From: Chelatococcus sp. YT9
GTDB taxonomy: Bacteria; Pseudomonadota; Alphaproteobacteria; Rhizobiales; Beijerinckiaceae
Length of the DNA stretch: 64,000 bases
NCBI RefSeq assembly: GCF_018398315.1
Contig: NZ_JAHBRW010000002.1
Location: forward strand, 1,100,637 to 1,164,636
Reading direction: 5' to 3'
Shown piece by piece: positions 1 through 64,000 of the stretch. Each line of letters begins with the position of its first letter. The first letter of the stretch is position 1. The notes below the pieces were generated by a model. It had not been told where the DNA came from and did not search any database. It was given only the letters and a program-made list of their open reading frames with translations. The position numbers and the translations under genes are program-made.

Positions 1-173
1 CCATTCAGATCGTTCTTGCTTCGTAACGCTTGTCGGCGCGGCAGTGGACCCGAAGGTCTCGTGACAACGCGCTAGCCGATGCCTGCGACGCGGTTGCTAA
101 CAGGGCGGCGGGCAGCAAGGCCCGTTCCTCGGTGGGAGATGCTGCGCGCCGGGGCGAGCCTTTGCCTCGTCGC

Positions 174-470
174 TCAGGCCGCTGCCACCTCGAGTGGATC
201 AACCGCGTGTCTGGCCAGTGGATGGACTGCGATGTCATACATCCAAGGATGCGCGGGCAGGCCAGTGATGATCTCGTGCAGCTCCGTGGCATCCTTCGCG
301 CGCCATATACCCCAGTTCTCAAAGCGGCAAGGCACGCGCCACATCCGCACCAGATGTCCTTGGCGCGCGAGTTCTGCTGCGTGCGCGCGTTCTTCACGCG
401 TGATCCTCTCGCGCAACTCCGGGTCCATGTTGTCGGACCAGCGAAGTTTGATGTTGACGAGAAATTCCAT
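174..470 (-). CDS. Muconolactone delta-isomerase-like protein
   Basis: A 98-residue protein that aligns along its whole length with the small muconolactone isomerases (CatC, about 96 residues), which move a double bond in the lactone of the catechol branch of the beta-ketoadipate pathway. Family landmarks seen are the N-terminal FLVNIKLRW strand followed by NMDPE, the LVRMWRVP segment, NWGIW, and the C-terminal pattern LPAHPWM followed by LARHAVDP. It starts two bases after the stop of the upstream flavoenzyme gene and is the last gene of the leftward operon in view. No catechol dioxygenase or muconate cycloisomerase is present, so it may isomerise a different small unsaturated lactone or acid. 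The fold assignment is fairly secure; the substrate is not. Confidence 0.82.
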   Translation of the reverse strand: MEFLVNIKLRWSDNMDPELRERITREERAHAAELARQGHLVRMWRVPCRFENWGIWRAKDATELHEIITGLPAHPWMYDIAVHPLARHAVDPLEVAAA

Positions 471-472
471 GA

Positions 473-2098
473 CTAATCCTTGTATGTGTTTGTGCGTGAG
501 GGGACTGCTCCCCGAATGTCGGCAAGAACGGCGGTGCTGGCGTTGAATCCGGGGATCCCGGTGACATATCCGCCTGGCCAGACGCCCGAGCCGGAAAGAA
601 AAAGTCCGTTGAGGGGGGTTCTGTAGGCATGTACGGCGGCATGCGGGCGCGCACCGAAGAGGTTGGCAGGCAGCATATCTCCATGGGTGATGTTAGAGGC
701 GACAAGGCCGAGCTCCTCTTCGAGGTCATTCGGCGACATGAACCGGTGCGCGACGATGCGATCCTTGAGACCGGGCATAAGGCGGGCCAGGGCATCGACA
801 CAGCGCCATCCAAATGTCTCTCGCATGTCGGGCCAGGTGCCATCCGCCAAGGCGTAGGGTGCATGCCAAGCGTTGATGCTGAGGAGGTGACGCCCTGGTG
901 GTGCGAGTTCCGGAGACGTCACCGTCGGAATGAGCCCCCACATGATGGGGTCATGTGAGGGGATGCCGCTTAATCCTTCGCCGACCGCACGTTCGATCGT
1001 ATCGAGCGAGGGGGCAATACGGAATTGAACCCCAGCAACATCGGACGTACTGACGCCATCGGGCAAGTTCGCATAGCCTGGCAAAGCATCGAGCGCGAGC
1101 ACGATCTTGAAGGCTGATCCGCGCATGGGAACAGCCGCAATCTGCTGACGCAGTCCATCCTCAACGGCCGCTTCGTCGAGCAGATCGGCAAATAGAGTTT
1201 TCGGGTTGATGGCTGAAATGACGCGCGGCGCGCGATATTCGTCCCCCGTCCTGGTAGCCACACCGGTAACACGCCCTCCCTCATGCAGGACGCGTCGGAC
1301 GGGCGCATTCGTTCGCACAGTGACGCCTAAGCTGCGGCAGCAGGCAGCCAGCGCATCGATGACGGCGCCCATACCCCCGAGAGGCAGGCCGCTCGACCCG
1401 CGCAGGGGCACGCGTCGCGGGTCATCCGGGGAAAGCGCCGGTGTCGATGCGAGCGAGAGCGGACGCATCATCAATCCGATGGCCGTTCCCGGCGCGGATG
1501 GCGGTGCAAGCGTCGCATTGAGGGCGACGATCGCCAGTAAAGCCTTGGCTTCCTCGGACGCGAGTTCTTCGTCGAGCAGCTGGCGCAAGCTCCCCAGGAA
1601 AACCCGCTCGAACAATCGCTCGAGGCGACCCGGAACGGCTCGCGCCATCGCCGACAGGCTAGGCGAGGGTGCGAAGACTGACGCACCGAGATGGCGGCCG
1701 AGTTCCTCCAGACGCGCAAGCAGCTGAAAATAGCGGTTGGCCTCGCCGGGTGCAAAGGCGTCGAGCTGCTCTGCGATGCGGACCCTGTCGCGCCATCCAA
1801 TGAAGGTTCCGCTGGCGAAGGGATGCACGACCGTCGGATTCGTCGGCAAGAAACGGAGTCCGAAATCTCCGAGCCTCAGCTCATCCACGAAGCGAGGCTC
1901 GAAGCTGCCAGCCGAATTGGTGAAGGCTGCCCTGTAGCCGGGCATGAACTCGAAGGTACCGCAGGGCCCCCCCAAGGCACCGCGGGCCTCCAGCACGGCA
2001 ACCCTGAGGCCAGCTCGACCGAGATAGGCCGCCGCGACGAGACCGTTATGGCCGCCGCCCACAATCACGACATCAAATGTATCAGCGCGGTCCGCCAC
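473..2098 (-). CDS. FAD-dependent oxidoreductase, phytoene desaturase/PYROXD2-like
   Basis: A large flavoprotein of about 541 residues. Near the N-terminus is the Rossmann dinucleotide-binding signature VIVGGGHNGLVAAAYLGRAG followed by an acidic residue (LEAR), and near the C-terminus the second FAD motif LFLSGSGVWPGG then GIPGFNAS. This architecture is shared by carotenoid desaturases, CrtO-type ketolases and PYROXD2-like amine or C-C dehydrogenases. There are no carotenoid genes nearby, so oxidation of the operon's own substrate is more likely than pigment synthesis (inference). A GTG at 2098 is chosen because it places the Rossmann motif close to the N-terminus; an ATG at 2152 in the same frame is an alternative. 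It sits between the dipeptidase relative and the muconolactone-isomerase-like gene with very short gaps. Confidence 0.85.
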   Translation of the reverse strand: MADRADTFDVVIVGGGHNGLVAAAYLGRAGLRVAVLEARGALGGPCGTFEFMPGYRAAFTNSAGSFEPRFVDELRLGDFGLRFLPTNPTVVHPFASGTFIGWRDRVRIAEQLDAFAPGEANRYFQLLARLEELGRHLGASVFAPSPSLSAMARAVPGRLERLFERVFLGSLRQLLDEELASEEAKALLAIVALNATLAPPSAPGTAIGLMMRPLSLASTPALSPDDPRRVPLRGSSGLPLGGMGAVIDALAACCRSLGVTVRTNAPVRRVLHEGGRVTGVATRTGDEYRAPRVISAINPKTLFADLLDEAAVEDGLRQQIAAVPMRGSAFKIVLALDALPGYANLPDGVSTSDVAGVQFRIAPSLDTIERAVGEGLSGIPSHDPIMWGLIPTVTSPELAPPGRHLLSINAWHAPYALADGTWPDMRETFGWRCVDALARLMPGLKDRIVAHRFMSPNDLEEELGLVASNITHGDMLPANLFGARPHAAVHAYRTPLNGLFLSGSGVWPGGYVTGIPGFNASTAVLADIRGAVPSRTNTYKD

Positions 2099-2167
2099 GT
2101 GAGCGCCTTTGCGTACCAAGAATGGGGAAGAATAGGGGACACATGCGCGCATGGATCCCCGGCATGA

Positions 2168-3178
2168 TCAGGAAAGAGGGACGAAGCTTTCGCGGAAAAG
2201 CCGCAGCCAGTTGCCACCTGCGATCTTACGGATTTCCTCGAGCTGGAATCCCCTGCGCTCAAGCCCGTCGAGTATGTTGGGGAAGTCTGCGGAAGACTTG
2301 AACCAGGACGGCCAATCTGAGAAGCCCTTGATTGGAACAGCACTCTCTCGTGACCAGCGACCCGCACGCCACCACATGATCTCACTTTCCGGCCAGCCGT
2401 CGTAGTAATCCGTTCCGAAGCCAACGCTATCAATGCCGATAAGATCAACCGTCCACGCCACCATATCCAGGAAGGTGTCGAGCGTGCAGTTCGAGCCATC
2501 TTTCATAATCTTTGGATACATGCTGAGGCCGATGACACCGCCACGCTCCGCAAGACGGCGAATGAGCGCTGTCGATTTATTGCGACGGTTGAGCTCGATA
2601 TTCGTGCCGACAAACTCTTGGGGATTTGCATGTGTGACGGCGATCGGACGTGATGAGTATTCGATGGCATCAAAACAGGTTCTCTCGGTACAGTGCGAGA
2701 CGTCGACGAGCATCCCGAGTCTGTTCATCTCGGCAATGACATTGCGACCGAAAAATTTGGATACGCCATTCTCGTCCGGCTCCCAGCAGCCGGACGCCAC
2801 ACGGTTCTGGACATTGTAAGTGAGCTGCGCGATGCGGACGCCAAGTTTGTAGAACGTCTCGACAAGCTCGATATCATCCTCGAAAGGAGATGTATCCTGA
2901 AAACCATAGACTATTGCTGTTCGACCCGATGCCGCGATCCTTTCGATATCATCCGCAGAGGTCGCGAGGGCGATCAGGTCGGAGTTCTTCTCGAGTAGAC
3001 GATTCCATTCGCCAAGTGCCGAAAGGGTCTCACGCGCCGACTCCCAGATCGCGACGGTCACATGAATGCAGCCCACGCCACCGGCCCGCCATTCCTCGAA
3101 ACGAGCACGTTCGGGCTTATTATACTGCAACGCGTCGATGATGAGAGACCCGCGGGCAACCGCACCAGTCATGGTCAT
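2168..3178 (-). CDS. Membrane dipeptidase-family (M19) protein lacking HxD
   Basis: A 336-residue TIM-barrel protein of the peptidase M19 family. Later metal-site landmarks are present: VDVSHCTERT (His162), AVTHANPQEF (His183) and GFGTDYYDG (Asp257). The N-terminal segment, where renal dipeptidases carry the zinc-binding D-G-H-x-D motif, reads IIDALQYNKP, so two canonical metal ligands are absent. This places it in a divergent M19 branch found in bacterial catabolic operons; the substrate may be an amide, lactam or acylated amino acid rather than a dipeptide. The start at 3178 is supported by a GGAGG ribosome site seven bases upstream. It lies between the aldehyde dehydrogenase and the flavoenzyme in the same operon as a Dpp-type transporter, consistent with processing of an imported amide-bonded compound. 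Confidence 0.85.
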   Translation of the reverse strand: MTMTGAVARGSLIIDALQYNKPERARFEEWRAGGVGCIHVTVAIWESARETLSALGEWNRLLEKNSDLIALATSADDIERIAASGRTAIVYGFQDTSPFEDDIELVETFYKLGVRIAQLTYNVQNRVASGCWEPDENGVSKFFGRNVIAEMNRLGMLVDVSHCTERTCFDAIEYSSRPIAVTHANPQEFVGTNIELNRRNKSTALIRRLAERGGVIGLSMYPKIMKDGSNCTLDTFLDMVAWTVDLIGIDSVGFGTDYYDGWPESEIMWWRAGRWSRESAVPIKGFSDWPSWFKSSADFPNILDGLERRGFQLEEIRKIAGGNWLRLFRESFVPLS

Positions 3179-3215
3179 GTTGAATACCTCCGAATAGCCG
3201 TTTTATGTGGTTGAA

Positions 3216-4700
3216 TTAGCTTGCGAACGGGTCCGCGGCGGTGCCGTACTCCGTTACGACAGCTTTGATCTGCGAGAACTCTTTAAGTGCCTCGATGCCG
3301 TTCTCGCGGCCAAGGCCCGATTGTTTGTATCCCCCGAAGGGGACGCGCAAATTGATCGCGCGATAGGTATTGATCCAGATCGTTCCGGCTTGCAGCTGAT
3401 GTGAGACGCGCCGCATGCGTGCGGCATCCCGCGTCCAGAAGCCCGCCGCTAGGCCGTACTCCACACCATTTGCAAGAGCTATCGCCTCATCTTCGTTTGC
3501 GAAGGGCTGAACAGTGACGACCGGGCCAAAAACCTCTTCCCGGCATATGCGCATGTCACTGTTGACGTCGGTGATAATGGTGGGCGAAAGCCAGTAGCCG
3601 CCGGCAAATTCGGCGTCGACCACGGGCGTGTCCCCACCGAATGCGACCCTGCCACCGGCGGAGACTGTCTCGTGGATGAAATCACGCACCCGCTCGTACT
3701 GCCGACGAGACGCCAGCGGTCCAATATGGCTCCTCGGCGATGCTGGCGGGCCAACTCGAATTCGACGCGTGGATGCGATGTATCTCTCCAGAAAGTCGTC
3801 GTAAATGGACGCTTGCACCAGCACCCGAGAGCCCGCGACGCAGGTCTGTCCGGTCCCTGAGAAGGCACCCTGGGTGGCCGCAATGGCGGCCGCATCGAGG
3901 TCGGCGTCCTCGAAAACAATATGCGCCGACTTGCCGCCGGCCTCGCAAACGAAGCGCTTCAGCATTCCGGTGACCTTGGCGCCGAGAATGCGCGCTGTTG
4001 CGGTGCTGCCCGTGAAGGTAACCATCGCCACATCGGGATGGGTCGCCAGTTGCTCACCGAGTACGGCATCGCCGATGACCACGTTCAGAATGCCGGGGGG
4101 AAAGCCCGCCTCGATGGCAAGCTCGGCCAGCCGGATGCTGGAACCTGGACACTCCGCTGGCGGCTTCAAGATCACCGCGTTCCCCACAGCGAGGGCGGGC
4201 GCGACCTTCCACGAACCAAGCGACAGGGCTCCGTTGAAGGGCGTTATGGCCAGCACAACGCCGAGCGGTTCACAGAGGATCTTCGCGTCAACAGTATGCG
4301 AGACGGAGCGGTGGACGTCGTCGTGTACATCGATAGCGTTGGCGTAGTAGCTATACCACTGCGCTGTCGCGCGCATCTCGGCTGTGGTCGCTGCGTGACT
4401 CTTGCCATTCGCCAGACTTTCCAGGCGCCCGAGCTCCGTGGCGTTGGCGAACACGAGTTCACCGAGGCGCCGCAACAGGACGCCGCGCTCGGGGCCAGTC
4501 AGCGCTGACCACGACGGTGCCGCGAAGGCGGCTGTAGCGGAGGCAACCGCCTCATCCACTGCGGTGGCATCGAGACAGACGGAGGCCCAGCTTCGTCCGG
4601 TAGCCGGGTCGATCAGCCATTGCCGCTCGCCTGCCGGCGCAAGTGCCACGCCTCCAATGAAAGACGTGAATTGATCTCTGAGTTTGTCGGACATGGTCAC
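3216..4700 (-). CDS. Aldehyde dehydrogenase (NAD(P)+-dependent)
   Basis: A complete member of the ALDH superfamily, 494 residues, oxidising an aldehyde to a carboxylic acid. The catalytic cysteine is Cys287 in SGTGQTCVAGSR, the general base Glu253 in CEAGGKSAH, the oxyanion Asn is in ITPFNGAL (about residue 156), and the cofactor loop GSTATAR follows FT at about residue 230. PFNGAL replaces the more common PWNFP, so this is not a close betaine- or succinate-semialdehyde dehydrogenase. The ORF opens with GTG at 4700 and has an ATG two codons later, either of which could be used. It is located between the dppB-like permease gene and the M19 gene, and probably oxidises an aldehyde released from the transported substrate. 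Confidence 0.92.
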   Translation of the reverse strand: MTMSDKLRDQFTSFIGGVALAPAGERQWLIDPATGRSWASVCLDATAVDEAVASATAAFAAPSWSALTGPERGVLLRRLGELVFANATELGRLESLANGKSHAATTAEMRATAQWYSYYANAIDVHDDVHRSVSHTVDAKILCEPLGVVLAITPFNGALSLGSWKVAPALAVGNAVILKPPAECPGSSIRLAELAIEAGFPPGILNVVIGDAVLGEQLATHPDVAMVTFTGSTATARILGAKVTGMLKRFVCEAGGKSAHIVFEDADLDAAAIAATQGAFSGTGQTCVAGSRVLVQASIYDDFLERYIASTRRIRVGPPASPRSHIGPLASRRQYERVRDFIHETVSAGGRVAFGGDTPVVDAEFAGGYWLSPTIITDVNSDMRICREEVFGPVVTVQPFANEDEAIALANGVEYGLAAGFWTRDAARMRRVSHQLQAGTIWINTYRAINLRVPFGGYKQSGLGRENGIEALKEFSQIKAVVTEYGTAADPFAS

Positions 4701-4773
4701 AGCTTCATTTAAGGATGCACGCCGCGAGTGGGTAGCTCACGTAGTTGTGGCGACTTGATGCGTATTCCCGCTA

Positions 4774-5724
4774 TCAGGAAAGCTCAATCTTCGGGTTGAA
4801 ATACGCATAGAGAACATCGACAAAGAAGTTGATTAGGACGAAAGATATAGCAAGGACAAGTATTCCACCCTGTATTAGCGGGATATCGCGCGTGGATATC
4901 GCCTGATACATAGCAAGGCCTAGGCCGGGCCAGGAGAACACCGTTTCCGTGAGGACAGCGCCGCTCAGCAGGAAGCCCATCTGGAGCCCTATCACCGTTA
5001 TCACGGCGGGCAGGGCGTTCGGCAGCGCGTGACGCAGCACGATCCGCATTTCACTGACACCGCGGCTGCGCGCCGTCCGGATAAAGTCGCTGTTGAGCAC
5101 GTCCAGCATGGATGCGCGGGTCATCCGGGCGATGACCGCAAGGGACCAAGCGGCCAGTGTGACGGTCGGTAGGATCATATGCGCCGCGATGTCGAGCAGG
5201 CCGCCGTCTCCGGTAGGGTCAGCCATGCCGCCGACTGGCAAGAGCTGCAGATCGAGCCCGAAGATGATGATCAGCACCAGTCCGAGCCAAAAGGAAGGCA
5301 TGCTATTGAAGAAGAGCACAACGACGGAAAGACTTTGGTCTCGCGCCGCTCCAGGTTTGAGCGCGACCCAAGTTCCGGCCAGGATTCCAACGGCGGTAGC
5401 GAGGATGATCGCGGCGAACGACAGCAAGGCGGTGTTGACGAGTCGCTCGGCGATGACTTCGCTGACAGGCTGGGCGAACGTGAATGACTGGCCGAGATTG
5501 CCTTGCAGCAGGTTGCCGAGATACTGGGCATACTGAATCCAGATCGGCCGATCGAGCCCAAGGGCGAGCCGCAGTTCCTGCCGCGCTTCCTCTGACGCCC
5601 CGCTGCCGAGCAAAACGTCGGCCGGATCTCCAGGGATGATCTGCGCCAGAAGAAAGGTCGCCAGCGTGACGCCGATGATGACCGGAACGAGCTGAAGGAC
5701 GCGGTTGATGACGAAGTTGAGCAT
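4774..5724 (-). CDS. Peptide/nickel-type ABC transporter permease (DppB-like)
   Basis: Inner-membrane permease of about 316 residues with the DppB/OppB layout: an N-terminal membrane helix (FVINRVLQLVPVIIGVTLATF), the family signature IIPGDPADVLLG at about residues 27 to 38, a periplasmic segment, then five further helices. The cytoplasmic coupling loop reads FIRTARSRGVSEMRIVLRHALPNA, the EAA-type contact with the ATPase. The start at 5724 is chosen because it precedes the first helix by a few residues and lies five bases after the stop of the dppC-like gene; the open frame itself extends further upstream inside that gene. It pairs with the DppC-like permease and the downstream-encoded receptor. 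No DppD or DppF ATPase gene is visible in the window. Confidence 0.93.
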   Translation of the reverse strand: MLNFVINRVLQLVPVIIGVTLATFLLAQIIPGDPADVLLGSGASEEARQELRLALGLDRPIWIQYAQYLGNLLQGNLGQSFTFAQPVSEVIAERLVNTALLSFAAIILATAVGILAGTWVALKPGAARDQSLSVVVLFFNSMPSFWLGLVLIIIFGLDLQLLPVGGMADPTGDGGLLDIAAHMILPTVTLAAWSLAVIARMTRASMLDVLNSDFIRTARSRGVSEMRIVLRHALPNALPAVITVIGLQMGFLLSGAVLTETVFSWPGLGLAMYQAISTRDIPLIQGGILVLAISFVLINFFVDVLYAYFNPKIELS

Positions 5725-5729
5725 GAGCG

Positions 5730-6614
5730 TCACTCGCCTCGGCGCTTCGAGCGTGGATCGAAGATGTCCCGCGCTGCGTCGCCAATGAGATTGAAGCCGA
5801 TTGCCAGCACGACGATTGCTAGGCCTGGGATCGTCGCAACATGGGCCGCGGTCGCGATGGCGGTACGTCCACTCGACAACATCTGGCCCCACTCCGGGGC
5901 GGGAGGTTGTGGCCCGAGGCCAAGGAAGCTCAGGCTTGCCGAGAGGATGACGTTGCGGCCGGTCTGCAGCGTGCCGTAGACGATCGCCGGCCCGAGCACG
6001 TTCGGCAGGATGTGCCGAAAGACGATACGGACATTGCCTAAACCGAGGGAGCGGGCGGCATCGACGAAGAGTTCCTGCTTGACACCGAGCACCACGCCTC
6101 GCACCAGGCGACCAAACGCCGGGATCGTCACCACGATCATTGCGATGATCATTGAATTGAGTCCAGGCCCGAGAGCCGCGCTGATGCCGAGCGCCAGGAG
6201 TACACCCGGAAATGCGAACATGACGTCGAAGATGCGCATGGCGACAGCGTCAACGAACCCGCCAAAGTAGCCCGAGAACAAGCCGATCACGGCGCCGAGG
6301 CAGAGTGCGAGAATGGTCGGAACCAGCGCCACGAGCAACGCGTACCGTGCGCCATAGATTAGACGGCTGAGAATGTCCCGCCCCAACTCATCGGTGCCGA
6401 GCACATGCAGACCCGACAGGGGCGGCAGGTAGCGCTGCAACGGATTAGCAAATAGCGGATCAAACGGTGCGATCCATTGTGCAAATACAGCCATGAAGAC
6501 GATGCAGAGAACAATAGAAAGGCCGGACATGAGCGCAACGTTCTTCATCGCGCGTCGAAGCAGGGGGCTCATGCTTCTCCTGGAAGAATCTGGCGAATCC
6601 ATTGTAATCATCAT
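5730..6614 (-). CDS. Peptide/nickel-type ABC transporter permease (DppC-like)
   Basis: Second inner-membrane permease of the Dpp-type importer, about 294 residues. Seen are an N-terminal helix (ALMSGLSIVLCIVFMAVFAQW), the DppC-specific HVLGTDELGRDILSRLIYGAR stretch (about residues 90 to 110), and the coupling loop FVDAARSLGLGNVRIVFRHILPN. The C-terminus carries the typical GLGPQPPAPEWGQML segment. Three in-frame ATG codons (6614, 6611, 6602) could start it and none has a strong ribosome site, so the N-terminus is uncertain by a few residues. It is followed after five bases by the DppB-like gene, the reverse of the order B then C seen in many dpp operons. Confidence 0.92.
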   Translation of the reverse strand: MMITMDSPDSSRRSMSPLLRRAMKNVALMSGLSIVLCIVFMAVFAQWIAPFDPLFANPLQRYLPPLSGLHVLGTDELGRDILSRLIYGARYALLVALVPTILALCLGAVIGLFSGYFGGFVDAVAMRIFDVMFAFPGVLLALGISAALGPGLNSMIIAMIVVTIPAFGRLVRGVVLGVKQELFVDAARSLGLGNVRIVFRHILPNVLGPAIVYGTLQTGRNVILSASLSFLGLGPQPPAPEWGQMLSSGRTAIATAAHVATIPGLAIVVLAIGFNLIGDAARDIFDPRSKRRGE

Positions 6615-6761
6615 CGTCGTCAAGCCGTTCGGGTGATGAGAAATCTGCAAAGGGGATGGGGCAGGTCGCATATCTGCGCCATGCGCCCCCCTTGTTCGTC
6701 CAGATGCGTAATTGTCCGCGCAGAGATTGCGCTTGCTGCGCAGTATCCCGGGAGGGCTATT

Positions 6762-7484
6762 CTAGGCGACGGACCAGAGCTTCCCGAGGTTCGGAATGAC
6801 ATCCGGCAAGCCGAGCGTCCGCAACGCCCGCCACAGGGTCGCCTGGTTGCTGCTGACCACGGGAACGCCAGTGTCCATCTCCAGATAGGGCAGGATCTCG
6901 AAGGTTCGATAGGTGCCGCACGAGATGAGGATAGCGTCGGCCTTGTTAGCTGCCCGGAAAGCATCCCGGCCTAGCCGGCAGGCACTGTCGGCGTCGTGCA
7001 CGCTGGCATCGAAGGGGTCGAGGATCTGCAAGCCCTTCATCGCGGCAACGTTGAAGCCACACGCCTCCATGTAGGTTGCCATTTTGGCATTCACGTCATC
7101 TGAATACACCGTCGCAACGGCGATATCCCTGGCGCCCAGGGCCTTCAGGGCATCCATTTGAGCTGCCATCATCGTGATGGCAGGAATTCCGGTGGCCTCT
7201 TTGATCTGGGCGCAGACCTCCTCGTCGTGGCCCTTGCCGCGCAGGAAAGTTCCAGGCGCGCCGCATTGGACAATGAGATCGACCTTGGCCGTGGCGAGCT
7301 GCCGCGCAGCCTCCAGGACCTGGCTCATCATCACCTTGAGGCCTTCCTCATTCACCTGCGGAACAATTGTCCGGGCATCGGCGAAGGCGACCCCGACGGG
7401 AGCGACCGAGCGCCACTCCTCTGCACCCTCAATCGCGGTTGCGGGGCGCATCTGGCCGATACGTGCGCGCCAACCTAACATCAT
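6762..7484 (-). CDS. Asp/Glu racemase-superfamily enzyme (maleate isomerase or arylmalonate decarboxylase type)
   Basis: A 240-residue cytosolic enzyme of the two-cysteine superfamily that includes maleate cis-trans isomerase, arylmalonate decarboxylase, and aspartate and hydantoin racemases. Both catalytic-type cysteines are visible at the expected places: Cys74 in VQCGAPGTF and Cys189 in LISCGTYRT. VPQVNEEG near residue 43 and EILPYLEMDTGVPVVSSNQATLW in the C-terminal part match the maleate isomerase/AMDase branch. Start 7484 is chosen for the GGAGAA ribosome site six bases upstream. It is placed between the receptor and permease genes of the importer, which suggests it acts early on the imported compound. 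Isomerisation of a cis-unsaturated diacid and decarboxylation of a malonate are both possible; the sequence alone does not decide. Confidence 0.85.
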   Translation of the reverse strand: MMLGWRARIGQMRPATAIEGAEEWRSVAPVGVAFADARTIVPQVNEEGLKVMMSQVLEAARQLATAKVDLIVQCGAPGTFLRGKGHDEEVCAQIKEATGIPAITMMAAQMDALKALGARDIAVATVYSDDVNAKMATYMEACGFNVAAMKGLQILDPFDASVHDADSACRLGRDAFRAANKADAILISCGTYRTFEILPYLEMDTGVPVVSSNQATLWRALRTLGLPDVIPNLGKLWSVA

Positions 7485-7517
7485 GGCAATTCTCCATTGT
7501 AACAAGAAAAAGTGGTC

Positions 7518-9107
7518 TCAACGTACGGCGAGCCTTGGATAGTCAAGGAAGACAGACCGTGCAGGCACGATGCCCGTCACGCGGCTGCGAATGATGCGTG
7601 GCAAACGGTCCTGGTAGAGGAAGATCCAAGGCGCATCCTTTGCGATCAAGGCGGCCGCCTGCGCATAGAGCGCGTTGCGTTTCGTCTCGTCCGTCTCACC
7701 CCGGGCTGCATCGAATAGTTTGTCGACCTCGGCGTTGCGGTACCAGCCACGGTTGACGCCCTGGGGAGGCTGTTGCGCGCCGCTGAACATGCGCTCCAGC
7801 CAGTAGGCGCTCTCCGCGCCTGTGGCCCAGCCGTTGAAAGATCCATGGACGTCGTCCTTGTAGCCCGGTCCCTCGGTCGTGATGAGCGTGGCGAACTCGA
7901 GAAACTGCACCTGGAGATCGATATCCACCGCTTTCAGATCCTGCTGCAGCAGCGCGAGTACCTGCGGGGCTAGCGCGAACCCGGGCCCACTGTTGGGCGC
8001 CAGAAGCTTGATCGTGAGCGGTGTCTTAACGCCGGCCTCGGCGAGCAATTGGCGGGCCTTTGCCTGATCGAACCGATAACCCTGTCCGGGCGCTGCGGGT
8101 GGCAGCTCATTGCCGACGGGCACTGGACCAACCGCGGCACGTGTTTGACCATCGAACAATGCCGTCACACCTTCGCGGTTGACAGCATAGTTGAGCGCTT
8201 CGCGGACCTTTCCTTCGTTTGTGCCGGCAGCGCGCGTATTGAGCCGGACAAAATATTGGTTGGCCGGCTCCGGGTACTGAATAGTGATGCCCGGGATGGC
8301 TTTTAGCTGGGCGATCTGCTGCGGGCTGGCACTCGGAATGATATCAACCTGCCCGGTTTGGGCTGCGATGGCAAGCGCCGTCGGATCGGTGATCGGCCTG
8401 AAGATCAGCCGTGCGACTTTGGCCTTTTCGCCCCAATAGCCGTCGAACCGTGACAGTGTAATTTGTTGCCCCTGTTGAAATGAAGGCAGCGTAAATGGCC
8501 CTGTCCCGACTGGCCGCTGGCCAAGCTGGTCGCCCTTGAACTCATGGAGCGCGCCAGGACTGATCATGCCGGCCCGACGATCACTCAAGAGTCTTGGAAA
8601 ACCGGAGAAGGCTTCTTTGAGCGTGATCTCGAAAGTGTTTGGATCCTTTGCCGTCGTGCTCCGGATCCAACGGGTCAGGAATGTCATGTTTCCGCTGGCG
8701 CGGCTGTCGAAGACCGGCGAATCCTTGTCCATCATCCGGGCGAAATTGAGCTGGACCGCGGCGGCATCGAACGGTTTGCCATCGTGAAAGGTAACACCCG
8801 GACGCAGATTGAAGGTGTAGGTCAGTCCATCCGGCGATACGCTCCAGGCTACGGCCAGCGCAGGTTTCAGCGGTGGGGCGGTATCACTCTCCTTGCTCAG
8901 ATCTTCTCGAATGAGCGGGTCGAATATGGCGTCGATCACGCGCAAGCCGACGGTGCCCGTCGTTCGCTGCGGATCAAGCGGCGGGATCGCCCCCTCGGAT
9001 CCGATAACTACTGTGGATGATCCCTGGGCTGCCGCGGGCATCGGAGCCGTTGTTGCGAACAGCCCCAGCAAACCTGCGCCGATCACGCAGTGCCAGCTAT
9101 ATCCCAT
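7518..9107 (-). CDS. Peptide/nickel-type ABC substrate-binding protein (family 5)
   Basis: Periplasmic receptor of about 529 residues for the Dpp-type importer. It begins with a Sec signal peptide (hydrophobic core CVIGAGLLGLFATTAPMPAAA, cleavage probably after AAAQ). The mature part has SBP_bac_5 landmarks: IPPLDPQRTTG, LRPGVTFHDGKPFDAAAVQLN (about residues 95 to 115), GTGPFTLPSFQQGQQITL and KVREALNYAVNREG. The ATG at 9107 is selected because it directly precedes the signal peptide and has a GGAGAA site six bases upstream; the frame is open further upstream to 9179. It is the promoter-proximal gene of the leftward operon and is divergent from the LysR gene. The ligand cannot be read from sequence: this family binds peptides, opines, nickel chelates and many aromatic or amide compounds. 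Confidence 0.93.
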   Translation of the reverse strand: MGYSWHCVIGAGLLGLFATTAPMPAAAQGSSTVVIGSEGAIPPLDPQRTTGTVGLRVIDAIFDPLIREDLSKESDTAPPLKPALAVAWSVSPDGLTYTFNLRPGVTFHDGKPFDAAAVQLNFARMMDKDSPVFDSRASGNMTFLTRWIRSTTAKDPNTFEITLKEAFSGFPRLLSDRRAGMISPGALHEFKGDQLGQRPVGTGPFTLPSFQQGQQITLSRFDGYWGEKAKVARLIFRPITDPTALAIAAQTGQVDIIPSASPQQIAQLKAIPGITIQYPEPANQYFVRLNTRAAGTNEGKVREALNYAVNREGVTALFDGQTRAAVGPVPVGNELPPAAPGQGYRFDQAKARQLLAEAGVKTPLTIKLLAPNSGPGFALAPQVLALLQQDLKAVDIDLQVQFLEFATLITTEGPGYKDDVHGSFNGWATGAESAYWLERMFSGAQQPPQGVNRGWYRNAEVDKLFDAARGETDETKRNALYAQAAALIAKDAPWIFLYQDRLPRIIRSRVTGIVPARSVFLDYPRLAVR

Positions 9108-9199
9108 GTCAGTTCTCCATTCCCCTCGGCGCCCGTTGACAGCGAGCTTCTTGTGCGGTGCTGGACTGTGGGACAGCACGTTTTTCTATGCAAATTTTT

Positions 9200-9233
9200 T
9201 TAATTGGCCTATTAATCAGAAAAGCTAATTAAT
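9200..9233. promoter_or_regulatory. AT-rich divergent promoter region with candidate LysR site
   Basis: The gap between the divergent receptor and lysR genes contains a sharp AT-rich island in otherwise GC-rich DNA. It holds three AATT/ATTAAT elements: TTAATT at 9200-9205 and ATTAAT at 9211-9216 and 9228-9233. The last two are separated by an 11-base spacer and form a symmetric pair. LysR-type regulators usually bind interrupted palindromes with a T-N11-A core in such positions, so this is the best candidate operator; assignment to this regulator is inference. Confidence 0.4.
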
Positions 9234-9266
9234 GTGGGCGGCTCACATGAGCGAGCACTTCACACG

Positions 9267-10238
9267 ATGACCCAGACGAGCCAGCAGTCACCGGCCCTGA
9301 ACGCGACGATCAAACATCTGCGCGCCTTCTTGAGCGTGGCACGCAATCGAAGCTTCACGCGTGCTGCGACCGAATTGCACCTGTCGCAGCCCACCTTGAC
9401 CATGATTATTCGACAGCTTGAAGATATCGTGGGCGCAAGCCTCTTTGAGCGCACCACCCGGACCATTGCGTTGACGCCTGAGGGGAGCGATTTCATGCCG
9501 ACGGCCGAGCGCCTCGTCTATGATTTCGACATGGCCATACAGGATATACAGGCCGTCGCGACGCGCAGAAGCGGACGAATTGGTGTCGCCTTGGTCCATG
9601 CGGTGGCGACCAAAGTCATTCCGGACGTACTGAAGCTATTTACGGTGGATCATCCGCGCATTCATCTCCATCTCCGCGACGGAAATTCATCGGAAGTGCG
9701 GCGCCGAGTGAGGCGCAATGAGGTCGATGTCGGCTTCTGCAGCAAGGGTGATGATGATCCCGAGCTGGATTTCAAGCCTCTTTTCCGTGACCAGATGGGG
9801 CTTCTTCTGCGGCGAGATCATACAATTGCGAAAGCCCGGCCGCCACTGCGCTGGGATGATTTGGAGGGTACCGATTTCATCGGGCTGACACAGGACACGG
9901 CGACGGCGTCGTTGCTTACTCAGCTGCCTGCAATGAGTACATCGATGTCATCACCGCGCTACCAGGTATCGATGAACTCGACGCTGTGGGCGCTTCTGGA
10001 GGCGGGCATAGGCGTCACGACGGTTCCTGCGCTTGCAGTCTTCGGCGGTGCCGGGGGGCACCTCGTATTCAGGCAGATCAAAGATCCAATCGTATGGCGC
10101 ACAGTGTATGTCGTAACGCGTCGTGGAAGATCACTGTCGCCGCCGATTCATGACCTTATTGCGCGCGTCCGTAATCGGATTGCGGCGATCAGTGCAACCA
10201 CCCCTCTCGTAGAAGTCCTGACTTCGGCTGACCGGTGA
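9267..10238 (+). CDS. LysR-family transcriptional regulator
   Basis: A 323-residue LysR-type regulator. The N-terminal winged helix-turn-helix (about residues 14 to 75) reads HLRAFLSVARNRSFTRAATELHLSQPTLT and continues to FERTTRTIALTPEG. The C-terminal part is a periplasmic-binding-protein-like inducer domain (RIGVALVHAVATKVIPDVL to the end). ATG 9267 is preferred because it places the helix-turn-helix at the usual distance; an upstream ATG at 9234 would add 11 residues. It is divergent from the eight-gene catabolic operon, the classical arrangement in which a LysR protein controls its neighbour and itself in response to a pathway intermediate. Confidence 0.93.
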   Translation: MTQTSQQSPALNATIKHLRAFLSVARNRSFTRAATELHLSQPTLTMIIRQLEDIVGASLFERTTRTIALTPEGSDFMPTAERLVYDFDMAIQDIQAVATRRSGRIGVALVHAVATKVIPDVLKLFTVDHPRIHLHLRDGNSSEVRRRVRRNEVDVGFCSKGDDDPELDFKPLFRDQMGLLLRRDHTIAKARPPLRWDDLEGTDFIGLTQDTATASLLTQLPAMSTSMSSPRYQVSMNSTLWALLEAGIGVTTVPALAVFGGAGGHLVFRQIKDPIVWRTVYVVTRRGRSLSPPIHDLIARVRNRIAAISATTPLVEVLTSADR

Positions 10239-10662
10239 ATGGATCAGATCGCCGATCGGACGGGAGACCTGCCGGCCGCGTAGCATCCAGTATCCGCCGC
10301 CTTCTCGGCCTATAGGCTGCGTCCGATCTGAATTCCAGAAAAACGAGGAAGGCGTAAGACCAGTGAGCGGGTACGCTTATGTCCGATGAATATCGTCGGA
10401 GCTATGCGGGGGTAAACAAGCGCGCATGCGCAGCCAGGCTGCTGGATATCGGGTCGCGCTGCAGGTTCCGACCGGATGGGCCGGGTCGAGCCTACGCCAT
10501 CACACCTGTGCGCATGGATGGGGAGGGGCACTCGCATGTGAGCTCGGGTTGGCACAGGCCCAGGGCGGCCGCTGCGCTGCGGGGACAGCGACCGTCAGCT
10601 TGGGGTCATCCGCGACAGGCTCGCGGAGCAATACGCCGTTCGGCATGGCGCGGTACAGGCAA
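10239..10662. other. Intergenic region between convergent lysR and receptor genes
   Basis: About 420 bases between the stop of the lysR gene and the stop of the module A receptor gene, which point towards each other. Short frames in it have no recognisable protein character. A 9-bp inverted repeat, GATCGGACG at 10254-10262 and CGTCCGATC at 10320-10328, is separated by 57 bases and could form an extended transcript-end structure, but there is no T-tract. Nothing else was seen. Confidence 0.5.
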
Positions 10663-11937
10663 TCAGTTCACCAGCCGCTCAATCCGCGATTGCATAGAGG
10701 CCGCTGCGTCCTTCGGCGATTTCAGGCCGAGCACCGCAGCCTGGGATTCCTCACGGAATATCGCTGCGACTTCTATTGAGCGGTCGAAGTTGGAAGGAAC
10801 AATCTGTGCAATCTTAAGCGCTTCGGCTTCCGCTTTGGTGTAAGGCAGCTTCTCCTGAAGGCGTATATCGGAGTACGCTGTCGGATCGACGGGACCATTA
10901 CCATTAAGCGCGATCCGGATAGTTGCCTCCTTTCCAGACAGCGCACGCATCAGCGAGTAAGACAGGTCTTTGTTCTTCGCGTTGCGCGGTATTGCCATCG
11001 ACCAGATTTCAGTGATCGCAGTACCCTCGGGGTTTACGGCTGACGGTGTGACAACCACGTCAATCTGACCAGGAAACTTGGAACTCTTCGGGTTATTGTA
11101 GACTGCATAGCGCGCGAAGGGATCGATCGCCATTGCCGCCTGTCCATTCTGAACTGCGGTGATCACGTCGTCGATAGTCATCGTGGCGTAGTTCTGCGAG
11201 AGCACGCCTTCTTTGTAGAGCTCCGCCATGGTCGTCAGCCCCTTGATCATTTCAGGGCTGTTGGCGGTGACCTTGCCTTTGTCGTCGAATAGCCGGGCAC
11301 CGAACGCGGACAACAGGGTCAGCACGGCAACGTGCTCGTCGCCGGAGTTCATGACGAGCCCTGCGACGCGCGTGCCGTCTGGGCGCGTGTAGCTCATTTT
11401 TCGAGCGTATTGCAGCAGTTCGCCCAGCGTCTGCGGAGCGTGGTTCAATCCGCGCTCGGCGAACAGGGCCTTGTTCCAGTGCAGGCCGGTCGTCGCGTGG
11501 CGGAACGGGATCGCCGTCAGCTTGCCGTCATAGGTGAGCGCCTTCTTCAACTGCTCCGGGATAGCATCGATGATCTCGATCGGCGCAGCCTTCATGCGGT
11601 CATCCAACGGCTCGAGCAGGGCGGCGATGCGCGGCGTGTGAAACTTGTTGATGACGAAGGCAAGATCGACCGAGCTTTCGCGCAATGACAACTCGCGGCC
11701 GAGGCGGTCGTGGATCGGATCGATATTGCCCGTGATCCAGTTCAGGGTCGCCTTGTTGGCCGCCGCCCACTCTCCTGCGACGTCGCCCCCCGTCGTGCCC
11801 GCGACGAGGCCGCGCGCCACGTTCTCATGCACCTTGTGCGACAGGATGGACACGGGTGTTTGCGCAAGCGCCGGTAGCGCAGCGCAGAGGCTAACTGCCA
11901 CGCCGGCCGCTAGTCCGGCCCGCTTCAGGAAATTCAT
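10663..11937 (-). CDS. Module A ABC transporter substrate-binding protein (family 1)
   Basis: Periplasmic receptor of 424 residues with a Sec signal peptide (MNFLKRAGLAAGVAVSLCAA, cleavage probably after ALAQ). The body has family-1 (sugar/polyol type) features such as DGKLTAIPFRHATTGLHWNKALFAERGL and PFARYAVYNNPKSSKFPGQIDV. The start at 11937 has a strong GGAGAGAAG ribosome site. It is closely related to the module C receptor at 62629-63894: both share KLTAIPFRHAT or HLAALPYRHAT, ALFAERG or ELLAERG, YxRPDGTRV, SKFPG and LNGNGPV motifs. It is divergent from the FCD-type GntR gene, and two TTGGATCCA palindromes lie 25 to 50 bases upstream of its start. The module A permeases at 16113-17818 are the likely partners. 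Ligand unknown. Confidence 0.93.
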   Translation of the reverse strand: MNFLKRAGLAAGVAVSLCAALPALAQTPVSILSHKVHENVARGLVAGTTGGDVAGEWAAANKATLNWITGNIDPIHDRLGRELSLRESSVDLAFVINKFHTPRIAALLEPLDDRMKAAPIEIIDAIPEQLKKALTYDGKLTAIPFRHATTGLHWNKALFAERGLNHAPQTLGELLQYARKMSYTRPDGTRVAGLVMNSGDEHVAVLTLLSAFGARLFDDKGKVTANSPEMIKGLTTMAELYKEGVLSQNYATMTIDDVITAVQNGQAAMAIDPFARYAVYNNPKSSKFPGQIDVVVTPSAVNPEGTAITEIWSMAIPRNAKNKDLSYSLMRALSGKEATIRIALNGNGPVDPTAYSDIRLQEKLPYTKAEAEALKIAQIVPSNFDRSIEVAAIFREESQAAVLGLKSPKDAAASMQSRIERLVN

Positions 11938-11961
11938 GATCTTCTCTCCCCAGGGATTATA

Positions 11962-11987
11962 ATTGGATCCAGTGCATTGGATCCAAT
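11962..11987. promoter_or_regulatory. Tandem TTGGATCCA operator in front of the module A receptor
   Basis: Two copies of the same palindrome, ATTGGATCCAGT at 11962-11973 and the perfect ATTGGATCCAAT at 11976-11987, lie side by side just upstream of the receptor start at 11937. Single copies of the TTGGATCCA core occur at 12380-12388 and 14578-14586, both in promoter positions of the same module. The symmetry and size resemble operators of FCD-type GntR proteins, so the adjacent regulator is the natural candidate binder (inference). Confidence 0.6.
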
Positions 11988-12378
11988 CAGGAATCATAAT
12001 GCGCGTCAACTGCTCGTCGATCAGGCCGCTGAGTGGGCTGCGTGGCGCGCGAGACGCTCGGACGCCGCAAGACCAGGTGGACGCAACAGGCGGGACCGCA
12101 GCGTGTCGGGGAGCTGAATCCGTGATGAGCGGGGTGGGTGATACATCAGCCGCCGCAACAGACAGGCCGCAGGTCCGCCTCACCCACGAAGCATGCTACG
12201 CCCCAGGGGAACGCCGCCAGTGAGAAGTGATGCGGTCGTGAAGAGGAGATCCCAAGCGAGAGGTGTGGCACCCAACGCGACCACCCTTGCCAAACTGCGA
12301 ATAGGGTGGACGCGGGCGAAGCCCGGTATGGGACAACACTACCGCGCTTCTGGACAAATTGCGGTTCGCCACCTAGGT

Positions 12379-12390
12379 TTTGGATCCATA
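12379..12390. promoter_or_regulatory. TTGGATCCA operator copy at the gntR start
   Basis: TTTGGATCCATA, with the core at 12380-12388, is located 7 bases before the ATG at 12397 and about 45 bases before the alternative GTG start at 12433. Its position is what is expected for autoregulation of the GntR gene; a protein bound here would block transcription or early elongation of its own gene. Confidence 0.55.
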
Positions 12391-12396
12391 AGCCGG

Positions 12397-13110
12397 ATGA
12401 CCGTAGTCGGCGGCCAAAACCGGAGATCTTTCGTGGAACGGGCAGTTCGATTCAAGAGTACCGCGGATTATGCCACCTCTGAAATCCAGCGCATGATCCT
12501 GGCTGGCGAATTGGCGGCGGGCGAGCGGCTCGACCAGGTGCGCCTGGCCGAGCAGCTCGATGTCAGCAGGCATCCTATCAGGCAAGCTATCGAACGCTTG
12601 GCCGAGCGGGGGTTCGTGCTGCTGAGCCCGCATCGCAGCGCAGTGGTTTCTGCTCACTCGATCGGTGACTTGGTCGAGCTCTATTCGTTGCGTGAAAGCC
12701 TCGAGGACATGGCATTGCGTGCTAGCTGGCCCAGCCTGCTCGACGGCGGACGGGATCATGTGACGGCCATTTACAAACGTTTGGCCACAGAGGACCCTGA
12801 AGCCGACCTTGAGCGCTACATGCATGAGAATCGTGCGTTCCATCTCGCTTTCTATCGCGACTGTGGCAATCGCCATCTCCTGCGCACGATTACCACCCTG
12901 TTCGACCTGTCAGAGCGCTACCAAAGAACTGCGTTGACGTCAGCGCGTCGGCAGAATCAGTCCAGCGATGAGCATGCGGGAATGATGGACGCGCTGCGCG
13001 CCGGCGATCTAGACCTTCTGAGTGAGCGCTTGAAGGCGCATAACCGCGGCACGCAGGAGCAGGTGCGGACTCTGCTCTCTGCATCCGAAGCCGAGACGGG
13101 GAAGGGCTGA
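12397..13110 (+). CDS. GntR-family regulator, FCD subfamily (module A)
   Basis: A DNA-binding regulator of about 237 residues. The N-terminal winged helix contains TSEIQRMILAGELAAGERLDQVRLAEQLDVSRHPIRQAIERLAERGF; the helical FCD ligand domain follows (LVELYSLRESLEDMALR and YMHENRAFHLAFYRDCGNRHLL, with the Asp/His pattern that usually binds a metal and a carboxylate effector). The open frame extends to 12193, but ATG 12397 or GTG 12433 (with a GGAG site) gives a normal length. TTGGATCCA palindromes lie at its own start, in front of the divergent receptor gene, and in the next divergent promoter, which suggests it controls all of module A. Most regulators of this group are repressors released by a pathway metabolite. 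Confidence 0.9.
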   Translation: MTVVGGQNRRSFVERAVRFKSTADYATSEIQRMILAGELAAGERLDQVRLAEQLDVSRHPIRQAIERLAERGFVLLSPHRSAVVSAHSIGDLVELYSLRESLEDMALRASWPSLLDGGRDHVTAIYKRLATEDPEADLERYMHENRAFHLAFYRDCGNRHLLRTITTLFDLSERYQRTALTSARRQNQSSDEHAGMMDALRAGDLDLLSERLKAHNRGTQEQVRTLLSASEAETGKG

Positions 13111-13141
13111 ACGCACGTCCTGTCTCGCGCCGGCCTTCACG

Positions 13142-14533
13142 TCACCGGGTGCCGTCGAGGACCGCGCCCTGCTCCTGAAGGAGTTGGCGCAGGCGGCCCA
13201 CGGGAATATCACGCAACCGAGCGTGGTTGCTCTGCGTGAGGGCCATCGCGGTAAGACTTCCGGCGGCCTGACCCATCGCCATACAGCTTCCCATGACGCG
13301 TGCCGACCCTTGTGCCTCTCGGCTGGCCGAGAGACAGCGCCCTGCGATCACGACATTCTCTAGACCCTTGGGCAATAGGCTCGCTAATGGAATATCGTAA
13401 GACCCGCCATCAGCCACGGGGATACGGATCTGACCCGTGCCATCCTGATGGATATCGACATGATGGCACCCCTTTGCGACCCCGTCGCTGCGCTTTCGCG
13501 CCTGCAGCACATCCTCCTCGGTAAGGATGTAGTCGCCCACGACCCGGCGCGTTTCACGAATGCCGATACGCGGTGACATGCCGGAGATGCTGGCCTCACT
13601 GAAGCCAGGCACTGACTTGCGCAGAAACTCTGCGCATTGGAAAACCTGTGCTGGAAGCACCCTCAATGCGGTCGCCATATTGTCCGGACGGGTTGGCTCG
13701 TCGAGGGTGATGCGTGTCGCGTTGATACATACCTCGCGCCGGGTCTCGGAAGTCGGCTGAATCATCACCAGCGCGGTGGCGAACATATCCCCGCGCTGGA
13801 TCGCGCCGCCGAGAAGCGGACCGTCGCCTTTGAAGAACACGCAGGGCTGGCCCTGCAGGAAGATCTCCTCGGTAATCTCGCGATCGGTGCGGCCGCCTCG
13901 AATCGCGTCGCTTTCCCCCACGGCGACGCATTCGGGATGCTCCCGTACGTAGGACAGCAACGCTCCCGTGTCGACGCCGGCCATTCGGAACATCATTGAC
14001 ATCGGCTGCGGTTTCTCGCCGTTCTCGACGCTCAGCGTCTCGCCCCCTGCCATCGCGCACAGATCGCCATCGCCCGAGGCATCGACGAAGGCGCGCGCGG
14101 TGACCAGCTGCCGTCCGCCCTTGCCCAGCACGACGAGGCCGGTGATCCTGCCGCCATCATGCACCGCTTCCTCAGCGAATGTCTGGAGGTGGACAGTCAC
14201 TCCCGCGTCGAAGACGAGGCGCGGAATGGCAATCTTCATGATCTCCGGATCATAGGCGATATAACGGATCAGCCGCCAATCGTTGAGCTTGGCGACGAAT
14301 CCGCCCATGTCACGGCAGAGCTGGAGCAGGTCGGTGATCACTCCGCCGACGGTGTCTTCGCCGCGGCCATTGATTGCGCCGTCGATTGTCATGCCGGTGA
14401 GTAGCTCGCCCCCCAGCATTGGGCCTGCCTCTACCAGCGCCGTGCGCGCACCGTTGCGTGCCGCCGCGACTGCCGCCGCGATTCCGGCGCTGCCGCCTCC
14501 CAATACGATCACATCGTAGTCTTGGCTGTTCAC
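13142..14533 (-). CDS. FAD-dependent oxidoreductase (module A, FAD_oxidored type)
   Basis: A soluble flavoprotein of 463 residues. It opens with the Rossmann motif YDVIVLGGGSAGIAAAVAAARNGA followed by an acidic residue (LVEAG) and has the second FAD contact DASGDGDLCAMAGGE at about residue 171. The C-terminus reads NVVIAGRCLSASREAQGSARVMGSCM, a family-specific flavin segment. It is paralogous to 57503-58906 of module B: the two share GGELxTG, NDWRLIxY or KDWRLIWY, DPEIMKIA, RIGIRETRR and HHVDIHQDG-type stretches. The start is a GTG at 14533 with a GGGAG site. Members occur beside sugar-type ABC importers; the reaction is probably dehydrogenation of an imported hydroxy compound, not established. 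It is divergent from the GabD-like gene, with an operator copy between them. Confidence 0.88.
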   Translation of the reverse strand: MNSQDYDVIVLGGGSAGIAAAVAAARNGARTALVEAGPMLGGELLTGMTIDGAINGRGEDTVGGVITDLLQLCRDMGGFVAKLNDWRLIRYIAYDPEIMKIAIPRLVFDAGVTVHLQTFAEEAVHDGGRITGLVVLGKGGRQLVTARAFVDASGDGDLCAMAGGETLSVENGEKPQPMSMMFRMAGVDTGALLSYVREHPECVAVGESDAIRGGRTDREITEEIFLQGQPCVFFKGDGPLLGGAIQRGDMFATALVMIQPTSETRREVCINATRITLDEPTRPDNMATALRVLPAQVFQCAEFLRKSVPGFSEASISGMSPRIGIRETRRVVGDYILTEEDVLQARKRSDGVAKGCHHVDIHQDGTGQIRIPVADGGSYDIPLASLLPKGLENVVIAGRCLSASREAQGSARVMGSCMAMGQAAGSLTAMALTQSNHARLRDIPVGRLRQLLQEQGAVLDGTR

Positions 14534-14576
14534 AACCGATCTCCCTCGCTCAAGCGCTGAAACCCGTTATTGCGTT

Positions 14577-14588
14577 TTTGGATCCATG
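14577..14588. promoter_or_regulatory. TTGGATCCA operator in the divergent oxidoreductase/aldehyde dehydrogenase promoter
   Basis: TTTGGATCCATG, with the core at 14578-14586, lies in the 94-base gap between the leftward FAD oxidoreductase (start 14533) and the rightward GabD-like gene (start 14628). One bound protein could control both directions. Two direct GATGCAAT copies (14588-14595, 14602-14609) follow immediately; their meaning is unclear. Confidence 0.55.
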
Positions 14589-14627
14589 ATGCAATATGCG
14601 AGATGCAATTTTGGTGAGGAGATCGGA

Positions 14628-16064
14628 ATGCAGTGGGGGAGGCTCAGTCTCACCGGTGCGGCTGCGCAGGAGGAGGAAGGGACAGCGATTGCCTGGCATC
14701 GCGTGGACGATCCCGCGACGGGCGAACCGGTCGGGTATGTGCGCGCGTTCTCGGCAGATGACACCCGCGCCGCCGTCGAAGCGGCCCATGCCGCTTATCC
14801 AGGCTGGTCAGGGGAGCCGCCCCAGGTGCGTGGCGCGATCCTAAACCGCTTGGCCCAACTTATCTTGGCCCATACTGAAGATCTCGCAGGTCTGCTGACT
14901 GCGGAACAGGGCAAGCCGCTCGCCGAGTCTCGCGCTGAGGTCGCCTCAGCGGCCGGATATTTCCACTTTTTCGCCGAGGAGGGGAGACGTCTGAACGGCG
15001 AAATCGTCGCTTCTCCGCGCGCTGACAGCCGCATTCTCGTCCATCACAAGCCGATCGGCGTGGTCGCCGCGATTACCCCCTGGAACTTCCCGGTCTCGAT
15101 GGTGGCACGCAAGCTCGCGCCTGCGTTGGCGGCCGGATGCACTGTCGTGCTCAAGCCGGCGCCGCAGACGCCACTTTGCGCCCTCGCGTTGGCGGCCCTA
15201 TGCCGAGAGGCGGGCCTCCCCCCGGGCACGCTGGAGGTCGTGACCGGCGAAGCAACGACGATTGGCTCCGTGCTGACTCAGGATCCGCGCATCGCTTTCC
15301 TGAGCTTCACTGGCTCCACTGCAACAGGACGGCTGCTCTATGGCCAATGCGCCAGCACAATCAAGAAGCTGGGGCTTGAGCTTGGGGGACATGCCCCCTT
15401 TATAGTGCTGCCGGATGCCGACCTCGATAAGGCGGCAGCGCTGGCAGTAGCCGCAAAGTTCCGGAATGCCGGTCAGACCTGCGTCTGTCCGAACCGCTTC
15501 TTCATCCATGACCTGGTCTATGACGACTTCCTAGCCCGTTTCCTCACGCAGATCGATACGCTCATTCCCGGCCATGGCCGGGATCCCGTCAGCACACTCG
15601 CGCCGCTCATCGACGACGCGGCGCTGGCCAAGGTTGAGCGCCACGTCGCCGATGCCCTCGCCAAAGGCGCCCGCCTCACGCGTGGTGGACGGCGGTCCGC
15701 CCTGGGGCGGACGTGGTACGAGGCCACGGTCCTGGAGGATGTCAGCTCCGACATGCTGATCTCTAGCGAAGAGACCTTCGGGCCCGTGGCCGCGATCACG
15801 CGTTTCACTGACCTCGAGGCGGTCAAGATGTCGATCAACGCATCGCCCTACGGGCTTGCGGGGTATGTATTCGGGCGCGACATCTCACACGTCTTGAGAA
15901 CCGCCGAATCTCTCGACCTCGGCATGGTGGGCATCAATGCAATCCATCTTGGGCTGGAGATGGCTCCTATTGGAGGTGTCAAACAATCTGGTCTCGGACG
16001 GGAGGGTGGACATGCGGGCATTCTTGAATACTGCGAGCCGCAATACCTGCTCATAGGCATGTGA
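14628..16064 (+). CDS. NAD(P)+ semialdehyde dehydrogenase, GabD-like
   Basis: A 478-residue aldehyde dehydrogenase most like succinate-semialdehyde dehydrogenases. The oxyanion Asn is in AITPWNFP (Asn153), the general base Glu251 in LELGGHAPF, and the nucleophile Cys285 in KFRNAGQTCVCPNRF, the last being very characteristic of the GabD group, with a second cysteine two positions on. ATG 14628 is chosen for the GAGGAG ribosome site; the frame is open from 14586. It begins the rightward operon with two permeases and a GMC oxidoreductase, so it probably oxidises an aldehyde made by one of the two flavoenzymes. The true substrate may be a longer or hydroxylated semialdehyde. Confidence 0.92.
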   Translation: MQWGRLSLTGAAAQEEEGTAIAWHRVDDPATGEPVGYVRAFSADDTRAAVEAAHAAYPGWSGEPPQVRGAILNRLAQLILAHTEDLAGLLTAEQGKPLAESRAEVASAAGYFHFFAEEGRRLNGEIVASPRADSRILVHHKPIGVVAAITPWNFPVSMVARKLAPALAAGCTVVLKPAPQTPLCALALAALCREAGLPPGTLEVVTGEATTIGSVLTQDPRIAFLSFTGSTATGRLLYGQCASTIKKLGLELGGHAPFIVLPDADLDKAAALAVAAKFRNAGQTCVCPNRFFIHDLVYDDFLARFLTQIDTLIPGHGRDPVSTLAPLIDDAALAKVERHVADALAKGARLTRGGRRSALGRTWYEATVLEDVSSDMLISSEETFGPVAAITRFTDLEAVKMSINASPYGLAGYVFGRDISHVLRTAESLDLGMVGINAIHLGLEMAPIGGVKQSGLGREGGHAGILEYCEPQYLLIGM

Positions 16065-16112
16065 GGCAGTTGTCCTTCCCGAGCAGGCGACTAACGATGA
16101 AATGGAGATGAT

Positions 16113-16982
16113 ATGCATTGTCAGCCGCGCCTGACCACCTGGCTTTATTTATCACCGCTCCACCTGTTGCTGCTCGCAATCTTGACGATCCCTTCGCTCT
16201 ACGTGCTGTGGCTTAGTCTGAACCAATCGAGCTATGGCACCGGTCTCTCCTGGGTTGGGCTCCAGAACTACCACGCTGTCTTTACCGATCCCTATTTCTG
16301 GCGCGCATCCATCAACACGTTCCTCGTCGTCAGCGGCGTCGTCTGTGTCGAGCTTCTGCTCGGCCTCGCTCTAGCCATGCTTTTTGTGACGGGCGTTCCG
16401 CTTCGCGGCGTCATGTTCGCCTGCATCCTCATGCCCTACGCGATTTCGGAAGTGGTGGCTGTTCTTGTCTGGAAGATGATGATGGACCCGAATATCGGAG
16501 CCATCGCCCGCACCATCGAAGAGATGGGGCTCGGCCGTGTCAACTGGAGCGCGTCACCGACGACAGGATTGATCCTCGTCGGCGTCATCAACATCTGGAC
16601 CCATCTACCTTTCACGTTCCTGATGATTTATGCGGGCCTGCTGGCTATCGACGGCTCCCTCTATGAGGCCGCGCATATCGACGGCGCGACGCGCTGGCAG
16701 CGCTTTCTTCGTATAACGCTGCCGCTTCTGGTCCCGACTCTGCTGATCACGCTGATCTTCCGACTGATATTCGCCTTCCGCATGTTTTCGGAGGTGTGGC
16801 TATTGACCAAAGGCGGGCCCGTTCGCATGTCCGAGGTTCTGGCCGTCTACTTGTATCAGCATGGCTTCCGCCACGGGGATTTCGGAATCGCCGCTGCCAC
16901 AGGATGGCTGATGGTCATCGGCTCACTGCTTCTGGCGTCTGTTTTCCTGTTTGCAATGCAGCGCGGCATGAAGGGCGAATAA
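16113..16982 (+). CDS. Module A ABC transporter permease (MalF/UgpA type)
   Basis: A 289-residue inner-membrane permease with six predicted helices. The first is around WLYLSPLHLLLLAILTIPSLYVLW, and the MalF-type coupling loop is YEAAHIDGATRWQRFLRITLP (about residues 185 to 205), the EAA motif that docks on the ATPase. WLTKGGP followed by LAVYLYQ is typical of carbohydrate permeases. Its stop overlaps the next permease start by one base (TAATG), so translation is coupled. No ATPase gene is found in module A; partner receptor is presumably 10663-11937. Confidence 0.93.
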   Translation: MHCQPRLTTWLYLSPLHLLLLAILTIPSLYVLWLSLNQSSYGTGLSWVGLQNYHAVFTDPYFWRASINTFLVVSGVVCVELLLGLALAMLFVTGVPLRGVMFACILMPYAISEVVAVLVWKMMMDPNIGAIARTIEEMGLGRVNWSASPTTGLILVGVINIWTHLPFTFLMIYAGLLAIDGSLYEAAHIDGATRWQRFLRITLPLLVPTLLITLIFRLIFAFRMFSEVWLLTKGGPVRMSEVLAVYLYQHGFRHGDFGIAAATGWLMVIGSLLLASVFLFAMQRGMKGE

Positions 16983-17818
16983 TGCACCATTCATTTTCTC
17001 CTCTCGAGCGCCTGATGCGCGGCCTGCTGCTGGCTTTCATGTTGGTTTGGTCGGTCACGCCGATCCTCTTCATCGTCATGTCTTCGTTCAAGCGGCAAGT
17101 CGACATCTTTGTCTACCCGCCAAAGCTGATCTTCACGCCGACCATCGACAACTACTTCCAACTCGTAGTCCAATGGCAGGGCTATTTCCATGCGATTGGC
17201 AACAGCGTCATCGTCGCGCTGGGCGCGACGGTACTCGCTGGCTTCATCAGTTTCTTCGGCGGCTACGCCTATTCGCGCTATCGCAGCCGGCTCACCGCAT
17301 GGACCGCCGTGTACATGATCGCGGTGCGCGTGCTGCCCCCCATCGTGGTGACGCTGCCCCTGTTCCCGGTGGCGGACGCGCTCGGTCTCAGCGATACGCA
17401 CCTCCTGCTGATCCTGCTCTATGCGGCCTTCTGGGTCTCGCTCAACACGATGATCATGAAGAACTTCTTCGACCAGATCCCGTATGAGCTGGATGAAGCA
17501 GCCTACGTCGACGGTGCGTCGGAATGGCAGTTTGTCACACGCATCCTCCCACGGCTAACACTCCAAGGCATGGCCGCAGGATCGATCTTCGTTTTTGTCT
17601 ACGCGTGGAACGAGTACCTTTTCGCCATGATCTTCACCACCAACCAGGCCAAGACCGCGCCGCTTATCCTGAGCGAGCTGATGGGTGCGGTCGACGGCAC
17701 CGAGTGGGGCGTCCTGTTCGCCGGCGTGACCTTGCAACTCATTCCCGTGGTTCTCCTGGTCACACTAGCGCGCCGTTACCTGATCGCCGGGCTCACCGCC
17801 GGTGCGGTCAAGGGCTGA
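16982..17818 (+). CDS. Module A ABC transporter permease (MalG/UgpE type)
   Basis: A 278-residue inner-membrane permease. The N-terminal helix LLAFMLVWSVTPILFIVMSSF and the MalG signature DEAAYVDGASEWQFVTRILP (EAA loop) are clear, and the C-terminus ends in AGLTAGAVKG as usual for the CUT1 family. The start at 16982 is fixed by the one-base overlap with the previous stop; the upstream extension of the frame lies inside the previous gene. Together with the preceding permease it forms the membrane channel of the module A importer. Confidence 0.93.
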   Translation: MHHSFSPLERLMRGLLLAFMLVWSVTPILFIVMSSFKRQVDIFVYPPKLIFTPTIDNYFQLVVQWQGYFHAIGNSVIVALGATVLAGFISFFGGYAYSRYRSRLTAWTAVYMIAVRVLPPIVVTLPLFPVADALGLSDTHLLLILLYAAFWVSLNTMIMKNFFDQIPYELDEAAYVDGASEWQFVTRILPRLTLQGMAAGSIFVFVYAWNEYLFAMIFTTNQAKTAPLILSELMGAVDGTEWGVLFAGVTLQLIPVVLLVTLARRYLIAGLTAGAVKG

Positions 17819-17846
17819 AGAGACAGGACTGGCAATGGTGAGGACG

Positions 17847-19484
17847 ATGGGCCAACCTGAGGCATACGACTATATCGTGGTGGGCGGTGGCTCCGCCGGT
17901 TGCGTGCTTGCATCGCGTCTAAGCGAGGATCCCGCCGTGTCGGTGCTGCTGGTGGAAGCCGGGCCTGCCGACCGTAACCCATGGCTGCACGTGCCCTCTG
18001 GCTTCTTCAAGACCATCAACAACCCGCGCTATGACTGGCGTTATCAGACCGAGCCGGAGCCGGAGCTGAAAGGCCGCCGTGTGGCGTGGCCGCGTGGCCG
18101 CGTTCTTGGTGGATCAAGCGCCATCAATGGCCTGATCTATATTCGCGGGCAAGCCGATGATTTCAACGATTGGTCCCAGCGCGGCAACCCCGGCTGGAGC
18201 TGGTCCGACGTGCTCCCCGCGTTTAAGGCGGTGGAAGCGCAGTCGCGCGGCGAGAGCGAGTATCACGGAGTTAAGGGCGGCCTTAGCGTCGAGGATCCGG
18301 CTGTCGACCTCGAACTCGTCTCCCGTTTTGTGAGAGCTGGTCAGCAGGCAGGTATGCCGCTGAACCCCGACTTCAACGGCGCGACGCAGGAGGGTGTGGG
18401 TCGCTTCCAGCTTACGACACGGCGCGGGCGCCGCTCCTCCAGCGCACGCGCCTTCCTCGGTCCTGCGACACGCAGACCCAACCTGCGCATTGTGACGGGC
18501 GTCGAGGTGGATCGGCTTGAATTTGAAGGACGGCGGGTGCGCGGCATTCACGGCCGACGTGCGGGCGAGGCGCTTCATTTGCGTTGCCACCGAGAAATCG
18601 TGCTGGCCGCAGGCGCTATCGGATCGACGCAAATCCTCCAATTGTCCGGTGTCGGAGATCCGGAGCGGCTCGCGGCAGCCGGCGTAACACCGGTTCATGT
18701 CCTCCATGGCGTCGGCAGACATCTTCAGGATCATCTTCAGTCGCGACTGATGCTGCGGCTCAACCTGCCGATCAGTCTCAACGACCTGACACGCGGACCA
18801 TGGCGTAAAGTTCTGATCGGGATGAACTATCTGATGCGTCGCCAGGGGGTGTTGAGTTTCGGCGCATCCCTCGCTGGAGGTTTTGCGCGCTCACCGCTCG
18901 CGTCCGATCGGCCCGACATCCAGTTCCACTTTCAGCCGCTCAGCCTCGACAGCTATGATGGCGGTCTGCACGCCTTCCCTGGCGCAACAATCTCGGCTTG
19001 CCAGCTGCGGCCCGAGAGCGAGGGTACGATCTTCATCACATCGCCTGAGCCGTCTGCGCGACCGCAGATCAGGGCGAACTATCTCGCGACCGATCTCGAT
19101 CGACGCACAATGATCGAGGGCTTTCGCTATGCGCGCCGGATCGCGGCCGCTCCGGCACTGGCGGAGCTCGTCGCCGCCGAACACCGGCCAGGGGCTGCCG
19201 TGCAGAGCGACGACGAGATTCTTGACTATATACGGATGACTGGCAGCTCGATTTACCACCCTAGCGGTACATGCCGCATGGGCCCGGACCCCTCGCGCGG
19301 CGACGTCGTTGATGCCCGCCTGCGCGTGCACGGTCTCTCCGGCGTCAGGGTCGCCGATTGTTCGATCATGCCGCGCCTGATCTCGGGCAACACCAATGCC
19401 GCCGCGATCATGATCGGAGAACGCGCCGCCGCGTTCATCCGCGAGGACGCAACAAAAGGGCGGGCAGATACGCCGCGGTCTTGA
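17847..19484 (+). CDS. GMC-family FAD oxidoreductase (choline dehydrogenase-like), module A
   Basis: A flavoprotein of about 545 residues of the glucose-methanol-choline oxidoreductase family, oxidising a primary or secondary alcohol. Seen are the N-terminal FAD motif [20 protein letters not shown], the GMC signature 1 region PRGRVLGGSSAINGLIYIRG (about residues 80 to 100), GAIGSTQILQLSGVG (signature 2), and the C-terminal active-site histidine segment IYHPSGTCRMG followed by SGNTNAAAIMIGE. Start ATG 17847 has GGTGAGG upstream; ATG 17835 is possible. It ends the rightward operon of module A, so it likely produces the aldehyde used by the GabD-like enzyme, or the reverse order with the FAD_oxidored protein. 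A second GMC protein is encoded at 59947-61671. Confidence 0.93.
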   Translation: MGQPEAYDYIVVGGGSAGCVLASRLSEDPAVSVLLVEAGPADRNPWLHVPSGFFKTINNPRYDWRYQTEPEPELKGRRVAWPRGRVLGGSSAINGLIYIRGQADDFNDWSQRGNPGWSWSDVLPAFKAVEAQSRGESEYHGVKGGLSVEDPAVDLELVSRFVRAGQQAGMPLNPDFNGATQEGVGRFQLTTRRGRRSSSARAFLGPATRRPNLRIVTGVEVDRLEFEGRRVRGIHGRRAGEALHLRCHREIVLAAGAIGSTQILQLSGVGDPERLAAAGVTPVHVLHGVGRHLQDHLQSRLMLRLNLPISLNDLTRGPWRKVLIGMNYLMRRQGVLSFGASLAGGFARSPLASDRPDIQFHFQPLSLDSYDGGLHAFPGATISACQLRPESEGTIFITSPEPSARPQIRANYLATDLDRRTMIEGFRYARRIAAAPALAELVAAEHRPGAAVQSDDEILDYIRMTGSSIYHPSGTCRMGPDPSRGDVVDARLRVHGLSGVRVADCSIMPRLISGNTNAAAIMIGERAAAFIREDATKGRADTPRS

Positions 19485-19827
19485 GATTTTGATGCCCGGT
19501 GGAGGCCTCCAGTTGTCGGCTTGGTCTCACCGCCTAAACACCCAAGGCCTCAGCATTTGGTTTCCAGCGCAAGAGTGAACCTTGGCTCGCTCAGCAGCAT
19601 GGTAGCGCGCCGCCCCAAAGCGCACGCGCGGTGCCGGTGTGCTCTTGTGGGCCTCACGGAACCAAGGTGGTTGGCAATGCTGCGGCGCGCAGGCACGAAC
19701 CGCCGATGCGCCTGGGCTGCCCGAGGCGCGCGGTGATCTTTGCTGTTATACCCGCTGCGGAGGCGAAGCGGTTGGGCCTCCTGCGGCTTCCCACTCGATC
19801 GTAATCCGCGAAAGACCCGCTGGCGCG
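19485..19827. other. Intergenic region with no recognised feature
   Basis: About 340 bases separate the end of the module A operon from the convergent end of the marR-type gene. Short frames in both directions look non-coding. A short palindrome, TGGAGGCCTCCA, lies just after the GMC gene but is not followed by a T-tract. Nothing else was identified. Confidence 0.5.
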
Positions 19828-20379
19828 TCAGCGCTTCGTTCTCACGGGCGGTGGCGGGATCTGCCTTCGGCTGGCGGCGTCACCGACAGCAAACCGCCCG
19901 GCTTGGTCGTAGAGCCCTGTCAAAAGGCGCAATATCCGGCCGGCGTGGTTGATCTCAGCCCGATCCTCACGAAGATGGCGAAGGCTCGCGAGCAGATACT
20001 CCTCGCGGATCTTCAGGTAGCCTTGGCAAGCCGCTTCGCCCGCTTCTGTCGGTACGTAACCCTGATGCCGGCCTTCCCGCACGGGCATGACCAATCCGGC
20101 TGCCAGCAGCTTCTTGATCGAATAGGCCACCAGATGCATGTCGTCGATGTTGAGTGTCGCGGCGATTTCGTTTGGCGAGAAGCCACGCGCCCGTGAGTGC
20201 GTGGCGTGCATGACCAAGATGTCGAGCGCCTTCAGGCCCCGCACATCGGCTGAGTTCATGCACATCTCCACCCACCGGGAAAATCCATAGAAGAAGGTGA
20301 TCATCGTGAACTCAAACTCACTGAGCTCGGTGCTGCTGATGTTGTCGCTTCCGCAATCAGACTCACTACCATGGCCCAT
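19828..20379 (-). CDS. MarR-type winged-helix regulator
   Basis: A 183-residue regulator with a MarR-like core. The DNA-binding part (about residues 55 to 120) reads LKALDILVMHATHSRARGFSPNEIAATLNIDDMHLVAYSIKKLLAAGLVMPVREGRHQGYVPTEAG: a winged helix with the recognition helix and beta-wing in order. The flanking helices FEFTMITFFYGFSRWVEMC and the C-terminal coiled segment would form the dimer interface. ATG 20379 has an AAGGGA ribosome site. It is divergent from the TRAP transporter and hydantoinase cluster and is the natural candidate to control it, through the inverted repeat at 20542-20562. Confidence 0.85.
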   Translation of the reverse strand: MGHGSESDCGSDNISSTELSEFEFTMITFFYGFSRWVEMCMNSADVRGLKALDILVMHATHSRARGFSPNEIAATLNIDDMHLVAYSIKKLLAAGLVMPVREGRHQGYVPTEAGEAACQGYLKIREEYLLASLRHLREDRAEINHAGRILRLLTGLYDQAGRFAVGDAASRRQIPPPPVRTKR

Positions 20380-20541
20380 TGATTGTCCCTTCAATCACTC
20401 AACTACACACAGCGGTGCCACCGCACGCCGACGTTCGCCCCCGCCCCGAAACCAAGTTCGCTCAGAGTCAGAACGGCTGTAAAGGGCCGCGATCCAGGGA
20501 GCTCGCAGGGCGTCAAGCATGAGATCGATGAGCAAATTATC

Positions 20542-20562
20542 GGGCAATCTGCAAGTTTGCCC
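20542..20562. promoter_or_regulatory. Inverted-repeat operator candidate between marR and dctP
   Basis: A 21-base imperfect palindrome with half-sites GGGCAATCT and AGTTTGCCC separated by three bases; eight of nine positions in each arm pair. It lies 50 bases upstream of the dctP start and in the divergent gap shared with the MarR-type gene. MarR proteins bind palindromes of this size, so it is a good operator candidate; it could alternatively act as an RNA hairpin. Confidence 0.45.
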
Positions 20563-20611
20563 CCCCGTGGGGCCGTGGCTAAGCTTTTTCCAACAACGAG
20601 GGGAGAACGAC

Positions 20612-21619
20612 ATGAGAAGTTTGGCTTTCAGCCTGCTGTGCACCGTATGCTCATTCGTCGGCGCAAGCGCCACGGCGGTGGCGCAGGACAAGGTGGAGTG
20701 GCGTTATTTCAGTTACTTCCCGGTCAACGACAATGCGGTGAAGCTGACTCGCCAGTTCGCCGAAGACGTCGGCGTAGCAACAAACGGTCGCTTGAAAATC
20801 AATGTCTTCGCCGCGGGCGAGTTGCCTTACAAGGCCCCCGACGTCCTGAGGGCGGTTGCCACCAACCAGGTCCAGATGGGAGACATGGCGGTCGGGTTCG
20901 CGTCTGGTGATGTGCCCGAACTGAACGTGTTGTCGCTGCCCTTCCTCTGCACTTCCTTCGACGGCTTCAAGAAGGCGATCGTCGATGTTGGTCCTGTCGT
21001 GGATCAGGTCATCGGCGACAGGTTCAAGGTCGACGTGGCGATGAACTGGACGATGCCGGCGCAGAATTTCTGGTTCAACCGGCCCATCACCAAATCTTCG
21101 GAAATCAAAAGCCTCAAGATCCGCACTTGGAACCCTGAGCAGGTGAATATGGTCCAGCTGCTGGGCGGCTCCCCGGTGTCGATTTCCTCGGCAGAAGTCA
21201 TCCCGGCTCTCGAGCGCAAAGTCATTGATGGCGCCATTACCTCGGCGTTGTCAGCCAATGAGTGGCGCGCTTATGAGATCATCGACACAGGATTCATGGC
21301 CAACTTCGCCATGGGCCACCAGGTTACGATGATCAACAAGGCAGAGTTAGCTAAACTGCCCGAAGACTTACGTACGGTATTACTGCGGAAAGTCGCTGAG
21401 TGGGAGCCAAAGTATATGGAAATGGCTGCCAAGGGGGATGCGGAGGCGCGATCCAACCTTGCCGCACACCGTGTCAAGCTGGTCGAGCCGACCAGCGATG
21501 ACTATGCGCGAGTCCGTGAAACAATGCTCCCCATGTGGAACGAATGGGCTAGTAAGCACGGCGAAACGGGCAAGAAGCTCCTAGGTCTGGCACGCGCCGG
21601 TTGTATCGCTGCGAACTGA
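20612..21619 (+). CDS. TRAP transporter substrate-binding protein (DctP family)
   Basis: Periplasmic receptor of 335 residues with a Sec signal peptide (LAFSLLCTVCSFVGASATAVA, cleaved about before QDKVEW). The TRAP landmark Arg of the carboxylate-binding site is in SLKIRTWNPE, and GGSPVSISSAEVIPALERKVIDGAI is the typical region following it. ATG 20612 is preceded by GGGGAG. It begins the rightward cluster that ends with the small and large membrane subunits, with catabolic genes placed between, and should bind an organic acid. The identity of the acid is not readable; the neighbours point to a lactam, hydantoin or amino-acid-related compound. Confidence 0.93.
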   Translation: MRSLAFSLLCTVCSFVGASATAVAQDKVEWRYFSYFPVNDNAVKLTRQFAEDVGVATNGRLKINVFAAGELPYKAPDVLRAVATNQVQMGDMAVGFASGDVPELNVLSLPFLCTSFDGFKKAIVDVGPVVDQVIGDRFKVDVAMNWTMPAQNFWFNRPITKSSEIKSLKIRTWNPEQVNMVQLLGGSPVSISSAEVIPALERKVIDGAITSALSANEWRAYEIIDTGFMANFAMGHQVTMINKAELAKLPEDLRTVLLRKVAEWEPKYMEMAAKGDAEARSNLAAHRVKLVEPTSDDYARVRETMLPMWNEWASKHGETGKKLLGLARAGCIAAN

Positions 21620-21759
21620 TCAGGTCAGCGACGTCCGGCATTGGCCAGAGTGTGTCGGACCCTGCTTCCAGCAACCATCCGAATTGCAAGACCGGGCCAC
21701 CGCATGGACTCCCATGGGCACGCGCTATGGGACTTGCGTCGCCATTTGAAAACTTTCCC

Positions 21760-22803
21760 ATGCTAGAGCCCAGGCCGTCTCACGCAATCATTGATCTGCG
21801 CAGCGATTTATTATCGCCGCCATCACCCGCGGTCTTCGAGGCGATGCAGGCTGCGCTCAAGGCACCGCCAGAGTTCACGCTTCGCAACGGTGATCATGAA
21901 CGTGCTCTGGAGCAAAAGACCGCGGCACTTCTTGGCAAGGAAGACGCTTTGTTCTTTCCGACTTGCACAATGGCTAACCTCTGCGCGGCGGTTCTTGCAG
22001 GACAGCCGGGTGGACTGCTCCTCGTGCCTGAGGAGTGCCATGTACTGACCTCCGAAGAAGGCGGAGCGTCGTCCGTGGCGGGCCTGACGCCTGTTGTCCT
22101 GCGCGGCGCAATGACGGACCCGGAGATGTGGGCGAGGGCCCTCGCGCCGGGCAACGCGGCGCGGCCTTTTCCGGCACTGGTGTGGCTTGAGAACACGCAC
22201 AATCGCCGGGGCGGTTCGCCCCTGCCGGCGGAACGAACCCGGATCATCGCTGAGATGGCGCATGATTGCGGCGCGCGCTCCCATCTTGACGGGGCGCGGC
22301 TCTTCAACGCGGCCGTTGCTCTCGGCGCGCGGCCGGCCGAGATCGCTTCCGGGTTCGACACTGTTTCCATCAGCTTGAACAAGGGACTCGGTGCGCCCGT
22401 GGGCGCGATGCTCGCGGGCAGCCGAGAGTTGATCGGGCAGGCATTCACGGTGCGGCAGCGGCTGGGCGGGGGCATGCGGCCCAGCGCTACGCTGTGCGCT
22501 CCTGCGCTGGCCGTGCTGGACGATTGGCCGACGATCGCGCGCGACCACGAACTTGCCGCTCTCCTATGGCGCGAGATTGGTCCCTGTCCCGAAATCGCTG
22601 AGCCGGCCACCAACATCGTGATGATCCGCCTGGCGACAGAAGGAGCCGCTGAGTTGCTGCGCAGGCAGCTCGCCGAAAACGGTGTACTCGCCCTATGCCT
22701 GGAGCCGCAGGTGTTGCGGCTTGTTGCCCATCGCGGCCTGACTGACGCCGAAATATGCCGGGCTGCTGCGCTGATCCGGGCGATCCTCAAATCCGTACGA
22801 TAA
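21760..22803 (+). CDS. Low-specificity L-threonine aldolase-like PLP enzyme
   Basis: A PLP-dependent fold-type I enzyme of about 347 residues of the threonine aldolase/beta-eliminating lyase family, cleaving beta-hydroxy amino acids to glycine and an aldehyde. Seen are IDLRSDLLSPPSPAVFEAM at the N-terminus, GKEDALFFPTCTMAN, the cofactor Asp region RSHLDGARLFNAAVALG, and the Schiff-base lysine in SISLNKGLGAPVGAML. The start is uncertain: the frame is open from 21601, and no strong ribosome site is found; ATG 21760 gives the family length, ATG 21727 is possible. It is placed between dctP and hyuA, which suggests the imported compound is converted to, or derived from, a hydroxy-amino acid. Confidence 0.9.
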   Translation: MLEPRPSHAIIDLRSDLLSPPSPAVFEAMQAALKAPPEFTLRNGDHERALEQKTAALLGKEDALFFPTCTMANLCAAVLAGQPGGLLLVPEECHVLTSEEGGASSVAGLTPVVLRGAMTDPEMWARALAPGNAARPFPALVWLENTHNRRGGSPLPAERTRIIAEMAHDCGARSHLDGARLFNAAVALGARPAEIASGFDTVSISLNKGLGAPVGAMLAGSRELIGQAFTVRQRLGGGMRPSATLCAPALAVLDDWPTIARDHELAALLWREIGPCPEIAEPATNIVMIRLATEGAAELLRRQLAENGVLALCLEPQVLRLVAHRGLTDAEICRAAALIRAILKSVR

Positions 22804-22817
22804 ACAGAGAAAAGACA

Positions 22818-24905
22818 GTGACCCAGCATTTCCGTATTGGCGTGGATATCGGTGGTACCTTCACCGATTTCACCCTGTTCGATGATGGCGATCGAATCGC
22901 CCGGACCCACAAGCAACTCACGACGCCGGACGATCCATCGCGGGCGGTCATCGAGGGCACCGGCACGATCACCGCTTCGGCTGGCCTGTCCCCGAAGGAC
23001 GTTGGCACCATCGTCCATGGCACCACGCTGGTCACGAATGCGGTGATCGAGCGGCGCGGCGTGTCTACCGCCATGCTCGTCACGAAGGGATTTCGTGACT
23101 TGCTCGATATCGGCGCCGAGCGGCGCTACGATCTGTTCGACCTTACGATTGCCTTTCCCAAGCCCGTCGTGCCGCGAGCCTTGCGCATCGAGGTGCCTGG
23201 ACGTCTTCGCTATGATGGCTCAGAGGTCATGGCTCTGGACCTTGGCGGGGTTGAGGATGCGTTGCGGCGGCTGATCGATGAGCATGGCGTCACGTCGGTG
23301 GCGATATGCTTCTTGCACTCCCATGTCGACGTCAGGCACGAGGCGACGGCGGCGGAATTCGTCGCCGCACGCTTTCCGCAGCTCTCCGTTTCCACCTCGT
23401 CGGACATTTTCCCCTTTGTGCGCGAACTCGGCCGTTGGACTACGACAACGCTCAATGCCTATGTCCAGCCTGTGGTCGATCGATACCTCGACCGCCTCGA
23501 GGATGGTCTGCGGCGGGTCGGCTTTGCAGGCAATCTGCTTGTCATGAGCTCGAGCGGCGGCACGCTGACGCCTGCGATGGCGCGGCGCTATCCCGTCCGT
23601 CTCCTGGAATCGGGCCCTGCCGCGGGCGCGTTGATGTCGGCGCGTCACGGCTCGGAGCTGGGGCTCGACAGCGTGCTGTCCTTCGACATGGGCGGCACGA
23701 CTGCCAAAGGCTGTTTCGTGCGTAACGGGCGGCCGTTGAAGCGCTACGATCTTGAAGTCGCCAGAGTGCACGAATTCCGACAGGGAAGCGGACTTACCGT
23801 CAAGATTCCCGTGCTCGATATGATCGAGATCGGCGTCGGCGGTGGCAGTATCGCGCAAGTGGACGAGCGCGGGCTCATCGCGGTGGGGCCCGTAAGCGCC
23901 GGCGCCGACCCGGGGCCGGCCTGCTACATGCGCGGCGGCGCCAATCCAACTTTGACAGACGCCAACTTGCTGCTGGGTTATCTCGACGCCGGCTCGTTTC
24001 TGGGTGGCAGCATGAGGCTGGATCCTGGGGCCGCTCGTATCGCAATCGAGAAGAATCTCGCCGGCCCCATGGACGTGGACGTCATGCGCGCGGCCTTCGG
24101 CGTGCGGGAGGTGGGCTGCGAGAGTGTGGCGCGTGCGTTCCGCACCCACGCCGCAGAACAAGGCGTGGACCTGCGGAAATCTGTCATGGTGGCGTTCGGC
24201 GGCTCCGGTCCGCTGCATGGGGGGCGCGTGGCACGCAAGCTGGGAGTGCAACGGCTGGTATGCCCCAACGGCTCCGGCGTGATGTCCGCCTTCGGCTTGT
24301 TGTCCAGTCCGCTCGCCTATGAGGTCGTGCGTGCCCGGCGGCTGCCATTGGATGGGGCAGGGCTGGAGATCCTGCGCACAGAACTAGCCGCGATGACGGA
24401 GGACACGACTGCGGTGCTGGTCGCAGCTGGCGCCCCGATCAAATCGGTTGACCATGTCGTCCGTGTTGACATGCGCTATCGGGGGCAGGGCTACGAGGTG
24501 GAGGTCGAGATGATCGACCCCGATGCCAGCACGCCTGAAAAGCTGGAGCAGGCCTTCGCAGACGTCTATGCGCGCACGTTCGGACTGGCCTTTCCTGGAC
24601 AGCCGGTGGAAATCGTCAATTGGAAGGTCGAGGCGATCGGCCCCGCCCCGGGAGATGGCACACAGTATCGTCTTTCGGTCCAGGCGGCGACGGCAGCGGC
24701 CCTAAAGGGTCATCGACCGGCCTGGTCGGCCGAGGCTGAAGCGATGGTGCCGCACAGCGTCTACGACCGGTACGCCCTCGCACCCGGCACGGCGATCGAA
24801 GGGCCTGCCCTCATAGAGGAGCGTGAATCAACCTGTGTCCTGGCTGCGGGTGACCGGCTGAGCGTCGATCCCAGCCTCAATCTCATCATCGACATCGGAG
24901 CCTGA
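22818..24905 (+). CDS. hyuA: Hydantoinase/oxoprolinase subunit A
   Basis: A 695-residue protein of the HyuA family, the ATP-binding half of ATP-dependent hydantoinases and 5-oxoprolinases (also acetone carboxylase beta relatives). The N-terminal ASKHA phosphate loop FRIGVDIGGTFTDFTLFD is clear, followed by HGTTLVTNAVIERRG (about residues 75 to 90), the second nucleotide-binding motif SFDMGGTTAKGCFV at about residue 295, and GVGGGSIAQVDERG. The GTG at 22818 is chosen since it sets the phosphate loop at residue 5 or so and follows an AGAGAAAAG ribosome-site-like stretch. It is followed after three bases by hyuB. The complex probably opens a cyclic amide using ATP. Confidence 0.93.
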   Translation: MTQHFRIGVDIGGTFTDFTLFDDGDRIARTHKQLTTPDDPSRAVIEGTGTITASAGLSPKDVGTIVHGTTLVTNAVIERRGVSTAMLVTKGFRDLLDIGAERRYDLFDLTIAFPKPVVPRALRIEVPGRLRYDGSEVMALDLGGVEDALRRLIDEHGVTSVAICFLHSHVDVRHEATAAEFVAARFPQLSVSTSSDIFPFVRELGRWTTTTLNAYVQPVVDRYLDRLEDGLRRVGFAGNLLVMSSSGGTLTPAMARRYPVRLLESGPAAGALMSARHGSELGLDSVLSFDMGGTTAKGCFVRNGRPLKRYDLEVARVHEFRQGSGLTVKIPVLDMIEIGVGGGSIAQVDERGLIAVGPVSAGADPGPACYMRGGANPTLTDANLLLGYLDAGSFLGGSMRLDPGAARIAIEKNLAGPMDVDVMRAAFGVREVGCESVARAFRTHAAEQGVDLRKSVMVAFGGSGPLHGGRVARKLGVQRLVCPNGSGVMSAFGLLSSPLAYEVVRARRLPLDGAGLEILRTELAAMTEDTTAVLVAAGAPIKSVDHVVRVDMRYRGQGYEVEVEMIDPDASTPEKLEQAFADVYARTFGLAFPGQPVEIVNWKVEAIGPAPGDGTQYRLSVQAATAAALKGHRPAWSAEAEAMVPHSVYDRYALAPGTAIEGPALIEERESTCVLAAGDRLSVDPSLNLIIDIGA

Positions 24906-24908
24906 GCG

Positions 24909-26561
24909 ATGACCTATGACCCGATCACACTCGGCATTTTCTGGGACAGGCTCGTTTCGATCGCTGACGAGGTCGTGACTGCCCTGGTGCGTTCGTCCTT
25001 CTCCACCAATGTCCGCGAGAGCTACGACCTCTCTTGTGTGATTTTCGACGTGAAGGGCCGGGCGCTGACGCAGGGCACGTACAGCGTGCCATCCTTCACC
25101 GGAACCGCTCAGGCCACGCTTGCACATCTGTTGCGCGCTTTCCCGCCCGAGATGTTGCAGCCGGGTGATGTGATCATGACCAACGATCCCTGGATCGGTA
25201 CCGGGCACATGTTCGACATCAACGTCATGCAGCCGATATTCCGGCATGGCCGGCTGATCGGCTATGTCATGAGTATCTCGCATCTGCCCGATGTCGGCGG
25301 CGTCGGCTACTCCGCTGTTGGTCGTGAAATCTACGAGGAAGGGCTGCGCTTGCCCCCTGTCCGCTTCGTGCGCGACGGTGTCGTTGATCCGGTGCTGCGA
25401 GCGATCATTGAATGCAACGTCAGGGTGCCTGAGCAGACGCTCGGCGACGTCATGGCCAATGTCGCGAGCACCACTGTCGGAGGACGGCGCATCAATGAGC
25501 TGATGGACGAATACGGGATCGAGGACATCCAGCCGCTGTCCGACGCTATCATCGATTTTTCCGACCGAAGCCTTCGCGCCCAGATCGCCCGTCTGCCGGA
25601 CGGGACCTGGCGACACGCGATCATGGTCGAGGGAACCGACGAAGCTCTGCGGCTCGCCGCGGAAGTCACCATCAAAGGCGACGAAGTCTACGTCGATTTC
25701 TCCGGGACCTCACCTTCCCTCAAGGCGGCAATCAATGTGCCGCTCTGCTACACGAGGGCCATGACCTTCCACGCGATCAAGTGCCTGACAACACCGCGAA
25801 TTCCCAACAATGCCGGATCGACGCTGGCCATTCAGGTATCAGCCCCTTCCGGCTGTGTGCTCAATGCGCTTCCGCCAAGCCCGACCGGCGGGCGGCATGT
25901 CATCGGCCATTTCGTTCAGCCGCTGCTGTTTGGGGCGCTTGCGGCGGCGCTGCCAGAGCAGGTGCAAGCCGACAGCGGTATGCTGAACGTCATCAATGTT
26001 CAGGGAAAGAACCGTGAGGGGGAGGGCGTATCGAGCATCTTCTTCGCGTCGGGCGGCTTCGGTGCCCTGGCGGGGATCGATGGCGCGGATACCACGCCGA
26101 GCCCGTCAAACATGACTGGTACGCCGGTTGAGGTGTGGGAGGAGATCTCTGGCACGCTGGTCGTCTCCAAAGCCCTTGCGCCGGATAGCGGTGGCGCGGG
26201 TCGCTTTCGCGGCGGTCTTGGCCAACGTATAGAACTCACCAACGACGGTAATGAGGTTTTGACCATCTCCTGCCTTGCCGGCCGGACTGAATTTCCGCCG
26301 GCGGGCGTACTCGGAGGGAGGTCCGGGCGGGCCCGGCGCATCGAAATCGACGGGGCCGCCGTCCATCCAAAAGGCCGCTATCTGCTGGAGCCCGGACAAA
26401 TGCTTGTCACTCATGAGGCGGGCGGCGGCGGATATGGCGATCCCGCCGATCGGGCACCAGGCGCCTTGCTCCATGACATTGAGGAGGGCAGGGTGACGCC
26501 AGAAGGCGCATTGCGCGATTACGGCCTTGATGTCGCCGCGCTCGTGGCGGCTGTCCGGTGA
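24909..26561 (+). CDS. hyuB: Hydantoinase/oxoprolinase subunit B
   Basis: A 550-residue HyuB-family protein, the partner of HyuA. Family landmarks include DPITLGIFWDRLVSIADEV at the N-terminus, SFSTNVRESYDLSCVIFD, GDVIMTNDPWIGTGHMFDINVM (about residues 85 to 110), HLPDVGG, and the C-terminal GGGGYGDPADR loop. HyuA and HyuB together catalyse ATP-dependent hydrolysis of hydantoin, N-methylhydantoin or 5-oxoproline-like rings. The stop overlaps the dctQ-type start (GTGA), which ties the enzyme to the TRAP transporter genes. Confidence 0.93.
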   Translation: MTYDPITLGIFWDRLVSIADEVVTALVRSSFSTNVRESYDLSCVIFDVKGRALTQGTYSVPSFTGTAQATLAHLLRAFPPEMLQPGDVIMTNDPWIGTGHMFDINVMQPIFRHGRLIGYVMSISHLPDVGGVGYSAVGREIYEEGLRLPPVRFVRDGVVDPVLRAIIECNVRVPEQTLGDVMANVASTTVGGRRINELMDEYGIEDIQPLSDAIIDFSDRSLRAQIARLPDGTWRHAIMVEGTDEALRLAAEVTIKGDEVYVDFSGTSPSLKAAINVPLCYTRAMTFHAIKCLTTPRIPNNAGSTLAIQVSAPSGCVLNALPPSPTGGRHVIGHFVQPLLFGALAAALPEQVQADSGMLNVINVQGKNREGEGVSSIFFASGGFGALAGIDGADTTPSPSNMTGTPVEVWEEISGTLVVSKALAPDSGGAGRFRGGLGQRIELTNDGNEVLTISCLAGRTEFPPAGVLGGRSGRARRIEIDGAAVHPKGRYLLEPGQMLVTHEAGGGGYGDPADRAPGALLHDIEEGRVTPEGALRDYGLDVAALVAAVR

Positions 26562-27115
26562 CCGGCGCCATGCGAAAGCTCGCGCTGGCCCTCAGCGCGG
26601 CTCTCCGGCCGATCGAGCGCATTGCAATTGCCATCGCGATCGTCGTGCTGCTGGCTCTGCTGGTACTAACGAACGTCGAGGTCGCCGGGCGCTACTTCCT
26701 CGGCTTCTCCACCTTGATTGCCGACGAATATGGTGGCTACGCCTACAGTTGGCTTGTGCTTCTCGGTGCGGTGCACCTTCTGCGCTCCGACAGCTACCTC
26801 TCGATGACGCTGTTCATCGACAGACTGCCGCGCTTGCGCAGCGTGATGGGCGTGGTTGCCAGTGTTCTAGGCCTTATTACAAGCCTCATCCTGCTGTGGT
26901 CGTGTTGGCAGACCTTCCACCTGTCCTGGCTGTTCGGAACGAGATCAATTCAGCCTTCCCAGACGCCACTCTATCTCCCGCAAGCGATCATGCCAGTTGG
27001 CTTCCTGATGCTGGTCTTCGCCTATTTGGAGGACATCCTCCGGCGCCTATCGGGCCTGCCGCCGCGCCGGCAGGACGACGATAAAGCAACCTGGGGCGAG
27101 GGGGACGTGGTATGA
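26558..27115 (+). CDS. TRAP transporter small permease (DctQ family)
   Basis: A 185-residue inner-membrane protein with four predicted helices (around residues 23 to 45, 55 to 75, 95 to 120 and 140 to 165). The NVEVAGRYFLGFSTLIADEYGGYAYSWLVLLG stretch is the recognisable DctQ core. The GTG at 26558 overlaps the hyuB stop by four bases; ATG 26570 is an alternative start. The stop overlaps the large-subunit ATG (ATGA), so the two membrane subunits are translationally coupled. Confidence 0.9.
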   Translation: MTGAMRKLALALSAALRPIERIAIAIAIVVLLALLVLTNVEVAGRYFLGFSTLIADEYGGYAYSWLVLLGAVHLLRSDSYLSMTLFIDRLPRLRSVMGVVASVLGLITSLILLWSCWQTFHLSWLFGTRSIQPSQTPLYLPQAIMPVGFLMLVFAYLEDILRRLSGLPPRRQDDDKATWGEGDVV

Positions 27116-28419
27116 GCTGGGAGGCTAGCCTTCTCATTTACGTCGCCTTGCTCGGGGTGATGATCTCCATCGGCGTTCCGATGGCGTTGGCCATGGGCCT
27201 GACGGGTATTGTCGGGCTCACGCTCCTGCATGGCACGACGCTCTGGCCGAGCCTAGGTGACGTGGTCTGGAACTCCACAAACTCGTTCACGCTCGTTGCA
27301 GTGCCATTGTTCGTACTGATGGGTGAGGTACTGCTTAAGAGCGGTGCGGCCGAACGGTTTTATTCCGGCCTCAGTGTGTTGATGGGGCGTGTGCCCGGCG
27401 GGCTCGCGCAGTCCAACATTCTGGGCAGCGCCCTATTTTCGGCGATCAGCGGTTCATCCACCGCAACTACCCTGACTATCGGCACCGTCGCGATCCCGCA
27501 AATGCGGAAGCGCGGCTACAACGATCATCTCACCTTCGGCACCCTGACGGGCGGCGGCGCGTTGGGGAACCTTATTCCGCCGAGCATCTTTCTTCTTGTC
27601 TACGCCGCGGTCGTCCAGGCATCAGCGGTCGAGTTGTTCGTGGCGACCATCGTGCCCGGCCTTCTCGCTGTCGCGATGTTCATGGTCTATGTCGCGATCA
27701 AGGCGCGGGCGAATCCCGGCTGGGTTCCGCCGCGCGGCGAGCCCGCCGCCCCGCGCGATATCGGCCGCGCGCTCGTTGACTGCATACCGATCTCGGTGCT
27801 GATCCTGTCAATCATCGGAGGCATGTACGGCGGGATCATGACGCCGACGGAGGCTGCCGGGTTCGGTTGCCTCCTGGCGTTCGTCATCGCTGGCCTGTAT
27901 CGGCGTCTCAACCTTGCAGCGATCCGCAGCGCCTGCGTGAACAGCATTTCAATCACCTGCGTGCTCTCGCTCATCATCATCAATGGCCAGATCCTCGGCC
28001 TAGCCGTTACTCACGCCGGCATAGGCGTCGGAGTCTCCAGGGCGCTCGTCGAGATGGGGCTGTCTCCGTTCATCTTTTTTACTTTTCTCTTCGTCCTGTA
28101 TCTCGTCCTGGGCGCGATGCTCGAGGGCGTCTCGATGATGCTGCTCACGGTGCCGGTGCTCTATCCGACGCTCAAAGCAATGGGCTTTGATGACATCTGG
28201 TTCGGCGTGTTCCTGGTCATTCAGGCGGAGTTGGCGCAGCTTTCGCCGCCCATTGGCCTGAATCTCATTGCCGTGCAGTCGGTGGCGCGCGACGCGAAGC
28301 TGGGCCTCATCATGAGGGCAACGCTGCCATACGCGATCATGCTTAGCGGTTTATGTTTTCTTCTCTACATGCTGCCTGAGCTTGCGCTTTGGCTCCCTCA
28401 AATGATGCGGGGACAATAA
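27112..28419 (+). CDS. TRAP transporter large permease (DctM family)
   Basis: A 435-residue polytopic membrane protein with about twelve helices. DctM landmarks include IGVPMALAMGLTGIVGL near the N-terminus, NSFTLVAVPLFVLMGEVLL, ISGSSTATTLTIGTVAIPQM, GGGALGNLIPPSIFLLVYA and, near the C-terminus, IQAELAQLSPPIGLNLIAVQS. It is the sodium-driven transport subunit of the TRAP system whose receptor is at 20612-21619. It is the last gene of the cluster. Confidence 0.94.
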   Translation: MSWEASLLIYVALLGVMISIGVPMALAMGLTGIVGLTLLHGTTLWPSLGDVVWNSTNSFTLVAVPLFVLMGEVLLKSGAAERFYSGLSVLMGRVPGGLAQSNILGSALFSAISGSSTATTLTIGTVAIPQMRKRGYNDHLTFGTLTGGGALGNLIPPSIFLLVYAAVVQASAVELFVATIVPGLLAVAMFMVYVAIKARANPGWVPPRGEPAAPRDIGRALVDCIPISVLILSIIGGMYGGIMTPTEAAGFGCLLAFVIAGLYRRLNLAAIRSACVNSISITCVLSLIIINGQILGLAVTHAGIGVGVSRALVEMGLSPFIFFTFLFVLYLVLGAMLEGVSMMLLTVPVLYPTLKAMGFDDIWFGVFLVIQAELAQLSPPIGLNLIAVQSVARDAKLGLIMRATLPYAIMLSGLCFLLYMLPELALWLPQMMRGQ

Positions 28420-28714
28420 CGACAGCGCGTGATCCACAGTGAGGCCGGCATTGACTTGCCCTCGACACCGGCGGAGCCAAAGCTAATTCCCATTTGCGGC
28501 CTTCACGGTTTCGCGCGTTTTGTTGACGATATCGGCGTCGTCGACTCGGTTATTGGCCGGCCTTTCCTGTCAAAACGCAAGCGCTCGGTGGAGCCGAGCC
28601 TGCTCCATCTCGAATGAGAACAAAAAAAGAACATTATTGTCCCCCAAAGGTGACAAAGCCGGCCGACGGCTAGTCCTTCTTGAACGAACGAGTCCGACGA
28701 AAAGGTAGGGTTCG
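28420..28714. other. Leader region before the radical-SAM/UdgX operon
   Basis: Nearly 300 bases without a convincing gene. A 62-codon open frame just after the dctM gene shows no family resemblance. The only clear element is the GAAC-N7-GAAC direct repeat described separately at 28618-28632, in a locally A-rich stretch. Confidence 0.5.
28618..28632. promoter_or_regulatory. Candidate LexA (SOS) box, GAAC-N7-GAAC
   Basis: GAACAAAAAAAGAAC is an exact GAAC-N7-GAAC direct repeat, the form of LexA binding site known for alphaproteobacteria (equivalent to GTTC-N7-GTTC). It lies 83 bases upstream of the radical-SAM gene start, in a position suited to repression of the promoter of the two-gene repair operon. 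The match is exact; DNA-damage control of this operon is inference. Confidence 0.65.
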
Positions 28715-29962
28715 ATGCCACACCTCAGCCTCGCTGAGAAACTGTCAATTCTCGCCGACGCGGCCAAGTATGATGCGTCTTGCGCCTCATCTGGCGCCAA
28801 ACAGCGAAATTCGCGCGATGGCAAGGGCATCGGCTCCACCTCCGGCAATGGCATCTGCCATGCCTATGCTCCTGACGGACGGTGTATCAGCCTGCTCAAA
28901 GTTCTGCTGACGAATAGTTGCACCTTCGACTGTCATTACTGCATCAATCGGAGTTCCTCGAACGTCCGCCGCGCGCGTTTTACCGTCGACGAAATCGTTG
29001 ATCTGACGCTGGATTTCTATCGTCGGAATTATATAGAAGGACTTTTCCTCTCATCCGGCATCATTAATACGCCGGATTACACAATGGAACAAATCGTCAG
29101 AGTGGCCAAGGCGCTGCGCGAAGATCACGATTTCCGCGGCTATATTCACCTCAAGACGATTCCTGACGCGGCAGCAGACTTGGTGACCCAAGCCGGGCGT
29201 TATGCCGATCGCGTCTCCATCAACGTCGAGCTTCCCACCACGGGCGGGCTTCGGCGGCTGGCACCCGACAAGTCGGAGAAGCGGATAGAGGGCGCGATGG
29301 CCAAGATGCGCTCCGCGATCGACGAGGGGCGGGATGCCCGCAAGCGTTATCGTTCCGCGCCGAATTTCGCCCCCGCTGGCCAGTCCACGCAGATGATCAT
29401 CGGCGCCGATGCAGCAACCGATCGGGAGATCGTGTCGCGCGCTGCCATGCTCTACGACCGCTTCGACTTACGCCGTGTGTACTACTCGGCCTTCAGCCCT
29501 ATCCCAGACGCGAGTGCCGTCTTGCCTCTCAAGCGGCCGCCCTTGATGCGGGAACACCGTCTATATCAGTCCGACTGGCTGATCCGCTTTTATCAATACT
29601 CGCCCCAGGAGGTAAAAGCGGCGGCCGATCCCGACACGGGTATGCTTCCGCTTCACATTGATCCCAAGCTTGCGTGGGCGCTGAGATTCCGGGAGAATTT
29701 TCCGGTGGACGTCAATCACGCGTCCCGAAGAATGCTGCTGCGCATCCCCGGACTTGGTGTAAAGGCGGTCGACTCAATCCTGGCAGCGCGCCGTTGTCAT
29801 AAGCTGAGGCTTGACGATGTTGCGCGCCTCACAACGTCGTTGAAGAAGATTCTCCCCTTCATCATCGCTGTGGATTGGAAGCCAGTGGCGCTGGGAGATC
29901 GGGAAAACCTTCTTCCGCATCTCGTCGCAAAGCCGAACCAGCTTGAGCTTTTTGCATCTTGA
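28715..29962 (+). CDS. Radical SAM protein linked to UdgX (putative DNA modification/repair)
   Basis: A 415-residue radical-SAM protein. The iron-sulfur motif is C69-x3-C73-x2-C76 (NSCTFDCHYCINRS), followed by the radical-SAM barrel with GLFLSSGI (the SAM-contact GGE-like region) and HLKTIPDA. The C-terminal third carries a helix-hairpin-helix DNA-binding segment (about residues 335 to 370, with LLRIPGLGVKAVDSILAARR). This matches the family always found next to a uracil-DNA-glycosylase-superfamily protein (rSAM_link_UDG), distantly related to spore photoproduct lyase. The DNA lesion or base it acts on is unknown. It overlaps the UdgX start by one base (TGATG) and is preceded by a candidate SOS box. 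Confidence 0.9.
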   Translation: MPHLSLAEKLSILADAAKYDASCASSGAKQRNSRDGKGIGSTSGNGICHAYAPDGRCISLLKVLLTNSCTFDCHYCINRSSSNVRRARFTVDEIVDLTLDFYRRNYIEGLFLSSGIINTPDYTMEQIVRVAKALREDHDFRGYIHLKTIPDAAADLVTQAGRYADRVSINVELPTTGGLRRLAPDKSEKRIEGAMAKMRSAIDEGRDARKRYRSAPNFAPAGQSTQMIIGADAATDREIVSRAAMLYDRFDLRRVYYSAFSPIPDASAVLPLKRPPLMREHRLYQSDWLIRFYQYSPQEVKAAADPDTGMLPLHIDPKLAWALRFRENFPVDVNHASRRMLLRIPGLGVKAVDSILAARRCHKLRLDDVARLTTSLKKILPFIIAVDWKPVALGDRENLLPHLVAKPNQLELFAS

Positions 29963-31353
29963 TGCGCGTGATCTGCCTCGATGCCGAAGACGATTTCGAG
30001 GGGTGGCGCAGGGCCGCTCGGTCTCTTGCTACGCGGCGAGTTCCTGCACACGAGGTCCTTTGGCGCGTTGGCGACCAATCTGGGGATTTGTTCGGCCGGA
30101 CGGTCGACGAGGCGAACAGCACCGCACCCATTGCCGTATCGCGTGACTTCCTGGCGCTTTCGCGTCTGGCGATCTTGCACAGGGATCCCGAGCGGTTCTC
30201 TCTGCTTTACGCCCTTTTGCTGCGCATTCTAGATGAGCCGTACTCCCTCCATAATCCCGCTGATCGGCAGGTGCGCCGCGTCGAAGCACTGCATCGCTCC
30301 GTCAGGCGGGATATTCACAAGATGCGTGCCTTTCTGCGTTTTCGTGAAGCCGGCGAAGGCGAGATGAGGCGCTTCGTAGCGTGGTTCGAGCCCGAACATC
30401 ATATCGTCCGCGCCAATGGCGCCTTCTTCGTCGAGCGCTTCACCAATATGCGGTGGTCGATCCTCTCTCCTAAAGGATCGATCCATTGGAGTGGCAGCAC
30501 TCTGTCCGAAGGGCCGGCCGCGCAACGCAACGAGGCTATGGGCGACGACCCTGTCGAGGCGGTGTGGAAGGCCTACTATGCGGCAATCTTCAACCCCGCG
30601 AGGCTCATGCCGGATGCAATGCTGAAGGAGATGCCGAAGAAATACTGGAAGAACATGCCGGAGACGGCGCTTATTCCCTCTATGATCGCTGGCGCGCGTG
30701 AGCGCGAGCGCGGAATGCTTGAAGAGACGCGTACGGCACCGGTTGGCAAACACGGAGCCGAGACCATCGAGCGGCTGCGCGAGGAGGCGCGGTCCTGCCG
30801 ACGCTGCCCGCTCTGGAGGCCGGCGACACAAACAGTTTTCGGCGAAGGACCACACGACGCAAAGATCATGATCGTGGGGGAGCAGCCGGGGGACCAGGAA
30901 GATCGAGCCGGGAAAGTCTTCGTTGGTCCGGCGGGACGGGTTTTCGACCGCGCGCTGCTCGCCGCCGGCATTGACCGCGCTGGCGTCTATGTCACGAATG
31001 CCGTCAAACATTTCAAATTCGAGCTGCGGGGAAAGCGGCGTATTCATGCACGCCCTGGTGCGGGTGAAATCGAAGCGTGTCGCTGGTGGGTTGACCAGGA
31101 ACGCGCGATCGTGCGGCCGAAGCTTGTTATTGCTATGGGCGCTACGGCCGTCCGCGCGTTAACTGGGCGGACAATGCCGGTCGGCTCCGCCCGAGGTAAG
31201 TCGCTTACCCTTGGAGACGGAACGCGGGCGTGGATAACGGTGCACCCGAGCTATCTGCTGCGCCTTTCCTCTCCGGCTGAAGCCGAGGGGGCGTTCTCAC
31301 AATACGTGGCCGACCTGCGCGCGGCGGTTGCGAGCATGACCGATATTGATTGA
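29962..31353 (+). CDS. udgX: DUF4130-UdgX fusion, uracil-DNA cross-linking protein
   Basis: A 463-residue fusion. The first half (about residues 80 to 240) resembles the DUF4130/SAM-linked family (LHRSVRRDIHKMRAFLRFRE, FFVERFTNMRWSILSPKGS). The second half is a family-4-like uracil-DNA glycosylase with UdgX features: C279 and C282 in SCRRCPLW for the iron-sulfur cluster, the uracil-pocket motif GEQPGDQED, the KHFKFE stretch, and the KRRIH loop at 358-362. His362 corresponds to the histidine that in mycobacterial UdgX makes a covalent bond to DNA at deoxyuridine. Motif 2 reads VHPSYLLR. ATG 29962 shares its A with the preceding stop; co-translation with the radical-SAM protein is likely. Confidence 0.93.
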   Translation: MRVICLDAEDDFEGWRRAARSLATRRVPAHEVLWRVGDQSGDLFGRTVDEANSTAPIAVSRDFLALSRLAILHRDPERFSLLYALLLRILDEPYSLHNPADRQVRRVEALHRSVRRDIHKMRAFLRFREAGEGEMRRFVAWFEPEHHIVRANGAFFVERFTNMRWSILSPKGSIHWSGSTLSEGPAAQRNEAMGDDPVEAVWKAYYAAIFNPARLMPDAMLKEMPKKYWKNMPETALIPSMIAGARERERGMLEETRTAPVGKHGAETIERLREEARSCRRCPLWRPATQTVFGEGPHDAKIMIVGEQPGDQEDRAGKVFVGPAGRVFDRALLAAGIDRAGVYVTNAVKHFKFELRGKRRIHARPGAGEIEACRWWVDQERAIVRPKLVIAMGATAVRALTGRTMPVGSARGKSLTLGDGTRAWITVHPSYLLRLSSPAEAEGAFSQYVADLRAAVASMTDID

Positions 31354-31476
31354 AATCATGAGGCTTGGCAGCCTAATCGAAGCACCAAGTTGCTGTGAGC
31401 CATAGCGAATGGTCGCGCGAACGCAACGGCGTGGCGCTGCGGATGGCCGCTAAGTGAAGGCTACGACTATCCCTTT

Positions 31477-31770
31477 TCAGCCTCGACGTACGGCGTTCAG
31501 AATGTTGCGAATCGTATGGGCCAGTTTCTCAACGTCAAAGGGTTTGACAATCATGTCCATCCCTTGAGCTAAGAAGTCTGTTCTAGTGACCGCGTTTGCG
31601 GGCTAGCCCGTCATGAAGAGTATCTTCAAGCCCGGAATTCGCTCGCGCGCGAAGTCTGCAAGTTGCAGGCCATTCATCCTGGCAAGCCCACGTCAGATAT
31701 CAGCAAATCGACGTGGATGCCACTGTCCAATATTGCGAGCGCCGCATTCCGAGTGCCGATGGGCAGCAAA
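31477..31770 (-). pseudogene. Decayed response-regulator receiver domain
   Basis: Reading leftwards, conceptual translation gives a CheY-like receiver split by damage: LDSGIHVDLLISDVGLP, then a one-base loss shifts the frame, MNGLQLADFARERIPGLKILFMTG follows, then an in-frame TAG where receivers usually have TGYA, then ANAVTRTDFLAQGMDMIVKPFDVEKLAHTIRNIL to a normal stop at 31477. The phosphoacceptor Asp (SDVGLP) and the KPF lysine are still readable, so decay is fairly recent. The 5' boundary is approximate. It resembles the small or C-terminal receivers of FixL-type hybrid kinases and may once have worked with a kinase such as 35406-37886. Confidence 0.75.
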
Positions 31771-32212
31771 ATCGCGCGGCTTATATTATTAATAAGAACA
31801 ATAATTTCCGATATTCCTAATTCAACGATCACCCGGCGGCATATTCATGCTGTAAGCTGCCCAGAAACTGATCGACGCGGTCACACGCCCAAAGGTGGGT
31901 AATACATTCATCAGCAGCCTACAGCTCTTTTGGTGACGAAATTTGAAGGCAGAGGTCTGACCGGAGGTCTGAGGTCGGCAGGCCCAGGGCCACCATAACG
32001 GCGAAGGGCACCGCCGACACTCTGTTGCCAGTGCCAGTCTGGTCGGCCGCTCGGCCGTTGTCATGCGGCCGCCAACCAACAGGGCGGAATTCTGTGAACC
32101 AAAGTACCGCATAACACTGAGGCAACCCTCGTTCGAATGTGACTTTCGCCGATATCGCGAGGCCGTTATGGTATGCCAGATATGGGTGAGTTCACCACGT
32201 GGGGCGGCAGCG
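31771..32212. other. Intergenic region with no recognised gene
   Basis: Roughly 440 bases between the receiver pseudogene and the receptor gene. A locally AT-rich patch around 31780-31820 stands out, and a short direct repeat of GAGGTCTGA occurs near 31950-31975. A 96-codon leftward frame (31822-32112) has no family resemblance and looks spurious. The region may be residue of an old insertion or deletion, as the neighbouring pseudogene suggests. Confidence 0.4.
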
Positions 32213-33259
32213 ATGTCGGTGGTAAGCTGTGACGGCCAAGCGCTGCGTCTCCTGAGCAGTGATCACGCGGTGGTCCGGATCGGACGGCGCGCGTTTCTTG
32301 CTTCGCTGGTGCTCGTTTCTGCGGGGGCGGGGAATGCCCGCGCGCAACAGTCCGCGATGCCAGTGATCGGTTATCTCGGGCCGGAGACACCGGAACGCAC
32401 TGCCAGTCGGCTCACTGCCTTCAGGGAAGGGCTGGCTGAGGCTGGTTATGTCGACGGGCGAAATGTCGCGATCATTTCTCGCTGGGCGGACGGGCAGTAT
32501 GCCAAACTGCCCGCGCTCGCGCGCGAGCTCGTCGCCAACAATGTGACGCTTCTGGTTGCTCCCGGCGGCGCGGAGGTCGCGCTGGCTGCCAAATCGGCAG
32601 CCGGAAACATCCCGATCGTCTTTGAACTCGGTGGTGACCCTGTTGCGCTTGGTCTGGTGAGCAGCCTCGCCCGGCCGGGCGGGACGATGACAGGCGTCAC
32701 CAGCCTGAGCGTCGAAGTTTCGCGCAAGCGGCTCGAGTTCATGAGTGAACTGCTGCCGACCGCCAAGCTGTTCGTAGTTGCGGCTAATCCGACCAGCCCG
32801 ACGGTCAATTCCCAGTTGAAGAATCTCGACGCGGCCGCCGTTGCGCTCGGTCTGGAGCTCCGTGTCGTCAACGCAAGTCGCTCGGACGAGTTCGAGGGGA
32901 TCTTCACGACGGCCCGGTCGATCGGGGCGGGAGGCGTCGTTTTTACCTCTGACCCCTACTTCGCCTACAGAAGTGCGCGGCTTGCTGAACTCGCTACGCG
33001 CCATGCCGTCCCGGCGATCACGCAGGCACTCGATTTTCCGGTGGCCGGCGGGCTGATGAGCTATGGTGGAGATTTCCGGCAGTCGCATCGGCACACCGGA
33101 ATTTATACCGGACGGATCCTCAAGGGGGAGAAGCCGGCCGACCTGCCGGTCCAGCGGGTTACGAAAGTGGAGTTCTTCATCAACCTCAAGGCTGCTCAGG
33201 CGTTGGGACTGACGGTTCCCCCTTCGCTGCTGAGCAGCGCAGACGTGGTAATCGAATAA
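32213..33259 (+). CDS. Orphan ABC transporter substrate-binding protein (ABC_sub_bind/TrpX type)
   Basis: A periplasmic receptor of about 348 residues (329 from an alternative GTG at 32270). The export signal contains twin arginines (GRRAFLASLVLVSAGAGNARAQ). The mature part follows the ABC_sub_bind family: MPVIGYLGPETPERTASRLTAFREGLAEAGYVDGRNVAI, then QYAKLPALARELVANNVTLLVAPG, PIVFELGGDPVALGLVSSLARPGG and, at the end, VTKVEFFINLKAAQALGLTVPPSLL. No permease or ATPase gene is near; such orphan receptors are common in Bradyrhizobium-like genomes, often beside cyclase genes as here. It may act as a ligand sensor for the downstream cyclase (inference). Confidence 0.9.
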   Translation: MSVVSCDGQALRLLSSDHAVVRIGRRAFLASLVLVSAGAGNARAQQSAMPVIGYLGPETPERTASRLTAFREGLAEAGYVDGRNVAIISRWADGQYAKLPALARELVANNVTLLVAPGGAEVALAAKSAAGNIPIVFELGGDPVALGLVSSLARPGGTMTGVTSLSVEVSRKRLEFMSELLPTAKLFVVAANPTSPTVNSQLKNLDAAAVALGLELRVVNASRSDEFEGIFTTARSIGAGGVVFTSDPYFAYRSARLAELATRHAVPAITQALDFPVAGGLMSYGGDFRQSHRHTGIYTGRILKGEKPADLPVQRVTKVEFFINLKAAQALGLTVPPSLLSSADVVIE

Positions 33260-33299
33260 ATTTCGGGGGAACGGCCCGCTGGGAAGGCGATGAACATCG

Positions 33300-35048
33300 A
33301 TGGCGTCCGATGCACCGAAGCCTCCCCGAAAGTTGCTGTTCGCGAAATATTTCGTCGCAATGTTCGCGGCCGTGGTCGTGCCTCTCCTGGTCGCGGGGGC
33401 CAGCGAGGCATGGCTCGGCTATCGCGACCAGCGAGCCCGACTGAGCGAGCTGCTTTCTCTGGAGGCGCGCCTCGCGGCCGCCGAAATCCAGAATTTTCTC
33501 GAGGGTATTTCTGCCCAGCTGACATGGATGGTTCATTTGCCCTGGTCTTCGGGCGCCGATGAGCGGCGAAGACTGGATGGACTGCGTCTATTGCGCCAAG
33601 TGCCTTCGATCATGAGCCTCCGTTTGATCGACGGCGGCGGAAAGGAACGGCTTTTTGTCTCCCGCATCGGCCTCAACCGGGTCGAAAGCGGTGAGGATTT
33701 TGCCAGCGATCCTTCCGTCGTGGGTGCGGCAGGGCAGCGTGTCTGGTTGGGGCCCGTGACCTTTCAAGGCGGCTCGGAGCCGTTCATGACTGTTGCCGTC
33801 GCAGGCAACCGTTCTGCTGTCGGCACCGCAGTCGCAGAGGTCAATCTAAAGTTCATCTGGGAAGTCATCTCCGCCATCAGAGTCGGCCGAACCGGCGAGG
33901 CTTACGTCCTCGACCGGCCCGGAAGGCTGGTTGCGCACCCCGATATAAGTCTCGTCCTGCGCGCGGATGAAAGCGCTGTCCGGCCCCTGCAGCTTCTGCG
34001 CGCCGCCGCCGCCGCACAAGCCGGACAGGCGATTGCTGGACGTGATCTCGATGGCCAAATGGTGATGGCCGCCATGGCGACCATCCCAATGGCGGACTGG
34101 AGTGTCATTGCCAAGCAGCCGCTCGCCGAAGCGCTTGGTCCGATCTATGGGGCGCTATGGCGGACCGGCATCCTCCTCGTGGCGAGCGCTATCCTTGCTG
34201 CTTTGCTTGCCTACTGGCTGACACAGCGGATGGTCGGTCCCATCCGCTTGCTTGAGGATGGCGTCGCCCGAATTGGCGCGGGTGAGTTCGGACACCGTAT
34301 TCATCTCACCACAGGTGATGAACTCGAGCGTCTAGCGGAGCGCCTCAACGACATGGCGGGCGAGCTCGCCCTTTCGCAAGAGCGTTCGGAACGGATTGGC
34401 CGTCTCAAACGCTTTTTGGCGCCTCAAGTCGCGGAGCTTGTCGACCAGGCCGGTGACGACCGCGTGCTCGATGGACGGCGCGTCGAAGTTGTTGTGGTGT
34501 TTTGCGATCTTCGCGGTTTCACTGCATTTTCGGCCCGGGCTGCGCCCGAAGTCATCATTAGCGCGCTCAGCGCATACTACGATGCGCTTGATCGGGTCAT
34601 TGCGGCGCACGGCGCGACACTCATCAGCTTCCTGGGCGACGGTGTCATGGTTCTCGTGAACGCTCCTGTGGCTTGCTCGGACCCAGCTCTTCGCGCTGTA
34701 ACCATGGCTTGCGAGATGCAAGCGGGGGTCCGACAGCTCTTGTCCGAATGGCGTAAGGCGGGGCATGAGCTCGGTTTCGGCGTCGGACTAGCCATGGGAC
34801 CGGCCACAGTCGGCCGGATTGGGTCCGAAGGTCGCTTCGACTATACGGCAATTGGAAATGTCGTAAATCTTGCGGCGCGTCTCTGTGCAAGTGCGAAGGA
34901 CGGTGAAATCCTCGTTGATCGCGAGGCGGCTCATGCTGTTGGAACAGCCGTTGTTCTGGTCGAGCAGGAGGCGAGGGCGCTCAAAGGTTTCGACCAGCGT
35001 GTCCCGGTCTTTGCGGTTGGCGCGTCGCCCTCCAACGCGCCAGCTTAA
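33300..35048 (+). CDS. Membrane class III adenylate/guanylate cyclase with periplasmic sensor and HAMP
   Basis: A 582-residue sensory cyclase. Order of parts: an N-terminal helix (FVAMFAAVVVPLLVAGASEAWL), a periplasmic Cache-like sensor (about residues 40 to 280, with RTGEAYVLDRPGRLVAHPD), a second helix (ILLVASAILAALLAYWL), a HAMP linker (about 300 to 355), and the class III catalytic domain (about 390 to 575). The two metal-binding aspartates are Asp403 in FCDLRGFTAFS and Asp447 in FLGDGVMV; the transition-state Asn/Arg pair is in NVVNLAARL. It should make cAMP (or cGMP) in response to a periplasmic cue. It is 40 bases downstream of the orphan receptor gene. Confidence 0.92.
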   Translation: MASDAPKPPRKLLFAKYFVAMFAAVVVPLLVAGASEAWLGYRDQRARLSELLSLEARLAAAEIQNFLEGISAQLTWMVHLPWSSGADERRRLDGLRLLRQVPSIMSLRLIDGGGKERLFVSRIGLNRVESGEDFASDPSVVGAAGQRVWLGPVTFQGGSEPFMTVAVAGNRSAVGTAVAEVNLKFIWEVISAIRVGRTGEAYVLDRPGRLVAHPDISLVLRADESAVRPLQLLRAAAAAQAGQAIAGRDLDGQMVMAAMATIPMADWSVIAKQPLAEALGPIYGALWRTGILLVASAILAALLAYWLTQRMVGPIRLLEDGVARIGAGEFGHRIHLTTGDELERLAERLNDMAGELALSQERSERIGRLKRFLAPQVAELVDQAGDDRVLDGRRVEVVVVFCDLRGFTAFSARAAPEVIISALSAYYDALDRVIAAHGATLISFLGDGVMVLVNAPVACSDPALRAVTMACEMQAGVRQLLSEWRKAGHELGFGVGLAMGPATVGRIGSEGRFDYTAIGNVVNLAARLCASAKDGEILVDREAAHAVGTAVVLVEQEARALKGFDQRVPVFAVGASPSNAPA

Positions 35049-35405
35049 AGAATGAGCGGGTTGTAGGTGGTCATCCACGTGTTGATCGCAGCCTGCGTTC
35101 AATCCATTCTCGTCAAGAGTAAGAAATTCGGAAAGTTGTATTTTCTGATAGATGATGCAAAGGGACTTCTGGCTAGAAGCCCCGGCTTCGTTGCAGGGTG
35201 CACACCCGAATAAGACAATCGCCTGTGGTTCCCGCGGCTTTCCTTGTAGATCGCAGATCACGCGGGAACGCTGCTGGAGCGAAAGGTAGCTGGCCTCAGC
35301 ACCGTTTTCCCGCAGGAGCATAGAGCTGATCGCGCAGAACGTGACACGAGATCGCGTCAGCCACGCGACGCCGCGAACCAAATGGCCTGAACGACGTTTC
35401 TAACG
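35049..35405. other. Intergenic region with no recognised feature
   Basis: About 355 bases between the cyclase and hybrid kinase genes. A leftward frame running through it (34788-35381) overlaps the end of the cyclase gene and has no recognisable family character; it is treated as spurious. No repeat, hairpin with T-tract or operator-like palindrome was found. Confidence 0.4.
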
Positions 35406-37886
35406 GTGACGAGGCAGTGGCTTTGGCCGCTCGACAAGAACGCGGAGCTTCGATTGGCCAGCTACACGTCAGGATTACAGGAGGTTTTCCCCGGCTCAAG
35501 CGAAATGAGCCGGATGATGAAGGAGCATGACTGGTCTGCGAGCGCGTTAGGTGCCCCCGAGCATTGGCCCGATGGTTTGAAGATTCCGCTTCGCATGCTG
35601 CTGACCTCGCGCTTTGAGATGTGGCTCGGTTGGGGGAGCGATCTCAACTTCTTCTACAATGACGCCTATATTCCGACCCTCGGGATCAAGCATCCCTCAA
35701 TGCTGGGAAAGCCCTTCCGTGAAGTGTGGGCCGAAGTTTACGACGATGTGGCCGATCAGGTTGCGCGGGTGAAACAGGGTCAATCGACCTGGAACGATGC
35801 GCTGTTACTTCTGCTCGAGCGGCATGGTTATCCAGAGGAAACCTATCACAGCTTCTCCTATAGCCCCCTTTACGGACTCGGTGGCGGGGTCGACGGCATG
35901 CTGTGTATCGTCAGCGAGGTCACCGCACGGGTCATCAATGAGCGCCGGCTGAACACGATACGCACGTTGGGGATGGAACTGGTCAGTGCATCAACAGAGG
36001 ACGCGGTATGCCAGGCCGTTTGCGACAATCTCAAAACCAATCGCCGTGATTTCCCATTTTCACTGCTTTATGTCGGCGAAGGTCATGGGCAGCGCGGGGT
36101 AGCTTCCACCGAAGACGCTGCCTCGCTGCTGCAGCGGACATGGCCGATGGAAGCTTCGCATGATCGCCCGGTGACGATCGATCTGCCGCCACACGAAAAA
36201 TTTCCTCATGGAGCCTGGGCAATCCCGCCGCGGCAGGCGCTGATCGTTGCCATCCCCGGTGCGGGGGGGCGTCGGCCGGTCGGGCAATTGGTTCTTGGCC
36301 TCAATCCCTATCGCCGGAAGGACGAAGATCTTGCGGCACTCGCGCTGATGCTTGCCGGCCAGATCAGTGGCGCGCTTGCCGCCGTAGCGGCCCTGGTCGC
36401 AGAACGGCGCCGCGCTGATCAGATCTGGACTTGTTCGCGCGATCTGTTGGTGACAATCGGACCAGATGGCATCTTCCAGTCAGTCAGCCCCGCCTGGACC
36501 CGCATTCTGGGCCATGACACCAATCAGGTTGTCGGGCGTCATTTCCAAGAGTTTTTGCTCCCCGCCGACAGGCAAAGCACAAAGGTCGCCCTTAGCCGTG
36601 CCGCCTCCGGTGCCGATCTGACTTCTTTTGAAAACCGATACCAGACAGCAAGGGGAGAGATCAGGTGGATTTCGTGGCACACGGCTAGGGAAGGCGAGCT
36701 GGTTTATGGCTATGGCCGTGATATCACCGAGCAGAAGCTGAATGCGGAAGCGCTCGCGTCCGCGGAGAACGCCCTGCGACAGTCGCAAAGGATGGAGGCG
36801 GTTGGGCAGCTCACGGGCGGCGTTGCCCACGACTTCAACAATCTTCTGGTGGCAATCATCGCCAACCTAGATCTCCTGAGGCGTCACGTGCCGAAGGACG
36901 CCAAAACGACCAGGCTGATCGACGGCGCAATTCAAGGTGCCAATCGGGGCGCCTCCCTGACGCAAAGGTTACTCGCCTTCGCGCGCCGCCAGGAGTTGGC
37001 GTTGGCGTCGATAGACGTTACAGCTCTGGTCAAGGGCGTTCGCGAACTCATAACGAAGTCGGTCGGGCCGAATATCGAAGTCCGATACGAGTTGGATCCC
37101 GCCATACCCCCCGTTCTTGCCGACGTGAATCAGGTCGAGCTGGCGCTGCTGAACCTGGTAGTCAATGCGCGTGACGCGCTTCCCCACGGCGGTCGCGTGA
37201 CGATCTCGACGAGCCGCGTCTCTCTCGTGAGCGATGAGGACCTAGCTGACGGCATTTATGTTTGTCTCGCGGTGACCGACAACGGGACCGGTATGGACGC
37301 TGAGACGCTTGCCAAGGCGACCGAGCCCTTTTTCTCGACCAAGGAACTGGGCAAGGGTACAGGGCTGGGGCTTTCGATGATCCTCGGCCTCGCGCTTCAG
37401 CTTGAGGGCGGATTGCGCCTCCACAGCAAGCCTGGCGAAGGAGCACGCGCGGAGCTTCTGCTGCCCCTTACCGAAATCCCGAAACAAGTGTCGTCACCAC
37501 CGGTCACGGAAGGGAAAATGAACAAAGCGACATCACAACGATCGATCCTCGTGGTTGACGATGACCCCCTGATTGCGATGAGCACGGTGGACATGCTGGA
37601 AGACCTTGGTCATAGGGTCACGGAAGCGAACTCGGCGATGCAGGCAATCGAATTGGTCCAGAGCGGCGAGCGCTTCGACCTCGTCATAACGGACTACTCG
37701 ATGCCGAAGATGAACGGTGGGCAACTCGCCGAAGCCCTCCGACAAATCGAGCCCGAGCTGCCGATCATGCTCGCGACAGGATATGCGGAGTTGCCCCCAG
37801 GGAGCGAGCTTGATCTCCCTCGGCTGGCGAAGCCTTATGACCAGAGCCAACTCCAGCGGGAAATCGTCAAACTTCTGGGATGTTGA
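35406..37886 (+). CDS. Hybrid sensor histidine kinase (PAS-PAS-HisKA-HATPase-REC)
   Basis: An 826-residue soluble hybrid kinase. Parts: an N-terminal PAS-like sensor (about residues 40 to 180, with MWLGWGSDLNFFYNDAY), a GAF-like region (about 190 to 330), a PAS domain (about 340 to 450, VTIGPDGIFQSVSPAW), HisKA with the phosphoacceptor His475 in GGVAHDFNNLL, HATPase with N-box NLVVNARDALP, DNGTGMD and GKGTGLGLSM, and a C-terminal receiver with Asp763 in VITDYSMPKMNG. No membrane helix is seen, so it senses a cytoplasmic signal. The start is GTG 35406 by frame; ATG 35505 would remove an unassigned leader. No cognate DNA-binding regulator is adjacent. Confidence 0.92.
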   Translation: MTRQWLWPLDKNAELRLASYTSGLQEVFPGSSEMSRMMKEHDWSASALGAPEHWPDGLKIPLRMLLTSRFEMWLGWGSDLNFFYNDAYIPTLGIKHPSMLGKPFREVWAEVYDDVADQVARVKQGQSTWNDALLLLLERHGYPEETYHSFSYSPLYGLGGGVDGMLCIVSEVTARVINERRLNTIRTLGMELVSASTEDAVCQAVCDNLKTNRRDFPFSLLYVGEGHGQRGVASTEDAASLLQRTWPMEASHDRPVTIDLPPHEKFPHGAWAIPPRQALIVAIPGAGGRRPVGQLVLGLNPYRRKDEDLAALALMLAGQISGALAAVAALVAERRRADQIWTCSRDLLVTIGPDGIFQSVSPAWTRILGHDTNQVVGRHFQEFLLPADRQSTKVALSRAASGADLTSFENRYQTARGEIRWISWHTAREGELVYGYGRDITEQKLNAEALASAENALRQSQRMEAVGQLTGGVAHDFNNLLVAIIANLDLLRRHVPKDAKTTRLIDGAIQGANRGASLTQRLLAFARRQELALASIDVTALVKGVRELITKSVGPNIEVRYELDPAIPPVLADVNQVELALLNLVVNARDALPHGGRVTISTSRVSLVSDEDLADGIYVCLAVTDNGTGMDAETLAKATEPFFSTKELGKGTGLGLSMILGLALQLEGGLRLHSKPGEGARAELLLPLTEIPKQVSSPPVTEGKMNKATSQRSILVVDDDPLIAMSTVDMLEDLGHRVTEANSAMQAIELVQSGERFDLVITDYSMPKMNGGQLAEALRQIEPELPIMLATGYAELPPGSELDLPRLAKPYDQSQLQREIVKLLGC

Positions 37887-38059
37887 CGGACATGGGACGC
37901 TCGCGTCCACCCGCCAGCCCCGGCTTTACGACGTCTTGAGATTGGCAACACGAAAACCGCAAAGTTGGAGCTTCCGTTGGTTGTCACCTGGTGAGATTGA
38001 TCAGAGGAGTCAGCCACCGCGCGAGCATTCGAACAAGCCCCCGACACCATCTTGTGCCG

Positions 38060-39403
38060 TTAGTCCTGTGCAGGGTGGAGCCGGAGGCGTCCCTCCGCCT
38101 GGAGGCGAACGCGACCTCTGCCTACCCGAACGATCTGGATCGGACTTCGCTTTTCCTCGAGCCGACGGCGGAGGAGCAACAGTCTGGTTTCGAGATTGTC
38201 CTTGATGTCCGGCATCCGCGCGCCGGCGGCGAGGCGCAGTTCGCGGTTCGTGAACTCGCTTCGCCCCTCGTCTTGGTGCCGTTCGACCATCAGACGCAGC
38301 AGGGTGCCCGCGACGCCCTTCACGATGTAGGTGCCATCAATGAAAATGCTGTCGTCGAAGCGATGATGCGCGACGCGGATCTCTCGTCCGGCAGTGGTAG
38401 CTTCGGAGCCTGCGGTCGCCCGCCTCGGTTCTGAGGCAGCCAATTCCAGTTCGTTTGCACGCAGGGCGCTTGCCGCTTGGCACGCCAGGATTTCGAGGGC
38501 GGCCTCGTCTTCATCTCGAAAGGCCAGGCGCTTGTCGCTCTCAACGAAGAGCACGCCCGTCACCGTGCCGCGGACGGCCATGGGAACGGCAATTTGGCTC
38601 ATTGCGGAAGGCAAGCGAGGAAAGGCGACAGTGCGCGTGGAGTTCTCTGCGGCCTCTGTTTCACGGCCGATTGCTTCGCCGAAGCGGCGCACGCGGCTCA
38701 TGTCGTTAACCTTTATTGTCTGGCCGCTAGTTGCGGCTGCGCCGATCAGCCCGTCGCCGCCTGAAATCTCCGATCCTAATCCCGATTGCTCGTAGCCGGT
38801 GCTGCCGGTGGTCATCAGGCAGCCGCGCTGGCAGTCATGCATGAGCACGAGCGCGTTGCTGTGTCCGAGTACGCTTTCGACGCCGCGGAGCAAAGCATCG
38901 ATGATCTCTTCAGCCTCTGTCTGCTGCTCGATGAGCTTGATCGCCGCCGACAGGGCAGGCAGGCTGATGGAATCGCGGCCGGCTGGCGACGACGGAGTTC
39001 CGGCTGGATTGGGGACCTTCTCGATGCCGTGCACACGAAAAATATCTGCGCTTCGCAGCCGCATGACTTCCGACATGCCGATCTGCGCGCTACTCGCCTT
39101 GAGCTGGCGTGCGATCTTGTCGAAGAGCACACCGGCGTCGAGAGAACGCACAAAGCTGATCTCGAGCAGGAACTGGTCGCCCGTAAAGCCGTCAACGAGG
39201 ATCAGTGTAACCTTGGGATTGGCGCGAATATTCGCCGCCGTCTTGGCAAAGAACTGGTTGGAGAGCGCGACATGGTCTTCGTCAACCCGTACCACGTGGG
39301 AGAGATAGGAGATATTGGGCGTGCCGTCGGCTGCGGCAGTGGCGATGATGGAGGGAATGACACCCTCGAAACACGCCGAAAGGTCAGAAAGGCGCAGGCT
39401 CAT
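38060..39403 (-). CDS. PNPOx-like flavin/GAF/winged-helix fusion protein
   Basis: A 447-residue protein of unusual composition. Residues 1 to 140 are a pyridoxamine-phosphate-oxidase-like split barrel (IPSIIATAAADGTPNISYLSHVVRVDEDHVALSNQFF), a fold that binds FMN or heme. Residues about 165 to 325 form a GAF domain (ISLPALSAAIKLIEQQTEAEEII to VTGVLFVESDKRLAF). Residues about 350 to 435 look like an OmpR-type winged helix (FIDGTYIVKGVAGTLLRLMV to RLLLLRRRLEEKRSPIQIVRVGRGRVRL). It could be a redox- or flavin-sensing transcription factor (inference). It overlaps the upstream split-barrel gene by four bases (ATGA), so the two are co-translated. Domain boundaries are by eye. Confidence 0.75.
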   Translation of the reverse strand: MSLRLSDLSACFEGVIPSIIATAAADGTPNISYLSHVVRVDEDHVALSNQFFAKTAANIRANPKVTLILVDGFTGDQFLLEISFVRSLDAGVLFDKIARQLKASSAQIGMSEVMRLRSADIFRVHGIEKVPNPAGTPSSPAGRDSISLPALSAAIKLIEQQTEAEEIIDALLRGVESVLGHSNALVLMHDCQRGCLMTTGSTGYEQSGLGSEISGGDGLIGAAATSGQTIKVNDMSRVRRFGEAIGRETEAAENSTRTVAFPRLPSAMSQIAVPMAVRGTVTGVLFVESDKRLAFRDEDEAALEILACQAASALRANELELAASEPRRATAGSEATTAGREIRVAHHRFDDSIFIDGTYIVKGVAGTLLRLMVERHQDEGRSEFTNRELRLAAGARMPDIKDNLETRLLLLRRRLEEKRSPIQIVRVGRGRVRLQAEGRLRLHPAQD

Positions 39404-39885
39404 GGGGACCTCGCGCCCGCACGCATACCTGCAAGCGGGCCAGGCGTCTGGACGTAGGTCTCGCTGACTTCGAGCTGAATGACGCGGGCCTCACGAGCCG
39501 TTAGCCATGGTGCAATCAGATGTCGGGAAACACCGAGTGATTCAAGCTCGTTCGTCGCCGCAGCTATGAAAAGGTCGGCACGATCAAGGTCGGTCGCCTC
39601 CACATCCCTCATGATGCCGCGCCCCTTCAGTTGGAAGCTGACATAGTCCGAAGGGCTGACGAAGGTAGCGGCGATCCGCGCTGTCTGCCGGATGTTCGCT
39701 TCGAGCCGCGGCCATTGCCAGGCCGAGAAGATGATCTCGATCGCCTCTTCTTTTTCCAGAAGGCGTAGGCCAACGCCACGCCCCGCAGATGGGAGCCCCG
39801 CGGGATCAACACCCGCGATGATGCACATCAGCGGCCGCTTGAAGAATTCGAGAAGATTGTCGTCAAGGCGCACCGCTTGCCCCAT
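39400..39885 (-). CDS. Pyridoxamine 5'-phosphate oxidase-family protein
   Basis: A 161-residue single-domain split-barrel protein. Recognisable are PLMCIIAGVDPAGLPSAGRGVGLRLL (strands 1 to 3) and IRQTARIAATFVSPSDYVSFQLKGRGI (the cofactor-side strands). Proteins of this size usually bind FMN, F420 or heme and act as reductases or stress proteins. It is immediately upstream of, and overlaps by four bases, the split-barrel/GAF/winged-helix gene, and may form a mixed oligomer or supply the redox signal to it. Specific function is not known. Confidence 0.82.
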   Translation of the reverse strand: MGQAVRLDDNLLEFFKRPLMCIIAGVDPAGLPSAGRGVGLRLLEKEEAIEIIFSAWQWPRLEANIRQTARIAATFVSPSDYVSFQLKGRGIMRDVEATDLDRADLFIAAATNELESLGVSRHLIAPWLTAREARVIQLEVSETYVQTPGPLAGMRAGARSP

Positions 39886-40142
39886 CGCTGCCTCAGCCTA
39901 CTTAGCAAATTTTTAGGAATTCAGGCAGGCTTTGCACATTCATTTAGGAACGGTCGTTTCTTAAGAGCGCTATAGAGGGCCAGCACGGCGGGCAAGCGCG
40001 GAGATATAAAACACGCAGTGTAGGGGATAGGGGATGCGCCCAAGCAGGCGTTCTCCTGCTGCACAGTCAAGGTCCAGCGACAAGCCAATCCGAACTTCAG
40101 CATCAAATGTGCAACGACGGTCCACTCAAAGGAGACTGAACG

Positions 40143-40985
40143 ATGACACTTGCGCCTTCACATGAAAATGCAGCTCTTAGTGCCGATGAGCTAAATGCCT
40201 ACCTCGACAAGATCGGTCTGGAGCACCCCGCCTCCATCGACATTCACAGCCTATCAAAGCTGCACCGCGCTCATCTTATGACGTTCACGTGGGAGGCGTT
40301 GGACGCGTTTATGGGATGGCCATCTTCGGTCACTCCAGCTTCCGCCTTCACCAAGATGGTCGAAGGCAAGCGCGGTGGTTGGTGCTACGAAATGAACGGC
40401 CTCTTCGGCGCCGCGCTCACCGCACTCGGTTTCCGGGTCACCCGCCTCTGCGGTGGGGTCAACCGGGAAGTCCTCGGCGACATCGCCATTGGCAACCATT
40501 TGACACTACGCGTCGATCTCGACCGTCCTTATCTTGCCGAAGTCGGTGTGGCCGATGCCATCGTCGAACCGGTCCCGCTTGGTGTCGGGCGGTTCATGCA
40601 GCGCGGTTTCGAGTTTTCGATTACCGCGGCGGGGAACGGCTGGCTGCGCTTGAACAATCATGAGCGTGGCATCGCTAAGAGCTTCGATTTTCACCCTGAT
40701 TACAGCGACGAGGCAACGATGGCCGCGACACATGGCTGGCTGATGCGGGATTCCGGCTCGCCGTTCACGAACGCGCTCGCGATCCTGCGGCATACGCCGG
40801 ACGGCTATATCGCTCTACAGAACGACGCCTTGAGGCAGGTGACGGCAAACAGCGTGACCGAGCAACGCATCACGAGCGCCGACCACTTCGCTGAGACGCT
40901 CGAAACCGTTTTTGATCTTGATGTTCCCCAGACCCGGGGCGTCTGGGACAAGATCCAGGCGATCGGCCGCGACAAGGCGGCTTGA
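40143..40985 (+). CDS. nat: Arylamine N-acetyltransferase with Cys-His-Glu triad
   Basis: A 280-residue cytosolic acetyltransferase that moves acetyl from acetyl-CoA to arylamines, hydrazines or similar amines. The NAT signature RGGWCYEMNGLFGAAL carries the nucleophile Cys81, and His119 is in IGNHLTLRVDL. The third triad position, normally Asp in a DVGFG motif, is Glu133 in AEVGVAD; Asp138 follows five residues later. A Cys-His-Glu triad has been described for a Bacillus cereus NAT, so the enzyme may still be active. It begins 258 bases after the divergent split-barrel operon start and is followed 38 bases on by a YceI gene. Confidence 0.92.
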   Translation: MTLAPSHENAALSADELNAYLDKIGLEHPASIDIHSLSKLHRAHLMTFTWEALDAFMGWPSSVTPASAFTKMVEGKRGGWCYEMNGLFGAALTALGFRVTRLCGGVNREVLGDIAIGNHLTLRVDLDRPYLAEVGVADAIVEPVPLGVGRFMQRGFEFSITAAGNGWLRLNNHERGIAKSFDFHPDYSDEATMAATHGWLMRDSGSPFTNALAILRHTPDGYIALQNDALRQVTANSVTEQRITSADHFAETLETVFDLDVPQTRGVWDKIQAIGRDKAA

Positions 40986-41023
40986 GCGGCCTCGCTTTCC
41001 CACTTCGATCTGGACGACACACC

Positions 41024-41641
41024 ATGCTGCGCATAGTTGCATTTTCTCTTGGCCTTGCATTGAGTTCAATCTTTGCCGCTGCTGCTTCCGCTGATCCGGC
41101 GCCTGGCGGCGTCTACAAGACCGATCCCTCGCATTCGAGCTTCACCTGGTCGCTCAACCACTCTGGACTGTCCCACTATACCGCGCGCTTCACCAAGGTC
41201 GATGCGCAGCTCGATTGGCATCCGGAAAAGCCCGAAGGATCCAAGCTGTCGGTCGCGATCGATCCGTTTTCCGTTCGCACCGATTACCCCTGGCCGGACC
41301 GGGTGGACTTCGACGCGAAGATCGGCGGAGATGAAGCTTTCCTGGCGGCTAAATTAATTACCTTCGTCTCGAAAGTGATCCGCGTAACGGGCGAGAAGAC
41401 CGGCACCGTCGAAGGCCTTCTGACCTTTCGCGGTGAGACGCGACCCGCGACCCTCCACATCACTTTTAATGGCTCAATGGCCAAGCATCCGATAATGGGC
41501 GTCCCGAAAATCGGCTTCTCGGCGACCGGCAGCATCAGACGCAGCGATTGGGGACTGGACTTCGCGCTCCCGGAACTCGGCGACACCATCACCTTCGCCA
41601 TTGAAACGCAGATGGTCCCAGCCGATTACCAGTTCGAGTGA
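41024..41641 (+). CDS. YceI-family periplasmic protein
   Basis: A secreted lipocalin-like protein of about 205 residues. It has a Sec signal peptide (LRIVAFSLGLALSSIFAAAASA) and the YceI core: VYKTDPSHSSFTWSLNHSGLSHYTARF, SVAIDPFSVRTDYP, KVIRVTGEKTGTVEGLLTFRGETRPATL and GFSATGSIRRSDWGLDF. YceI proteins bind isoprenoid-type or amphiphilic ligands in the periplasm; the exact ligand is unknown. ATG 41024 is chosen because it begins the signal peptide. Confidence 0.92.
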   Translation: MLRIVAFSLGLALSSIFAAAASADPAPGGVYKTDPSHSSFTWSLNHSGLSHYTARFTKVDAQLDWHPEKPEGSKLSVAIDPFSVRTDYPWPDRVDFDAKIGGDEAFLAAKLITFVSKVIRVTGEKTGTVEGLLTFRGETRPATLHITFNGSMAKHPIMGVPKIGFSATGSIRRSDWGLDFALPELGDTITFAIETQMVPADYQFE

Positions 41642-41729
41642 ACGCAAAGCGGGAGCTTGTTCCAGTGATTGCTCCTCTATCGCACGCGTTCCGACATATG
41701 CAACGCGGGCGCCAGACGGGAAGGATGTC

Positions 41730-42670
41730 CTAACGTGGTTCTCTAGGGTCCGTTGAAGACGACGGTGGCTTGAATGTCGTATGGGAGATCCGGTTTCTGC
41801 CGTCGGCCTTGCTCAGGTAAAGCTGGCCGTCCGCGATGGCAATCCATAGGTCTGGCGACATGCCTTTCTCACAGCGAGCCGTCGCGACGCCTACGCTGAC
41901 CGTCACGAACGGGCTTACAAGGGAGCTTTCGTGGGGGATGTCGAGCGAAGCGATACGGGAGCGGATATCCTCGGCGACTGCGCTCGCGGTTTCGGCGTCA
42001 GCGCCAGGAAGGACACAGGCGAATTCTTCCCCGCCATAACGCGCGGGAAGGTCATTGGCACGCTTGAGCGCTCGGCGCAGGGCCGAAGCGATCATCGCGA
42101 TACAGCGATCCCCTTCGAGGTGGCCATATGTGTCGTTGAACTCCTTGAAGAAATCGATGTCGAGCATGACAACCGAGAGCCAATCCCCGCTTCCCGCCAG
42201 TCGCGCTATCTCGCCCGCAAGGCTGTTCTCTATCCTCCGCCTGTTGCTGAGGCCGGTGAGCGCGTCCGTGAGAGCCATTTCGGCAAGTTGGTCGCGCATG
42301 CGCTTGAGCTCGACGTGGTTACCCACACGAGCTCGCAAAATGACAGGGTGGATCGGTTTGGTGACATAGTCGATAGCACCGAGTTCCAGGCCCCGCACCT
42401 CATGGTCCGTGTCGCCAAGGCCAGTTGTGAAGATGACAGGAACGTCAGCGAGGAGCGAATCTGCCTTGAGGCGGCTGCAGACTTCGAAGCCGTCCATGCC
42501 AGGCATGAGAACGTCGAGAAGGATCAGGTCGGGAAGGATAAGCCGCGCTGCTTCCAGGGCCTGCTCGCCGGACAAGGCAAAGCTGATCTCATAATCGTCC
42601 TCGAGTGTCGCGTTGATGATCTCGATGTTGGAGATCTCGTCGTCGACAATCAGGATCGTCGGTCTGGTCG

Positions 42671-42674
<4 letters not shown>
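41730..42674 (-). CDS. PleD-like response regulator with diguanylate cyclase (REC-GGDEF)
   Basis: A 314-residue regulator. The receiver domain (residues 1 to 120) has the phosphoacceptor Asp54 in [13 protein letters not shown] and Lys in YVTKPI. The C-terminal GGDEF domain (about 130 to 300) has an intact active loop GGEEF at 214-218 and an RxxD inhibition site (RAND, 205-208) exactly five residues before it, so it should synthesise cyclic-di-GMP under product control. Its start overlaps the hybrid kinase stop by four bases (ATGA); it is the natural phosphate acceptor for that kinase. Confidence 0.94.
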
Positions 42675-45471
<2,797 letters not shown>

Positions 45472-45475
<4 letters not shown>

Positions 45476-45846
45476 TGGCCTGCCCCCTCGGCCTGCGCGC
45501 TGAAGCAGCCTGCCAATCGAGGTGACGGAAAGACAAGCCAAGCACCGGCTGCACGGACTGATGCGGGGAAATCCGCGCGGGTGGAAGCCGCAATCACGAT
45601 ATTGCTGAGGCCTCCGATTTCGAGGAGGCCACCGTCCGCCGCTGCGATGACATTGATGGTTTGGCTTAGATCCGCCCAAGGTGCGGCGACGACGACGTAT
45701 TGGCCGTTTGCGGATGACCGCGCCAGCGAGGCGACAAGCAAGCCCATCAATCCAATAGCGAGCAGCCCAGCGCACGGGGCAAAGTCCAGCAGGCGCGAGC
45801 GGCTTTTGGGAGGTGTCTTTATGGATGCAACAAATATGGCGGTCAT
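45472..45846 (-). CDS. Small membrane-anchored hypothetical protein upstream of hybrid kinase
   Basis: A 124-residue protein of no recognised family. It has one strong N-terminal membrane helix ([21 protein letters not shown], about residues 22 to 42) and a periplasm-like remainder of about 80 residues ([40 protein letters not shown]) ending in AEGAGQ. Its stop overlaps the kinase start by four bases, so translation is coupled to the kinase, and it is first in the three-gene signalling operon. It may be a sensor accessory subunit for the membrane kinase (inference from order only). Confidence 0.65.
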
Positions 45847-46346
45847 TGCGGGCGAAACTCAAAGTTCAGGCGGTGCGAGTCGACAAGTGAAATGGCCTTG
45901 AGCGCATCCTATAGCCTGCCGGATGGCTCTGCCAAAATACCAGTCCTGGAGCATATCGCAGCCTCTATCTACAGGTGCTGCTTCCCTGCCGCTTTGAGCG
46001 TCTCGCCGATCGATCCACGCTCGACGCAGCGCAGCGGAAGCAAGGCTCTCGTGCGACATTGCCAAGGGGCTGTATGAAATTGTCGCAGGCCGCCACACGT
46101 AACGATGGCTTATCTCAGAGGTGGGATAGGGGCAGGGCGGCTGCCTGTCCATGGAGGCCCATTGTGCGATGGCGATACTAGCCGGCCAGCGAGAATGTCG
46201 AGGCGTTCGACAAAAATCCATCCCAAGCAAAGACGGAGAAGTTCGGCGGCGCATGCCTGCCTTCGGAAGCAAGGAGATTGCGAATAGCGATCTCCCGATA
46301 AGAGGCAACTTTCAAGAATGGGCCGCCACGCCGTGGGTGCAAAGTC
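45847..46346. other. Intergenic region with no recognised feature
   Basis: About 500 bases between the start of the signalling operon and the end of the araC-type gene. Several short frames exist on both strands, but none has recognisable protein character. It must contain the promoter of the leftward kinase operon; no clear -35/-10 pair, operator or hairpin could be assigned by eye. Confidence 0.4.
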
Positions 46347-47402
46347 TCAGCGCGCGCGACCACTCATGGCATCGCGCGGAGCCATACCGAATTGACGGCG
46401 AAAGGCCGTCGCGAAATTGGCCGGACTGGAATAGCCCGCCAGCAGGCTCGCGTCATGCACGGTGCACTCACCGGCAGAGAGGACCGCGAAAGCCCGCTCC
46501 AGACGCCTAGTCCGCACATATTCGAACAAGCTCTGGCCTTCTGAGCGGCGGAACAGCCGTTGCAAGCCGCCGGCATTGATTCCGGCTTCCCTGGCAATCA
46601 CATCGACACTCAAGGATGCGGCGAGATTTGCGCCGATGAACTCCTTCGCCCGGGCCAAATGCAGCTTGTCCTTGCGTGTCAGAATGTCGCTATCGTCGAT
46701 GCGAGTCTCGCTGTGCATGACCGCCGCCAATGTTTCTCCGACGATCTCCACGGCGCGTCCCTCAAGATAGAGGTTGCGCAGTTCGGGCAGGAACACTGAC
46801 GGCGAAATGAGTTGGCGAACAAGCTCCGCCACCCGGGGCGGCGGCGACCAGCGATGGTCCGTCAAATGGTCGTTGAAAAGGCGAGCCACGTTGCGGCTGT
46901 CGCTCGTGGCCGTCAACGCGTCGAGATTGAGCCATTCAGGCGAGGCAGACACCACGACGTGGCGAAGACGTTGCGGGCTCCGTGAGTGGCGCGCGAAATT
47001 CTCGGGCCGAGTGTTCATAATGGCCGCCCCGTTGATCAAGCCCCCGGGGCCTCCCCGGAACGTGAAGGGGCGGTCACCGATGCGCAGATCAACCTCGCCA
47101 TCCAGAAAGAAGATGCAAGACAGGCCCTCTCGCACCCAAGACGTCGCTGTAAATGCGTGCTCCTCGAAAACATCACTGACATGCAGAGTGAGCCCGCGCC
47201 GCAACTCCTCGTGCAGAAACTCACCCGCGAGCAGGGTGTCTTCCGGCGATAGTCCGTCGTCGGGACTGTCGAGTGTTATTTGGCCCCGCTCCAGGAAGTC
47301 GCAGACACGCAGCCGCTTGAGGCGGTCCTGTGTCTGCTGGCCGGCACAACCGCCCACGCGCGCCGTCATTGCAGGTGATCCCGCCGCGGAGGGCACAGCC
47401 AT
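46347..47402 (-). CDS. AraC-family transcriptional regulator of the siderophore locus
   Basis: A 351-residue regulator. The C-terminal AraC domain (about residues 250 to 345) has two helix-turn-helix units, LSVDVIAREAGINAGGLQRLFRRSEGQSLFEYVRTRRLERA and VHDASLLAGYSSPANFATAFRRQFGMAPRDA. The N-terminal 220 residues form a sensor domain resembling PchR/siderophore-responsive members (LTLHVSDVFEEHAF, FFLDGEVDLRIGDRPF). It is divergent from the TonB receptor gene; PchR-type proteins activate such receptors when bound to their ferric siderophore, so the same role is likely here. Confidence 0.9.
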   Translation of the reverse strand: MAVPSAAGSPAMTARVGGCAGQQTQDRLKRLRVCDFLERGQITLDSPDDGLSPEDTLLAGEFLHEELRRGLTLHVSDVFEEHAFTATSWVREGLSCIFFLDGEVDLRIGDRPFTFRGGPGGLINGAAIMNTRPENFARHSRSPQRLRHVVVSASPEWLNLDALTATSDSRNVARLFNDHLTDHRWSPPPRVAELVRQLISPSVFLPELRNLYLEGRAVEIVGETLAAVMHSETRIDDSDILTRKDKLHLARAKEFIGANLAASLSVDVIAREAGINAGGLQRLFRRSEGQSLFEYVRTRRLERAFAVLSAGECTVHDASLLAGYSSPANFATAFRRQFGMAPRDAMSGRAR

Positions 47403-47591
47403 CCGGCAGGATCATACCCGGAGCCATGGGAGGCGGTGAGGACCGAGAGAGGTTTCATTGGCGCGCAAAGATATATATTTCGCAGACAAAGGCTAGGACA
47501 TTGTGGTGACCGCAACCCGCAATCTAAAAATATCTCTGGTTGGCCCTTCTGGTCAATATTTGAATTCGTCTAAACAGGCTGGAGAGCGATT

Positions 47592-49871
47592 GTGTGGAGT
47601 TTTGGTATTTTGCAGAAGCGCTTTCTTTCTTTTGAATATTTTAAAGGTACGCTCACGCGCTCCCACCTTACAAGCCTGTTCGCTGCCAAAACCCGCTTCC
47701 TCCTGCTGACAACAACTGTTCTTGGCGCTGCGACGGTTGCTCCTCGTCAACCTGCCTGGGCGCAGGACGCGACGCCGGGCTACATTGAGCTTGATCCGCT
47801 CATCGTGGAAGGTACAAGACTTGGCTCTGACAACGGCATCGTTGCCTTGCGGAACAGAAGCGCCTCCAAGACCGACACGCCGCTTATCGAAATCCCCCAG
47901 GCGGTCAGCGTCGTTAGCCGTAAGCAGATGGACGCCCAGGGCGCCGAAACCGTATCGCAGGCGCTTCGCTATACGCCCGGCGTCCTCTCTGAATCCAACG
48001 GCTACGACATCCGCTACGACTGGATCTACATCCGCGGATTCAACACCTATGGCACGATGTGGCTCGACGGCCTGGTGCTCCCCGGTGATCCCAACAATTA
48101 CGCGACGCCGAGCGTCAATCCCTATGCGCTGGAGCGCATCGAGGTGATTAAGGGGCCCGCATCGGTCCTCTATGGCAGGGCTATCCCGGGCGGGCTTGTC
48201 AATCAGGTCAGCAAGCGCCCGCAGGCCACGCCGCACCGGGAGGTCATGTTTACGGCTTCGGGCTTCGGCGGTGCGCAGGCCTCATTCGACTTCACCGGGC
48301 CGGTGACGACGGATGGCACGCTGCAGTATCGGCTTATCGGCCAGGCCCGCAACATGAACACGCAGATCGATATGGAGCGGGACAAGCAGTTCATGCTGGC
48401 TCCGAGCCTGACATGGGCGCCGACCGACGCGACATCTCTCACGCTCTACGGCTATCTCCAGCGCGACCGCCCTAATTTCAACCCGCGGTTCTATCCAGCC
48501 GTGGGCACATTGCTGCCGAACCAGTGGGGCCAGATCTCGCGCGATCTCTTTCTCGGCGATCCCGGAGCAAAGAATTTCTCGCGGGACTTTTATGCGGCCG
48601 GCTACGAATTCTCCCACGCCTTCAACGAGACGTGGACGTTTCGCCAGAACTTCCGCTACGGCCGCTCAAGCCAGGACATGTTTCTTGTCCTCGTCAATCC
48701 GGCCTTCGCCTATCAATCGGACGGGCATACGCTCAATCGCGCGTCTGCCGTATCCGATGACTGGCTGACGACGCTGAATATCGACAGCCAGCTCCAGGCG
48801 ACGTTCAGGACGGGCGCGTTCCAGCATACGGCCCTCGTCGGCTTCGACTATCTTCGGAGCAAATCCAGCACGAATTTCGGCAATACGACCCAAGCCCAAT
48901 ATGTGCCGCCGCTCGATATCCTCAACCCGATCTATGGTGGCAGCATCATTCCGATTCCGGCGTATCAGCGTTCCGCCCTGCAGACCCAGGAGCAACTCGG
49001 CGTCTATGCGCAAGACCAGATCCGTTACGGCGGCTGGATCGGTACATTCGGGCTGCGCTATGATTTCTCCGAGATGGACAGCGTCAACCGGCTCGTCGCG
49101 GCCTCCCCCACTGTCACGACCAAGGATCAAAAGCTGACGGGGCGTGTCGGCCTCACCTATCTCTTTGACAATGGCATCGCGCCCTATGCCAGCTTCGCCA
49201 CCTCGTTCCTGCCGACGCTCGGCACGGACCGCTTCGGCATGCCATTCAAGGCCCAATATGCCCAGCAATACGAGGTCGGCGTTAAATACGAGCCACCTGG
49301 CTCGAAGGGTCTCATCACGGTCTCGCTCTATAATCTCACCCTCGACAATGCGCTGACGCCGGACCCGGACAACACGTTGTTCTCGGTGCAAGGTGGCCAA
49401 CAGAGGGTCCGCGGCGTCGAAGTGGAGGGCAAATATCAGCTCACGTCGGAAGTGGATGTTCTCGCGGCCTATGCCTATTCCGACTCGGAAATCGTGAAAT
49501 CCACACGCGCCGTCGAACTGGGGCAGGAAATGCTAAGACTGCCGAAGCATCAGGCGAGCCTCTGGGCGCAGTACAGGCCTGGTTCCATCCCAGGCTTGGC
49601 GCTGAACGCCGGCATTCGCGGCCTTTCATCTTACCAGACGGACAGCACCTATTTGCCACAACTCAGGATTCCAGGACGCGCGCTCGTTGATCTCGGCGCG
49701 GAATATGACTTCGGGGCGCTCGGCAACCAGTTCAAAGGTACGAGCCTACGCGTCAATGTCACCAATCTGTTTGACAAGACATACCTTTCCCACTGCCTGA
49801 ACGCGACAGGTGGCAGTTGCAACTACGGCGCTGGGCGCGCCATCACAGCGGCGTTGAAATATACATGGTAA
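47592..49871 (+). CDS. TonB-dependent siderophore receptor (FhuA/FpvA-type)
   Basis: A 759-residue outer-membrane receptor. A signal peptide ends near QPAWAQ (about residue 58; rather long, so a later start is possible). The plug domain (about 75 to 200) contains KTDTPLIEIPQAVSVVSRKQMDAQGAETVSQALRYTPGV, ERIEVIKGPASVLYGRAIPGGLVNQVSKRP. The 22-strand barrel runs to the end, closing with FDKTYLSHC and the terminal aromatic residue of KYTW. It takes up a ferric siderophore, probably of hydroxamate or catecholate type. Its end overlaps the next gene by seven bases. Confidence 0.94.
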   Translation: MWSFGILQKRFLSFEYFKGTLTRSHLTSLFAAKTRFLLLTTTVLGAATVAPRQPAWAQDATPGYIELDPLIVEGTRLGSDNGIVALRNRSASKTDTPLIEIPQAVSVVSRKQMDAQGAETVSQALRYTPGVLSESNGYDIRYDWIYIRGFNTYGTMWLDGLVLPGDPNNYATPSVNPYALERIEVIKGPASVLYGRAIPGGLVNQVSKRPQATPHREVMFTASGFGGAQASFDFTGPVTTDGTLQYRLIGQARNMNTQIDMERDKQFMLAPSLTWAPTDATSLTLYGYLQRDRPNFNPRFYPAVGTLLPNQWGQISRDLFLGDPGAKNFSRDFYAAGYEFSHAFNETWTFRQNFRYGRSSQDMFLVLVNPAFAYQSDGHTLNRASAVSDDWLTTLNIDSQLQATFRTGAFQHTALVGFDYLRSKSSTNFGNTTQAQYVPPLDILNPIYGGSIIPIPAYQRSALQTQEQLGVYAQDQIRYGGWIGTFGLRYDFSEMDSVNRLVAASPTVTTKDQKLTGRVGLTYLFDNGIAPYASFATSFLPTLGTDRFGMPFKAQYAQQYEVGVKYEPPGSKGLITVSLYNLTLDNALTPDPDNTLFSVQGGQQRVRGVEVEGKYQLTSEVDVLAAYAYSDSEIVKSTRAVELGQEMLRLPKHQASLWAQYRPGSIPGLALNAGIRGLSSYQTDSTYLPQLRIPGRALVDLGAEYDFGALGNQFKGTSLRVNVTNLFDKTYLSHCLNATGGSCNYGAGRAITAALKYTW

Positions 49872-51040
49872 CGTTCTTGAGACTGAAGCCAGAGTACTCT
49901 AGGGGAACGGCTTATCGGTGGTTGCGTGCGCTCGTTTGGCTGTGTTTTGCTGCCGGTGCGCTCGCGGGCGCTGCTGATGCGAAGGCCAATTTGGTCTTGC
50001 AAGACGCCGCAGGGCGAACCGTGCGGCTGAAGGCTCCTGCACAACGTATTGTCACCAATGAAAGCCTCATCCTCCTATCGCTGGCCCTGATCGATCCAGA
50101 CCCCGTGAGCAGGTTGGCAGGGTGGGCTGGCCCTCGGCGCATAGGCGAGGGAATACTTGAAACATTTCGGCAGCGCTTTCCGGCGGTCGATGCGATTCCT
50201 GTGGTGGGCGGGGTCTCCCCGTCCAACACGTCGGTTGAAGGCATCATCAGCGCCAAGCCGGATCTCTTCCTCATCAATCTATGGCAGCCGGACTGGACAG
50301 CCGTTGCCGAGCTTGTCGAGACGGCCGGCATACCGGTGCTCTTTCTCGACGGTCCCGCTAATGCCGATCGGCCGATTGGGGAGGCGACAGCGTTTTCGAT
50401 TGAGCTGCTCGGCAGGGCAATAGGGCAAGAAGACAATGCCAAGGCCTATGCAGCTCTGGTGCGGTCTCGTTATGCCCGTGTCGCGGAGCGGCTTGCCGGG
50501 GTCACGAAGCGGCCCGGCGTCCTCGTCGACGCCCACGCCACCGAGGTGTGTTGTGCCACGCCTGGCGCCGGCAATCGCATGACACAAATGCTTGAGCTGG
50601 CGGGCGCACGCAACATTGGGGCGGGCCAAGTCGCGGGCTATGATGGGGTTCTTAGCCCCGAGTTCGTGCTGGCTGAGGACCCGGATGTGTATATCGCGAC
50701 CGGCGGGCCTCATCTCGCGGCCCAGGGTGGATTGGTGCTCGGCAGCGGAATTGGACCCGAGGCAGCACGCGCGTCCTTCCAGAAGGTCGTCACGGGTTCA
50801 ATGCGCAGCGTTCTACCGGCGGTGCGGCGGGGAAGAGCCTTCGCGATTTCGCATCAGCTTGCGATCTCGGCCCTGAACGTGGTCGTCTTTGAACTCTTCG
50901 CGAAGTGGTCGCATCCCGAGGTTTTTGGGGACGTCGATCCGCGGAAGACGCTGGACGAGATCAATCGCCGTTTCATGGCCGTGCCGTTGCAGGGGGCTTT
51001 GTGGGTTGGTCTGCTCGCCGATCCACCTACAACGCCCTAG
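49865..51040 (+). CDS. Iron-siderophore ABC transporter substrate-binding protein (FepB/FhuD-like)
   Basis: A periplasmic receptor of 391 residues. The N-terminal segment is hydrophobic (WLRALVWLCFAAGALAGAADA). The helical-hinge binding fold is recognised from DAAGRTVRLKAPAQRIVTNESLILLSLALIDP, VGGVSPSNTSVEGIISAKPDLFLINLWQPDW, VLFLDGPANADRP and the C-terminal FAISHQLAISALNVVVFELFAKW. It overlaps the TonB receptor gene by seven bases, so they are co-expressed. A FecCD-type permease and ATPase would be expected next but are absent here. Confidence 0.9.
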   Translation: MVTFLRLKPEYSRGTAYRWLRALVWLCFAAGALAGAADAKANLVLQDAAGRTVRLKAPAQRIVTNESLILLSLALIDPDPVSRLAGWAGPRRIGEGILETFRQRFPAVDAIPVVGGVSPSNTSVEGIISAKPDLFLINLWQPDWTAVAELVETAGIPVLFLDGPANADRPIGEATAFSIELLGRAIGQEDNAKAYAALVRSRYARVAERLAGVTKRPGVLVDAHATEVCCATPGAGNRMTQMLELAGARNIGAGQVAGYDGVLSPEFVLAEDPDVYIATGGPHLAAQGGLVLGSGIGPEAARASFQKVVTGSMRSVLPAVRRGRAFAISHQLAISALNVVVFELFAKWSHPEVFGDVDPRKTLDEINRRFMAVPLQGALWVGLLADPPTTP

Positions 51041-51199
51041 ATCATCGCCGCACCCCGTGTGTGGCTGGCGCGGTGATTGTCCCGACGACCCGACAGCCAC
51101 GTTTCCCTTGCCCGCTTAAACACCGGGCAACCGGGACAGGCCGCGCTTTTCGCCCGTATCCAAAAGCACGCGTCCGCTTCGAACTTTGGCTGCCAAGAC

Positions 51200-52279
51200 A
51201 TGACTTCGCCGACATCGTTTCACGCCCAGACGCATATTGAGCTCGCCGAGGCACGCATCGTTATTGCCGAGCTCTGTGCCCACATGGTGGAACACGATGC
51301 GCAGGTCGAAGCACTAGGCGAGGAGCGCATCCTGAAGTTCCGCGGCGCTTGTGCTCGGTTCTCGCGGCAAGGTCGCGCCACCGTGGTCGACCTCTCGGCA
51401 CCAAGTCTGGAAGGACTGTATTTTCTTCGGATGACGGTCGCTGCCCATCTCAAAGAGTTTGCTGGGGGAAACGTCGCACCGATCCGCTGGACCGGCGACG
51501 CTCAGGATCTCACGCGCCCTCCGAATTTCCAGATCCTGCGCCTGCGCGCTATCAGGGATCTGACGCCCCATATGCGGCGTCTCACGCTCGCTGGCGATGA
51601 TGTTGCGCGCTTTGCACCCTTGGACGCGCTGCATGTCAACATTCTTTTGCAGCGTCCCGAGCTATCTGAGCCACAATGGCCAAGCGTTGGGCCGGATGGG
51701 CTGATCGCTTGGCCAGATCCTGGTCTGCGGCCGGCTCTTCGCAAATACACCATTCGCAACGTTGACTTGGCAGCAGGGACAATTGCCGTTGATTTTGTCC
51801 TGCATGCTGATGCCGGGCCAGGGGCAGCATTGGCCGAACACGCTGTGGTTGGGCAGGAGATCGGCACGATCGGTCCTGGCGGCGGTGGTCTGGTCGCAGC
51901 TGATTGGTACCTTTTTGCGGGGGACGAGACCGCGCTGCCTGCCATGGCGCGTATGCTGGCGCACTTGCCGCCGACCGCGAGAGGCTTTGCCTTCATTGAG
52001 GTTGACGATGAGCGAGAAATTCAGCCGCTGGAAAACAGGACACAGATCCATGTCTCATGGCTTTTCCGCCGTGGCGCTGTGGCGGGCACCACGTCGCTGC
52101 TGATAGATGCGGTGATGGCTGCAGAGTTTCCCTCAAACGGCAGTCGCGTCTATGTCTGGGTTGGATGCGAGTTCGACGCGTTCCGATCAATCAGGACGCA
52201 TCTGCGGGGAGAGCGCGGGCTGCGCAAGGAGGATCATCTCGTGGTCGCCTACTGGCGGCGTGGCGCTACGGGACCATGA
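51200..52279 (+). CDS. Siderophore-interacting flavoprotein (ViuB/SIP family) with DUF2218-like N-terminus
   Basis: A 359-residue cytosolic reductase that releases iron from imported siderophores. The N-terminal 95 residues resemble DUF2218 (ARIVIAELCAHMVEHDAQVE, FLRMTVAAHLKEFAG). The SIP part follows: FQILRLRAIRDLTPHMRRLTLAGDD, the flavin motif LRKYTIRNVDLAAGTIAVDFVLH, and the C-terminal nucleotide side DWYLFAGDETALPAMARMLAHLP, ending with GLRKEDHLVVAYWRRG. Start ATG 51200 gives the usual fusion length. It completes the iron cluster begun by the TonB receptor. Confidence 0.92.
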   Translation: MTSPTSFHAQTHIELAEARIVIAELCAHMVEHDAQVEALGEERILKFRGACARFSRQGRATVVDLSAPSLEGLYFLRMTVAAHLKEFAGGNVAPIRWTGDAQDLTRPPNFQILRLRAIRDLTPHMRRLTLAGDDVARFAPLDALHVNILLQRPELSEPQWPSVGPDGLIAWPDPGLRPALRKYTIRNVDLAAGTIAVDFVLHADAGPGAALAEHAVVGQEIGTIGPGGGGLVAADWYLFAGDETALPAMARMLAHLPPTARGFAFIEVDDEREIQPLENRTQIHVSWLFRRGAVAGTTSLLIDAVMAAEFPSNGSRVYVWVGCEFDAFRSIRTHLRGERGLRKEDHLVVAYWRRGATGP

Positions 52280-52308
52280 ATAACCGCCTATAGTCCCCGC
52301 TTCCGGTT

Positions 52309-52326
52309 GCGGAGCCTTAGCTCCGC
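52309..52326 (+). terminator. Hairpin after the siderophore operon
   Basis: A perfect 7-bp stem, GCGGAGC and GCTCCGC, with a CTTA loop lies 30 bases after the stop of the siderophore-interacting protein gene. There is no T-tract, so it is either a weak intrinsic terminator or a 3'-end stabilising structure. It separates the iron operon from the module B regulator promoter. Confidence 0.5.
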
Positions 52327-52357
52327 CACCCGGCGCGCTGAGCAAACTCCACAGGCA

Positions 52358-52402
52358 AACTGGTCTTACCGGTTGACAAGCTGTCCGGCTTGCCAGTAGA
52401 AG
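52358..52402 (+). promoter_or_regulatory. Module B gntR promoter with FadR-type operator
   Basis: The near-perfect palindrome AACTGGTCTTACCGGTT spans 52358-52374 (arms AACTGGT and ACCGGTT around CTT), fitting the TGGT-N3-ACC(A/G) pattern bound by FadR-subfamily GntR proteins. It overlaps by two bases a TTGACA -35-like hexamer at 52373-52378, with a weak TAGAAG -10-like hexamer around 52397. A protein bound here would hinder RNA polymerase, so autorepression of the regulator, and perhaps of the whole module, is likely (inference). Confidence 0.5.
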
Positions 52403-52490
52403 AGATCAACACATCTGGCAAACATAAGGAGCCGGGTGTCCGCGACGTGAACCGATCGCGAGGCTGAAGCCTGGTCGTGGGGAGGTTGAA

Positions 52491-53213
52491 GTGGCGAGAG
52501 GTCCATTTGAGGCTGTCAAACTCGTCAGACCGAAGCGTCTCTATGAGCAGATCGCCAGCCAGATCGAGCAGATGATCCGCACGGAGGAGTTGGCCGCAGG
52601 ATCACGGTTGCCGGGGGAGCGTGAGCTGGCGGAGACACTCGGCGTCAGCCGACCGTCTCTGCGAGAGGCGCTGATTGCCCTGGAAACCGCTGGACTGATT
52701 GAAGTTCGCGGCGGTGGCGGTACTTTCGTCCGCACGGCGCAATCGTCCGTTGGAATTTTTTCCTTTACAGGCGAGATGGACCTTGGCCCCGGCACCCTTG
52801 AGCAATTTGAGGCGCGCCGGGCAATCGAGCCGGCCTGTGCCGAACTCGCCGCATCTTACGCCACTCCGGAGCAGATTAGCGCGCTCGAGGCCTCCCTACG
52901 CAGGATGGCGCGGATAATTCGCGCTGGGCGCAATCCGTCAGCTGAACATCAGGCTTTCCATCTCCTGGTTGCCGAAGCGTCACGAAACTCCATTCTGGCG
53001 AGCGCGGTTCGCGAGCTGTGGCGTTTACGTCAGGAGCCGATGTGGAGCATTCTTCGCGAGCGTGTTGAGAACAGGGAAAGCTACGAACTCGGCCTCAAGT
53101 TCCGCCGCGACCTGATCGACTGCCTGAAGCGCCATGATGCCACTGCTGCCAGACGCGCGGTCGAGGCTCATTTCACGCGGCTTGACGAGATGTACTTTGA
53201 TCGGAAGGTATAA
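52491..53213 (+). CDS. GntR-family regulator, FadR/FCD type (module B)
   Basis: A 240-residue regulator. The winged helix (about residues 12 to 80) has LYEQIASQIEQMIRTEELAAGSRLPGERELAETLGVSRPSLREALIALETAGLIEVRGGGGTFV; the FCD ligand domain follows from LEQFEARRAIEPACAELAA to the C-terminus with ARRAVEAHFTRL. The SRPSLREAL recognition helix is that of the FadR subfamily. It begins module B, 40 bases before the receptor gene, and has a fitting operator in its own promoter. GTG 52491 is the start. It is not close to the module A regulator, whose recognition helix reads SRHPIRQAI. Confidence 0.93.
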   Translation: MARGPFEAVKLVRPKRLYEQIASQIEQMIRTEELAAGSRLPGERELAETLGVSRPSLREALIALETAGLIEVRGGGGTFVRTAQSSVGIFSFTGEMDLGPGTLEQFEARRAIEPACAELAASYATPEQISALEASLRRMARIIRAGRNPSAEHQAFHLLVAEASRNSILASAVRELWRLRQEPMWSILRERVENRESYELGLKFRRDLIDCLKRHDATAARRAVEAHFTRLDEMYFDRKV

Positions 53214-53252
53214 TTCGCTTTATATCATAATAAAAGCCGGAGGGGCGCGAAA

Positions 53253-54551
53253 ATGAAACGTGTAATCATCTTATCTGGGATCGCCTGCATGTACTTCGCG
53301 GGTGCTTTGTCCACCGCGGCCGCGGATACGACGCTGCGCATGTGGACATTCCTGGATCCCGGGAAGCAGGGTGGCCGGGAGCAGGCGTTGAAGACGATTA
53401 TCGAGGAGTTCGAGAAAGCCAATCCGGGCATCAAGATCAAGGTCGAGCCGCAGGTCTGGACGACGCTGGCCGAAAAGTTCGTTCTCGCAAACAACTCTGG
53501 CCAGGCACCGGACATCAGCTGGGTCAATGCGGAAAATCTTGGGCTTGTCTTGAGCTCCGATGTGGCCGCCGACCTGAGTAAACGCGTGCTCGCGAAATGG
53601 TCTCCCGAGCGCAAGAACGACTTGGTCATGCCAAAAGCCTTTGACGCTGTGACGGTGGATGGACAAGTGTTGGCCGTACCCATCATGGCCACGACCTGGG
53701 TGATGATGTACCGCAAGGATCTGTTCGCCAAAGCAGGTATTGACGTCAAATCCATCGCGACCTGGGAGGGAGTAACCGAGGCCGCCAAGAAGTTGACGAA
53801 AGATACTAATGACGACGGGGTCCCGGATACATGGGGTATAGGTCTCGGGCTTGCGCAGGAGCGCTTCTCGGCGACGCCGGCTCCGCTTGCCGCCTATGAA
53901 GGCCAAGGCGGGTTCTTCGGCAAGGACTGCAAGGCCAATATCGTGGGGAAGGGCTCGGAACAGGCGGTCGCCCTTCAGGCAAGCTGGATCAACGATCACA
54001 AAGTCGTCCCGCGCGAAGCGCTCTCGATGACCTCGGACGATGCCATCGACCAATTCTCGGCGGGCCGCTATGCCATGGCTGTCGTGGCAAACAGTCGCTT
54101 CGAGCAAATTCAAAGGAACGCGGCGGGATGGGACAAGAACGATCTTGGGCAGGCACCGATTCCCGGCTGGACCAAGGACAAGCCGGGCCCCATGCTGGTC
54201 AGTGGCTGGTTCGCCGTCGTGTCCAACAAGTCGCCCCATGTGGAGATCGCGGCGAAGTTCGTTGACTTCATGACCAGCCCAGCCGCGATGGCGCTCTGGA
54301 ACATCCCCGGTGGACAGGTGCCGATGATGAAGTCCGTGGCGACGCGGCCTGAGATGAATGAGGCCAGAAATGCGCCGTTGAAGGATGTGGCGAGCTTTAT
54401 GGCAACCGCAGGCGAGTTCCCACCGGGCTTGTGCAATTGGGCGCGGACTTTCGCCGATTTCAACTTGGCGACCCAGCAGGTCGTGCTGGGGAAGGAAAGC
54501 GTGACGGGTGCCGTGGAACAGGCGGCCAGGGCCACGCAAGACCGCCAGTAA
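53253..54551 (+). CDS. Module B ABC transporter substrate-binding protein (family 1)
   Basis: A 432-residue periplasmic sugar-type receptor with a Sec signal peptide (VIILSGIACMYFAGALSTAAA, cleaved near AAADTT). The CUT1 family core includes LRMWTFLDPGKQGGREQALKTIIEEFEKANPGIKIKVE, VDGQVLAVPIMATTWVMMYRKDLFAKAGID and DQFSAGRYAMAVVANSRF. GGAGGGGCG precedes the ATG. Unlike the receptors of modules A and C it is a classical MalE/UgpB-like sequence, so module B's ligand probably differs. It is followed by both permeases and the ATPase. Confidence 0.94.
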   Translation: MKRVIILSGIACMYFAGALSTAAADTTLRMWTFLDPGKQGGREQALKTIIEEFEKANPGIKIKVEPQVWTTLAEKFVLANNSGQAPDISWVNAENLGLVLSSDVAADLSKRVLAKWSPERKNDLVMPKAFDAVTVDGQVLAVPIMATTWVMMYRKDLFAKAGIDVKSIATWEGVTEAAKKLTKDTNDDGVPDTWGIGLGLAQERFSATPAPLAAYEGQGGFFGKDCKANIVGKGSEQAVALQASWINDHKVVPREALSMTSDDAIDQFSAGRYAMAVVANSRFEQIQRNAAGWDKNDLGQAPIPGWTKDKPGPMLVSGWFAVVSNKSPHVEIAAKFVDFMTSPAAMALWNIPGGQVPMMKSVATRPEMNEARNAPLKDVASFMATAGEFPPGLCNWARTFADFNLATQQVVLGKESVTGAVEQAARATQDRQ

Positions 54552-54581
54552 AGCGGCGCGGAGCACGGGCGACGACGGCTG

Positions 54582-55490
54582 ATGTCGCGCCCGTATTATG
54601 ATATTCAAGTCCAGAGGTATTTCATGCGACGCGCCGATTGGCCCGTGGCCTACCAGATGCTTGTCCCGGCGCTCCTGCTCGAGGGGGCCTTCGTCCTCGC
54701 TCCGCTGGCCATCGGGTTCTGGTATAGCCTGCATAACGTTCGTTTTTTTCGGATGCGCAGCTTCGTCTGGCTCGACAATTACTGGTCGATCATCACCTCA
54801 CCGCTGGTGGTCAACAGTCTTGTGGTCACCGTGATTTTCTCGGTAGCGGCGCTGGTCCTGACCTTCGCCATCGGCTTCGGCCTGGCGGTATGGCTGCAGC
54901 GGGATACGGCCGGGCATGTCGCCATGCGCGCGATCGTGCTCGTGCCTTACATGATCGCGATGCTGGTTGGATCGATGCTGCTGAAATGGATCTTTGCGCA
55001 GGAATCGGGGCTAACGCCGTTGCTGCTCGGACCATTCGGCTACGGGAACGTAAGCATCCTGTCCGATCCGAAAACGGCAATGGCGGCGCTCGTCTACAAC
55101 GCCATGTGGCGTGACAGCGCTTTTGCGATGATCATGCTTCTTGCGGGACTGAAGAGTCTGCCGGTGCAGATTTTTCAGGCCGCGCGGGTCGATGGTGCTA
55201 GTCCATTCTATATATTCCGACGTATCACACTGCCGCTTCTGCGCATCCCCATACTCATCACGCTAGTTCGGCTGTTTATTCATTTCATCAATACGTTGAC
55301 CTTTCCGCTCATCTTAACAGGCGGTGGCCCCGCAAACGCAACAGAAACGGTGGTGCTACGCATGTTTCGGCTTGGCTTCCAGGACAACGTTCTCGGGCAG
55401 GCCAACGCGCTCGCTGTGCTCATCTTCGCCGGCAACATCATTCTGGTTGCCGTTCTCCTCCTCCTCTTCCGGCAGGCAAAACGCCTCTAG
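54582..55490 (+). CDS. Module B ABC transporter permease (MalF/UgpA type)
   Basis: A 302-residue inner-membrane permease with six predicted helices, the first around VAYQMLVPALLLEGAFVLAPLAIGFWY. The EAA-type loop reads IFQAARVDGASPFYIFRRITLPLL (about residues 200 to 222), and the CUT1 stretch LTGGGPANATETVVLRMF follows. It works with the next permease and the ATPase. ATG 54582 begins 30 bases after the receptor stop; ATG 54624 is a possible later start. Confidence 0.93.
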   Translation: MSRPYYDIQVQRYFMRRADWPVAYQMLVPALLLEGAFVLAPLAIGFWYSLHNVRFFRMRSFVWLDNYWSIITSPLVVNSLVVTVIFSVAALVLTFAIGFGLAVWLQRDTAGHVAMRAIVLVPYMIAMLVGSMLLKWIFAQESGLTPLLLGPFGYGNVSILSDPKTAMAALVYNAMWRDSAFAMIMLLAGLKSLPVQIFQAARVDGASPFYIFRRITLPLLRIPILITLVRLFIHFINTLTFPLILTGGGPANATETVVLRMFRLGFQDNVLGQANALAVLIFAGNIILVAVLLLLFRQAKRL

Positions 55491-55502
55491 GGAGCTCGAG
55501 TC

Positions 55503-56369
55503 ATGTCCTTTGTTCCTGAAGCCCCCGCGAGCACTGCCTGGCGCAGGCGTGTCATGGCGCGGCGGCTTGGCCGCCTCGCCGTGAACGGCGCAATCGCCAT
55601 CATCGCGCTGTTCCCGATCCTGTGGGGGCTGTCCTCGTCTCTCAAGCCGTCCGCGCAGATTGCCGAATATCCGCCGAGCCTCCTTCCGCGCGCGGTGACT
55701 TTCGAGCATTACCTGCGCGTCTTCAACGACAACGTCGGCCATTACATCTTCAACAGCGCTCTTGTCTCGACCGGTGCGGTCGCGCTGTGCCTCATTGTCG
55801 GGGCGCTGGGCGGCTATGCCTTGGCCCGTTTCACTTTTCGCGGCCGCGGGGTGATGATGGTGATGACTGTCGCCATCATGAGCATACCGATTGCGTCGCT
55901 CCTGGTGCCGACGTTCACGACGCTCAGCACCATCGGGTTGATCGATACGCGGCTAGGCCTTATACTTCTTTACGCGGCATATCAGCTTCCAATCGTGATA
56001 TGGATGCTGTATGGATACTTTTTGTCGCTTCCTGTTGAGATTGAGCAGGCTGCGCGGATTGACGGCTGCTCACCCTACCGCACGTTACGCAAGGTCGTTC
56101 TCCCGCTGTCCCGGCCGGGGCTCGTCGCCGCCGCACTCTTCGTGCTCGTGTTTTCCTGGAATGACTTCGTCGTGGCGGTGACTATGACGTCGTCCGAGCA
56201 GGCCAGGACGTTGCCGGTCGCCATCTACTTCTATCTTGGCTTTTACGGTCGCGAATGGGGACCGTTGCTGGCTGCATCGATCATTTCGATCATTCCCATC
56301 ATCGGCGTCTTCATCGTACTGCAACGCTATTTCATGTCCGGCCTCACGGGCGGGGGAGTCAAGGGTTAG
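55503..56369 (+). CDS. Module B ABC transporter permease (MalG/UgpE type)
   Basis: A 288-residue inner-membrane permease. It has an N-terminal helix (LAVNGAIAIIALFPILWGLSSSLK), the MalG-type loop EIEQAARIDGCSPYRTLRKVVLPLSRPG (about residues 180 to 206) and the usual C-terminus ending GLTGGGVKG. It is separated by 12 bases from the preceding permease gene and by three from the ATPase gene. Confidence 0.94.
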   Translation: MSFVPEAPASTAWRRRVMARRLGRLAVNGAIAIIALFPILWGLSSSLKPSAQIAEYPPSLLPRAVTFEHYLRVFNDNVGHYIFNSALVSTGAVALCLIVGALGGYALARFTFRGRGVMMVMTVAIMSIPIASLLVPTFTTLSTIGLIDTRLGLILLYAAYQLPIVIWMLYGYFLSLPVEIEQAARIDGCSPYRTLRKVVLPLSRPGLVAAALFVLVFSWNDFVVAVTMTSSEQARTLPVAIYFYLGFYGREWGPLLAASIISIIPIIGVFIVLQRYFMSGLTGGGVKG

Positions 56370-56372
56370 GCA

Positions 56373-57482
56373 ATGGCAGAAGTCAGCTTTCGCTCTGTAT
56401 CCAAACGCTACGGCGCCGTGACCGCACTCGCCGATCTCGATCTCGATATCGCACCGGGTGAATTCGTATCGCTTCTCGGTCCCTCTGGTTCCGGCAAGTC
56501 CACCACCCTCAACCTCCTGTCAGGGCTGCAGGACGTCGATGGCGGGCGCATTGTCATCGGTGGCCGCGATGTCACGCATGTGGCGCCCGACAAACGCGAT
56601 ATCGCCCTCGTTTTCCAGAACTACGCGCTCTATCCGCATCTCACGATCTTCGAGAATATCGCATTTCCGTTGGAAGCCCGGGGGCTTGGCTCCAAGGCTG
56701 ATATCGAGAAAAAAGTCAACGCAACCGCAGCGACGCTCGGCATCGGCGACCTCCTCGGGCGTTATCCCAAGGAGATCTCCGGCGGGCAGCAGCAACGCGT
56801 TGCTCTTGGGCGAGCGATGGTGCGGGATCCCAAGGTTTTCCTCCTCGATGAACCTTTGTCTAATCTTGACGCACGCCTGCGCATTCGCATGCGGCGTGAT
56901 CTCAAGGCGCTGCACGCCAAGCTCGGCTCGACGATTGTTTACGTCACCCACGACCAGTCCGAGGCGATGACGCTGTCCGATCGTATTGCGATCTTCAACC
57001 GCGGCCGCTTGCAGCAACTGGGTACGCCGGACGAGATCTACAACCGACCGGTGAACATATTCGTCGCGAATTTCGTCGGTGATCGCGAGACGAATTTCTT
57101 TGACGCTGAGCTGGTTGTAACGAGTGATGGCCAGCGACTGCTTGGCGAAGGCTTCGTTATTCCGCTGGACCGCCCCGCACCGTCATCTCCGGCACGTAAC
57201 GGAGTCAAGGTCGGGATCCGGCCCGAGTGCGTGATCATTACCGGCTCCGGCAGTGAGGGAACGATCCCCGCGGAGGTGAGCGGAACGGAGCTGGCGGGGC
57301 CTGATCTTTATGTTTTCGCACGCTTGCCTGGCGGCGAGGAGCTGGGTTGCCGATGCGAGCCGCATGTCTCAGTGCGTGTGGGAGAGTTGGTGCATTTGCG
57401 TCTGGACCAGCGGCGAATTCATCTTTTCGATCCCGCGAGCGAGACCTGCATCAGCCACGGCGCGCCGATTTCATCCCATTGA
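56373..57482 (+). CDS. Module B ABC transporter ATPase (UgpC/MalK type)
   Basis: A 369-residue nucleotide-binding subunit of the CUT1 importers. Walker A GPSGSGKSTT is at about residues 36 to 45, the Q-loop in VFQNYALYPHLT, the ABC signature SGGQQQRVALGRAM at about 134, Walker B VFLLDEPLSNLDARLR, and the H-loop VTHDQSEAMTLSDR. Residues about 235 to 369 form the regulatory TOBE region. It is the only carbohydrate-type ATPase in the window; because such ATPases are often shared, it could also energise the module A and C importers. Confidence 0.95.
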   Translation: MAEVSFRSVSKRYGAVTALADLDLDIAPGEFVSLLGPSGSGKSTTLNLLSGLQDVDGGRIVIGGRDVTHVAPDKRDIALVFQNYALYPHLTIFENIAFPLEARGLGSKADIEKKVNATAATLGIGDLLGRYPKEISGGQQQRVALGRAMVRDPKVFLLDEPLSNLDARLRIRMRRDLKALHAKLGSTIVYVTHDQSEAMTLSDRIAIFNRGRLQQLGTPDEIYNRPVNIFVANFVGDRETNFFDAELVVTSDGQRLLGEGFVIPLDRPAPSSPARNGVKVGIRPECVIITGSGSEGTIPAEVSGTELAGPDLYVFARLPGGEELGCRCEPHVSVRVGELVHLRLDQRRIHLFDPASETCISHGAPISSH

Positions 57483-57502
57483 ACTTCAGAAAGAGTCGAA
57501 CA

Positions 57503-58906
57503 ATGGCACAACAGCTTTACCAGGAAGACTACGATGTTGTCGTGATCGGCGGCGGCTGCGCCGGTGTCGCGGCGGCGGCATCCGCGGCCAAGAACGGCGC
57601 GAAGACGCTGTTACTTGAAGCGGGCTCCATGATCGGTGGAGAGTTGATCACGGGATTGCCTGTCGATGGCGCGTTGAACGCACGCGGGGAATGGATCGTC
57701 GGGGGCATACTCAAGGAAATACTGGACGAGCACGAGCGGCTGGGCGGCTATATCGGCCCGGTCAAGGATTGGCGCCTGATCTGGTATGTCTGTATCGACC
57801 CCGAGATGATGAAGATCGCTGTGTCGAATGTCGTGCGGCGCTATGGCGTCAACACGTGGCTCTACAGTTTCGCCGAGGACGTTGTGGTCAAGGATGGGCG
57901 CGTGACCGGCGTCGTGGTCGTCAACAAGCGGCAGCGGACGCTCGTCAATGCGAAGGTCGTCATCGACTGCTCGGGTGATGGTGACGTTGCGACGCTCGCC
58001 GGGGGTGAAGCGATGATCTCCAATGACGAGGGCGAATTTCAACCCTTGACGATGCTGTTCCGGATCGGGGGAGTCGACACCGAGAAATTGCTCAAGTTCT
58101 GTGTCGATCAACCCGAGAATCTCGCGGTTGGCGAGAGTGAATGGATGGGTGCGGAACTCAGCCCGCGCGCCTGCGCCGAGCGACTTTACGAACAGGGCCA
58201 GCCCGCCGTCTTCATCAAGGGTAACGGACCGCTGATCCAGAATGGTATCGCGACCGGCGAACTCTATCCCACCGCTTTGATCGGTATAATACCGGTGTCC
58301 AATGAGCGTCGTGAAGTATCGGTGAATACCACGCGCATAGCCAATATCGATGCCACCGATACCAAGGCCCTGTCGGAGGCGTTCGGGGGGCTCGTGGACC
58401 AGGCGTGGAGTTGTATCCGGTTCATGCGCAAGCGCATTCCCGGCTTTGAACAGTCTTATTTCGCCGGCCTTGCCCACCGCATCGGTATCCGTGAGACTCG
58501 CAGGATTGTCGGAGACTACGTCCTTACACGAGACGACGTGTTCCATGCCCGTAAAAGGGACGACGGCATCGGCAAGGGCAGCCATCACATCGACATTCAC
58601 CAGGACGGCATCAAGCAGGTCCGCATCCCTGTGTCCGACGGCGGTTCCTACGACATGCCCTACGACATGCTTGTGGCAAGGGGCCTGGTGAACGTCTATG
58701 TGGCGGGCCGCTGCATGTCGGCGGATCGGGAAGCCCACGGCTCGGCACGCGTGATGGGCCCCTGCATGGCGCAAGGCGAGGCCGCCGGCCTCGGTGCGGT
58801 ACTCAGCCTTGGTCTCAACGATCCCGGCAATATCCGCGGTGTGCCCGTTCGTACGCTGCGCGACGGATTGCAGCGTCAGGGGGCAATTCTCGACGGCACG
58901 CACTGA
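57503..58906 (+). CDS. FAD-dependent oxidoreductase (module B, FAD_oxidored type)
   Basis: A 467-residue flavoprotein, paralogue of the module A enzyme at 13142-14533. It has the Rossmann motif YDVVVIGGGCAGVAAAASAAKNGA followed by LLEAG, DCSGDGDVATLAGGEA, the HIDIHQDG stretch and the terminal NVYVAGRCMSADREAHGSARVMGPCM segment. ATG 57503 lies 20 bases after the ATPase stop, so it ends the module B operon and probably oxidises the substrate brought in by that importer. The frame is open from 57347, but the upstream part lies within the ATPase gene. Confidence 0.9.
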   Translation: MAQQLYQEDYDVVVIGGGCAGVAAAASAAKNGAKTLLLEAGSMIGGELITGLPVDGALNARGEWIVGGILKEILDEHERLGGYIGPVKDWRLIWYVCIDPEMMKIAVSNVVRRYGVNTWLYSFAEDVVVKDGRVTGVVVVNKRQRTLVNAKVVIDCSGDGDVATLAGGEAMISNDEGEFQPLTMLFRIGGVDTEKLLKFCVDQPENLAVGESEWMGAELSPRACAERLYEQGQPAVFIKGNGPLIQNGIATGELYPTALIGIIPVSNERREVSVNTTRIANIDATDTKALSEAFGGLVDQAWSCIRFMRKRIPGFEQSYFAGLAHRIGIRETRRIVGDYVLTRDDVFHARKRDDGIGKGSHHIDIHQDGIKQVRIPVSDGGSYDMPYDMLVARGLVNVYVAGRCMSADREAHGSARVMGPCMAQGEAAGLGAVLSLGLNDPGNIRGVPVRTLRDGLQRQGAILDGTH

Positions 58907-59270
58907 TGCGATGCCGTCCCTAAACGCCCCCGCTTGTTGCACTCTTACCTCACGAAGCCGCGACACTGGCCTCAATCTTCCGTCTGATGTGGCCGGCCGG
59001 ACCGATGGAGTGCGATGCGGAGAACCCCGGCCCCGTGGCCAAGTGGGATAGCGCCGTCGACCGCATCGGAAATCCGATGCTGGATGCCCATCGCGGCGCC
59101 GTTGGTGCCTCGAGGCGAGCACGAGGAGGAGCGAGCATGGCTCGCTCTTTCGGGGATCGCGTCCCGCAGCAGAGTAGGGCCTTCATCGAACCTTTCAACT
59201 CACCCGCGACGCGCGTCACCGCCCATCGTACCGGAGGCTGGAGGCACCTCTGGCCCTCGGGTGTTTGTGT
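58907..59270. other. Intergenic region between convergent genes
   Basis: About 360 bases between the end of module B and the end of the leftward stress-protein gene. No convincing gene is present. A stem-loop at 59129-59147 (GAGCGAG and CTCGCTC with a CATGG loop) is the only notable structure. Confidence 0.5.
59129..59150 (+). terminator. Candidate terminator hairpin after module B
   Basis: A 7-bp perfect stem (GAGCGAG, 59129-59135; CTCGCTC, 59141-59147) with a 5-base loop is followed by TTT. It is about 220 bases after the module B operon and could end read-through transcripts. The T-run is short, so it is a weak candidate. Confidence 0.4.
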
Positions 59271-59756
59271 TCAGCCGAGCTTCACTTGGGCAACTTTATC
59301 CTGGTAATCGGCTTGCGGATCCACGCCCAGCATCGCCTTGATCCCAGCCAGCAAATTGGACGCATTTTCCCAGATCTCAGCCTCGCCTGGGTCAAACCTC
59401 AGAAGTACCAGACGCGGGTCGTCTTTGCCTCCTTCGAACCACGCGGCTATGAAACTGTTCCAGAGACGGTCTATAACAGCGCGATCCTGGTCGATCTGAA
59501 TTGTACCCTCAACTGAAGCGAAGAGGTCGTGGCTTTTTGCGCTGAAGCTGAAAGACGCAGCTTGGCCCTTCGTCAGCTTTTGAACAAACTCCGTATCCCG
59601 GTCAGCAAAAAACCAGATCGGGCCGCTGTCGCCTTCCAGTTGTGCGGTCATAGGGCGCGTGTGCCCCGGCTCCGAGCCGACAAGACCCAGCATAACAGTG
59701 CGGTCTGCCTTGAGAGACTTCCAGAATTGGGTTTTCAGTTCAGCGGGTGTCGGCAC
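59271..59756 (-). CDS. General-stress pyridoxamine-phosphate-oxidase-like flavin protein
   Basis: A 161-residue split-barrel protein of the general stress protein 26 type. The family core is FWKSLKADRTVMLGLVGSEPGHTRPMTAQLEGDSGPIWFFADRDTEFVQKL, followed by AASFSFSAKSHDLFASVEGTIQIDQD and, near the end, RLVLLRFDPGEAEIWENAS. Such proteins bind FMN or FAD. GTG 59756 is chosen because it follows a GGGAGAGAAG ribosome site; the frame is open to 59825. It stands alone between module B and the GMC gene. Confidence 0.88.
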   Translation of the reverse strand: MPTPAELKTQFWKSLKADRTVMLGLVGSEPGHTRPMTAQLEGDSGPIWFFADRDTEFVQKLTKGQAASFSFSAKSHDLFASVEGTIQIDQDRAVIDRLWNSFIAAWFEGGKDDPRLVLLRFDPGEAEIWENASNLLAGIKAMLGVDPQADYQDKVAQVKLG

Positions 59757-59946
59757 GGTCTTCTCTCCCTGGTCCTTAGCCCCAAGAAGGCAATGCGTTC
59801 GCGCCCGCACTGTTCCCCTGCTCATCTGGATTCCATCGCATACCCCTCCAGCTGACCGAAAAGAGCTTCCGGCTATGCGCGGCCGCGTTCAGAGGCCGTA
59901 CCGGCTTTTCTGAGAGCTCAGGCGGTATCTCCAGACCTTGATTAGG

Positions 59947-61671
59947 TTAGTGAGGTCTAGCCAGGATCGCGTCCGCGACCTTTTCGCCAATCATCATTGT
60001 CGATAGATTCGTATTGGCACAGGGTACGCTCGGCATGATTGAGGCGTCTGCAACGTGGAGGCCTTCGACGCCTATGACCTTGCTGGAAGGATCGACAACG
60101 GCCGCGCGATCGTCCAGCCTTCCCATGCGACAGGTCCCGCAGGCATGCCAATTGCCGAGGACCGTCGTGCGAATCCAGGTATCGAGGAGTGCGTCGTCGT
60201 GCGCCATCGCATGAATGTCATTCCCCTGCGGGAATGCTAGCCTCATAATAGCTTTGCGCGGAATTTCGCCCGCGTCGAGCGTTTGCGCTCCAATTCCAAG
60301 GATGATGTCGCTCGCCACTCCACCGGAGCGAAGAGCGCGTAGCCAACGCGTGTAAGCACCGGCGAAGACGCTGTGGCTAACGGCTTTCACGTCAGGTGTC
60401 GACAGAAGCCTGTAGACGAAGCGCACGCCCTCGCGCATGCGCAGAAGGTCACGCTCATCTGAAAGCAAGTTGAAGGCGACGAAAGGCTCCTCGGTCGGAC
60501 GTGCGTCCTTCAAACGTACAAAGCCCCGCGAGAATGCCTTGTCGGGTCCGACCCTTACCGCTGCGAAGTGGCTGCCGATCGGGCTGGGATCAAAGCGGTT
60601 GGCGATCGAAATCTTCATGTCCTGGGAAGGGCAACCCTCCAGGCCTGAACTGAAACGGGCATAGACAAGAAATGGATTGCGGACCTTCGAGCTCATCCGC
60701 CCCTGCGGCTTCAGATGCACGCCTAATCCAACCAATGGATGGTCTTGCAAGTTAGCGCCAACCCCTGGTCGGTCCGCCACGACAGAAATTTCGTGGTCGC
60801 GGAGGTGTTCAGCCGGGCCAATGCCCGAACGCAGCAAGAGGGCTGGCGAGTGGATGGCGCCGGAACTGAGAATGATCTCGCGCGCTTCGATGCGAATGGG
60901 CCTGTTGGCTACGAGAGCTCTGACAGCGACAGCGCGACGGCCCTGCCACTCGATCTGCTCAACCTTCGCATGCGGCACGATATGCAGGTTAGGCCGCATC
61001 CGTGTTGTATTGTCCAGATAAGCAACGGCTGCAGATACGCGGCGGCCATAGACGTTGTTGCGTGGGAAAGGGAAACAACCATCACCCGCCACAGCATTAG
61101 CGTCGTCGTGATAGGGCAGCCCCGCCTCGGCGGCGGCAGTTCGAAAGGCCAGCGCAAAGCCGCCCCAGTCTTTAGGGAAGGTTCTGCGGATCGGAACTGG
61201 CCCCTCACGTCCATGATGATCGCCGACAAAATCCATGTCACGCTCGAGCTTGCGGAAATAGGGCAGGCAATCCTCCCATCCCCAGCCCTCGGCGCCGAGG
61301 CGCTCCCATTCGTCATAGTCAGCCGGGATGCCGCGGAGCGCGACCTGACCGTTCACGCTCGAACCTCCGCCCATGACGCGAGCCTGCTCGTAGCGTGCCG
61401 GCTTCATCTGCGCTGCGATCTCGGCCGCCGAACGGTTACCGACGGGATCGCGGTAAACCGTCAAATCGGTCCAATAACGACAATCCTGGAAGTAATCCGG
61501 AAGGTAGCCTTCATTGGCGATGGAGTCGGGGACCTCTTCCGGCGGGGTGTCGGGCCCTGCCTCAAGCAGGCAGACCTCAAGCGAGCCGCGCGCAGACAGC
61601 CGATTGGCCAGGACACATCCCGCCGAACCGCCGCCGACGATGAGATAATCGACCTGTACGGGGCAATCCAA
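59947..61671 (-). CDS. GMC-family FAD oxidoreductase (module C)
   Basis: A 574-residue choline-dehydrogenase-like flavoprotein. FAD motif: [25 protein letters not shown] signature 1: [19 protein letters not shown] (about residues 93 to 111); signature 2: [22 protein letters not shown]; active-site region: [26 protein letters not shown] and [20 protein letters not shown]. The start is a TTG at 61671, supported by a strong GGAGGAG ribosome site eight bases upstream; no ATG lies near. It is divergent from the module C GntR gene. Distinct from the module A GMC enzyme, particularly around the active-site segment (WHACGTC versus YHPSGTC). Confidence 0.93.
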
Positions 61672-61713
61672 GATACAACTCCTCCCGACGAACGGCTGAC
61701 TTAATTACATCCT

Positions 61714-61761
61714 TGATCATTAATTTACAACATTGACATTTTTCCCGCTCCGCGCATCATG
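61714..61761 (+). promoter_or_regulatory. Divergent promoter region of module C
   Basis: The gap between the GMC gene and the divergent gntR gene is AT-rich. An imperfect palindrome, TTGATCATTAATTTACAA (61714-61731), directly precedes a TTGACA -35-like hexamer (61734-61739); a weak CATCAT -10-like hexamer lies at about 61756. The palindrome is a possible binding site for the adjacent regulator but matches the TGGT-N3-ACCA pattern poorly. Confidence 0.3.
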
Positions 61762-61799
61762 ACTGTGGGGGCTTTCGCCGAGCCGATGGAGCCAATCCT

Positions 61800-62567
61800 G
61801 TGCCAGACCTTGCTAGTGACGAGGCAAATGGAGACGCAGCTGCTCTCAGCGGCCGTCTGGCCGTCGCCGTCTATGAGCAGATCGAGCGGCTCATTCGCCG
61901 TGGGGAGTTTCCCAAGGGGGTGAAACTACCCCCCGAGGCCGAGCTCGCACGGCGTTTTGGCGTGTCCAGACCGGTTGTCAGGGAGGCTTTAGCGCGGCTG
62001 CGTGAAGAGGGGATCGTACGATCCCAGCAGGGCTCCGGCACCTTCGTGATCCGCGGGATGCTGCCCAGCGCGGCCGCCTTGCCTGCCATTCGTACGCTCG
62101 CGGATCTCCTGCGCTATTACGAGTATCGCACGGACGTGGAGGCGGCCACCGCGGGCCTCGCGGCGGAGCGTCGGACCACTGACGACATTGCGGCGATCAG
62201 CAAAGTACTTGCCGGGGCGGAGGACATGCTGAAGCAGGGCCAGTTGCAGCTGCTAGCCGACGCGAATTTCGCGTTCCACCGCGCGGTTGCGCAGGCGACG
62301 CGGAATCCGTTTTATGTCCGCACGTTGGAGATGATGCCGAATTTCATCGGCCGGCATAAACTTGACCTCGTCGTCTCCAACGACAGCACCTCCGAGGCGC
62401 ATCTGTGGCGGATACACCGCGAGCATGTGGCGATCTTCGAAGCCATAGAAGCGGCCGATCCTGCGCGGGCACGGACGGAGATGCAGCGGCATATCCTCGC
62501 GGCGCGGGACGTTGTGCTGAACCGCCAATCGCTCCTCGAATCTGTCGAGTTCGACGTCAGGGAATGA
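61800..62567 (+). CDS. GntR-family regulator, FadR/FCD type (module C)
   Basis: A 255-residue regulator. DNA-binding part: YEQIERLIRRGEFPKGVKLPPEAELARRFGVSRPVVREALARLREEGIVRSQQGSGTFVI (about residues 24 to 85). FCD ligand domain from LADLLRYYEYRTDVEAATAGLAAERR to the end, with DANFAFHRAVAQATRNPFYV. Start GTG 61800 is preceded by GGAG. It is divergent from the GMC oxidoreductase gene and 60 bases upstream of the receptor gene, so it probably controls both. Confidence 0.93.
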   Translation: MPDLASDEANGDAAALSGRLAVAVYEQIERLIRRGEFPKGVKLPPEAELARRFGVSRPVVREALARLREEGIVRSQQGSGTFVIRGMLPSAAALPAIRTLADLLRYYEYRTDVEAATAGLAAERRTTDDIAAISKVLAGAEDMLKQGQLQLLADANFAFHRAVAQATRNPFYVRTLEMMPNFIGRHKLDLVVSNDSTSEAHLWRIHREHVAIFEAIEAADPARARTEMQRHILAARDVVLNRQSLLESVEFDVRE

Positions 62568-62628
62568 CCGCTGACATTCGGCGCCGCACAGCTGGCCAAT
62601 CATTCGATAAACAATCGGGAGGAGAACA

Positions 62629-63894
62629 ATGCTCACAAGACGCGATGCCGTGCTCGGCATAGCTGGCGCTACTCTGACGGCTGCGCTGCCGGCCCGGGCG
62701 GAGGACAAGAAGCTTACGATCGTGGCGCATGCTGTGCACAGAGCGGCGGCTACGACCGGCAAAGGTGGGGACATAACCGCCCCGTGGCGGGAAAAAAACG
62801 GCGCGAGTATTGAGTGGCTGACATTCGGCGTGGACGCGACGAACGAACGCGCGTTACGCGAGGCTGGGCTTAGCCAGGGCAGCATCGACATCGCCTTCGT
62901 GCTGAATGGCTATGTCGGCCCGCAATACGCGCAGCTCTTCGAGGATCTCAGGACGTGGCAGGAGCGGGATCCCATCCCCGCTTTCGACGAGATCCCCGAC
63001 GCCATGTTGGCAACGCATCGCTATGATGGACACCTCGCCGCGTTGCCCTATCGCCACGCGACCCATGGTTTGCATTACAACAGCGAGCTTCTTGCGGAAC
63101 GCGGGATCGCCGGCCCTCCCAAGACAATAGCCGACCTGATCGCTATGGCGGAGAAGCTGAGCTATGAGCGGCCGGACGGAACACGCGTCTACGGCTTTGT
63201 CCTGAGCATGGAGGATCTCTCCTGCACCATGGACTGGATACGGGCGTTCGGCGGTGACTTCATAACCCCGGATCTCAAGGTCGTGGTGGACGAGGCCCCA
63301 GCAGTGAAGGCAGTCACGGCCTTGCGCGAACTGGTCCAGAAGAACGTGATGCCTCGCAACATCATGAACTTCAAGAACGAGGACGTGATCAACCATATGC
63401 AGCAGGGCAGGGCGGCCATGACGAACAGCCCCTTCGGCCGCTATGCCACGTTCAACGATTCGAAGGCGAGCAAATTTCCCGGCAAGATCCCGGTCGTAAC
63501 TCTACCGGACGGCGTTGATGGAAAGCCTATCCCCGCCAAGACTTCGGTCTGGGCGATGGCGATCCCGCGCAATACCCCGAACAAAGAACTTGCCTGGAGC
63601 CTCATACGGCATCTCAGCACTCCGGAAAGCACCATTCTCGCCACGCTCAATGGCAATGGCCCTGTGCGGCCCTCAGCCTATAACGACAAACGCGTGCAGG
63701 AGCTCTTGCCCTATGCCAGCGCCGAGAAAACGGCACTCAGCACGGCCCGGCTTATCACGCCGAGCTTCGCCAACGCCCCGCGCGCCATGAACGTGCTGAT
63801 GGAGGAGCTCGGCCTCGCCCTCCTAGGCCGGAAGGAGCCGCAGGCCGCGATGAGCGAGGCGAAGGCGCGGGTCGTGCCGCTGCTGACAGCTTGA
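62629..63894 (+). CDS. Module C ABC transporter substrate-binding protein (family 1)
   Basis: A 421-residue periplasmic receptor, close paralogue of the module A receptor (10663-11937). The export signal MLTRRDAVLGIAGATLTAALPARA has a twin-arginine (TRRDAVLG), suggesting Tat export, whereas the module A copy has an ordinary Sec signal. Shared blocks include YDGHLAALPYRHATHGLHYN, LSYERPDGTRVYGF, PFGRYATFNDSKASKFPGKIPV and ATLNGNGPVRPSAY. A very strong GGGAGGAGAA ribosome site precedes the ATG. A terminator-like hairpin follows at 63917, so no permease is co-transcribed unless read-through occurs; the window ends about 100 bases later. Confidence 0.94.
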   Translation: MLTRRDAVLGIAGATLTAALPARAEDKKLTIVAHAVHRAAATTGKGGDITAPWREKNGASIEWLTFGVDATNERALREAGLSQGSIDIAFVLNGYVGPQYAQLFEDLRTWQERDPIPAFDEIPDAMLATHRYDGHLAALPYRHATHGLHYNSELLAERGIAGPPKTIADLIAMAEKLSYERPDGTRVYGFVLSMEDLSCTMDWIRAFGGDFITPDLKVVVDEAPAVKAVTALRELVQKNVMPRNIMNFKNEDVINHMQQGRAAMTNSPFGRYATFNDSKASKFPGKIPVVTLPDGVDGKPIPAKTSVWAMAIPRNTPNKELAWSLIRHLSTPESTILATLNGNGPVRPSAYNDKRVQELLPYASAEKTALSTARLITPSFANAPRAMNVLMEELGLALLGRKEPQAAMSEAKARVVPLLTA

Positions 63895-63916
63895 AGCGAG
63901 GTCTGACTGAACTTAC

Positions 63917-63947
63917 AGCCTGCCGGGATAGGCTCTTCCGGCAGGCT
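63917..63947 (+). terminator. Hairpin terminator after the module C receptor
   Basis: A perfect 10-bp inverted repeat, AGCCTGCCGG (63917-63926) and CCGGCAGGCT (63938-63947), with an 11-base loop lies 23 bases after the stop codon and is followed by TCTGTT. Stem strength and position fit an intrinsic terminator with a weak T-tract, or a partial attenuator between a highly expressed receptor gene and genes beyond the window. Confidence 0.65.
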
Positions 63948-64000
63948 TCTGTTACATGCTGAAGTGACGGGTGATGCTGGCGAAACAGGCAGCAATCAGA

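What the first reader, a model, noticed from the sequence alone, without database searches (positions are those of the whole stretch)
28618..31353. Radical-SAM/UdgX operon with an exact alphaproteobacterial SOS box
GAACAAAAAAAGAAC is an exact GAAC-N7-GAAC repeat 83 bases upstream of a two-gene operon joined by a one-base stop/start overlap. The first gene is a radical-SAM protein with a helix-hairpin-helix DNA-binding end; the second is a UdgX that can trap uracil in DNA covalently. DNA-damage control would tie this poorly understood pair to the SOS response and suggest they repair or mark a specific lesion together.
Basis: partly seen in the sequence, partly recalled or inferred. Interest (0 to 1): 0.75.

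Follow-up and report, generated by a model that had tools for sequence, protein, structure and literature searches.

The report
SOS-controlled radical-SAM/UdgX DNA-repair operon
A two-gene bacterial operon, coding for a radical-SAM enzyme and a protein that can trap uracil in DNA, carries the switch sequence of the cell's DNA-damage (SOS) response, as nearly all its relatives do, so the pair is very probably a damage-induced repair system, as published work had already suggested.

Summary
GAACAAAAAAAGAAC (28618-28632) lies upstream of a TGATG-coupled operon. In the same genome the identical 15-mer precedes recA and an SRAP gene, and a variant precedes lexA. In 29 loci of other classes, 19 have E. 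coli-type CTGT-N8-ACAG instead, 5 a one-mismatch form, 5 neither. Controls are near zero. SOS control of this system is already reported for Alphaproteobacteria, Verrucomicrobia and Bacteroidetes (PMC8565304) and predicted in a Clostridium (PMC3828012). DUF4130 is the constant partner (84 of 84 radical-SAM genomes); UdgX is optional (63 of 84). SOS control tracks the radical-SAM/DUF4130 operon: 0 of 17 stand-alone UdgX genes, one of them in this genome, have an exact box. The operon probably reached this genus horizontally. Best model: an SOS-induced radical-SAM/DUF4130 enzyme acting on damaged DNA, with UdgX as an added covalent uracil/abasic-site trap. The chemistry is inferred; LexA binding is untested.

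The parts
28618..28632 (+). LexA (SOS) box GAACAAAAAAAGAAC, direct repeat GAAC-N7-GAAC
   Evidence: exact match; identical 15-mer upstream of recA and SRAP in the same genome; inside a conserved island in sister genome G015; exact box in 101 of 104 alphaproteobacterial loci
28715..29962 (+). radical-SAM protein rSAM_link_UDG (TIGR03916), 415 aa
   Evidence: 563.6 bits, cut-off 343.5; PF04055 41.5 bits
28919..28942 (+). radical-SAM cluster cysteines C69-x3-C73-x2-C76
   Evidence: C in 213, 214 and 214 of 215 aligned proteins
28781..28885 (+). three further conserved cysteines C23, C48, C57: possible second Fe-S cluster (inferred)
   Evidence: C in 212, 213 and 213 of 215, the rest gaps
29702..29800 (+). 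helix-hairpin-helix-like segment, residues 330-362
   Evidence: PF12836 18.5 bits, below the cut-off of 27; weak profile match to a ComE operon protein, E 0.1; this region is modelled with pLDDT 80-94 as helices, in an otherwise poor model
29962..31353 (+). DUF4130-UdgX fusion protein, 463 aa, coupled to gene 1 by TGATG
30187..30663 (+). DUF4130 domain (residues 76-234; TIGR03915 covers nearly the whole N-terminal half)
   Evidence: PF13566 133.8 bits, cut-off 27; TIGR03915 199.3 bits
30670..31350 (+). UdgX domain with GEQPG (306-310), KRRIH (358-362), HPSYLLR (428-434)
   Evidence: TIGR03914 305.9 bits; best PDB matches are UdgX entries, M. smegmatis where named
31045..31047 (+). codon of H362, equivalent of the cross-linking H109 of M. 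smegmatis UdgX
   Evidence: H in 177 of 178 fused homologs; role of H109 from PMC10359453 (passages)

Best explanation
This is a LexA-repressed, DNA-damage-induced operon. Supported by sequence: the host has LexA with a box of its own; the operon carries the same box as recA; the box is kept in nearly all orthologs and is replaced by the E. coli-type LexA motif in most loci of other classes. Inferred: on damage RecA-stimulated LexA self-cleavage frees the promoter, and both proteins are made together. The core is a radical-SAM enzyme that probably binds DNA through its helix-hairpin-helix end and may carry two Fe-S clusters (C69/C73/C76 and C23/C48/C57); with its constant partner DUF4130 it acts on a damaged base or sugar in DNA (inferred). 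[quoted passage not shown] smegmatis UdgX, not tested here). UdgX is most likely an accessory module that captures uracil or abasic sites exposed by the core reaction or by SOS polymerases.
For: Box and operon. One LexA gene over the cut-off, with GAACACATAGAGAAC 135 nt before its ATG. recA with the identical box 120 nt before its first possible start; SRAP with the identical box 24 nt before its first possible start. A/T-spacer boxes 17 against 1 control. Orthologs: exact alphaproteobacterial box in own 1/1, rest of family 51/54 (other 3 one mismatch), rest of order 16/16, rest of class 33/33, genome contigs 79/80. Other classes: CTGT-N8-ACAG exact 19/29, one mismatch 5, none 5. Cross-occurrence 0/29 and 0/183; gene-body control windows 0/212. 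Sister genome G015 keeps the 15-mer within a conserved stretch while more distal upstream sequence has diverged. DUF4130 in 84/84 rSAM genomes, rSAM in 84/87 DUF4130 genomes, UdgX in 63/84. Stand-alone UdgX with exact box 0/17; operon remnants L239, L255, L256 have one, 3/3. H362 in 177/178, R360 in 178/178. Six cysteines conserved in at least 212 of 215.
Against: No binding or expression data for this organism. The bare GAAC-N7-GAAC pattern is not enriched in the genome (177 against 208). No sigma-70-type promoter was found in 28400-31500. Five of 29 loci outside the class have no LexA-type box. Several A/T-spacer boxes of this genome lie beside genes with no repair label. The HhH is below Pfam's cut-off. 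The rSAM model was poor (mean pLDDT 56), so the second Fe-S cluster could not be tested in space. DUF4130 had no match among the 50 structural hits shown of 451 nor a significant one by sequence, so its role is unassigned.
Confidence: 0.7

Rival explanations
1. Uracil-centred base excision: the operon is a uracil-DNA-glycosylase repair system that clears misincorporated bases left by SOS polymerases, with the radical-SAM protein as helper (close to the proposal in PMC8565304, which names ribonucleotide misincorporation).
For: UdgX domain with all active-site motifs; published interpretation; the fused form dominates in the sampled Alphaproteobacteria.
Against: 21 of 84 rSAM genomes have no UdgX over the family cut-off (one of them, G573, has a diverged UDG-like half below it), yet DUF4130-only operons outside the class still carry SOS boxes; the rSAM-DUF4130 pair is the constant part; stand-alone UdgX genes have no exact SOS box (0 of 17).
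Confidence: 0.22
2. The radical-SAM protein serves to undo UdgX-DNA cross-links.
For: Tight operon with UdgX here.
Against: rSAM without UdgX over the cut-off in 21 of 84 genomes, and UdgX without rSAM in 15 of 78.
Confidence: 0.05
3. The box is a chance match and the operon is not under LexA.
For: One bare match per window is what chance gives, and the bare pattern is not enriched in the genome.
Against: Conservation in 101 of 104 alphaproteobacterial loci with 0 of 212 control windows, and a switch of motif type outside the class; identical to the recA box of this genome.
Confidence: 0.02
4. The operon acts on incoming or mobile DNA (uracil-containing phage DNA, plasmids) rather than on chromosomal lesions.
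For: Mobile distribution: 158 plasmid records, 10 phage-labelled records, 6 of them with at least 80% of the protein, probable horizontal entry into this genus. SOS control would also respond to phage attack.
Against: None of the six neighbouring genes scanned against Pfam looks like defence; the PADLOC library was not scanned.
Confidence: 0.06

Closest known systems
COG4277-COG1573 (radical SAM/HhH plus UDG) SOS operons of Verrucomicrobia, Alphaproteobacteria (Caulobacter) and Bacteroidetes
   Same: Same two-gene system under LexA-type control (PMC8565304, passages and reference list parts 1-2); Caulobacter vibrioides has TIGR03916 and TIGR03915 among the control genomes
   Different: Different lineage; here the box is identical to the host recA box and starts 97 nt before the ATG. 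The Verrucomicrobia and Caulobacter papers were not held, so which Caulobacter genes were tested was not seen
Clostridium acetobutylicum CAC3343-CAC3344
   Different: Partner there is called a protein of unknown function; the passage mentions no UDG
Mycobacterium smegmatis UdgX
   Same: GEQPG, KRRIH and HPS..LR motifs (PMC10359453, passages); best structural match
   Different: About 210-230 residues long in the PDB entries; here fused behind DUF4130 and in an SOS operon
Spore photoproduct lyase and PA0069-type radical-SAM proteins
   Same: Radical-SAM proteins tied to DNA damage; a PA0069-type gene in this genome also has a box of this kind (L006)
   Different: Different families: one search lists neither TIGR04070 nor NF033668 for the window protein at E 0.001

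Membership tests
alphaproteobacterial LexA regulon | GAAC-N7-GAAC (GTTC-N7-GTTC) box near the start of the operon | tested here: met
   motif for the class as quoted in PMC8565304
alphaproteobacterial LexA regulon | host encodes LexA and uses this motif at lexA and recA | tested here: met
alphaproteobacterial LexA regulon | box conserved in orthologous operons | tested here: met
   101 of 104 exact in own family, order and class, other 3 one mismatch; 79 of 80 in genome contigs
alphaproteobacterial LexA regulon | LexA binding and RecA-dependent induction | not testable with these tools
   needs a shift assay and expression data
rSAM_link_UDG (TIGR03916) | score over the curated cut-off | tested here: met
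   563.6 against 343.5 bits
rSAM_link_UDG (TIGR03916) | radical-SAM C-x3-C-x2-C | tested here: met
   C69, C73, C76
rSAM_link_UDG (TIGR03916) | C-terminal helix-hairpin-helix | tested here: inconclusive
   PF12836 18.5 bits, cut-off 27
TIGR03915 / DUF4130 | score over the curated cut-off | tested here: met
   199.3 against 112.25 bits
UdgX | TIGR03914 score and GEQPG, KRRIH, HPS motifs | tested here: met
   305.9 against 189.95 bits; motifs
UdgX | covalent cross-link to abasic DNA | not testable with these tools
   H362 present; activity needs an assay
spore photoproduct lyase | match to the SPL model (TIGR04070) | tested here: not met
   no hit listed at E 0.001

The most novel reading that the evidence does not exclude
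The SOS-controlled unit is not a uracil-repair operon but a radical-SAM/DUF4130 enzyme of new DNA chemistry: two Fe-S clusters, direct reversal or radical cutting-out of a lesion, with UdgX added in some lineages as a covalent trap and, in sphingomonads, a hemerythrin added as a third operon member.
Probability: 0.4. Interest if true: 0.8.

Novelty: new member of a known kind. Interest (0 to 1): 0.45.

Why it matters
UdgX is used as a tool for uracil detection and base editing (listing), but the papers that I saw give no clear role in bacteria. Placing it in an SOS operon whose constant part is an uncharacterised radical-SAM/DUF4130 pair says where to look: at DNA damage, and at the radical-SAM enzyme first. 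The near-universal box, its change of type outside the class, and the lack of a box at stand-alone UdgX genes make the damage-response link directly testable in Caulobacter or Sphingomonas.

Tried and rejected
Chance origin of the box was considered and rejected, although the bare pattern is not enriched genome-wide. A UdgX-driven reason for SOS control was tested with stand-alone UdgX genes and rejected (0 of 17); only about 250 nt upstream of the stop-bounded reading frame was scanned, for exact boxes, so a box in front of a longer operon or an imperfect one would be missed. I fetched 18 of the UdgX places that stand apart from an rSAM operon; two others over the cut-off were not fetched (G509 C5, beside a second, divergent DUF4130-like gene, and G383 C118, a fragment at a contig end). 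The rSAM structure prediction was too weak to use, so no fold search was made with it. The DUF4130-UdgX model was better (mean pLDDT 78.2, low in the 352-366 loop), but the 50 PDB matches shown, of 451, are 49 UDG-superfamily entries and one phage DNA polymerase, and a search of viral models gave UDG-type hits at the top; DUF4130 gave no significant sequence match to a solved structure. A scan of viral contigs found 2 relatives among 35 candidates; not pursued. The two primary papers on SOS control of this system (Verrucomicrobia 2016, Caulobacter 2008) and a 2004 LexA comparison were not held, so prior art rests on statements in PMC8565304. Among the 12 passages shown of a Caulobacter repair-gene paper (PMC1839093) four UDG-family genes are listed and this pair is not mentioned. 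An UdgX structure paper (PMC10776899) holds none of the words DUF4130, radical, SOS or RecA. One alignment used L104 in the wrong orientation, and read L233 in contig orientation; both were redone.

Rows dropped before counts: L115 (same place as the window), L206 (same gene as L126), L182 (contig starts inside the gene) and L065 (under 40 nt upstream; its box is seen). Start codons more than 20 nt off the expected place were replaced by the expected start, except in L183. In some searches L126 and L206, one gene, are both counted. The family set (56 of 199 genomes over cut-off) and the phylum set (84 of 398) share 6 genomes; the genome contigs set repeats some species of the others (L090 and G412 for one) and is mostly Sphingomonas, so loci are not independent events. 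No DUF4130 was found inside the fetched stretch for 11 of 215 rSAM loci; for two of these, G418 and G430, it lies about 3 kb further on, for the other nine it was not sought further. Of 26 proteins counted as not fused, three (L065, L124, L187) are cut off by the end of the stretch.
Full report
1. Observation. The box GAACAAAAAAAGAAC is at 28618-28632, 82 bases before the ATG at 28715. Gene 1 (28715-29962) and gene 2 (29962-31353) share one base, TGATG. Gene 1 matches TIGR03916 with 563.6 bits; gene 2 matches TIGR03915 (199.3 bits) in its N-terminal half and TIGR03914/UdgX (305.9 bits) in its C-terminal half (Pfam DUF4130 and UDG).

2. Is the box more than chance? By itself, no: the bare pattern is found once in the window against 1.74 expected, and 177 times in the genome against 208 for the reversed pattern. 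The subset with an A/T-rich spacer, GAACAWWWNNNGAAC, occurs 17 times against 1 control. Among these 17, the window's own 15-mer occurs three times: here, 120 nt before the first possible start of recA (571.5 bits to TIGR02012) and 24 nt before that of an SRAP gene. Other places lie next to a PA0069-type radical-SAM gene and an RmuC gene; the rest lie next to genes with no repair label (such as DusA, a cyclase, DUF6456, DUF3572, an amidase and a LigT-like gene) or to none that I could name. The genome has one LexA over the cut-off, with GAACACATAGAGAAC 135 nt before its ATG.

3. Within about 150 nt upstream an exact GAAC-N7-GAAC or its complement is present in 1 of 1 (window), 51 of 54 (rest of family), 16 of 16 (rest of order), 33 of 33 (rest of class), with one mismatch in the 3 left over; and in 79 of 80 genome-contig loci, the last with one mismatch. 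In 29 loci of other classes the exact E. coli-type box CTGT-N8-ACAG is present in 19, with one mismatch in 5, absent in 5; that this is the E. coli motif is recalled. The alphaproteobacterial box is in 0 of 29 loci of other classes, the CTGT box in 0 of 183 alphaproteobacterial loci; in gene-body windows of the same size both are 0 of 212; four control motifs give 1, 2, 1 and 0 of 212. In sphingomonads the box mostly starts 17 nt before the ATG. In the sister genome G015 (87% protein identity) the same 15-mer sits in a run of 22 identical bases, while sequence further upstream has diverged.

4. What the constant part is. In the 398-genome sample, 84 genomes have the rSAM over its cut-off, 87 have DUF4130, 78 have UdgX. 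All 84 rSAM genomes have DUF4130; 3 DUF4130 genomes lack rSAM; UdgX, anywhere in the genome, is in 63 of 84 rSAM genomes and in 15 genomes without rSAM (tabulated). One of the 21 without, G573, has a diverged UDG-like half below the cut-off. Of 204 DUF4130 proteins found beside the rSAM gene, 178 are fused to UdgX; of the 29 from other classes 18 are not. DUF4130-only operons still carry the box: reading together, 11 of these 18 have an exact and 5 a one-mismatch CTGT box.

5. Does SOS control follow UdgX? I fetched 18 UdgX places that stand apart from an rSAM operon plus two DUF4130-UdgX genes from genomes without rSAM. Of the 18, 17 have no DUF4130 beside them and 0 of 17 have an exact box within about 250 nt; the eighteenth (L239) is a broken operon, a DUF4130 remnant with UdgX, and has a box; both DUF4130-UdgX genes (L255, L256) have a box near their start. 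The window's genome has such a stand-alone UdgX gene on its largest contig, with KRRIH and without an exact box (L254). So SOS control belongs to the operon, not to the UdgX family.

6. Conserved chemistry. H362 (equivalent of the cross-linking H109 in M. smegmatis, PMC10359453, passages) is H in 177 of 178 fused proteins and R360 is R in 178 of 178. The cysteines C279, C282 and C373 of the UdgX half, probable Fe-S ligands, are all lost in 28 of 178, 26 of them in the window's family, and all 28 keep the histidine. The rSAM protein has C69, C73, C76 and three more cysteines, C23, C48, C57, conserved in 212 to 213 of 215 with gaps in the rest; a second Fe-S cluster is my inference. The helix-hairpin-helix has only sub-threshold support.

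7. Origin. In a quick tree of 163 of the 216 rSAM proteins (31 of the 80 genome contigs rows) the window and G015 lie in a 44-row group (SH-aLRT 100) otherwise made of rows from other families, the named ones mostly sphingomonads with one Gluconobacter, one Rhodovarius and two Pararhodobacter, away from the other members of the window's own family. Two further genomes of the genus have no match. The operon lies on a 2.0-Mb contig apart from the 4.4-Mb contig that holds recA and lexA, and relatives are on 158 plasmid records. Horizontal entry is the natural reading. Three of the four nearest rows outside the genus also have the box 94 to 100 nt before the ATG (L018, L019, L020), the fourth, L062, at 57, all with other spacer letters.

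8. Prior art. PMC8565304 (passages and two of three parts of the reference list) states that SOS regulation of a putative UDG-based repair system was reported in Verrucomicrobia and Alphaproteobacteria, and extends it, as COG1573-COG4277, to Bacteroidetes. PMC3828012 (passage) predicts LexA control of CAC3343-CAC3344 in C. acetobutylicum. PMC3765255 (passages) calls DUF4130 a predicted mutagenesis-related enzyme associated with radical-SAM and UDG proteins. PMC13130816 (passage) lists an Acinetobacter gene of this name as raised on desiccation. Ten literature searches listed no paper that I recognised as a biochemical study of this rSAM or of DUF4130; of the five papers that name the rSAM product I saw passages of two and only the listing of three. 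The library holds only open-licence papers, so this is a weak negative. That the family's own notes describe it as paired with TIGR03915 is my recollection, not a call.

9. Mechanism. Supported by sequence: LexA-type promoter; operon coupling; constant pairing of rSAM and DUF4130; UdgX optional with an intact nucleophile. Inferred: induction by RecA/LexA; DNA binding; radical chemistry on a DNA lesion; UdgX as a trap. I rank an rSAM-DUF4130 core with UdgX as accessory above a uracil-centred system, because the box and the pairing follow the core.

Noticed in passing
34 of the 80 genome-contig loci (for example L021, L035, L043, L092) and L186: A hemerythrin-like gene of about 158-161 aa (PF01814, tested on one fragment) lies between rSAM and DUF4130-UdgX in 35 loci; in 21 of 35 the DUF4130-UdgX start lies within 20 nt of its end; only 1 of 35 has an exact box of its own.
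   Followed up: partly
L190, L191, L195 (upstream of rSAM): Three loci of one genus (g165) lack any LexA-type box but share the inverted repeat GGTCTCATCCAATGAGACC (outer bases altered in L190) shortly before the ATG: perhaps another regulator.
   Followed up: no
window 31492-31689 (-): Decayed response-regulator receiver remnant with a stop inside, just downstream of the operon.
   Followed up: partly
G000:C1:3753146-3753664 (L254): Second, stand-alone UdgX gene in the same genome, KRRIH intact, no exact SOS box.
   Followed up: yes
DUF4130-UdgX proteins of 28 loci, 26 in the window's family (e.g. L099, L126): UdgX halves that lost all three cysteines C279, C282 and C373 while the histidine nucleophile is kept in 28 of 28 (L126 and L206 are one gene counted twice).
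   Followed up: partly
L233, upstream of lexA: Beside the exact box lies a near-repeat GTTCATGATTTGTTT, possibly a second, weaker LexA site.
   Followed up: no
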